DNA of 39,870 nucleotides from Candidatus Accumulibacter contiguus (lineage in GTDB: Bacteria > Pseudomonadota > Gammaproteobacteria > Burkholderiales > Rhodocyclaceae). The notes beneath the pieces are model-generated. The model ran no database searches. It had not been told where the DNA came from and saw only the letters and a list, made by a program, of their open reading frames with translations. The position numbers were made by a program, and so were the translations under genes. This document shows positions 1 to 39,870 of the stretch, piece after piece (positions within the stretch are counted from its first letter, which is position 1; each line of letters opens with the position of its first letter). The stretch is from the NCBI RefSeq assembly GCF_012940005.1, contig NZ_SPMX01000088.1:1-39870 (forward strand), written 5' to 3'.

Positions 1-906
1 ATTCTGGACGATCGACGCGCTCATCTCTTCCATGCTGGCAGTGGTTTCTTCGACCAAGGCAGCCTGCTCGCTGGCCAACTGAGACAGCAACTGGGCGGTG
101 TTTGACACCTGGCCCGAGGCGCCAGTGAGATTGTCCGCCGCACTCCTGACTTCGCCGATGACTTCGGCAAGCCGGGAAACCGTTTGTCCGATTGCGAAGG
201 CGAGGCTGTCGTTGTCGCCGGCCCGTGTCTGGATCTGGACGGTGAGGTCGCCGCCGGCAACCTGGCGCATCACGTCACGTACGTAGGCAGGTTCGCCGCC
301 AATGCTGTTCATGATGGCGCGGGAAATCATCAGCGAGATGATCGCGCCCAGCACCAACAAGCCGCCGCCGGCGCCGATCATGACGAGGAAAATCTTGTTG
401 ATGTCGGCCGAAATGCGCTTGCTGTTTAGCGCGACGATCAGGAAGCCGCTCTGGATCTGGTCGTTGGCGGTGAGGTCGATGCGCGCTGCGATGAATTGCG
501 GTTCGCCTTCGCCCAGGAACACCGGCTCGCCTTTCTTGGCCGGAGGCGCTGCGAGCAGGGCCTTTACGGCGCCGGCCAGGTCGGCGTTCTCGTAGCCCTT
601 GGCGAAGTTCTTCACCTTCTCGCCCGCCATACCCTTGCCGTCCTGTACCACGATCGCCGAGGCGGACACATCACCATCGTTGGCGATCAGTTGTGTGAGC
701 AGTTTTTCGGCATCGTCGAAGACGCCATACTGGACGCCGGCCTTCACGGTTTCGGCGGTGACCACGGCCAGGCTGCTACCTTTTTCGCGCAGCGAGTCCT
801 TGCCCAGAGAGTTGATGGCGGCGAGCGAAATGGATACCAGCACCGCCGTCAGCACGACGGGGGTGGCGAGGATTCCGATCCTGATTTTCTGGTCTAGCAC
901 ACTCAT
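1..906 (-). CDS. Methyl-accepting chemotaxis protein, C-terminus beyond window
   Basis: Transmembrane chemoreceptor, N-terminal 302 residues only; the frame is open to the window edge. It starts MSVLDQKIRIG at 906, preceded by GGAGAG at a suitable distance. A first membrane segment (about residues 10-30) is followed by a periplasmic domain of about 150 residues that looks like a single Cache domain (ETVKAGVQYGVFDD, later DGKGMAGE), a second membrane segment (about 172-195), a HAMP region and the start of the cytoplasmic signalling hairpin ([17 protein letters not shown]). The HAMP has the GGEPAYV form, unlike the neighbouring MCPs, so this receptor is not a recent copy of them. It lies beyond the terminator at 969-1000 and is probably transcribed separately. 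Ligand unknown. Confidence 0.9.
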   Translation of the reverse strand, partial: MSVLDQKIRIGILATPVVLTAVLVSISLAAINSLGKDSLREKGSSLAVVTAETVKAGVQYGVFDDAEKLLTQLIANDGDVSASAIVVQDGKGMAGEKVKNFAKGYENADLAGAVKALLAAPPAKKGEPVFLGEGEPQFIAARIDLTANDQIQSGFLIVALNSKRISADINKIFLVMIGAGGGLLVLGAIISLMISRAIMNSIGGEPAYVRDVMRQVAGGDLTVQIQTRAGDNDSLAFAIGQTVSRLAEVIGEVRSAADNLTGASGQVSNTAQLLSQLASEQAALVEETTASMEEMSASIVQN

Positions 907-968
907 GGTGGCAACTCTCCACGACTTTTTATCCGCGTGCTGGGCACGGGAATTTTTGGGTTAGGGGT

Positions 969-1000
969 AAAAAATGGCGCAGCGGTTTGCCCGTTGCGCC
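969..1000 (-). terminator. Rho-independent terminator
   Basis: Read on the minus strand, GGCGCA (976-981 complement) pairs with TGCGCC (995-1000 complement), with three more pairs inside after one mismatch and a short loop, followed at once by ATTTTTT. It lies just downstream of the stop of the single-Cache gene and upstream of the next mcp, so it probably ends the long chemotaxis operon that starts at cheY. Confidence 0.75.
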
Positions 1001-1009
1001 CTGTCGCGG

Positions 1010-1475
1010 TCAGAAATACACGCCGCAGCCGATGACCATGCCGTCGACCAGTTCGACGAAGGAAGCCTTGTTCATGATCTTGTTCTTGTCGGCGGGGTTG
1101 AATTCCTTGTACTCGATCCAGCCGCTGCCACTCTTTTGCACCAGCGCAGTCCAGTCGCGGATCCAGTACTTGCCGTCCGGGTCCTTGTCGTCCCAGCGGT
1201 TTTTGCCGGTCAGTTCGAGCCGGACGCCGTGGGCGAGAACGACACCTTTTTCATCGTAAACAAAAATATACAGGCCTTTTTTTCGTGCCTTCTTTGAAGT
1301 GGAACTTGCCGTTCGGGCTGCGCACTTCGTTGAAGAACTTCTCACGGCCGTTCTGCTTGACGAACTGGACGGCTTCTTTGACGAGCGCTTTCGCGTCGTC
1401 CTTGGTCGGGTTGTCGTTGGCAAACGACAGCGCCGAACAGACCATCATGAATAAACTCAAAACCAGCGAGCGCAT
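1010..1475 (-). pseudogene. Periplasmic single-Cache domain protein, frameshifted
   Basis: Small secreted sensor-like protein of the single Cache (sCache_2-like) family. The first part, starting MRSLVLSLFMMVCSALSFA at 1475 (GGAG six bases upstream), is a signal peptide plus NDNPTKDDAKALVKEAVQF. The second part lies in another frame and carries the family signature (LYIFVYDEKGVVLAHG, then GSGWIEYKEF, ending MVIGCGVYF). The two join perfectly if one A is removed from an A7 run on the coding strand (T7 at 1277-1283). The repaired protein is about 154 residues, normal for this stand-alone family. Such proteins often accompany chemoreceptors as possible ligand binders; that role is inferred. Whether the shift is a mutation, a phase-variable tract or a sequencing error cannot be told here. 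Confidence 0.8.
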
Positions 1476-1630
1476 AGACATCTCCGTTTCTTTCAGTGGT
1501 GGGCCAATGGAATGGTATTGCTTTGGTACGCTGTCAGTATGTACCGCAGGCAGCGGCATGGTGGTGACAGTTCCCTCGCGTATGCTAACAAATCAGCACG
1601 TACGTACCCAAGTGGAAGGAATATCGAAGT

Positions 1631-1886
1631 ATTGAGGAGGATCACGAATCGGCCGGCGACTTTGCCCATACCATGCATGAAGTCGGCGCGGATGAAGGCC
1701 GGCATCATCGGGATCCCGGTGAGATGGCCGTAGTCGATGACTTCCTTGACGTTGAGGATGCCGATGGCGAACATCTCGCCGCCGAGAACGAAGGTGAGGT
1801 ATTGCGGCGGGCTTTCGGCAGCGGCCTGCAGCGCGGCCGCGGCGCGGCGGGCGACGGGCCGACCGGGCAGAGGGGATCTGTGTCAT
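1631..1886 (-). pseudogene. cheW: cheW remnant with frameshift and internal deletion
   Basis: Decayed copy of the cheW at 5468-6046. It keeps the start MTQI at 1886 behind the same TGAGGAG ribosome site that overlaps the stop region of the upstream mcp. The N-terminal part then changes frame (PVARR...LQAAAESPPQYLTF is in a different frame from the start). The core EMFAIGILNVKEVIDYG...IPMMPAFIR jumps directly to [19 protein letters not shown], so about 70 residues of the central fold are missing, with the junction at repeated Ile-Arg codons near 1690. After VILLN the sequence is unrelated to CheW. It cannot encode a working adaptor. The rest of 1476-1630 holds no recognisable gene and would contain the leader of the Cache gene. 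Confidence 0.85.
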
Positions 1887-1900
1887 GGTCGGAGTCCTCC

Positions 1901-3535
1901 TCAGAAACGTTCGACGTCGTGCTCGGCCGGCGTCAGCGCGGTGCCGCGTGCCGGTCCCCTGTGGCGTGGTGCGACCGCCGGAGTCGGTGCGCGGTTCAGG
2001 GTGCTCCCTCTTGCGGTAGCGACGCTGCGGCCGCTGTCAGCCAACTGGAAGAAGTTCATCAGCTCCTGCAGTTGCGCGGCCTGGCTGCCGAGTTCCTCGG
2101 CGGTGGCGGCGAGTTCTTCCGAGGCCGAAGCATTCTGCTGCGTCGCCTGGTTGAGCTGCCCCATCGCACCATTGATCTGGCCGACCCCGGAACTCTGCTC
2201 CTGCGATGCGGCAGCGATTTCCTGGACGAGATCGGAGGTTTTCCGGATCGACGGCACCATCTCGCCGAGCAGCGAGCCGGCGCGTTCGGCGAGTTTCACC
2301 GAGTCCTTGGCGACGTTGCCGATTTCCTGCGCCGCGACCTGCGAGCGCTCGGCGAGCTTCCGGACCTCGGCGGCGACGACGGCGAAACCCTTGCCGTGTT
2401 CGCCGGCGCGCGCCGCTTCGATGGCGGCGTTCAAGGCCAGCAGGTTGGTCTGGTAGGCGATGTCGTCGATGATGCCGATTTTCTCGGCGATGGTCTGCAT
2501 CGCCTCGACGGTTTTGCCGACGGCTTCGCCGCCTTCGACGGCCTGCCGCGAAGCGGTAGTGGCCATGCCGTCGGTGACTTTCGCGTTCTCGGTGTTCTGG
2601 ACGATCGACGCGCTCATCTGTTCCATGCTGGCGGTGGTTTCCTCGAGCGAAGCCGCCTGTTCGCTGGACGACTGCGAGAGTGACTGGGCGGTCGACGAGA
2701 CCTGGCCCGAGGCATTGCTGAGGTGGTCGGCGGCGCTGCGGACTTCGCCGATGATCTCGCCGAGCTTGCCACTCATGTTCTGCATGGCGATCGTCAACTG
2801 ACCGATTTCGTCCTTCCCGTCGGCTTCGAGGGCGACGGAGAGGTCACCGGTGGCGAGCCGCCGGGCTGCGACGACACTGGCCTGGATTCGAGTGGCAAGG
2901 CTCTGCGCGATCAGGAAGGTGATGATGGTTGCGAGCAAGATGCCGAGGATCAGAGCCCACGATACGCGAGTCAATATCGTTTCCAGCTTGGCGCTGGCAT
3001 CGCCAACAGCGGATTCGGCTCTCTCGAGATTGATCTTCTGCAGTTTGTCGGTCTTGTCGCGCAGGTTGTCAGCCGCCTTGACCCATGTCGTCTTGCGTAG
3101 CTCTTGAGCCTGGTCGAACTGCCCCGACTTGGCCAACTCGATCGCCTCCACAACAGTTTTTCGGTAAGCCGACACTGCTTTGACGGTCTCCTGAAAAGCT
3201 TCCTTCTCGTCGTCGTGCGATAGCAGCAGTTCGTACTTCCGCAAGACTTCATCGAGGCTGGCGTCGAGTTTGTGCAGCGAAGCCTCGATTTTCGCCCTTT
3301 CTTCTGCCGTCTCGGCGAGCAGCCACTCGAGGCTGCGTACCCGATAGCGCAGGCGCAACTGGCTAATTTCGGTAGTCTTCTGCAATGCTGGAAGTATTCT
3401 CGTGGAGATTTGTTCGCTGTCGTGCCCTATGGATCTGGTTTGCAGCAAGCAGAACACGATCGCGACGACCAGCACGCCGCAGCCGAAGACGAGGTTGACA
3501 ACAAGTTTTGTGCGCAAGCTACTGTTCTTCAACAT
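1901..3535 (-). CDS. Methyl-accepting chemotaxis protein, four-helix-bundle type
   Basis: Chemoreceptor of 544 residues starting [11 protein letters not shown] at 3535 with AGGGG upstream. Layout: membrane segment about 10-30, periplasmic four-helix-bundle-like sensor (about 31-190), second membrane segment (about 192-212), HAMP (about 214-266), then the signalling hairpin whose tip ([20 protein letters not shown], about 359-378) binds CheA and CheW. The tail is an Ala/Pro/Arg-rich linker ending DVERF; the related receptors end DFERF, so the first aromatic of the CheR-tether-like pentapeptide is lost here. The signalling half is nearly identical to those of the MCPs at 3666 and 6059. A cheW pseudogene follows, as an intact cheW follows the 6059 receptor. 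Ligand unknown. Confidence 0.95.
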
Positions 3536-3651
3536 GATTTGTTATCCCCTCTGTGGCAGGGTAAATATGCTGATCGAAAGATACGGTGGATGGCAGTTCT
3601 GCTCATTGAGCCGCCGGCCAGCCGGGCAGGGACAGGGATGATCAGGGTCAT
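3529..3651 (-). pseudogene. Vestigial cheW start (40-codon ORF)
   Basis: Directly after the stop of the mcp at 3666 comes the same ribosome-site/start arrangement seen before the intact cheW genes (TGAGGAGAAC...ATGACC). The ORF begins MTLIIPVPARLAGGS, resembling the MTQI...RPA N-termini of the CheW copies, then continues with unrelated residues and ends at a TGA inside the first codons of the next mcp (start 3535). I read it as the stump of a lost cheW, left when the mcp-cheW module was duplicated. A short coupled leader peptide that helps translation of the next mcp is an alternative. Confidence 0.45.
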
Positions 3652-3665
3652 GGTCGGAGTTCTCC

Positions 3666-5315
3666 TCAGAAATGTTCGAAGTCGTGGTCGGCCGCTGCCT
3701 CGGCGGCGGCGCGGGTCGCTGCCCTGGGGGGCGCCGCCCGCTGGGCGGCCGGGGCGGCCCGGCGCGCCGTTGTGGCGAGGCGGTCCTGCTCGGCCAATCG
3801 GAAGAAGGTCATCAGCTCCTGCAGTTGCGCGGCCTGGCTGCCGAGTTCCTCGGCGGTGGCAGCGAGTTCCTCGGACGCTGAGGCATTCTGCTGCGTCGCC
3901 TGGTTGAGCTGCCCCATCGCACCATTGATCTGGCCGACGCCGGAACTCTGCTCCTGCGATGCGGCAGCGATTTCCTGGACGAGATCGGAGGTTTTCCGGA
4001 TCGAAGGCAACATTTCGCCGAGCAGCGAACCGGCGCGTTCGGCGAGTTTCACCGAGTCCTTGGCGACATTGCCGATTTCCTGCGCCGCGACCTGCGAGCG
4101 CTCGGCGAGCTTCCGGACCTCGGCGGCAACGACCGCGAAACCCTTGCCATGTTCGCCGGCGCGCGCCGCTTCGATGGCGGCGTTCAGGGCCAGCAGGTTG
4201 GTCTGGTAGGCGATGTCGTCGACGATGCCGATTTTCTCGGCGATGCTCTTCATCGCCTCGACCGTCCTGGCGACGGCTTCGCCGCCTTCGACGGCCTGCC
4301 GCGAAGCGGTAGCGGCCATGCCGTCGGTGACTTTCGCGTTCTCGGTATTCTGGACGATCGACGCGCTCATCTGCTCCATGCTGGCGGTGGTTTCCTCGAC
4401 CGATGCGGCCTGTTCGCTGGACGATTGCGAGAGCGACTGGGCGGTCGCCGAGACCTGGCCCGAGGCGTTCGAAAGGTTGTCGGCGGCGGTACGCACTTCG
4501 CCGATGATCTCGCCGAGCTTGCCGACCATGGTCTGCATCGCCGACATGAGTTGGCCGACCTCATCCTTGCCTTGCGCTTCGATGCGTACGCCCAGATTGC
4601 CGGCGGCAAGCGCGTTGGCGGCGTTCACGGCGTGCCCGAGTGGTCGCGTGATCGAGCGGATGATCCAGACTGACAGGATTCCGGCCACGAGGAGAACAAC
4701 GGCTATGGCAACGATGATGCCGTTGCGCGTACTGGCGAAGCGGCTCCCCTGCGCCTGCAGATGGTCCGCCGCTGCCTTGTCGAGGAACTCTCGCACCTTG
4801 GAACCGGCTTGTGTGGCTTCCTTGTAGAGCGGGTTGATCTTTTTCAGCAGCGTTACCTGTCCATCGGCGAACTGGCCGGCCACGATCATGTCACGTGCCG
4901 GGATGAGCGCCTCCTTGACGTAGCGTCCGCGGATTTCGGCGAAACTGTCGGCCAGCTTCATTTCCTCCGGGCCGTCAAGCCTCTTTGTGTAGGACGCCCA
5001 CAAGGCGTTGATTTGCTCGAGGTTGCTGCCGATTGCGTCGGTGTGAATGGCTGGCGCATGGTCGTGCAGTTTCGACAGCGGATTCGCCGGGTCGTGTTGC
5101 AGCGCCAGCATGACCTGCGAGCGGTTTTCGGACATCAGACGCGCCACCTCGTCGACGGTTTGCATCGGCTTCATGCTTTGCTCATACATGCTGCGCCCGC
5201 CCTGGTTGCTGGTCGCCGCAAGGTCGAGGCCAAGGAAGGCGACGACGGCGATGGCGGCCATCAAGAGAACGACCAAGCCAATGATGCGTGTCTTCATCTT
5301 CAGATTGTTGAACAT
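3666..5315 (-). CDS. Methyl-accepting chemotaxis protein, TarH-like sensor
   Basis: Chemoreceptor of about 549 residues. I chose the start [13 protein letters not shown] at 5315 because it has GAAGG upstream and matches the MFKNLRIG start of its paralogue; the frame stays open to 5408 without sequence resembling a receptor. After a membrane segment comes a four-helix sensor of the Tar-homologue kind ([49 protein letters not shown]), then a second membrane segment, HAMP and a signalling hairpin with its tip at about 368-387. The C-terminus is an Ala/Arg-rich linker ending DFEHF, which fits the x-aromatic-x-x-aromatic CheR/CheB tether pattern. It follows cheW in the operon. Ligand not predictable. 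Confidence 0.95.
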
Positions 5316-5391
5316 TTTTTTTGCCTTCAGATGTACCAGGGTGAAAACGAAAGGTGTGCTGCTGCAGGAGAAAAGACGAGCGTTTCCTGAT

Positions 5392-5415
5392 CCGCCGCGC
5401 AGGAACATGCGGCGG
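5392..5415. repeat. GC-rich inverted repeat upstream of mcp
   Basis: CCGCCGC (5392-5398) and GCGGCGG (5409-5415) are perfect complements with a 10-base loop, between the cheW stop and the mcp start. There is no T run, so it is not a typical terminator; it could slow transcription or protect mRNA ends. Chance in GC-rich DNA is possible. Confidence 0.3.
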
Positions 5416-5467
5416 TACGATGCAAAAATAACCGCAAGGACTGGCGTGACGCCTTGCCGCGAATGCC

Positions 5468-6046
5468 TTACACGGCAGTGCTACCCGCATCACCGCCAGC
5501 GACCTGCGCCAGCATCGCGATCTCATCGACCGAGAGCACCTTGACGATATTGAGGAGGATCACGAACCTGCCGGCGACCTTGCCCATGCCCTGGATGAAG
5601 TCGGCACGGATGCGGGCGCCGAAGGATGGTGGCGGCTCGATTTCGCTGCTCGGGATCTCGATGACTTCCGAGACCGCATCGACCAGGATGCCGATGTCGT
5701 TGCACAAGTCGCCCTCGCTGACCTCGACGATGACGATGCAGGAGCGTTTTCCCGCTGTACTCTGGGCGCCGCCGAAGCGGGCCGCGAGGTCGATGACCGG
5801 GACGACGGCGCCGCGCAGGTTGATGACGCCGCGGATGAACGCCGGCATCATCGGGATCTCGGTGACGTTGCCGTACTCGATGATCTCCTTGACGTTGAGG
5901 ATGCCGACGGCGAACATCTCGCCGCCGAGCAGGAAGGTGAGGTACTGCTGTGGGCTTTCGGCGGCGGCCTGCTGTGCCTGCAGGGCGGCCGTGGCGCGCC
6001 TGGCGACGGCATGGGCGGCGGGGCGGGTGGGGGTGATCTGGGTCAT
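5468..6046 (-). CDS. cheW: Chemotaxis adaptor CheW
   Basis: Cytoplasmic adaptor of 192 residues linking chemoreceptor tips to the CheA P5 domain. The CheW fold starts at [27 protein letters not shown] and contains the typical [29 protein letters not shown] stretch, [16 protein letters not shown] and a C-terminal [12 protein letters not shown] helix region. An Ala/Gln-rich N-terminal extension of about 30 residues precedes the fold and is shared by the other CheW copy and by the relics. The ribosome site TGAGGAG includes the stop codon of the upstream mcp (6059), so translation is probably coupled to that receptor. This is one of two intact cheW genes in the window. Confidence 0.97.
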
Positions 6047-6058
6047 GGTCGGTTCTCC

Positions 6059-7696
6059 TCAGAAACGCTCGAAGTCGTGCTCGGCCGGCGTCAGCGCGGT
6101 GACCCGTGCCGGTGCTCGGTGGTGTGGTGCGGCCGCCGGGTTCGGTGCGCGCTGGGCAGGGGCGCTCCGTCTCGCCGTCGCCGCGCTGCGGCCGCGATCG
6201 GCCAGGCGGAAGAAGGTCATCAGCTCCTGCAGTTGCGCGGCCTGGCTGCCGAGTTCCTCGGCGGTGGCAGCGAGTTCTTCCGAGGCCGAAGCATTCTGCT
6301 GTGTCGCCTGGTTGAGTTGCCCCATCGCACCATTGATCTGGCCGACCCCGGAACTCTGCTCCTGCGATGCGGCAGCGATTTCCTGGACGAGATCGGAGGT
6401 CTTCCGGATCGACGGCACCATCTCGCCGAGCAGCGAGCCGGCGCGTTCGGCGAGTTTCACCGAGTCCTTGGCGACATTGCCGATTTCCTGCGCCGCGACC
6501 TGCGAGCGCTCGGCGAGCTTTCGCACCTCGGCGGCGACGACGGCGAAACCCTTGCCGTGTTCGCCGGCGCGCGCCGCTTCGATGGCGGCGTTCAAGGCCA
6601 GCAGGTTGGTCTGGTAGGCGATGTCGTCGATGATGCCGATCTTCTCGGCGATGCTCTTCATCGCTTCGACGGTTTTGCCGACGGCTTCGCCGCCTTCGAC
6701 GGCCTGCCGCGAAGCAGTAGCGGCCATGCCGTCGGTGACTTTGGCATTCTCGGTATTCTGGACGATCGACGCGCTCATCTGTTCCATGCTGGCGGTGCTT
6801 TCCTCGACCGAAGCGGCCTGTTCGCTGGACGACTGCGAGAGCGACTGGGCGGTCGCCGATACCTGGCCCGAGGCGTTGCTGAGGTTGTCGGCGGCGGTAC
6901 GCACTTCGCCGATGATCTCGCCGAGTTTGCCGACCATCGCCTGCATCGCCGACATGAGCTGGCCGACCTCGTCCTGGCCCTGTGCTTCGACTCTGACCGT
7001 CAGGTCGCCTGCGGCGAGCGCGTTGGCGGCGGTCAGCGCTTGATGGATCGGACGCGTGATCGAGCGCGTGACCCAAAGCGCGAACAGAGCAGCAAGGACG
7101 ATTGCCGAAGCGCCAAGAATCAGAAGCAGCACTTGCGTCTGGTCGGCGCGCTCGTCGGCTTCCTTGCCTTCGCGGGTCATGGCTTCTTCCTCGTGGCCAA
7201 CCACCTTGGCCAGAGCCGCGATGTAGTCACCTTGCGACTTGCGCATCCGGTCGAGCATGACCTCGGTCGCCTTGTCCTTCTGGTCGGCCTTCAACAGCGT
7301 CAGGAACTCCTCCTGATCCGCCAGGTAGGTGCTGCGCAGTTGTTCAACGTCCTTGAGCAGGGCCTTGCCTTTTTCACTGTGGATGGTCTTGTGCAGCTTC
7401 TCGAGATTCTCGGCGACGGTTTTCTTGGCTTCTTCGATCCGCTCGTACTGCTTCTTGATTTCTTCGGGACGCGGATCGATCAGCAGGTTGCGCTGCGAGC
7501 GAGCTGCCAGGTTTACAGCCTCGCTGATATTGTTGGCCCAGACCGTTTTCGGGAAACGTTCGTTGACCAGTCTACTGATGTCGTCGTTGAGTCCGCCGAC
7601 GCGCAGGTAGGCCAGCAGCGAGATGCCGAGCAGCAGGGCGACGACGATGCCGAAGCCGAGCCCGAGACGGGCGCCGATTCTGAGATTCTTGAACAT
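6059..7696 (-). CDS. Methyl-accepting chemotaxis protein, four-helix-bundle type
   Basis: Chemoreceptor of 545 residues starting [16 protein letters not shown] at 7696, with GGAGG upstream. A first membrane segment (about 10-30) leads to a periplasmic four-helix-bundle sensor rich in charged residues (about 31-185), a second membrane segment (about 188-208), HAMP ([12 protein letters not shown]) and a signalling hairpin with its conserved tip at about 359-378. The tail is an Ala/Pro-rich linker ending DFERF, a good match to the x-aromatic-x-x-aromatic pentapeptide by which some receptors recruit CheR and CheB. It sits 43 bases after cheA and directly before cheW, so it may be the main receptor of this CheA. 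Its signalling half is almost the same DNA as in the mcps at 1901 and 3666. Confidence 0.96.
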
Positions 7697-7739
7697 GAGG
7701 ATTTGCCTCCAGAGAGATGGGTGGTGGTCCAGCCTTGAA

Positions 7740-9956
7740 TCAGTACGAGGCCAACAGTTCCGGCTGCCGGGGCGCAGTCAGACGCCTGTCTTCGAGACTG
7801 GTGACGAGGCCGACCAGCGCCGGCACGTCGAGGATCAGCGCCACTTCGCCGGTGCCGAGGATGGTCGATCCGCCGATGCCGCGCAGGTGCTTGAAAAGGG
7901 CGCCGAGCGGCTTGATCACCGTCTGGAATTCGCCAAGCAGGGTGTCGACGACCAGTCCGGCCTTCTTGCCGGCGTACTGGATGATCACCACGTTCTGGCG
8001 CTTGGGGACCTCGCCACCGATGGCGAAGAGTTCGCGCAGTCGGACGAAAGGCAGCACCTCGCCGCGCAGGTTGAGATAGTTGCGCTTTGCCGATGCGTCG
8101 GCGAGTTCGATGCATTCGACGACCGAGTCGAGCGGCACCACGTAGGACGCCTTGCCGACGCTGGTCAGGAAACCGTCGATGATCGCCAGCGTCAGCGGCA
8201 GGCGGATGGTGAAGGTCGATCCTTCGCCTTCGATGGTGTCGACCTCGACACTGCCACGCAGGCTCTGGATGTTGCGCCGGACGACGTCCATGCCGACGCC
8301 GCGGCCGGAAAGGTTGGTGACCTTCTCGGCGGTCGAGAAACCGGCTTCGAAGATCAGGTTGCTGATCTCGTGCTCGGAGAGCGTCGCGGCGGCGTCGATC
8401 AGTCCCTTGTCGATCGCTTTCTGGCGGATTTTGTCCCTGGGCAGGCCACCGCCATCGTCGATGACCTCGATGACGATGTTGCCCGAGTCGTGGTAGGCGT
8501 TGAGCTGAACGGTGCCGTTCTCGGGTTTGCCGCGCGCGGCGCGAAGCGCCGGCGCTTCGATGCCGTGGTCGATGGCGTTGCGCACGAGATGCATCAGCGG
8601 GTCGCCGAGTTTCTCGACGACCGATTTGTCGAGTTCGGTCTCGGCGCCGGTGATCACCAGGTCGATGGCCTTGCCCATCTCGCGCGAGCTGTCGCGCACG
8701 ACGCGGTTGAAGCGGTTGAAGGTCTCGCCGATCTGCACCATGCGCAGTTGCAGCGCCGAGTCGCGGATGTCCTCGACGAGGCGCAGCAGCACCGAGGTCG
8801 ATTCGATCAGGTCCGACTGGCCGCTGCGCTGCGCGAGCAGGTTGGCGCCGGCGCCGGCGATGACCATCTCGCCGACCAGATCGATCAACTGGTCGAGCTT
8901 GTCGGCGTGCACGCGGATCACTCGCGCTTCGAGCGCCTTCTTCTCGCTGACCACGGCCTGGCGGGTGGCGGCGGCTTCGACGACTTCCTTGTGCACGACT
9001 TTCTGTTCGACGAGGACGTCGCCGAGCGGGGGGGGGGCCGCTGCTTCGCCCGCGGCTTCTCTGACGGGAGCGCGGCTTTGCGCGCTGAGGCCATCGTCGA
9101 GTTCGGCCTGCGTCAGGGCACCGGAGCGGACGAGGATCTCGCCGAGGCGCATGTTGTCCTCGGGCAGTTCGTCGATCAGCTTGAGGTATTCGCCGATCCT
9201 GGAATTCGGCGGCAGGATGTACAGCGTGCACTCGTCGCGGACGAAGTCGAAGACCTGTTCGATCTGGGCTTTGCTGGCGCGCGTCTGGAAGCCGATCTCG
9301 AAGCCGAGGTAACAGCATTCGGGGTCCATCTTCTCGGCCGTGGGCAGGGCATCGGCGAGCGTGGTGAGGGTGGTGATCTCACCAAGGGAAGTCAGGTAAT
9401 GGAGCAGCGACAGCGGGTCCATGCCGTTCCTCAGCACGCCGGGGCCGAAGCGCACCGAGATGTGCCAGGCGTCGGTGTCGACGACGCCGCCACCGGAGGC
9501 TTCGATGGAGTTGTCGTCCTCGGCCGCCAGCATGCCGTCGCGGTTACCCGTGCTGCGGACCGCGCCGCCGCCGAGAAACAGCTCGGTCAGCCTGGCCAGC
9601 AGGGCATCACCGCGCGTCTGCACGGTATCGTCGGGCCGCGGCAAGCCGGCAGCGAAGACGTCGAGCAGGGCGCCCAGGTGGTCGCAACATTCGAGCATCA
9701 CCGTCGACAGTTCGCCGCTGACCGGGATCTCGCCGTTGCGCAGCTTGTCGAGGACGTTTTCGACCTTGTGCGTGAAGGCTTCGATGAAGTGGCATTCGAC
9801 GACGCCGGAGCCGCCCTTGATGGTGTGCGCGGCGCGAAAGATGGCGCCGAGGTTGTCGGCGTCGTCGGGGTTCTGCTCGAGCTTGAGCAGACCGTCTTCC
9901 ATCGCAGTGAGCTGGTCGCGGCTTTCGTTGACGAAGGTGCTGGTCAGTTCATCCAT
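7740..9956 (-). CDS. cheA: Chemotaxis histidine kinase CheA with MshEN-like linker
   Basis: CheA of 738 residues autophosphorylates and passes phosphate to CheY (and CheB). P1/HPt is at about 1-105, with H44 in [11 protein letters not shown] second domain (about 163-250, [16 protein letters not shown]...LGFEIGF...LYILPP) sits where the response-regulator-binding P2 is expected. Residues 270-293 and 310-333 form two 24-residue segments of the LGxxLV...Q type, matching the MshEN c-di-GMP-binding pattern. P3 dimerisation follows ([21 protein letters not shown]), then P4 ATPase with [16 protein letters not shown] and GRGVGMDVV, and a CheW-like P5. The start at 9956 has AAGGAA upstream. A run of ten C (coding strand) at 9028-9037 lies between the two LGxxLV segments; a one-base slip there would remove P3-P5. 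It lies between the STAS gene and an mcp. Confidence 0.97.
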
Positions 9957-9992
9957 CGTATTTCCTTGGTGTTTCCTGGTTCAGGGGAGGGG

Positions 9993-10298
9993 TCAGCCTT
10001 GCGCTGAAATGAGCATCGGGTCGCCGAAGACGCCGGCCAGGTTGCAGAAGTCGAGAACCCGCTGGACCATCGGGCTGTGGCCGACGATGGTCAATTGCTT
10101 GCCCTGCTGCAGCGCTTCGCGCTTGAGCAGCAGCAGGAGTTGCAGGCCGGCGGTGTCCATTTCGGGGACTGCCGAGAGATCGAGATCGAGCTGCCTGGTC
10201 GCCGCCAGCGCGGCCAGCAACTGCTTCTTCTGGGATTGTGCCTGGTAGATTGTCATGTCCTCGAGAATGGCGAGGCGGGCGGCGGCGGAAGCGGTCAT
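9993..10298 (-). CDS. STAS-domain protein
   Basis: Small cytoplasmic STAS (anti-sigma-factor-antagonist-like) protein of 101 residues. The start MTASAAARLAILEDM at 10298 has AAGGAG six bases upstream; the frame is open further upstream but only as a shadow of the next gene. The fold is recognisable from LDLDLSAVPEMDTAGLQLLLLLKREA, then QLTIVGHSPMVQRVLDFCNLAGVF. The residue normally phosphorylated (Ser in D-S-x-G-L) is Thr here (MDTAGL), so phospho-regulation is possible but unproven. STAS genes occur beside cheA in other proteobacterial chemotaxis operons; the exact role is not established, and binding to CheA or a receptor is my inference. The gene lies 36 bases before cheA and 22 bases after the MCP-like gene. 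Confidence 0.9.
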   Translation of the reverse strand: MTASAAARLAILEDMTIYQAQSQKKQLLAALAATRQLDLDLSAVPEMDTAGLQLLLLLKREALQQGKQLTIVGHSPMVQRVLDFCNLAGVFGDPMLISAQG

Positions 10299-10320
10299 TG
10301 CGGCTCCTTGGGGTGGTGGT

Positions 10321-11670
10321 TCAGAAGAGTTCGACGTTCGACGGTTTGCTGGCTGGCGCCGGCGCAGCAGCGGTTGAAGTGCGCGCCTTGGGGACGGCAG
10401 CGGGCGGGCGCGGGCGGTGCGTGCGGCCGATCGCCTGGCGATGGGCGTCGCGCTGCTGGTCCATGACATAGTTCGAGAACTGCTGCTCCATCTGCCGGGC
10501 GAGCGGTTCGATGCGCACCTCGTGGCCGCCATCGGCGCCGCTTTCGATGGCTCCGGCGAGCGCTTCGGCGTGCTGGTCGAGACGTCCGAGGCCGTGGATC
10601 ACCTGTTCGATCTGCTGGCGCGTCACGTCCTGGAACTGCACGCTGGCCAGGGCCTCCATGAACATCGTGGCGAGCTTGCCGCTGTTCGTGGTGATGGTGT
10701 CGAGGATCTGCCGTTCGCGCGCCGTCAGGCTCTCGTAGCTGGCGCCGAGGGCGGCGAGCTGCTGCGTGAAGCGTTCGAGACTGTCGCGTTCCTCCTTGAT
10801 GTGCGAGTGCGCGAGCTTGTCCTTGAACTGGCGCTCGATGATCTGGGTGACGGCGATGATGCCGTCGTTGATCTTCTTGACCGCGGCTTCGGTTTCGTGC
10901 GAGAGCTTCCTCACCTCGTCGGCGACGACCGCGAAACCGCGTCCGGCCTCGCCGGCGCGGGCGGCCTCGATGGCCGCATTGAGCGCGAGCAGGTTGGTCT
11001 GGCCGGCAATGTGCCGGATCAGATCGACCAGGGTTTGCAGCGAGCGGGCTTCCTTGACCGCTTCGACACTGTGTTTCTCGTCCGCGGCGGTCTCTTCGAC
11101 GCGCTGGGCGATGAAGGCTTCGAGCTTGCCGATCAGTTGGCGATTGCCGGCGATCTGCTCTTCGGATTCGTGCGCCATGGCCTGCGATTCCGCGGCGGCG
11201 GCGGCCACGAACTGGTTCAGGTCGGTGACTACCTCGTCGATCGTCTGCAGTCGTGAAGTCACCTCGTAGGCGGCCTGTTCGGTCTGCTCGACGACGCTCT
11301 GCAATTGCCCGACGAGGACCTGGTTGAAGCGCGGGATTTCCCGCAGCTCGGGCAGCGCGACGCGCTGGCAGACCTGCTGCGACGGGCAGCGCTGGCGTTC
11401 GTCCTGGAGACTTTCGTCGATGCCCAGGTGGGCGTCGTGGTACAAGAGCCGCGAGAGCGCCTGCTGGAGGCCCAGGAACAGCAGCAGACCGAGCAGGGTC
11501 ATCAGGGTGTCGCGGCTGCGATCGCCGAGAGCGAAGGTCTGGCTCAGGAAATCGACGTACCAACCATGCAGGAGCAGGACGACGATGAGCAGCACGACGG
11601 TCGCGGCCAGTCCGGTGAGCAGCGAACGCCGGCGATACTGGTCTTGGGGTTTGCCGAGGGAAGGGGTCAT
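10321..11670 (-). CDS. MCP-like membrane protein with CheZ-like phosphatase motif
   Basis: Protein of 449 residues with two membrane helices near the N-terminus (about 17-36 and 56-74) and almost no periplasmic domain. The cytoplasmic part has a chemoreceptor hairpin tip ([35 protein letters not shown], about 223-257) but a short hairpin and no clear HAMP. After it, residues 344-353 read [10 protein letters not shown] in a helix; D348 and Q352 are spaced as the catalytic Asp and Gln of CheZ (FQDLTGQ). A Pro/Ala-rich linker leads to the last residues NVELF, which may act as a tether. It starts 9 bases after cheY, and no separate cheZ is seen in the window, so a phosphatase role toward CheY-P is attractive but inferred. 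Otherwise it is an intracellular-signal MCP-like protein of unknown input. Confidence 0.85.
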
Positions 11671-11679
11671 CGTCTCGGC

Positions 11680-12048
11680 CTAGCGGATGACCAGCTTGAT
11701 GGTATTGAGCAGGTCGTCGGCGGTCGCCGGTTTGACGATCCAGCCCGAAGCGCCGGCGGCCTTGGCTTCCGCCTTGCGGCTTTGCTGCGATTCGGTGGTC
11801 AGGAAGAGAATCGGCAGGAACTTGTAGGCGGGCAGCGTGCGCACCTGCTTGATCAGCTCGATGCCGTTCATGCCGGGCATGTTGAGATCGGTGATCAGGA
11901 GGTCGACCTTGACTCCGGCCTTGAACTTTTTCAGGGCCTCGTCGGCATTCGACGCCTTCTCGACGGCAAAGCCGGCCTTGCCGAGGATGCTCGATACGCT
12001 GAGCAGGATGGTTGCCGAATCATCGACCAGAAAAATGGTTTTTGCCAT
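11680..12048 (-). CDS. cheY: Chemotaxis response regulator CheY
   Basis: Single-domain receiver of 122 residues. The acidic pair D9-D10 (FLVDDSA), phosphoacceptor D54 (LITDLNMPGMNG), T84/T85 (LFLTTES) and K106 (GWIVKPA) are all present. The aromatic switch position before the lysine motif is Trp (SGWIVKP) rather than Tyr. It is the first gene of the chemotaxis operon, with AGGAG upstream of the ATG at 12048, and it faces a divergent gene pair across 12049-12322. CheA would phosphorylate it; the phosphorylated form would act on the flagellar switch or another output. No flagellar genes are in the window, so the output is not shown here. Confidence 0.96.
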   Translation of the reverse strand: MAKTIFLVDDSATILLSVSSILGKAGFAVEKASNADEALKKFKAGVKVDLLITDLNMPGMNGIELIKQVRTLPAYKFLPILFLTTESQQSRKAEAKAAGASGWIVKPATADDLLNTIKLVIR

Positions 12049-12221
12049 GGGGAAGCTTTCTCCTGTGTGGAATGGACTCGCCGCGGGCAGGCCACTGCCG
12101 GGACGACAAAGCGCTTGGTCTATGAGCTGCAGCGTCGCCAGCGTCGGTACCTCCCAACACTTTCATGCACACCCGAGCTCAAGCGAGGGATTGTACTGAC
12201 AATTCCCGGAGTGAGCACAAT

Positions 12222-12249
12222 TTGCCAGCCAATGACGGGGTTTTATGGT
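12222..12249 (+). promoter_or_regulatory. Possible sigma-70 promoter for the plus-strand pair
   Basis: In the divergent region 12049-12322, the A+T-richer part holds TTGCCA (12222-12227), a 16-base spacer and TATGGT (12244-12249), about 75 bases before the start of the solute-binding protein gene. The -10 match is only four of six. The rest of the region shows nothing I can name apart from the cheY ribosome site. Confidence 0.3.
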
Positions 12250-12322
12250 TCAATACTTGATGGTAATGACCATTTCAGATGGCTGGCGGTCAATGCCTCA
12301 AGATTCATTTCCGGAGATCGCA

Positions 12323-13132
12323 ATGCGAATCCTTGTCCTCCTTTTGCGCCTCGTCGTGCTGGCCAGCGGCCTGAGCGTGTCTGCTCAGGGAAGCACCGCA
12401 GACCTTGCCACGAGCCGGCTCGATCGAGTCCGGGAGGCCAGGGTGCTGCGTGTCTGCATCTGGCCCGACTACTACAGCATCACCTACCGCAACCCGAAGA
12501 CGCAGTTGCTGTCCGGGATCGATATCGATCTGGCCGGCGAACTCGGCAAGGACCTCGGTGTGGCGGTGCAGTTCGTCGATAGTTCCTTCGCCAGACTCAT
12601 CGATGATGTGACTCAGGATCGCTGCGATCTGGCCATGTTTGCGGTCGGCATCACGCCCGCGCGTGCGGAAAAGCTGCGTTTCACACGCCCCTATCTGGCC
12701 AGCGACATTTATGCGATCACCACCAAAACCAATCGCCGGATCAAGGACTGGGATCAGATCGACCGCACCGGCTCGGTGGTGGCCGTCGCCCGAGGGACGC
12801 TGCATGAGTCGATCATGAAGGGCAAACTCAAGGCGGCGCAACTGCTGGTTCTCGATACGCCATTTGCGCGCGAGCAGGAAGTCCAGTCGGGTCGCGCCGA
12901 CGTTTTTCTGACCGACTACCCCTATAGCCAGCGTTTTCTGGCGAGCGCCGACTGGGCGCGCCTGGTCTCGCCCCCCGGCGCCTACCACATCACCCCCTAC
13001 GCTTATGCCATGCAGCCCGGTGACGATGCCTGGGCGGCACGCATCGAGCGCTTCGTCAGCGACATCAAGAACGATGGGCGGCTGCTGGCAGCCGCGCGGC
13101 GGCATAAACTCGAGACCATCGTCTCCCCATGA
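12323..13132 (+). CDS. Periplasmic solute-binding protein, family 3
   Basis: Extracytoplasmic ligand-binding protein of 269 residues. I chose the ATG at 12323 (GGAG six bases upstream) because it begins a clear signal peptide, MRILVLLLRLVVLASGLSVSAQG. The mature part has the bacterial extracellular solute-binding family 3 pattern: LRVCIWPDYYSITYRNP, GIDIDLAGELGKDLGV, CDLAMFAVGITPARAEKLRFTRPYL, VAVARGTLHES and a late QPGDDAWAARIERFV. This family usually binds amino acids or similar solutes for ABC importers, but no permease or ATPase gene is near. The stop overlaps the ATG of the following GGDEF-EAL gene (ATGA at 13129-13132), which suggests that the protein reports ligand to that membrane c-di-GMP enzyme rather than serving uptake. 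Confidence 0.93.
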   Translation: MRILVLLLRLVVLASGLSVSAQGSTADLATSRLDRVREARVLRVCIWPDYYSITYRNPKTQLLSGIDIDLAGELGKDLGVAVQFVDSSFARLIDDVTQDRCDLAMFAVGITPARAEKLRFTRPYLASDIYAITTKTNRRIKDWDQIDRTGSVVAVARGTLHESIMKGKLKAAQLLVLDTPFAREQEVQSGRADVFLTDYPYSQRFLASADWARLVSPPGAYHITPYAYAMQPGDDAWAARIERFVSDIKNDGRLLAAARRHKLETIVSP

Positions 13133-15852
13133 CGCGCCGCGCCTGGCGGCAGTTACGTACGACGTTTCTGCTTTTCCTGGGTGTATTCGTCGGCGGCATG
13201 GTCGCCATGAGCGCCTACACCCTGTGGCGACTGCGTGGCGAGGCGGTGGCCAACGGTCTGGGCATCGCAGCGATGCATTCGCGAGGTTTCGAGGACTTCC
13301 TGACGCAAAGCCTGCACGTCACCGAACTCGTCGCGGCCAACTCCCTGGCGCAGGTGTCGCTTGTGCGCGATGCGCGCGAGATCGAGCGGACTTTCGTGGC
13401 GGCCCTGCAGCATGTGCCATTCCTGCGCTCGATGTCCCTGCTGGACGACGCGGGGCGGATTGTCGCCAGTTCCAATCCGGCCAACCTCGGCGTGACGGTG
13501 GCGACACAAAATTATCTGCCGGCAGACGCTGGCCGGCTGCAGATCCTGCGCATCGGCGAGCCCTGGGCAGGACGTGATTTCGCCAGTGGCCAGCCATCGA
13601 CGGCGGGAACGCCCGTCGATGCCGACTCGCTCGGCTTCATCCCGGTGACACGCAGCATCGGGCTTGGCAAGGGGCGCGTAACCTTGCTCTTTGCGCTGAA
13701 TCCGGACTATTTCATCAACCATATTGCCCAGAAGATCGCTGCCGAGGAAGGATCGGTCAGCGTGCTGCGCTACGACGGCACGCTGCTGATGGATAGCGAC
13801 CCCGGCGGGCGACCCGGATCGTTGCAGGACCACTTCGTGAGTGAACTGCGCCTGGCCGAGGTCGAGTTTGGCCAGTTCGAACAGGGCAGCGGCGAGGATC
13901 GCCCGCGGCTGATCGCCTTTCGAGCGTCGCGCCTGTATCCCTTCCTCGTCGTCACGGCGCTCGATCGTCGGCCCGCCCTGCAGCAATGGCGGACCGAGAC
14001 CAGGACCGTGCTTGGCGTCATGGTTCCCGCTCTGCTGGCGATCACGCTGCTGGCGACCGGCCTCTACCGCCGGCAGATGCAGTTGGCCGAGCAACGCGCA
14101 GAATCGGAGCGCCTGCAGCAGATCAACGCGGCCAGCGTGTTCACCAACGCCCGCGAGGGCATCATGATCACCTCCCCCGACGGCACGATCCTCGACGTCA
14201 ATGAGGCCTTTTCCCGGATGAGTGGTTTCAGTCGCGAGGAATCGCTGGGGCAGAACCCGCGCTTTCTCCGCTCCGGTGTTCAGGCAAAGGAGTTTTACAC
14301 CGCCATGTGGGGCGATCTGATCGGCCAGGGCCACTGGAGCGGTGAAGTCTGGAATCGCGGCAAGAGCGGCGAGATGTTTGCGGCGATACTGACGATCAGT
14401 GCGGTGCGCGATGATCAGGGCAGAACCCGGCAGTACGTGGCCCTGTTCTCCGACATCACCCTGCTCAAAGCAAACGAAGAGAAGCTCAAGCGGACGGCTC
14501 ACTACGACGCGCTGACCGGTTTGCCCAATCGCGTGCTGCTGGCCGACCGCCTGCATCAGGGCATGATGCAGACGCAGCGGCGCGGGCAGCGCCTGACCGT
14601 CGCCTTTCTCGATCTCGATGGCTTCAAGGCGGTCAACGACCAGCACGGTCACGAAGCCGGCGACCAACTGCTGATGACGGTGGCGGGTCGAATGAAGCAG
14701 GCCTTGCGCGAAGGCGACACGCTGGCGCGTCTGGGGGGCGACGAGTTTGTCGCGGTATTGCTCGATCTCTCGGATATCCCCTCGTGTGCGCCGATCGTGG
14801 ACCGCCTGATTGCGGCCAGCGCCCAGCCGGTGCCGTACGGCGAGCAGATACTGCAGGTGTCGACCAGCGTCGGCGTGACCTTCTACCCGCAGGCCGAGGA
14901 GGTCGATGCCGATCAACTGCTGCGCCAGGCCGACCAGGCCATGTACCAGGCCAAGCTCGCCGGCAAGAACCGCTACTGTGTCTTCGATGCCGAGCTGGAT
15001 CGCAGCGTCCGCAGCCACAACGAACGCCTGGAAGATATCCGCCGTGCCCTGTTGGCCGATGAATTCGTTCTCCACTATCAGCCCAGGGTGAACCTGCGCA
15101 GCGGCGCGGTGATCGGTGTCGAGGCCCTGATTCGCTGGCAGCATCCGGAAAAAGGACTGCTGCTGCCAGCCGCTTTCCTGCCGCTGATCGAGAATCACCC
15201 GCTGGCGGTCGATCTCGGGGAATGGGTGATCGCGCGTGCCCTGGCGCAGATCGCAGAATGGCGCGGTGGCGGACTGGAGATGGCGGTGAGCGTCAATATT
15301 GGCGCACGGCAGTTGCAACAGGCCGGTTTCGTCGAACGACTGCGTACTCTGCTGGCCGGACAGCCGGAGGTGGGACCGGGTAGGCTTGATCTCGAATTGC
15401 GGGAAACGCGTGCGCTGAAAGACCTCGCCAGTGTCTGTGCGATCATCACCGCGTGCCGGAAAATCGGCGTGTCATTTGCCCTCGACGATTTTGCCTGTGG
15501 CCATTCCTCGCTGACTTACCTGAAGAGCCTGCCGGTTTCCCGGATCAACATCGACCGCAGTTTCGTCTGCGACCTGCTCGAAGGTGGGGAGAATCGAGCC
15601 GTCCTTGAGGGGGTGATCGGGCTCGCCAAGGCTTTTCACCGCCAGATCGTCGCCGAAGGCGTGGAGAGCATCGAACAGGGTCAGATGCTGCTCCAGCTCG
15701 GCTGCGAAAGTGCCCAGGGTGACGGCATCGCCCGGCCGATGCCGGCGGCCGACATCGTCGCCTGGGTGGCTGCCTGGCAGAGTTCGCCAGGTGCGCTCAG
15801 AGGCGCAGCGCTGCCGTCAGTGAGCGTACCTCATCTGCCGATTCGCGCATGA
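13129..15852 (+). CDS. Cache-PAS-GGDEF-EAL membrane protein
   Basis: Membrane c-di-GMP enzyme of 907 residues. A membrane helix (about 11-32), a periplasmic double-Cache-like domain (about 40-285) and a second helix (about 292-313) precede a PAS domain (about 333-450), GGDEF (about 455-620) and EAL (about 635-885). GGDEF is intact at 536-540 with an inhibitory RxxD site (REGD, 527-530), so diguanylate cyclase activity is likely. In EAL, E665 (EALIRW), the Asn of SVNIGARQ, the Asp pair of LDDFACGHSS and AEGVES are kept, but the catalytic Lys of the usual KID motif is Asn (RINIDRSF, N807), and QGY is QGD. Phosphodiesterase activity may therefore be lost. It overlaps the upstream binding-protein gene by ATGA, and its 3' end overlaps the converging HDOD gene by 56 bases. 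Confidence 0.95.
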   Translation: MTRRAWRQLRTTFLLFLGVFVGGMVAMSAYTLWRLRGEAVANGLGIAAMHSRGFEDFLTQSLHVTELVAANSLAQVSLVRDAREIERTFVAALQHVPFLRSMSLLDDAGRIVASSNPANLGVTVATQNYLPADAGRLQILRIGEPWAGRDFASGQPSTAGTPVDADSLGFIPVTRSIGLGKGRVTLLFALNPDYFINHIAQKIAAEEGSVSVLRYDGTLLMDSDPGGRPGSLQDHFVSELRLAEVEFGQFEQGSGEDRPRLIAFRASRLYPFLVVTALDRRPALQQWRTETRTVLGVMVPALLAITLLATGLYRRQMQLAEQRAESERLQQINAASVFTNAREGIMITSPDGTILDVNEAFSRMSGFSREESLGQNPRFLRSGVQAKEFYTAMWGDLIGQGHWSGEVWNRGKSGEMFAAILTISAVRDDQGRTRQYVALFSDITLLKANEEKLKRTAHYDALTGLPNRVLLADRLHQGMMQTQRRGQRLTVAFLDLDGFKAVNDQHGHEAGDQLLMTVAGRMKQALREGDTLARLGGDEFVAVLLDLSDIPSCAPIVDRLIAASAQPVPYGEQILQVSTSVGVTFYPQAEEVDADQLLRQADQAMYQAKLAGKNRYCVFDAELDRSVRSHNERLEDIRRALLADEFVLHYQPRVNLRSGAVIGVEALIRWQHPEKGLLLPAAFLPLIENHPLAVDLGEWVIARALAQIAEWRGGGLEMAVSVNIGARQLQQAGFVERLRTLLAGQPEVGPGRLDLELRETRALKDLASVCAIITACRKIGVSFALDDFACGHSSLTYLKSLPVSRINIDRSFVCDLLEGGENRAVLEGVIGLAKAFHRQIVAEGVESIEQGQMLLQLGCESAQGDGIARPMPAADIVAWVAAWQSSPGALRGAALPSVSVPHLPIRA

Positions 15853-16630
15853 TTTCGAGCAGCGTTTCCTCGCCGATCAGCATGTCGATCGATGCCGCCG
15901 TGCCTTCCCTGGGAACGTCGTCGAGGTCGCGTAGCGGGCTTTCGACGGGGGCCAGTTCGTCGGCCAGCAGCAACGTATCGCCAAGAGTTTTCGGCGGCAT
16001 CGCCAGAAAACCCCGCCAGCAGACTTCGATCGCATCGACCACCGTTTGCGGTACCTCCAGCACCTGCAGCAAGGCGCGACCGACCTCGGCTTCGCCGGTT
16101 TCGCTCCACGCCGAGAAATCCTCGTCGAGCAGGCCGGGAAATTCGGCGGCACGCGAAATCAGGTAGAAGCCACTGATCTCATGGACGATGCCGGCGAACA
16201 TCGCCGTTTCCGGGTCGAGGTGGGTGACCTTGCGGGCGATGACCTGCGCCAGTGCCGCGACATGCGCGGTGTGCTCCCAGAGTCGCGCCGCCATGGCACG
16301 ATCCTGTGCCGACAAGGGGGAAGCCAGCGCGCGCGTGACGACCGCCGCTGCGAGCGAGCGCAGATAGCGAAAACCCAGCCGCAGAACGGCCGTGCGCACG
16401 TCGGTGATCGGGCGACCCGAGGGATTGAAGGCGCTCGAGTTGGCCAGCGCCACGACCTTTGCCGACAGCAGGGGTTCAGCCTTGATCAGGCGCATGGCCT
16501 GGTCGATGTGGCAATCCGGATCGTTGAGCGCATGCTGCAGTTTGAGCGCGACCAGCGCATTGGTCGAGAAGTTGACTGCGCCATGCTCCAGTTCTGCGGC
16601 GATCTTTTTCAGGATGTCGTATCGTTGCAT
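15797..16630 (-). CDS. HDOD-domain protein
   Basis: Cytoplasmic HDOD protein of 277 residues if the ATG at 16630 (MQRYDILKKIAAEL) is used; a TTG at 16642 would add four residues, and neither has a strong ribosome site. The HDOD pattern is clear: a helix set LQHALNDPDCHIDQAMRLIKAEPLLSAKVVALANSSAF, ITDVRTAVLRLGFRYLRSLAAA, then HTAHVAALAQVIARK and ETAMFAGIVHEISGFYLI. HDOD proteins are regulatory relatives of HD phosphohydrolases and usually lack the full metal-binding HD set; they often sit with c-di-GMP and chemotaxis genes, but their biochemistry is poorly known. It converges on the GGDEF-EAL gene with a 56-base overlap. It lies after the cheB operon, separated by two inverted repeats. Confidence 0.9.
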   Translation of the reverse strand: MQRYDILKKIAAELEHGAVNFSTNALVALKLQHALNDPDCHIDQAMRLIKAEPLLSAKVVALANSSAFNPSGRPITDVRTAVLRLGFRYLRSLAAAVVTRALASPLSAQDRAMAARLWEHTAHVAALAQVIARKVTHLDPETAMFAGIVHEISGFYLISRAAEFPGLLDEDFSAWSETGEAEVGRALLQVLEVPQTVVDAIEVCWRGFLAMPPKTLGDTLLLADELAPVESPLRDLDDVPREGTAASIDMLIGEETLLEIMRESADEVRSLTAALRL

Positions 16631-16685
16631 GGCCGTATTCAAACCTCGCGTTAATGTGAAAGTCGCGTCAGCGACTCACAAATCT

Positions 16686-16711
16686 CCCCTCCCCACTTGC
16701 GGGGGGAGGGG
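16686..16711. repeat. REP-like GC hairpin, copy 1
   Basis: CCCCTCCCC (16686-16694) and GGGGAGGGG (16703-16711) are perfect complements around an 8-base loop, followed by GTCGGGGGGAGAG. A diverged copy lies at 17882-17922 (AATTTCCCCT...GGGGGATGGGTCGG). The pattern resembles dispersed extragenic palindromic elements common in proteobacteria. It has no T run on either strand, so I do not call it a terminator. Confidence 0.5.
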
Positions 16712-16726
16712 TCGGGGGGAGAGGGA

Positions 16727-16776
16727 AACGGTCATGACTTTCATCATCGGGGGTGCCTGGAATAGTCATGACCGTT
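16727..16776. promoter_or_regulatory. 13-bp perfect inverted repeat at the cheB stop
   Basis: AACGGTCATGACT (16727-16739) and AGTCATGACCGTT (16764-16776) are perfect complements separated by 24 bases. The right arm contains the cheB stop codon. Each arm holds the 8-base palindrome GTCATGAC. It could be a weak transcription terminator or mRNA-stabilising stem for the kinase operon, or a protein-binding site; there is no good T run. Confidence 0.5.
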
Positions 16777-17881
16777 GGTTGAAGGTCTCGATCAGCGCCG
16801 CAGGGATCTGCTGGAGTGGCAGCACCCGATCGGCGGCGCCGAGCCTGATCGCCTCCCTGGGCATGCCGAAAACCACACAGGAGGCTTCATCCTGGGCGAT
16901 CGTCGCGGCGCCGGCATCGTTCATCTCCTTGAGGCCGCGGGCGCCGTCGTCGCCCATGCCGGTCATGATCACGCCGGCTGCGTTGCCGCCGGCAAACCGG
17001 GCTACCGAGCGGAACAGCACATCGACCGAGGGTTTGTGGCGATTGACCAGGGGGCCGTCGAGCACCTCGATGTAATACTGCGCGCCGCTGCGCTTCAACA
17101 GCATGTGCCTGCCGCCGGGAGCGATCAGCGCGAGCCCCGGCAGCACGCGATCGTTGTTCCGGCCCTCGCGGACTTCGATCGTACACAGCGAGTTGAGGCG
17201 TTCGGCGAACATCGCCGTGAACTGCTCGGGCATGTGCTGGACGATGACGATTCCCGCGATCGTCAGCGGCAGGCGGGTCAGTACGGCTTCGAGTGCTTGC
17301 GTTCCGCCGGTCGAGGTGCCGATGGCGATCACCTTGTCGGTCGTCCTTTGCACCGCCGCGTTACCGGCGGGGAGGATGGCGTCCGCGCTGTTGCGCGTCA
17401 TTCTCTGCAGCGTCGGCAGCCGCGCGCTCGCCGCCGGATGGGTGGTGGGGAGCGGCTGTCCCGGCAAGGCGACCCGGGTTCGGGCGGCCGCGCGGATGGC
17501 GGCGATGATGTCGTTCGTGGCGTCTTCGAGGAAGCCCTTGAGCCCGAATTTGGGCCTGCTGATGATGCTCACGGCACCCGCAGCAAGCGCCTGCATGAGC
17601 GTGTCGCTGCCGGTCGCGGTGGGCGATGAACAGATGATCACCGGCGTCGGTCGTTCAGCCATCAGCTTGCGCAGGAAAGAGAGGCCGTGCATGCGCGTCA
17701 TTTCGATATCGAGAATGATCACGTCCGGCCAGTTCCTGCGCATCTTGTCCATGGCGAAGAGCGGATCGGCCGCCGTACTCATGACCTCGATGCCGGGCTC
17801 ACGGGCCAGCGCCTGCGCAACGACCTGACGGACCAGCGCCGAGTCGTCGACGATCATGACCTGGATTTTCCCTTCATTCAT
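16766..17881 (-). CDS. cheB: Chemoreceptor methylesterase CheB
   Basis: Two-domain methylesterase/glutamine deamidase of 371 residues. The receiver has D12-D13 (IVDDSA) and phosphoacceptor D58, but the usual DIEMPRMDG reads DIEMTRMHG, changing a conserved Pro and the second Asp. After a linker of about 45 residues, the catalytic domain has S190 (IGTSTGG), H216 (VIVQHMP) and D312 (MTGMGDDGA), the full triad. It removes methyl groups from the receptor glutamates that CheR modifies. The start at 17881 overlaps the end of the HD-GYP gene by 8 bases, making cheB the last gene of the kinase operon. Apart from cheR in the same operon, no other adaptation enzyme is seen, so it may act on the MCPs encoded on both sides. 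Confidence 0.96.
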
Positions 17882-19013
17882 GAATTTCCCCTTTCCCTGG
17901 TGGGGGATGGGTCGGAAGAGAGCTGGAATGGCCGGCAGCGATCGCGTTGAAAGTCTCGGCGCAGACCAGGAAGCAATCGACGACCAGCGGGTCGAAGTGC
18001 TTGCCGCGCCCCTGTGCGATGATCTCCACCGCTTTGCCGTGAGGCAGGGCGGGCTTGTACACCCGCTTGCTGATCAGGGCATCATAGACATCGGCGATCG
18101 CCATCAGGCGTGCGGCGAAGGGAATGTCCTCGCCGCGGAGGCCCTGCGGATAGCCTGTACCGTTCCAGCGCTCGTGATGCGAATAAATGATTTCGCTGGC
18201 GATCCGCAGGAACGGGTGCAGGGTGTCGACCCCGAGTTCGGCCGCGTGCAGGGCATCGCGGCCGATCGTCGTATGTCGCTTCATGATCTCGAACTCCTCG
18301 GCATCGAGTGGTCCTGGCTTGAGCAGGATCTGGTCAGGAATTCCCACTTTGCCGATGTCGTGCAAGGGGGCGCATTTCCAGAGCAGCCCCCATTCTTCGA
18401 GTGGCATGCGATCCCGCTGTGCGGGTTGTTGCAGGAGGTTTTCGACGAGTGCCCGGACATAGGCGCGCGTGCGACGAATATGATCGCCGGTCTCGTTGTC
18501 ACGGGTTTCGGCGATCGCTCCGAGGGCCACGATCGTCAGTTCCTGACTGCGCTGCAGGTCCAGCGTTCGCGCTTCGAGCGCCTGCGTACGTTCGCTCACC
18601 AGCGATTCGAGATGGAGATTGCGGTCCGCCAGATAAATCTGTGCCTGGCGCAGGCGTAGTTGCGTGCGTACGCGTGCCAGCAGAATCGGTGGTGCCACCG
18701 GCTTGGGCACATAATCGACGGCGCCGAGTTCGAGACCGCGGATGATGTTGGCAATATCCGTATGGCTGGAAAGAAAGATCACCGGGATCTCGGCGGTGCG
18801 GGTATCCCGCTTGAGCGCCGAGCAGACCTGGTAGCCGTTCATGTCCGGCAATTCGAGGTCGAGCAGTACCAGGTCGGGTGCCGGCGACATTTGCGCCAGC
18901 TCGATGCCCTTGCCGCCACGCGTCGCGATGCGCGTGCGAAAGTGCGGGAGCAGGCATTCGTTGATGACTTCGAGGGTTGCCGGGTCGTCATCGATCAGGA
19001 GAATGGTGGTCAT
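17874..19013 (-). CDS. HD-GYP response regulator, c-di-GMP phosphodiesterase
   Basis: RpfG-like response regulator of 379 residues. An N-terminal receiver (D52 in [13 protein letters not shown] switch in FLSSHTD, K in YVPKPV) is joined by a coiled-coil-like linker (about 125-165, [17 protein letters not shown]) to an HD-GYP domain (about 168-360) with [10 protein letters not shown] and [13 protein letters not shown], so the metal site and GYP motif look intact. It should hydrolyse c-di-GMP when phosphorylated by one of the hybrid kinases encoded upstream. The start overlaps the stop of the kinase at 19010 by ATGA. The last residues ([12 protein letters not shown]) are encoded by a REP-like repeat copy and are probably not part of the domain. 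Confidence 0.95.
17882..17922. repeat. REP-like element, copy 2, within the HD-GYP 3' end
   Basis: Diverged copy of the GC hairpin element at 16681-16725: both share AATnTCCCCT, CC, GGGGGnnGGGTCGG and GAG in the same order. This copy lies inside the last codons of the HD-GYP gene, next to the cheB start, and encodes its Pro-rich tail. Confidence 0.4.
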
Positions 19014-22000
19014 GAGGTTCCATCCGGGTTGCTGGCTGTTTCATGATCCGGAAACAGCCGTCTTGCGGCGTCGAAATCGAAATTGCGCACGCGTGCCAGG
19101 GTCGCGCGCAGCGTTGCTGACCAGGCTGTCTCGCCGAGTTCCGCGAGACAGTCATGGATGGCGCGCTCGCTGTCGCCGTCGGCGGTCTCGAGCAGGCGCA
19201 GCAGTGCCAGGATACTTGCCGGAGGGGGTCCGGCGGGCGGCGGCGCGGCGAGATCTGCCAGCGGCGTCCCGTCGGCAGCATCGCTTCCGAGTGCCTGCCT
19301 GATCTGTTCGCTCGCCTCGTCGACGGCCGCTGCCAGGTGGATGATCGCCGCGTCGGCGGCTTCGCCGCGGCTCGCTGCCGCCTCGACCTGCAGGGCAAAA
19401 GCCTGTGCACTGGTGATCCCGAGCATGCCGACGCGGCCGGCGAGGGCATGTGCGAGCTGGCAAGCCTGTTCCCGCTGGCCAGTCGCCATCGCCTGTTCGA
19501 TCTTTCTGACCTCGGAACCACCCTGGTCGGCCAGGTCGCGCAGCCAGTGCCGGTAGCGTGCGGCATTGCCGGCGAAGCGGGCCAGGCCGGCGGCGCTGTC
19601 GATCGCACCGAGAGCAGGCCAGGCGGGCATTCCCTGGCTGCCGGTCGCTGGCGGCAAGGCGTCCATCGCTGTGGCGGCTTGCCGCTGCTTGTGGACGGGA
19701 ATCCATTTCGCCAGTGTGCGGTAGAAGGTCGGGTGATCGAAGGGTTTGCCGATGAAGTCGCTCATGCCGGCCGCGCGCTGGAGGCCCTTTTCATGTTCCA
19801 TGATGTGCGCGGTCATGGCGATGATCGGCAGCGCCTCGAAACCGGCGCGGCTACGCAGTTCGCGGGTCGCACTGTAGCCGTCCATGACCGGCATCTGGAT
19901 GTCCATCAGCACCAGATCGAAAGCGCTCGCGTCACTCATCCGGAGGCGATCGACCGCTTCCTGGCCGTTGCTGGCCATCACCGGCGTGATGCCGACCGCG
20001 CCGAGCAGGGCTTCGACGATCTCGCGGTTGAGCGGATGATCATCGACGACCAGTACCCGCGCGCCGTGATACGCTTCCGGCAGTGGCTGCAGCGCCGTCG
20101 ATGCAAGGGCCGTGCCGGACCTTGCCGATTCCCCCAGTGCCAGCCAGAGCGTGACGCGAAAGGTGCTGCCGGCACCGGGCCGGCTGCTGGCGCAGATGTC
20201 GCCATCCATCCTCTCGGCGAGCCGCTTGCAGATGGCGAGTCCCAGGCCGCTGCCGCCGAACTTGCGCGTCATGCTGGCATCGGCCTGCCCAAAAGGCTGG
20301 AACAATTGCGCGATTTCCGGCTCGCTGAGGCCGAGACCGGTATCCTCGACATCGATGGCCAGGCGCACTCGCGTCGCTTCGCTGTGCAGGACGCTGATCC
20401 GCAGCTCGATGTGGCCGCTGCTGGTGAACTTGATGGCGTTGCCGAGCAGGTTGAGCAGGATCTGTTCGATTCGCAGCGGGTCGCCGATCAGCGTATCGGG
20501 AACTTCCGCGTCGATACGTTCGACGAGTGTCAGCCCCTTCTCTGCCGCCTGGTGCATCAGCACCGACTTGCTGCGCTCGAACATGCCGCGCAGGCTGAAC
20601 GTGGTGTTCTCGAACTCCAGCCGGCCAGCGACGATCTTGGTCAGGTCGAGCAGATCGTTGATCAGGTGCGCCAGTGACTTGCCGGCACTGCCGATCTTGT
20701 CGAGGTAGTCCTGTTGCCGGGGATCACGGCTGAGTTGCCGGGCGAGCCCGGCCAGACCGATGACGGCGTTCAGCGGCGTGCGCAGTTCATGGCTGACATT
20801 GGCCAGGAAAGCGTCCTTGGCGCGGTCGGCCTGGGTCGCCGCGGCCAGCGCCGCGCGCAGGTCGGCGGTGCGCTTCTCGACCAGTCCTTCGAGCTGCAAC
20901 TGCTGGTCGATCAGTTCGCGCGTGCGTGTGGCGACTTCGCTGGCGAGGGTGGCATGCCAGGTCTCGAAGCGTGCGGCCATGCTGTTGAAGGCCGCAGCCA
21001 GGGTCGTCACCTCATCACCGTGGTGCGGCTTCGCCAGCTTCACGCGGGCGTTCAGTTCGCCCTCGGCGAGACGCTGCGCGACGTTCGCCAGTTCCCGGAT
21101 CGGACGCGTCACATGCCGCGCCGCCAGAGCCACGACGATCAGGCTGCAGACGGTGAACAGCAGGCCGAAGAGCAGCAGTTGCCCGGCGCGCTGCTCGAGT
21201 TCGTGCAGGATCTCGTCGCGCTCGCGGCGAAGCACCAGACTCCATCCTTCGTTGGCAGCGATGCGCACAAAGCGATACGTGGCAAGGGTCAATCGTCCGT
21301 TCGCCGCGTTCTCGACGAAACTGCCATCCATTTCCTGGGAAGCGGGCGGTGGCGGCATCTCGCCCGCCCCGGCAAGCAGACGGAAGGTCGCGAGCCGCCG
21401 CCGCTGCTGATCGAAGAGTGAAACCGAACCGGAATCTCCCAGCGAGCGCAGTTCAACGCGATCGAAATGGCCAAGCAGTTCCTGAATCGACACGCTGGCC
21501 ACCAGAACCCCGAGCAATTTGCCGGTCGAGGTCGCCGCAGCGTTTCGCTCGATGACCTGGCGGGCGATGATCAGGCTGGGTTCCCCTGCGACTGTCGGGC
21601 CGGTGGTTTCGATCTGTTCGACGACACCCGGCGTCGACAGGCGCCCGAGCAGACCGGCGTCGGCGAGGGGGCGTCCGGCCATGCTGGCGTCGCTGGCGGC
21701 CAGCACGCGCCCGTCGCCGGTCGACACCAGCGCCAGGTATTCGAAAACATCCGGGTAGGCGCCCATCACCGACTGGAAGTGGCGACTGGCAGCGGCAGAC
21801 GCCGCTTGCGTCAGCGGCGTGGCCAGAGCCTGCACGAGGACAGGGCTTTCGGAGAGCAGGCGGAGATTGCCGCGGCGTTCCCGCAGGGCGCTTTCGATCT
21901 GCGTGCTGCGGCTGTCGGCACTCAGTTCGAGGGCCTGCCTGGCATCGGCCAGGTGGATCTGCTTGGCACCCGGCAAGTCGAAGAACGGCAATCCGTACAG

Positions 22001-22111
22001 CCAGGCGGTGAGCAGGGTGGTGATCGCCAGCACCAGCAGTGTGCCGAACAGGCCGGCGACGCGCAAGACGATGCCGGTGCCCGGCGATCTCCGGTTCACG
22101 GCGATATTCAC
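19010..22111 (-). CDS. Hybrid histidine kinase: Cache-HAMP-HisKA-HATPase-REC-HPt
   Basis: Membrane hybrid kinase of about 1033 residues. The frame is open to 22954, but that part is antisense-like shadow of the upstream kinase; I chose GTG at 22111, which overlaps the previous stop as GTGA and lies just before the first membrane helix (about 16-42). Then follow a periplasmic Cache-like sensor (about 55-285), a second helix (about 300-322), HAMP, a coiled coil, HisKA (H441, SHELRTPLN), HATPase with DTGLGL and GGSGLGLAI, a receiver (D737, LMDIQMPVMDG) and an HPt-like domain (H888). The HPt has AHALAGRVG, with Ala where Lys is usual three residues after His. The C-terminal about 60 residues (LLRLLETADGDS...FDFDAARRLF) recur in two other kinases here. 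Target probably the HD-GYP regulator, by position. Confidence 0.92.
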   Translation of the reverse strand: MNIAVNRRSPGTGIVLRVAGLFGTLLVLAITTLLTAWLYGLPFFDLPGAKQIHLADARQALELSADSRSTQIESALRERRGNLRLLSESPVLVQALATPLTQAASAAASRHFQSVMGAYPDVFEYLALVSTGDGRVLAASDASMAGRPLADAGLLGRLSTPGVVEQIETTGPTVAGEPSLIIARQVIERNAAATSTGKLLGVLVASVSIQELLGHFDRVELRSLGDSGSVSLFDQQRRRLATFRLLAGAGEMPPPPASQEMDGSFVENAANGRLTLATYRFVRIAANEGWSLVLRRERDEILHELEQRAGQLLLFGLLFTVCSLIVVALAARHVTRPIRELANVAQRLAEGELNARVKLAKPHHGDEVTTLAAAFNSMAARFETWHATLASEVATRTRELIDQQLQLEGLVEKRTADLRAALAAATQADRAKDAFLANVSHELRTPLNAVIGLAGLARQLSRDPRQQDYLDKIGSAGKSLAHLINDLLDLTKIVAGRLEFENTTFSLRGMFERSKSVLMHQAAEKGLTLVERIDAEVPDTLIGDPLRIEQILLNLLGNAIKFTSSGHIELRISVLHSEATRVRLAIDVEDTGLGLSEPEIAQLFQPFGQADASMTRKFGGSGLGLAICKRLAERMDGDICASSRPGAGSTFRVTLWLALGESARSGTALASTALQPLPEAYHGARVLVVDDHPLNREIVEALLGAVGITPVMASNGQEAVDRLRMSDASAFDLVLMDIQMPVMDGYSATRELRSRAGFEALPIIAMTAHIMEHEKGLQRAAGMSDFIGKPFDHPTFYRTLAKWIPVHKQRQAATAMDALPPATGSQGMPAWPALGAIDSAAGLARFAGNAARYRHWLRDLADQGGSEVRKIEQAMATGQREQACQLAHALAGRVGMLGITSAQAFALQVEAAASRGEAADAAIIHLAAAVDEASEQIRQALGSDAADGTPLADLAAPPPAGPPPASILALLRLLETADGDSERAIHDCLAELGETAWSATLRATLARVRNFDFDAARRLFPDHETASNPDGTS

Positions 22112-22277
22112 TGTTCTTCGAGCCGACGATTGAGGATTCGATCGCGCTGCAGCAGCGCACCGATGTCGACCGAAGCGGCGTCCCGAGGCAGTGCGTAGCG
22201 CGCGAAATACTCCTCGCCGGCCGCGACGAGGCCGGTGCAGCAGAGCAGGAGCCGTCCGCTCCAGCAGCGCAGCATCG

Positions 22278-22281
<4 letters not shown>
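22108..22281 (-). CDS. Putative 57-residue secreted peptide
   Basis: Small ORF fitted exactly between two kinase genes: its ATG overlaps the stop of the upstream kinase (ATGA at 22278-22281), and its stop overlaps the GTG start of the next (22108-22111). The product starts MTMLRCWSGRLLLCCTGLVAAGEE: a short positive n-region, a hydrophobic stretch and a possible cleavage after Ala-Ala, leaving about 36 charged residues (EYFARYALPRDAASVD, ending LNRRLEEQ). I do not recognise a family. The overlaps suggest that it is translated, perhaps as a periplasmic modulator of the following Cache kinase; a spacer with chance coding is possible. Confidence 0.55.
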
Positions 22282-24514
<2,233 letters not shown>

Positions 24515-24518
<4 letters not shown>

Positions 24519-25372
24519 TTCGCTCTCGCCATGGTTTTTCGGAAAATCCGCAGCTCGGCCTGCAACGGCGCCCAGGTGTCGTCCCGGCCGAGGATCGATT
24601 CGGCGCTGCCGAGGACCAGGAAGCCGCCGCGCTGCAGGCTGCGTTCGAAGAGGTCGAGCGCCCGCGCCTGCAGCGCTGCACCGAAGTAGATCAGGACGTT
24701 GCGGCAGATCAGCAACTGCGTTTCCAGGAAGGCATCATCGGTGACCAGATTGTGTTCGACGAATTCCATCGCTTGCAGGGACTCTGCACGAATGGCCATT
24801 GTCTCATTACCGGCATGGTCATTGCCGACGAAATAATCGTCGAAGCAGGCGCTGCCGCCAGCGGCGAGATAGTTGGCCCGCCACTGCGCGAACTGGTCTG
24901 CCGGCCAGCGGCCGCGGCGCGCGACCCTGAGCAGGTCGGCGTTGATGTCGGTGGTGATCATCCGCGCCTTGTACGCCAGACCACATTCGTGCAGCAGGAT
25001 GGCGAGCGAATAGCTCTCCTGGCCGTAGCCGCAGCCGACCTGCCAGACGTTGATGCGCGGAAAGCTGTCCAGCTCCGGCATCACCTGTTCGCGGAGATAC
25101 TTCCACACCGGCGGGTCGCGGAAGAACTCCGACACCGGCACCGACAGCATGTTGATCGCCATCTGTGCCACCTGTTCGTCGCGCAGCAAGGCCGGCAGCA
25201 ATTCGACCAGGCTGCCGGCCTGGTAGATTTCGACCAATTGCCTGAGCCGGCGGAGCAATGAGGCGCGACCGTAACCGCTGAAGTCGTAGCCGTAGCGCTC
25301 GCGCAGCAGCAAGAGCAGCAGATCGGCCTCGATGGCCTCGAGTGGGCGCGCGGATTTGCGTTTCAGAGCCAT
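24515..25372 (-). CDS. cheR: Chemoreceptor methyltransferase CheR
   Basis: S-adenosylmethionine-dependent glutamate methyltransferase of 285 residues. The N-terminal helical part (about 1-75, YDFSGYGRASLLRRLRQL) precedes the catalytic domain with SVPVSEFFRDPPVW, the SAM-binding VGCGYGQESYSLAILL, DIN, and LLICRNVLIYF near the C-terminus. The usual GCSxGEEPYS is GCGYGQESYS. The beta-subdomain region that binds receptor tail pentapeptides in tether-using CheRs is present (DDYFVGNDHAGNETMAIRAESLQ). That fits the xFxxF tails of the MCPs in this window, though binding is inferred. The start overlaps the hybrid kinase upstream by 10 bases and the stop overlaps the next kinase by ATGA, so expression is linked to the kinases rather than to cheA. 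Confidence 0.93.
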
Positions 25373-28300
25373 TTTTCGAGCAACTGCAGCAGACGGTCGA
25401 TATCGACCGGTTTGGCGAGGTAATCGCTGGCGCCGGCGGCGAGGCAGAGCTCGACGTCGCCGGGCATCGCCTTGGCGGTGACGGCAATGATCGGGATCTG
25501 GCCGGTGCTGCCGCAGCGCATTCGCCGGATCAGTTCGTAGCCATCCATTCCGGGCATCATGATGTCGGTCAGGACCGCAGCGAACTGGTCGGTAGCCAGC
25601 ATTTCCAGCGCCTGTGCGCCGCTGCCGGCGACGCTGACGGCAAAGCCGCGAGCGCGCAGCGCTTTCGACAGAGCCGACTGGTTGCGAACGTCGTCATCGA
25701 CGATCAGCAGCGCGTCGTGCCGCACCCTCGCCGCCGCCGGTGCGGCGACGGGTTCCCGCGTCTGCCGGGCGACCGCGAGCAGGACTTCCTCGCGCAGGCG
25801 CGCGCTCGCCTGGCCGTTGAGTCGTCCCTTGGAGATCACCGCGTCGGCGTGCGCATGCAGGCGCAGCAGCTCGGCGTCGTCGAGTTCGCGCGCCGAGTAG
25901 ACCACCACCGGCGGTGGCTGCGGCGTTGCGGCAGCGACTTGTTCGAGCCATTCAAAGCCGTTCATGTCGGGCAGCATCAGGTCGAGAATGACGGCATCGA
26001 AACGCGTAGCGGCGATTGCCGCCAGACCTTCACTGCCGTTGTGCGCCCGGCTGAGCTCGATGTTCGTGTCCTTGAACAGGACGCGCACCGCCAGACTGCT
26101 CGCCTGGTCGTCTTCGATCAGCAGCACCTGCGGCTGGCCGGCGGGCAGGGCGGCCGGCGCCGCCACCGGCGAGTGCTCGAGCATGTCGCGGATCGCCGCC
26201 AGCACCGCGTCGCGGGTGATCGGCTTGCGGATGTAGCCGGCAGCGCCGAGTGCCGCCGCCTCGCCGGTGTCGGCCGTGCCGGAGATGATGTACACGGGAA
26301 TGCCGGCGCTGGCCGGGTCGGACTTCATCCGGCGCAGGACTTCGAGCCCAGGGATGCCGGGCAGACCGAGGTCGAGCAGAACGCCGGCCGGGTTTTCGGC
26401 AGCGATCAGTTCGAGCGCCTTTTCCCCGCTATTCACCGCCAGCACGGCGTAGCCCAGCGTCTCGATCAGGCGGGTGACGATCGGCACCAGCCGGCCATCG
26501 TCTTCGACGACCAGGATCAGCGTGTCGCGGCTGGCTGTGGGCGCTCGCGCGGCCACAGCCAGTGCTGCAGGCACCGGTGTACTGCTGTCGCCGACGATCT
26601 CCGGCAGGTGCACCGAAAAGCGGCTGCCGCTGCCGGGCGTGCTCTCGATGTCGATGCGGCCGCCCAGCAGTTCGACGAGCTGGCGGCTGATCGCCAGGCC
26701 CAGGCCGGAGCCGCCGTACTTGCGTGCGCTGCCGCCATCGACCTGCTGGAAGGCGTTGAAGATGCGTTCGATCTGGTCGGCCGCGATGCCGATGCCGCTG
26801 TCGATGATGTCGAAACGCAGTCCCCTGTCCTCGGCGCACAGCACGAGCTGCACCGACCCCTGGTCGGTGAACTTGACGGCGTTCGACAAGAGGTTGGTCA
26901 GGACCTGGGTCAGCAAGCGGCGGTCGCTGTGGATGACCGGCGCCGCTGCGGCTTCGACCTCGATCGCGAAAGCGATCGACTTCTTCGCGGCGAGCGGCTC
27001 GAACAGGCGGCGCAGGTACAGGAGGATCTCGGAGACCGGGAAGTCCTCGATCAGCATCTCGACCTTGCCGGCCTCGATCCTCGACAGGTCGAGGATGTCG
27101 TTGATCAGCGACAGGAGCTGGCTGCCGCTCTCATGGATGACGCTCGCCGACTCGACTTCGTCGTCATCGAGGTGGCCGGTCGAGTTCTCGGCGAGATGCC
27201 TGGCCAGGATCAGAATGCTGTTCAGCGGTGTGCGCAGTTCATGCGACATATTGGCCAGGAACTGCGATTTGTAACGATTGGCCTGCGCGAGTTCGCGCGC
27301 CCGCGTCTCGGCCTCGCTGCGGCCGAGTTCGAGCTGCCGTCGCTGCGTTTCCAGACTGCGGTTCTTCTCTGCCAGTTCCTCCTGCTGCACCCGCAGTTCC
27401 TCCTGGGTGCCGCGCAGGGTCCTGTTCTGTGCCTTGAGTTCGTCGGACTGGGCACGCATTTCGTCGCTCAGCGCCAGCATTTCGCTGTTCTTGTCGGCCA
27501 GTTCGGCCTTCTGCAGGCCCAGGACCTCGGTCTGCCGGCGACTTTCATCGAGCAGCGCGAGATTGCGCTCGGCGGCTTCGATGTTCGCCAGGTGCAGTCC
27601 GAGCGGGCCCACCAGGGCCGCGAGCAAGGCATGCTCGTCGGGCGACAGCCGGCGCGTCGCCGCCAGTTCGACGACCGCCAGCGTCTCGTTCTGATGCGTG
27701 ATCGGGTAGAGCACGAGTTCCTCGGGGGGAAACTCGGCCAGTCCGGTGGCGATCAGCATCAGACCGCCGCCCACCGGCGCCAGGATCACTGCCTGGCCAT
27801 CGCGAGCGCACTGGCCGACCAGCGATTCACCTGGCGCGAAGCGGTCCTGCAACTGGCTTCGCCGAGCCAGTCCCTGGGCGCCGGCACGCCGGTAGTGGCC
27901 GTCGGCGTCGCGCAGAAAGAGCGTCGCGACGGGCACCTTGAGCTGCCGTCGCAGATGGCCGAGGAGGGTGTCGGCAACGTCGGCCAGTCTTTCTTCCTGG
28001 CTGACCGCGGTGGTCAGCGCGGCAACGTTCTCGTGGATCCAGCGAGCACGCGCAACCGCTTCGGACATCTCGCGGAAACTTTCCGCCGCCTTGGCCATGT
28101 CGCCGATCTCGTCCTGGCGGTCGAGACCGGGAATCGCCGTTTTTTCGCCATTGGCCAGGCGCACCAGCGCGGTCTGCAGCGCCAGTACCGGCTGGAACAA
28201 TCGCCGGCCGCCGACGATCGCGACGGCGGTCGCTGCCCCGGCAATCAGCAGGCCGCTGCCGAGCATCAGCCATTGCAGCGAATACAGGCGGGACAGCGCC

Positions 28301-29286
28301 TCGTCACGGCTGATCTTGGCGATCACGCCCCAGCGCGGCTGGTCGCCGAGGGCGCCGGCAAAAGGCCGCAACTGCCGGTAGGCGATGAACGAGGGCTGCT
28401 CACGATAATCGACGAGCTGATCGCTGCCGTCGTTGCCGGCAAGCACGCGGCGGACGGCTTCGGTCTGCAGTTGCCGCTTGAGGACCGACGATTCCTGGTC
28501 GAAAAAAGTGTTGGTGAGCATCCAGCCGCCGCTGCCGACGACAAAGGTTTCACCGCTCTGGCCGAGTCCGGCCTTGAAGTGCATGCGCCGGTCGAGCGGT
28601 TCGAAAGCGATCTGCACCACCAGTGCCCCCAGTGGCTGACCGGTGTCGGGTTCGAGGATCGGGATGGCGAGGAACATCGCCGGCCGGTTGCCCGCAGCCG
28701 CGTAGTGTTCGGCGTCGGCAAAGGCCGGGACGCCGCTCACCGCCTGGCGCAGGGCAATCGCCGCCACGCGCGCCAGGCCGCTGTCCTTCCACGGCCCGGT
28801 GAACAGGTTGGTCGCGAAATCGTGATCCTTGAGCAGGGAATAGACGACATTGCCCTGCGGGTCGACCAGCAGCATGTCTTGCCAGCCGTAAGAGGCATGG
28901 CGCCTGCGGAAGAACACATCATGCTCGCCGTGCGCCTGTTGGTAGCCGCGGCGGCAGGCATTGTTGGCGGTGTGCTGCGCGTCGCGGTCGTACAACGGCT
29001 GGAGCTGGCTGTCGGCGCGGGCACCGCAGGCCGCGAAAGCGGCGGCAAACTGCTGCATGGCGGCGATCACGGCAGGGGCGTTGCCCATGCTGACGATGTC
29101 GTCGCGCATCCGTTCGAGGTGATTGTGAATGTCTTCGCGGCGCGCCTCGGCGACCGCTGCCAGCGCGCGTTCGGCAGCGTCCTGCAGGGCACTGCTGGCG
29201 ACCAGGGTGACGATCGCCAGCAACAGCGAAACGGCAGTGACTGCCGGTAGCACCGTCTGGAGGAGCAGTTTTGAACCCAGTTTCAT
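25363..29286 (-). CDS. Cache-HAMP-GAF hybrid kinase with three receivers
   Basis: Membrane hybrid kinase of about 1307 residues. Start taken at MKLGSKLLLQ (29286), which overlaps the previous stop as ATGA; an ATG four codons upstream is the alternative. A membrane helix (about 8-30), a large periplasmic double-Cache-like domain (about 35-340), a second helix (about 343-365) and HAMP are followed by GAF (about 440-585), a long coiled coil (about 590-670), HisKA (H682, SHELRTPLNS), HATPase (DSGIGI, GGSGLGLAI) and three receivers with D972, D1102 and D1241. There is no HPt, so phosphate would move to an HPt of a neighbouring kinase. This layout is typical of kinases found beside cheB and cheR genes. 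Confidence 0.95.
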   Translation of the reverse strand: MKLGSKLLLQTVLPAVTAVSLLLAIVTLVASSALQDAAERALAAVAEARREDIHNHLERMRDDIVSMGNAPAVIAAMQQFAAAFAACGARADSQLQPLYDRDAQHTANNACRRGYQQAHGEHDVFFRRRHASYGWQDMLLVDPQGNVVYSLLKDHDFATNLFTGPWKDSGLARVAAIALRQAVSGVPAFADAEHYAAAGNRPAMFLAIPILEPDTGQPLGALVVQIAFEPLDRRMHFKAGLGQSGETFVVGSGGWMLTNTFFDQESSVLKRQLQTEAVRRVLAGNDGSDQLVDYREQPSFIAYRQLRPFAGALGDQPRWGVIAKISRDEALSRLYSLQWLMLGSGLLIAGAATAVAIVGGRRLFQPVLALQTALVRLANGEKTAIPGLDRQDEIGDMAKAAESFREMSEAVARARWIHENVAALTTAVSQEERLADVADTLLGHLRRQLKVPVATLFLRDADGHYRRAGAQGLARRSQLQDRFAPGESLVGQCARDGQAVILAPVGGGLMLIATGLAEFPPEELVLYPITHQNETLAVVELAATRRLSPDEHALLAALVGPLGLHLANIEAAERNLALLDESRRQTEVLGLQKAELADKNSEMLALSDEMRAQSDELKAQNRTLRGTQEELRVQQEELAEKNRSLETQRRQLELGRSEAETRARELAQANRYKSQFLANMSHELRTPLNSILILARHLAENSTGHLDDDEVESASVIHESGSQLLSLINDILDLSRIEAGKVEMLIEDFPVSEILLYLRRLFEPLAAKKSIAFAIEVEAAAAPVIHSDRRLLTQVLTNLLSNAVKFTDQGSVQLVLCAEDRGLRFDIIDSGIGIAADQIERIFNAFQQVDGGSARKYGGSGLGLAISRQLVELLGGRIDIESTPGSGSRFSVHLPEIVGDSSTPVPAALAVAARAPTASRDTLILVVEDDGRLVPIVTRLIETLGYAVLAVNSGEKALELIAAENPAGVLLDLGLPGIPGLEVLRRMKSDPASAGIPVYIISGTADTGEAAALGAAGYIRKPITRDAVLAAIRDMLEHSPVAAPAALPAGQPQVLLIEDDQASSLAVRVLFKDTNIELSRAHNGSEGLAAIAATRFDAVILDLMLPDMNGFEWLEQVAAATPQPPPVVVYSARELDDAELLRLHAHADAVISKGRLNGQASARLREEVLLAVARQTREPVAAPAAARVRHDALLIVDDDVRNQSALSKALRARGFAVSVAGSGAQALEMLATDQFAAVLTDIMMPGMDGYELIRRMRCGSTGQIPIIAVTAKAMPGDVELCLAAGASDYLAKPVDIDRLLQLLEKWL

Positions 29287-32200
29287 GTCGGAGTCCATAT
29301 TACTTCGGCAATGAGCTGCCTCGCCGCTTCAAAATCGAAACCTTCCGCTTTCGCCAGCGCTGCCTGCAACGGCGCTTGCCAGTCACGGTTCGGCAGTTCT
29401 GCCAGGCAGGCGGCAATGGCCGCGGCGCTGCCACCGTCCGCGGCCTCCAACAGGGGCAGCAGGGCCGCGATCGCTGGCGGCAGCGGCCCTTCGGGGCGCG
29501 CTGCTGCGACCGTCGTGGCCTGCCTGTCGGGGCCGAGCGCTGCCTGCAGGCGGACGCGCATGCATTCGATCGACTGTACCAGTTGTTGGCGGATTGCGCT
29601 GCCCGAATTGCTGTCCAAATTGCTTTCCGTTTCGCTATCGGACTCGCCGGCCCGGAGAAACTGATCGAGTGTCGCCGCCAGATCGTGGAGTTCGGTCATG
29701 CCGAGCGTACCGGTGCGGCCCTTGAAGGCGTGCACCACCTGCCTTGCCGCTGCGTACTCCCGACTGCACAGCAGCGCGTCGAGCTTGCCGATGAAATCCG
29801 CCGAATCCCCGATGAATTCTCGCAGCCAATACCGGTAACGTGCGTCATTGCCGGCAAAGCGCTGCCGTGCTGCGCTGGCGTCCAGACCGTCGATCGCCGG
29901 CAGCTCGCCGTCGTCGTTACTCGTGGCGGTGGCCACGGGCGCTGTCGGCACCGGCGGGGCGTCGGCGCGGTGTGCCAGCCACCTGGCCAGCAGCGCAAAG
30001 AAACTGGGCAAGGCGAACGGTTTGCCGAGATGGTCATTCATCCCTTCGTCCAGGTACATCTGCTTTTCGTGTTCCATGGTGTGCGCCGTCATGGCGGCGA
30101 TCGGCAGCGTCGCAAAGCCCGGCAGCGTACGGACCCGGCGCGTTGCCGTGAGGCCGTCGATGACCGGCATCTGGATGTCCATCAAAACCAGGTCGAAGGC
30201 CCCAGGGCCAGACTCGCTGAGGATACCGATCGCCTCCAGGCCGTTCTCGGCGAAGCGCGGGACGATGCCGACGCTGGCCAGCAAATCGGAGACGATCTCG
30301 CGGTTGATTGGTTGATCGTCGACCACCAGGACGCGCGCGTCATGGTAATGCGTTGGCAGGGGTTCGCCGTCCGGCGCTTCTTGGCGGTCGCGAAGGTCGC
30401 CCTCGGTCGCCAGGGCCAGTGTCAGGTGGACGCGAAACTGTGTGCCGTCCCCCGGCCGACTGCTGACCTCGATCGATCCGTGCATGCCTTCGACGAGTTG
30501 CTTGCAGATTGCCAGGCCCAGGCCGCTGCCACCGAATTTGCGCGTGATCGACGGGTCGGCCTGAACGAAAGGCCGGTAGATATGGGCGATCTCGTTTTCA
30601 CTCATGCCGATTCCCGAATCCTCGACCTCGAGCAGCAGGTTGGCGCGCTGCGCGTCGAGGTGCTCGACGATGATGCGCAAGAGGATGCCGCCGGCCTCGG
30701 TGAATTTGATCGAGTTGTTGAGCAGGTTGAGGAGAATCTGTTCGATGCGCAGCGAATCGCCGACGAGCCCCTCGGGAAGCCGCTCGTCGATTTGCGCTTC
30801 GAGCCGCAGCCCTTTTCCGGCGGCACGGTGGCCGATTACCGACAAAACGCGCGCGGCGGTCTGACGCAAGCTGAACGGCTGCGCTTCGAACCTCATCTCA
30901 CCGCTCGCGATCCGGGTCAGATCGAGCAGGTCGTTGATGATCGCCAGCAACGTCTGGCCGGCGTCGCCGACCTTTTCCAGATACTGGCGCTGGCGAGCGT
31001 TGGTGCTGCCCTGCAGCGCCAGTGCCGAGAGCCCGATGACAGCGTTGAGCGGCGTCCGCAATTCGTGGCTGACGTTGGCCAGGAAGGCATCCTTGACCTG
31101 GTCGGCGATCTTTGCCGCTGCCAGCGCGCTGGTCAGCTCGGCCGTGCGGCGTTTGACGAGATCTTCGAGGTGTTCCTGATGCTCTTCGAGCTGCTGCTTG
31201 ATCAGTCGTTGTTCGGTGACGTCCTGCTTGACCCCGAGAAAGTGGGTGATCGTCCCGTGCTCGTCGACGATCGGCGAGAACAAGGCTTCTTCCCAGAACA
31301 GTTCGCCGTTCTTGCGCCGGTTGAGGAGCGTGCCGCGCCACTCGCCGCCCGCGAGCAGCGTGTCCCACATTTCCTGGTAGGTTTGCAGCGAGGTCTGGCC
31401 GGATTGCAGCAGGCGCGGGTTCTGGCCGATGGCCTCGTGCCGGGGATAACCGGTGACCTGGGCGAAACGCGGATTGACATATTCGATCAGACCCTCGCGA
31501 CTGGTAATGACGATCGATACCGGGCTCTGCTCGACCGCCTGCAGCAACTTGTGAGCTTCCTCCTCGGCGGCCCGACGTTCGGAAATGTCGGCGAAGATCC
31601 AGATGCTTCCCTCGTGGGGATATGCGGGGTCGATTGCCCGGCCGTTCAGCACGCCCCAGAAAGTCTGGCCGTCCTTGCGTTGCAGCAGCATTTCCTCGCA
31701 ATGATTCCTGCCGGCGGCGCAGTTGGCGTAGGCGCGCTGGCCGACGGCCTCGAAGATGGCGCACGAGGCATACAGGCACTCGGTCGACTGCCCGGTCAAC
31801 TCGCCGGCGCCATAGCCAAAGATTTCCTCGAAGCGGCGATTGCACGAAAGCACCCGCCGGTGCTTCAGGTAGGTGATGCCGACCAGAGCGTTTTGCAGGA
31901 TCGTCTCGTGTTCGACGAGCAACTGCCGGGTCTGCTCGCTCTGCTCGTGCTCGCGGCTGACGTTGAACATCAGCCCGCGCAATATCGTCGGCTGACCGTT
32001 CTCGGCGATGACCCGAACCCGGTCGTGTAGCCAGAGAGTGCGTCCGTCGGCGGCGACGAAACGATATTCCAGATCGTAAGGCAGCCCTTGCTCGCTGCAA
32101 CTCGCGCGCTGGGCGCTTGCCCAGGCCCGGTCGTCGGGGTGCAGATGCGCCACCCAGAAGTCGGCCTGTGCCCAGTCGGCGACCGGGAAACCCAGCAGGC

Positions 32201-33029
32201 GTTCGGCCTGGGTACTGACGAAGGTGAATTGCAGGGTCTTGGCATCGGCCTCCCAGACGATGCCGTCGATCGACTGCACGAGTTCCTCGTGCCGCCTGCT
32301 CAGGCGCTGCATGCCTTGGCTCATGCGGGAGGCAAAGGCCCTGGCGAGCAGGAACAGTCCGGCCATGGTCAGCAGTACCGCGATGCCGGTGACCCAGGCG
32401 TGTTGCTGCTGGCGGAGCAGCAGCGGCGTGATGTCGAAGCGCACGCTGATGCCGCCACGCACGTCGCCGACCCGGTAGTCCATGTCCTGATGGCAGCGTA
32501 GGCAGGCGGTCTCGACCAGCAGTGGCGCCATGTAGCGGAATTCGCTCCGGTCACCGCTGGTGATCGCCGCGAAACGTTCCTTCTCGCCGGCCGCGAAACC
32601 TGCGAGTGCTGCGCGTTCCCAGTCGTCGGCGGCGTTGTCGGGGTTCTTCAGTTGCAGGCTGGTGATGTGAAAACGGTAGTCGCCATCGCGCGCCGCCAGT
32701 TCCGAGATCTCGCGCGTCATCAGCGCCGGATTGCGCAGGGTGTAGGTCTTGCCGTTGGTCGCCGTGATGTCGGGATCCTGCAGGTAGGGATTGCTTTCGA
32801 TACCGGCGCGTTTTTCCACGTAGACACCGCCGTGCCCGGCGTTCCAGCGCCGGGTCAGGACGATGTCGCGGAAATGCGCGCGTGCGCGCGTGAGCACGAA
32901 CTCTTCGACAATCGACCCTTGATTTGCCCGATCAAGGAAAACCACAGTCATGCCGGCGACGATCAGCAGTAAGCCGATCTGCAGCAGAAAGCGATACTGC
33001 AACCATTTCCTGGCCACTGTCGTGGTCAT
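29283..33029 (-). CDS. Haem-c sensor hybrid kinase: DUF3365-PASx3-HisKA-HATPase-REC-HPt
   Basis: Membrane hybrid kinase of 1248 residues. Between two membrane helices (about 14-33 and 214-234) lies a periplasmic domain of the DUF3365/Tll0287-like type with a CxxCH haem-c site (C176, C179, H180; ETACLRCHQDMDY). Three PAS domains follow (about 240-365, 370-490, 493-620), then HisKA (H655), HATPase (DSGIGM, GGSGLGLAI), a receiver (D951, LMDIQMPVIDG), HPt (H1100, VHAFKGRTG) and the shared tail (LLPLLEAADGGS...FDFEAARQL). A haem-c sensor would respond to redox state or a gas such as O2 or NO; which one is not shown. It follows the hemerythrin gene by 46 bases and overlaps the next kinase by ATGA. 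Confidence 0.95.
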   Translation of the reverse strand: MTTTVARKWLQYRFLLQIGLLLIVAGMTVVFLDRANQGSIVEEFVLTRARAHFRDIVLTRRWNAGHGGVYVEKRAGIESNPYLQDPDITATNGKTYTLRNPALMTREISELAARDGDYRFHITSLQLKNPDNAADDWERAALAGFAAGEKERFAAITSGDRSEFRYMAPLLVETACLRCHQDMDYRVGDVRGGISVRFDITPLLLRQQQHAWVTGIAVLLTMAGLFLLARAFASRMSQGMQRLSRRHEELVQSIDGIVWEADAKTLQFTFVSTQAERLLGFPVADWAQADFWVAHLHPDDRAWASAQRASCSEQGLPYDLEYRFVAADGRTLWLHDRVRVIAENGQPTILRGLMFNVSREHEQSEQTRQLLVEHETILQNALVGITYLKHRRVLSCNRRFEEIFGYGAGELTGQSTECLYASCAIFEAVGQRAYANCAAGRNHCEEMLLQRKDGQTFWGVLNGRAIDPAYPHEGSIWIFADISERRAAEEEAHKLLQAVEQSPVSIVITSREGLIEYVNPRFAQVTGYPRHEAIGQNPRLLQSGQTSLQTYQEMWDTLLAGGEWRGTLLNRRKNGELFWEEALFSPIVDEHGTITHFLGVKQDVTEQRLIKQQLEEHQEHLEDLVKRRTAELTSALAAAKIADQVKDAFLANVSHELRTPLNAVIGLSALALQGSTNARQRQYLEKVGDAGQTLLAIINDLLDLTRIASGEMRFEAQPFSLRQTAARVLSVIGHRAAGKGLRLEAQIDERLPEGLVGDSLRIEQILLNLLNNSIKFTEAGGILLRIIVEHLDAQRANLLLEVEDSGIGMSENEIAHIYRPFVQADPSITRKFGGSGLGLAICKQLVEGMHGSIEVSSRPGDGTQFRVHLTLALATEGDLRDRQEAPDGEPLPTHYHDARVLVVDDQPINREIVSDLLASVGIVPRFAENGLEAIGILSESGPGAFDLVLMDIQMPVIDGLTATRRVRTLPGFATLPIAAMTAHTMEHEKQMYLDEGMNDHLGKPFALPSFFALLARWLAHRADAPPVPTAPVATATSNDDGELPAIDGLDASAARQRFAGNDARYRYWLREFIGDSADFIGKLDALLCSREYAAARQVVHAFKGRTGTLGMTELHDLAATLDQFLRAGESDSETESNLDSNSGSAIRQQLVQSIECMRVRLQAALGPDRQATTVAAARPEGPLPPAIAALLPLLEAADGGSAAAIAACLAELPNRDWQAPLQAALAKAEGFDFEAARQLIAEVIWTPT

Positions 33030-33075
33030 TGCCGCGCGCTCGCACGCGGGTCGTCCGCCGACAACTGCTGTTTTT

Positions 33076-33483
33076 TCAAAGCGGCTGCGAACGCCGGCGC
33101 GCCAGCGCTGCGGCCAGTTGGCGGTCCGATGTTTCGACGTGATCGATCAGCCAGCGTTTGATGAAACCGGCAATCGCCGCGACGCTGACGATGCCCTCGT
33201 TCATTTCTTCGATCTGGGCGCGGACCTCGTCGAACAGGTGTACATGTTCCTTCTGATGCCGGGCCGTGAATTCGTAGTGGAGGTCCAGCATCAGATGCTC
33301 TTCGCGGGCGAAGTGATCCCTGGTCAGGGTTTCCAGTGCGGCCAGCACGGCCCGAGTGGCGACCCTGTCCGAGCGCCTGCTCGCTTCCTGCAGGCGATTG
33401 AGCAGGCCGACCATGGCGCGATGATCGTCGTCGATCTCGGTATGCCCGATTTCCAGTGCTGTGCTCCATTCAAGTGCTTCCAT
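33076..33483 (-). CDS. Bacteriohemerythrin
   Basis: Single-domain hemerythrin of 135 residues, an O2-binding non-haem di-iron protein. I chose the ATG at 33483 (MEALEWSTALEIGH) since the fold begins there; the frame is open upstream only into the next gene. All expected ligands are present: H21 (IDDDH), H57 and E61 (HFAREE), H76 and H80 (RHQKEH), H115 and D120 (DHVETSD). It may store, deliver or sense O2. It is the first gene before the haem-c kinase (46 bases), so it may feed or buffer O2 for that sensor, or protect it; this is inferred. The leader 33484-33650 is A+T-rich near 33,595-33,620 (minus strand TTTTCATATTATTG) and probably holds the promoter. Confidence 0.95.
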   Translation of the reverse strand: MEALEWSTALEIGHTEIDDDHRAMVGLLNRLQEASRRSDRVATRAVLAALETLTRDHFAREEHLMLDLHYEFTARHQKEHVHLFDEVRAQIEEMNEGIVSVAAIAGFIKRWLIDHVETSDRQLAAALARRRSQPL

Positions 33484-33650
33484 GGTGTGATCTGTCCAAT
33501 GGGTTTGCGGATAAATGCCTGCTTGCCTGGTCTGCAACCGGCTGCTGCGGCCGTGCCGGCGGAACTTTCCCAGCATTTCGTGCAATTCGTTGAGCAATAA
33601 TATGAAAATTACAGTTGAAGGCATCTGGATGGAAAACGTCCTGGAAAAGT

Positions 33651-35798
33651 TCAAGTTGCAGATCTGATCGTTAACCAGGGCGTGCCATCCATTCGCGGAG
33701 GATCCCTCCGGGCGCACGAATTCTCGACAGATTCGGGAAAATGTTCGGCTGCCAGCGGGTGGCTGAAGAAATATCCCTGGTAGTAGTCGCAGCCGTGTTC
33801 TTCGAGAAAAGCGAGCTGCTCTGCCGTCTCGACGCCTTCGGCGACCACCGAGAGGGACAGTGAATGCGCCATGGCGATGATCGTTGCGGCGATCTCGGCG
33901 TCGCTGCTGTCGGTGGTGACGTCACGGATGAAACTCCGGTCGATCTTCAGCTTGTCGATCGTGAAGCGCTTGAGGTAGCTGAGCGAGGAATAGCCGGTGC
34001 CGAAATCGTCGATCGACAGGCGAACGCCGAGCGCACGAATCCGATTGAGGATGGCGACGGCCCGCTCGCCACGCTCGATGAGAATGCCCTCGGTGATCTC
34101 CAGTTCGAGGAAGCGGGCGTCCAGACCACTGTCCGCCAGGGTCTGGCGAAGCAGTTCCGGTACGTCCTGCAAAAAGAACTGTCGCGGCGAAAGGTTGACG
34201 GCGATGGTCCGCAGCGCTCGCCCGGCATCGAGCCAGGCCCGCATCTGCCGGCACGCCGTCGCCAGCACCCAGGCGCCGAGTGGTGCAATCAGTCCGCTAT
34301 CCTCGGCGACCGGAATGAAGTGGATCGGTGCGATCATTCCCTGCTCGGGATCGCACCAGCGCAGCAGCGCTTCCGCGCCGATCACCGCGCCACTGCTGGC
34401 CTCGATCAGCGGCTGGTAATGCAGGAGCAGATGGCCGAGGTTCATTGCCCGGCGCAGGCGCGATTCCAGGCGCATGCGTTCGAGTGCGTGTGTGGTCAGG
34501 GCTTCGGTGTAGAAGCAGAAGGTCTTGCGTCCCTGCATCTTGGCCAGATTGACGGCGGTGTCGGCGTTGCGCAGCAGCAGCGCCGGATCGCTGCCGTCGT
34601 CGGGCGCGATGCTGATGCCGGCGCTGGCGCTGAGGTAGATCTCGTCGCTGCCTCCAATCCGGAAGGGGGCTTCGAGTGCCTGGAGCAGGTCGCGGGCGAC
34701 GACGGCGGCATCGGTCGCAACCTCGATCTCCTCCATCAGGATCGCGAATTCGTCGCCGTGCACCCGCACCAGCGTGTCTTCGTCGCGCAGCCGTGACTTG
34801 AAACGTTCCGTGACCGCGACCAGCAGCCGATCGCCGAACTCGTGCCCGAGCGAGTCGTTGATGTTCTTGAAGAGGTCGAGGTCGATGATCAGGAGCGCCA
34901 TTTTGTGATGGTGACGCTGCGCCCTTTCGAGGGCGTGTTCGAAGCGGATGTTCAGCAGGCTGCGGTTGGGCAGTTGCGTCAAGGTGTCGTGGTAGGCAAT
35001 ATATTCGGCGTGTGCCTCGGCGTTGCGCAGGCGGCTGATGTCGGTGAATACCCCGATGTAGCGTTCGATCTGCCCGTACTCGTCGTGCACCGCGGTGATC
35101 GTCAGCCATTGCGGGTAGGTTTCACCGGTCTTGCGGCGGTTGCAGAGTTCTCCCTGCCAGAAGCCGGTGCTGGTCAGTTCGCTCCAGACCGTGTCGTAGA
35201 ACACCGCGTCATGGTGGCCCGACTTGAGGATGCTGGCATTCTGGCCGACGGCTTCCTCGCTGCTGTAACCGGTGATTTCCGTAAAGGCGTGATTGACGGC
35301 GACGATGCGGGCGCTGGCGTCGGTGATCGCCACGCCGTCACGCGTCAGTTCGAACACCTTCGCCGCCTGCCGCAGTGATTCCTCGCTGCGCCAGATCGCG
35401 GTGATGTCATCGACGATCACCGCGAACAGACCGATTTCCGGACAGTAGGCGGTGACCCGGTAATGGCGGTCGAGGTCGACGCTGAAATCGTCGAACTGCT
35501 GACAGTCGCCAGTCAGCGCGACCGAACCGTAGCGCTCGATCCACAGCGGTTCGAGCTGCGGCAGCACTTCGCGAACCCGCCGGCCGACGAGCCTGCTCCT
35601 GGCGATGCCGGTAATCGCCTCGAAGGCCGGGTTGACGTCGATGAAGCGATAATCGCAGGGCTGGCCTTCGCCATCGAGAAGGATCTCGTGCAGCGCGAAG
35701 CCCGAGGGCATGGCATCGAAAAGGCTGCGCAGGCGTCGCTCGTCGATTCTCGGGAGGGATGCCTCGCGGGGAGCACTGCTATGGTGGACTGATGGCAT
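33651..35798 (-). CDS. PAS-PAS-GGDEF-EAL protein, probable phosphodiesterase
   Basis: Cytoplasmic c-di-GMP enzyme of 715 residues, with no membrane helix. Two PAS domains (about 18-135 and 140-262) precede GGDEF (about 268-430) and EAL (about 445-690). The GGDEF signature is HGDEF (H347-F351), with His for the first Gly, while the RxxD site (RDED) remains; cyclase activity is doubtful, and GTP-dependent activation of EAL is possible. EAL looks complete: E476 (EALLRW), NLSPRQF, LEITEG, DDFGTGYSSLSYL, LKIDRSF, AEGVET and QGYFFSHP. It should therefore hydrolyse c-di-GMP. Start at 35798 with GGAAAA upstream. It follows the mcp stop by 48 bases and may be co-transcribed with that receptor. Confidence 0.95.
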   Translation of the reverse strand: MPSVHHSSAPREASLPRIDERRLRSLFDAMPSGFALHEILLDGEGQPCDYRFIDVNPAFEAITGIARSRLVGRRVREVLPQLEPLWIERYGSVALTGDCQQFDDFSVDLDRHYRVTAYCPEIGLFAVIVDDITAIWRSEESLRQAAKVFELTRDGVAITDASARIVAVNHAFTEITGYSSEEAVGQNASILKSGHHDAVFYDTVWSELTSTGFWQGELCNRRKTGETYPQWLTITAVHDEYGQIERYIGVFTDISRLRNAEAHAEYIAYHDTLTQLPNRSLLNIRFEHALERAQRHHHKMALLIIDLDLFKNINDSLGHEFGDRLLVAVTERFKSRLRDEDTLVRVHGDEFAILMEEIEVATDAAVVARDLLQALEAPFRIGGSDEIYLSASAGISIAPDDGSDPALLLRNADTAVNLAKMQGRKTFCFYTEALTTHALERMRLESRLRRAMNLGHLLLHYQPLIEASSGAVIGAEALLRWCDPEQGMIAPIHFIPVAEDSGLIAPLGAWVLATACRQMRAWLDAGRALRTIAVNLSPRQFFLQDVPELLRQTLADSGLDARFLELEITEGILIERGERAVAILNRIRALGVRLSIDDFGTGYSSLSYLKRFTIDKLKIDRSFIRDVTTDSSDAEIAATIIAMAHSLSLSVVAEGVETAEQLAFLEEHGCDYYQGYFFSHPLAAEHFPESVENSCARRDPPRMDGTPWLTIRSAT

Positions 35799-35846
35799 GC
35801 TTTTTTCCAGTGGAGATCAAGCGGCCGCTACGCCTTCGCTGCCGGT

Positions 35847-38265
35847 TCAGAAACGCTCGAAGCCGTGGCCAGACGTCGCCAGCACGGGTATCCGTGCCGG
35901 TGCGCGGTGGGCAGGGGCGCTCCGTCTCGCCGTTGCCGCGCTGCGGCTGCTACCGGCCAGGCGGAAGAAGGTCATCAGTTCCTGCAGTTGCTCGGCCTGG
36001 CTGCCCATTTCCTCGGCGGTGGCGGCGAGTTCCTCGGACGCCGAGGCATTCTGCTGCGTCGCCTGGTTGAGCTGCCCCATCGCGCCGTTGATCTGGCCGA
36101 CCCCGGAATTCTGCTCCTGCGAAGCGGCCGTGATTTCCTGGACGAGGTCGGAGGTCTTCTTGATCGAGGGCAGCATTTCGGTGAGCAGCGAACCGGCGCG
36201 TTCGGCGAGTTTGACCGAGTCCTTGGCGACATTGCCGATTTCCTGCGCGGCGACCTGGCTGCGTTCGGCGAGCTTCCTCACTTCGGCGGCGACGACCGCG
36301 AAACCCTTGCCGTGTTCGCCGGCGCGGGCGGCTTCGATGGCCGCGTTCAAGGCCAGCAGATTGGTCTGGTAGGCGATGTCGTCGATGATGCCGATTTTTT
36401 CGGCAATGCTCTTCATCGCCTCGACCGTCTTGGCGACGGCGTTGCCGCCTTCCACCGCCTGCCGGGCAGCGCTTGAGGCCATGCCGTCGGTGACCTTGGC
36501 GTTCTCGGTGTTCTGCAGGATCGAGGCGCTCATCTGCTCCATGCTCGAGGTCGTCTCTTCGACCGAAGCGGCCTGCTCGGACGACGACTGCGACAGTGAC
36601 TGCGCGGTCGCCGAAATCTGGCCGGAGGCGTTCGAGAGATTGTCGGCCGCGGTACTTACCTCGCCGATGGTCTCGACGAGCTTGGCGACGGTCTGGTTGA
36701 TGGCATTCTTCAACTCGTCGAAATCGCCCCGGTAGCTGCTGGTGATGGTCTGCGTCAGGTCGCCGCGGGCCATCGCGCCCATGATCCGGCGCACCTCGTT
36801 GATCGGCCCGACGACGTTGTCGAGCGTTTCGTTGACACCGGCGACAATGCGCTGGAAGTCGCCTCGGTGTTTGGTGGTGTCCGCCCGCGTGCCAAGCTTG
36901 CCTTCGACAGCGGCCTTGGAAAGCCTGTTGACGTCCGCCACGAGAGCCCTGATGTTGCTACGCACCTGCTCGATGGTGTTGTTGATGAACGCCTTTTTGC
37001 CGGGAAACTGCTCAAGGGGCGCATCCATGTTGCCCTCGCCGAATTCCTTGATGCAGGCCATGGCCTTTTTCTTGACCGCGATGTGGCCGAACACCATGTT
37101 GTTCACGCCCCTGGCCATTACCTGGAAGTCGTTCCTGAACTTGCCTTCGTCGATCTTGACGTCGATGTCGCCGGCGTCGTGTTCCTTCGACATGTGGTTC
37201 ATCTCCGCGATCAGCAGCTTGAGGTTAGACCGTACGGCTTCGATGGTGTCGTTGATGAACTTCTTCTTGCCGGGGAACTGTTCGAGGGGTGCGTCGAAGT
37301 TCCCTTCGCCGAATTCCTTGATGCAGGCCATCGCCTTTTTTCTTGACCGCGATGTGGCCGAACACCATGTTGTTCACGCCCCTGGCCATCACCTGGAAGT
37401 CGTTCGTGAACTTGCCTTCGTCGATCTTGATGTCGATGTCGCCGGCATCGTGCTCGCGCGACATGCGGTTCATCTCGTCGATCAGGAGCTTGACGTTGGC
37501 CTGCAGGGCCTGGATCGCCTTGGTGAGAACCCCGACTTCGTCCTTGCTGTCGATGTCGAGCTTGAAGTTGAAGTCGCCCTCGGCCATCCTGCCGGTGGCG
37601 GCGACGAGCTTGCCGGTCGGGCCGGTGATCGAGCGGGTGATCAGGAAGGCGAGGAGTGCGACGATCAGCAGCGCGGCGATCGCCAGGCCGATGATCAGCG
37701 TGCGCGTCGAACTGGCCAGCACCTCGGCGTCGGCGCCGACCTTCTCGGCGAGTTCGGTCTGATAGTCGACGAAAGCGACAATGGGCCCTGCAAAGGCGCC
37801 GTAGGTCGGCCGATAGGTTTCCTGAAAATACTGGACGGCATTGTCCCACTGCTTGTCCTGGATCATCGATTCGAGCTTGATCGATGCGGCGACGAAAGGC
37901 TTGCGTGCTTCCCTCATGGTTTCCAGCGCGGACTTGCCTTTGTCGCCGTAGCGGAACTTGTCGAGCGATTCAAATATCGCGGTCACCTTCTTGCGCTTCT
38001 CGAGTATCTTTTCCATTTCGATGCGTGTGCTTCCCTCGTTCCTGAGGACCAGCATGTTGCGGTGAAAGCGGGCGACATCATTGACTTCGTCGCCGAGGTC
38101 GTTGGCGAGCTTGGTCTTGACGTTCTTGTCCTTGACCAGGTCGCTGATGTCGTTCTGCAGTTCGCCGACGCGGGCGATGCCGATGACGGAGACCAGGATC
38201 AGCATGAGCAGGGCGATGGCGAAGCCGATACCGAGGCGGGTAGAGATCTTGATATGGGAAAGCAT
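35847..38265 (-). pseudogene. MCP with tandem HAMP-like repeats, frameshifted
   Basis: Large chemoreceptor split between two frames. The first part starts MLSHIKISTRLGIGF at 38265 (GAGGT upstream) with a membrane helix, a four-helix-bundle-like sensor, a second helix and HAMP, then enters repeats ([16 protein letters not shown]...[11 protein letters not shown]). The second part resumes in another frame ([24 protein letters not shown]) and continues through a second, nearly identical 90-residue repeat, further HAMP-like segments ([24 protein letters not shown]), the signalling hairpin and the tail GFERF. Removing one base from the T6 run at 37336-37341 restores about 805 residues; the sister repeat has T5 at the same place. 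Either the gene is broken or phase-variable, or the read has an error. The order mcp-cheW-mcp-GGDEF/EAL suggests one operon. Confidence 0.85.
36983..37496 (-). repeat. Tandem 270-bp coding repeat in the poly-HAMP mcp
   Basis: 36983-37225 and 37253-37496 are nearly the same sequence, 270 bases apart (271 in the region after the extra T). Each unit encodes FPGKK...I..R.N...L...[18 protein letters not shown] and the segment ending [19 protein letters not shown]. They look like duplicated HAMP-like linker modules. Confidence 0.8.
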
Positions 38266-38406
38266 GGGTGACCTCATGGCGGGTGAAGCGAATGGCTTTG
38301 GATCGTGCGCGGAGCGGGACGAAGGTGGTCTGAGTCGCCGCTCGGCCTGTTTGAGACGGTTTACTGATCAGAACATGGCTTTTTCATGCGTGTCTCCCGT
38401 GCAGGT

Positions 38407-39081
38407 TCAAGTATTGGCCGCTTGCCCATCGCCGCGTTCCCGCTCCGCTGCAAGGGAGCTCAGTCGGTTCATCATCGGGCCAGCCGAGTTCGATGCGCCG
38501 AGTACGCCCTCCGCCGTGCCGTTGGTAACGCTGGCCAGCATGGCGATCTCATCGACCGAGAGCACCCTGGAAATGTTGAGCAGGATGACGAACTTGCCGG
38601 CGACCTTGCCCATGCCGTGAATGAAGTCGGCGCGGATGCGGGCGCCGAAGGCGGGCGGTGGTTCGATCTCGCTGGCCGGGATTTCCAGCACCTCCGAAAC
38701 CGCATCGACCATGATGCCGATGTCGTGCCGGAGATCGTTCTCGGTGACCTCGACGATGACGATGCAGGTCCGTTTTCCGACGGGACTCTGGGCGTGGCCG
38801 AAGCGTGCCGAGAGGTCGATCACCGGGACGACGGCGCCGCGCAGGTTGATGACGCCGCGGATGAAGGCCGGCATCATCGGAATCTCGGTGAGATTGCCGT
38901 ACTCGATGATTTCCTTGACGTTGAGGATGCCGACGGCGAACATCTCGCCGCCGAGCAGGAAGGTGAGGTATTGCTGTGGGCCTTCGGCGGCCGCCTGCTG
39001 CGCCTGTAGTGCGTTTGCGGTACGCCTGGCGACGGCGCTGCCGGCACTGCCGGCTGGCCGGGATTGAGCGATCTGGGTCAT
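38407..39081 (-). CDS. cheW: Chemotaxis adaptor CheW, long C-terminus
   Basis: Second intact CheW, 224 residues. The start MTQIAQSRPAG at 39081 has AGGA upstream and follows the mcp stop (39095) by 13 bases; the frame extends upstream only as shadow. The N-terminal extension and core ([68 protein letters not shown]) closely match the CheW at 5468. The C-terminus is about 30 residues longer (VLGASNSAGPMMNRLSSLAAERE), perhaps a helix. It should couple the receptors of this operon to CheA; no second cheA is seen, so it probably uses the one at 7740 or one outside the window. The 38266-38406 gap to the next mcp shows no gene. Confidence 0.96.
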   Translation of the reverse strand: MTQIAQSRPAGSAGSAVARRTANALQAQQAAAEGPQQYLTFLLGGEMFAVGILNVKEIIEYGNLTEIPMMPAFIRGVINLRGAVVPVIDLSARFGHAQSPVGKRTCIVIVEVTENDLRHDIGIMVDAVSEVLEIPASEIEPPPAFGARIRADFIHGMGKVAGKFVILLNISRVLSVDEIAMLASVTNGTAEGVLGASNSAGPMMNRLSSLAAERERGDGQAANT

Positions 39082-39094
39082 GGCTGGTTCCTGT

Positions 39095-39870
39095 TCAGAA
39101 GCGTTCGAAGTCACGTTCTGCGCTGGCCAGCGCGCTGCTCCGTCCCGATCCCTTGGTACGCGGCGCGGCGGCTGCCGGTCGGCGAGCGGCGGGGTTTCTC
39201 TTCGTCGGTGCGGCACTGTGAGCGCGGTTGGCAAGCTCGAAGAAGGTCATCAGTTCCTGCAGTTGCTCGGCCTGGCTGCCCATTTCCTCGGCGGTGGCGG
39301 CGAGTTCCTCGGACGCCGAGGCATTCTGCTGCGTCGCCTGGTTGAGCTGCCCCATCGCGCCGTTGATCTGGCCGACCCCGGAATTCTGCTCCTGCGAAGC
39401 GGCCGTGATTTCCTGGACGAGGTCGGAGGTCTTCTTGATCGAGGGCACCATTTCGGTGAGCAGCACGCCCGCGCGTTCGGCGAGTTTCACCGAGTCCTTG
39501 GCGACATTGCCGATTTCCTGCGCGGCGACCTGGCTGCGTTCGGCGAGCTTCCTCACTTCGGCGGCGACGACCGCGAAACCCTTGCCGTGTTCGCCGGCGC
39601 GGGCGGCTTCGATGGCCGCGTTCAAGGCCAGCAGATTGGTCTGGTAGGCGATGTCGTCGATGATGCCGATTTTTTCGGCAATGCTCTTCATCGCCTCGAC
39701 CGTCTTGGCGACGGCGTTGCCGCCTTCCACCGCCTGCCGGGCAGCGCTTGAGGCCATGCCGTCGGTGACCTTGGCGTTCTCGGTGTTCTGCAGGATCGAG
39801 GCGCTCATCTGCTCCATGCTCGAGGTCGTCTCTTCGACCGAAGCGGCCTGCTCGGACGACGACTGCGACG
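39095..39870 (-). CDS. Methyl-accepting chemotaxis protein, C-terminal part only
   Basis: C-terminal about 258 residues of a chemoreceptor whose N-terminus lies beyond the right edge; the frame is open to the end. It has the signalling hairpin with the tip [20 protein letters not shown] and the second-subfamily signature ([27 protein letters not shown]), a basic Ala/Arg-rich linker and the tail DFERF, a CheR/CheB tether-like pentapeptide. 39239-39869 is almost identical to 35964-36594 in the poly-HAMP mcp. It is followed by cheW, as in the other mcp-cheW modules. The sensor domain is unknown. Confidence 0.95.

Follow-up and report, generated by a model that had tools for sequence, protein, structure and literature searches.

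The CheA kinase encoded in the window (the whole stretch of 39,870 nucleotides of Candidatus Accumulibacter contiguus that we analysed) carries a real, conserved and derived MshEN_N domain in the linker between its P2-like domain and its dimerisation domain P3. This linker (residues 270–333, window positions 8958–9149, minus strand) is most likely the kinase's own sensor of c-di-GMP, a reading that includes predicted binding of the ligand and to which we give a probability of roughly 0.55. A preliminary description of the same DNA had placed a tandem MshEN-like motif at exactly these coordinates; its MshEN-like reading is borne out by homology, as detected with profiles, and by the predicted fold. 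The host protein is a CheA by its Hpt, dimerisation, HATPase_c and CheW domains, which Pfam finds in that order:

7740–9956, minus strand: cheA, an ORF of 738 residues (Pfam Hpt, H-kinase_dim, HATPase_c, CheW)
9675–9950, minus strand: P1 Hpt domain, residues 3–94 (Pfam PF01627, 4.4e-15)
9213–9467, minus strand: P2-like domain, about residues 164–248, ferredoxin-like by the secondary structure of the predicted model
9078–9149, minus strand: motif I, residues 270–293, a c-di-GMP half-motif complete at its six ligand positions
9030–9077, minus strand: spacer of 16 residues, 294–309, of low confidence in the models
8958–9029, minus strand: motif II, residues 310–333, an altered half-motif (ATPase profile E 0.02, NF053729 E 0.14)
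8748–8924, minus strand: P3 dimerisation domain, residues 345–403 (PF02895 and model)
8190–8603, minus strand: P4 kinase domain, residues 452–589 (PF02518)
7812–8171, minus strand: P5 CheW-like domain, residues 596–715 (PF01584)

The second domain is called 'P2-like' for its position and predicted fold; the Pfam scan of CheA gave no match for this domain, and its Foldseek matches are ferredoxin-like folds among others, with E of 0.02 or worse.

Motif I had been described as a full match to the 24-residue MshEN pattern. It agrees with the published consensus except at position 11, where alanine stands in place of L/V/I; this is not a ligand position, and the six that are (R1, L2, G3, L17, L21 and Q24) are all present. 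The second, weaker copy is also there: motif II retains L2, G3, L6, V7 and Q24, and P310, K319, V326 and A330 replace R1, G10, L17 and L21. The intervening stretch, put at about 16 residues, counts exactly 16, against the 5 of MshEN. With this spacer and the altered motif II, the linker is, as judged from its sequence, not a canonical MshEN. The structure of MshE shows R1, G3, L17, L21 and Q24 of motif I together with L2 of motif II around one guanine and the mirror set of residues around the second, and Q24 of motif II hydrogen-bonds the ligand (PMC5013675). If the guanine contacts are as in that structure, half-site I of the window CheA is complete, with L311 as the L2 of motif II, and half-site II is altered: it would have neither the arginine nor two of the leucines (now V and A), and would keep G3, Q24 and the L2 of motif I.

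The motif pair is widespread among related kinases. The closest named relatives of the window CheA belong mostly to Candidatus Accumulibacter MAGs and are 78–85% identical to it; cultured relatives with examined loci include Azospira oryzae (L080), Dechloromonas denitrificans (L076) and Rhodocyclus tenuis (L133). A survey of CheA homologues, which the preliminary description had suggested, found the pair in 142 of 173 fetched CheAs, a set that combines best search matches with hand-picked proteins, some deliberately divergent, and is therefore not random; nor is it de-duplicated (L006 and L076 share a linker, as do L007 and L117). All 80 named loci, mostly from Rhodocyclales, carry the pair, as do 34 of 49 CheAs sampled from the order and 28 of 44 from the class, which leaves 15 and 16, respectively, lacking it. 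Three alignments were used: A1 with 79 rows (the window and 78 of the 80 named loci), A2 with 32 rows from the order sample chosen as pair-bearing, and A3 with 76 rows (the window and 75 of the 80). Across the 142 pairs, motif I has G3 in 142, L21 in 141, Q24 in 140 and R1 in 121, and motif II has Q24 in 142, G3 in 140, V17 in 132 and R1 in only 13 (129 pairs are without this arginine), with proline at position 1 in 70; these counts lean upward, because motif letters, Q24 and G3 among them, also entered the score of the pair caller. Neither Q24 varies in the plain alignments (79/79 rows of A1, 32/32 of A2). At position 21 of motif II, the named loci have V (42), A (35) or I (3), and the CheAs outside them mostly L (43/62).

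Spacers in the fetched CheAs range from 0 to 28 residues. Exactly 5 residues separate the motifs in four class-sample CheAs and one order-sample CheA (L013, L181, L182, L184 and L199), and a search of the phylum that covered 249 genomes, with 29 loci examined (L223–L251), added CheAs with spacers of 5–6 (L228, L229 and L231). At the other extreme, 0–1 residues join the motifs of L187 and L200; the register of L187 is uncertain, and both motifs of L200 are complete under relaxed letters. Eight CheAs that scored well over the whole protein (L039, L040–L045 and L047) have no linker motif match, and the linkers of L039 and L043 bear a motif I remnant without the ligand residues. We also noticed ORFs of about 750–850 residues with four or five consecutive MshEN-type motifs (L233, L245, L236, L238–L240, L242, L249 and L251), two of which, L233 and L245, Pfam identifies as T2SSE/PilB-like ATPases. 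On a tree of 103 tips built from the kinase region, with a midpoint root and one outlier, pair-bearing CheAs lie mostly in one part, motif-less CheAs with other linkers lie elsewhere and losses are scattered; parsimony requires 11 changes between presence and absence of the pair. The genome of A. contiguus itself (5.0 Mb in 167 contigs, the window being contig C127) encodes two more pair-bearing CheAs, one on C3 (L252, 2150–4384), 85% identical to the window CheA, and one on C58 (L253, 7183–9300), 51% identical. In the C58 cluster, a STAS gene seems to adjoin cheA, as judged by a regular expression.

A chance resemblance in an unstructured linker might be suspected, given that PF05157, the Pfam entry named MshEN, has no match to the window linker and that an HMM of unselected ATPases is weak per domain. 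We regard it as extremely improbable: profile, shuffle, genome-wide and structure controls all contradict it, and PF05157 does not cover the motif. A strict motif I pattern, which leaves positions 11 and 12 free, matched none of 35,000 shuffled CheAs and 106 of 175 real ones (a set that includes the window CheA twice). A loose motif pattern matched 54 times in 3500 shuffles, exactly twice in 134 of the 142 pair-bearing CheAs and not once, even as a single motif, in the 31 CheAs without the pair. With an HMM built on 17 ATPase MshEN_N rows (alignment A4), picked from 34 loci by a motif regular expression and with the strand set by eye, the complete window CheA reached 36.0 bits (E 1e-9, assuming a set of 5000) and both motifs were detected (21.3 and 12.0 bits), against 6.1 bits for the best shuffled domain; no domain exceeded 1.8 bits in 18 motif-less CheAs chosen by eye. 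The HMM from all 34 unselected loci, half of which have no recognisable motif pair, was much weaker (22.9 bits, E 1.5e-5), and its best single domain in the window CheA, at 8.6 bits, was hardly above the best shuffled one at 6.8.

In a search of the organism's own genome at E<=1, the 17-row profile had seven matches, of which the three CheAs account for five and two ATPases for the rest, and those in the window CheA had E-values of 2.9e-5 and 0.02; a Walker A motif is present in all 17 profile rows and in both of these ATPases. When linker profiles were run against the PDB, MshEN-type chains made up 14 of the 16 rows for A2, ranked first, and 14 of the 15 for A1; the best match of A2 was PilF (2.9e-23, for a whole chain of several domains), and MshE (5htl) was found at 3.7e-8 with A2 and 4.4e-4 with A1. 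Profile–profile comparison of the CheA linkers with ATPase MshEN_N gave probabilities of 98.0% and 98.8%. By sequence comparison, the window linker is thus homologous, well above chance, to MshEN_N, the half of MshEN that binds c-di-GMP.

The profile search against the MshEN/T2SSE_N family that had been proposed as a check gave a divided answer, negative for PF05157 and significant for the ATPase MshEN_N profiles. In the 17 ATPase loci (of 34) with a recognisable pair, PF05157 starts to match only beyond motif II, and in the others beyond the stretch in the place of motif II. The model thus misses the linker because it starts after the motif; for this reason its negative says nothing about the motif, we rejected it as a test, and to count the missing match as a refutation, as the preliminary description would have done, would mislead. 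PF05157 covers the C-terminal subdomain, which is not needed for c-di-GMP binding.

The NCBIfam model NF053729 (c-di-GMP_motif, 53 positions, cut-off 38) gave 40.5 bits for the isolated linker and 32.8 bits for the whole protein, the match being split into two halves by the long spacer. It matches all 79 linkers of A1 and all 32 of A2 at E<=0.01. In the genome search, the same five proteins (two ATPases and three CheAs) pass its cut-off, the window linker with neighbours at 40.4 bits, and one further match is sub-threshold at E 0.5. The CheAs on C3 and C127 pass only when both halves are summed; the C58 CheA, with a spacer of 7 and a motif II arginine, also passes. Beyond the genome, L229, which has CheA domains by Pfam, gave an unbroken match of 36.1 bits, just under the cut-off. 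The isolated linker scored 16.4 bits with DUF4388, below the 25 required for membership. Sub-threshold DUF4388 matches (E<=1) occur in 70 of the 79 linkers of A1 and 26 of the 32 of A2 (in the window CheA at positions 8928–9173). This model also matches multi-motif ATPases and exceeds its cut-off in L233, so that a helical repeat of this kind may be part of DUF4388.

Structure prediction, another of the proposed checks, returned an MshEN-type fold. The model of residues 262–343, made with 79 sequences, has four helices with a mean pLDDT of 71, and the predicted bundle resembles that of 5htl. Its six best PDB matches in Foldseek are MshE with c-di-GMP, four PilF GSPII-B entries and Xanthomonas PilB-N; the best, 5htl, has a probability of 1.00, a TM score of 0.61 and an E-value of 0.13, and none of the others has a better E-value. 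A longer model (residues 160–415) gave 839 Foldseek matches, none at E<=0.001, and the 50 best comprise ferredoxin-like folds, gyrase and others, none of them MshEN. These weak E-values and the moderate confidence of the model weigh against the sensor reading, as do the NF053729 score of the whole protein, the poor best domain with the unselected ATPase HMM and the pair-less CheAs of the order and class samples. In the longer model, helix alpha-4 spans residues 323–344 and the first P3 helix begins at 351, a predicted gap of about six residues.

The conserved ligand-contact residues, above all the two glutamines, speak for binding of c-di-GMP, and the isolated MshEN_N of MshE binds at 0.35 uM without MshEN_C (PMC5013675). 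The absence from motif II of R1, G10, L17 and L21, with the small A330 at position 21, speaks against it, and a spacer of 16 instead of 5 speaks against the sensor reading. In a study on PilF, mutants needed a 'large hydrophobic' residue at this position 21, and binding was lost in a construct that had alanine at G3 and no motif II arginine (PMC12002112). Binding stays plausible because PilF GSPII-C, whose motif II also starts with a proline (P335), reportedly binds c-di-GMP (PMC11731258, PMC12002112). Both reports give PilF two c-di-GMP-binding domains, and they disagree on which of the two has the lower Kd. This precedent is imperfect on account of the third motif in GSPII-C. In our judgement, binding is reasonably probable for the pair-bearing CheA family and stands at about even odds for the window copy, whose affinity would presumably lie in the micromolar range or weaker.

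We infer both binding and gating, and consider it likely that c-di-GMP gates the window CheA in the following way. The linker would fold, between the P2-like domain and P3, as a four-helix bundle of two tandem motifs, with one guanine bound, in the manner of MshE, by motif I and L311. The second would be bound more weakly by motif II, through its backbone at G312, Q333 and L271 and no arginine. Binding of c-di-GMP would order the bundle. As some six residues separate the end of helix alpha-4 from the P3 dimerisation helix, the closed bundle could restrain the P1–P2 arm and change kinase output; it is this predicted spacing that leads us to propose a transmission from the bundle to P3. High c-di-GMP would more probably lower the output, the direction being the least certain step. 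On a broader scale, we would tentatively propose, at somewhat under even odds, a whole branch of proteobacterial CheAs, mainly vertically inherited, that carry an asymmetric MshEN_N at the P2–P3 position, are gated directly by c-di-GMP and have a loop whose length could vary freely between 0 and 28 residues.

The most serious alternative is that the MshEN_N of this clade, still homologous and folded, no longer binds and serves between P2 and P3 as a structural spacer or a module for protein contacts. The altered half-site II, the long spacer and the 11 changes on the tree would all fit such a retirement, which has precedents in XpsE and PilF GSPII-A, described as non-binding (PMC5013675, PMC12002112). 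We consider it rather unlikely, as Q24 of motif II is kept in all 142 CheA pairs (a count that leans upward) and in all 79 rows of A1, against only 7 of the 17 ATPase rows, and as the 31 pair-less CheAs have not even a single motif, which is expected if the two halves are kept or lost together. Another possibility starts from the systematic asymmetry of the pair, with motif I near canonical and the motif II arginine absent in most CheAs: the linker might bind another guanine nucleotide, or half of c-di-GMP, or c-di-GMP might be shared across the CheA dimer via half-site I of each protomer. MshEN does bind cGAMP too, more weakly (PMC5013675). Nothing positive points to another ligand, however; the two motifs of a chain are conserved together, and the five CheAs with the canonical spacer of 5 also argue against it, so that we hold this explanation to be improbable. 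The reading of the linker as a c-di-GMP sensor remains the one that we prefer.

The surroundings of cheA are those of a chemosensory cluster on the same strand, with genes for a CheY, an MCP-like protein and a STAS protein upstream and chemoreceptors and CheW downstream; an HDOD protein, CheB, a REC-HD_5 protein and CheR are encoded further upstream:

5468–6046, minus strand: CheW (PF01584, 1.4e-38)
6059–7696, minus strand: chemoreceptor directly downstream of cheA (PF00015, PF12729, HAMP)
9993–10298, minus strand: STAS-domain protein, upstream of cheA (PF13466, 3.7e-15)
10321–11670, minus strand: MCP-like protein with signalling domain (PF00015, 1.3e-25)
11680–12048, minus strand: CheY-like receiver (PF00072, 3.6e-26)
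13129–15852: GGDEF-EAL gene
17874–19013: REC-HD_5 gene
33651–35798: GGDEF-EAL gene

The STAS gene, whose ORF is listed from 10532 and likely starts near 10298, sits between the MCP-like gene and cheA, and a STAS pattern occurs in 32 of the 80 named loci by a noisy regular expression that probably misses some. The two GGDEF-EAL genes and the HD gene, whose HD_5 domain we take to be of the HD-GYP type, had been noticed before and are indeed present. As an argument for c-di-GMP sensing this neighbourhood is weak: a GGDEF-motif ORF was found by regular expression in only 4 of 20 order-sample stretches of 11–20 kb around related cheA genes, and the same expression does find the window's own GGDEF motif. 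We therefore rejected the GGDEF neighbourhood as a conserved feature. A scan of the 80 named loci found a GGDEF motif within 4-kb flanks in three, an unfair count since the window's own motif (14734) lies 4.8 kb from cheA, beyond such flanks; the EAL expression of that scan is noisy.

If the linker binds, c-di-GMP would reach chemosensory pathways at their phosphorylation core: the central kinase itself would read the messenger, beyond receptors, CheR adaptors and CheY-like proteins. In the open-licence literature that we searched, we found no report of measured c-di-GMP binding by a CheA. Nor did we meet a description of the P2–P3 position, the altered half-site II or the variable spacer, with queries that did not name these three features. 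Our results also reveal an annotation gap, as the Pfam entry that bears the name MshEN leaves the c-di-GMP motif uncovered.

The association of MshEN with CheA is itself already published: Wang 2016 (PMC5013675) mentions MshEN with CheA and CheX in one sentence, which pairs the same domains as here, for CheAs that may be of another subfamily. Compared with Vibrio cholerae MshE (5htl), the window CheA shares the tandem 24-residue motifs, the predicted four-helix bundle, the six ligand positions of motif I and L2, G3 and Q24 of motif II. It differs from MshE in its spacer (16 versus 5), in the four replaced positions of motif II, in having no MshEN_C and in its host, a CheA instead of an ATPase. 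Thermus thermophilus PilF GSPII-C, the best-scoring stretch of the best PDB match for both linker profiles (A1 and A2), resembles the window CheA in a motif II with initial proline, V17 and Q24; unlike it, GSPII-C has a spacer of 7, a third motif, a retained L21 and a pilus ATPase as host. NfrB of E. coli, a glycosyltransferase in contrast to CheA, is likewise a non-ATPase enzyme with MshEN as its regulatory domain; its domain is described as fully conserved, with a Kd of 1.0 uM (PMC8669469), and the NCBIfam NfrB model weakly matches 52 of the 79 CheA linkers.
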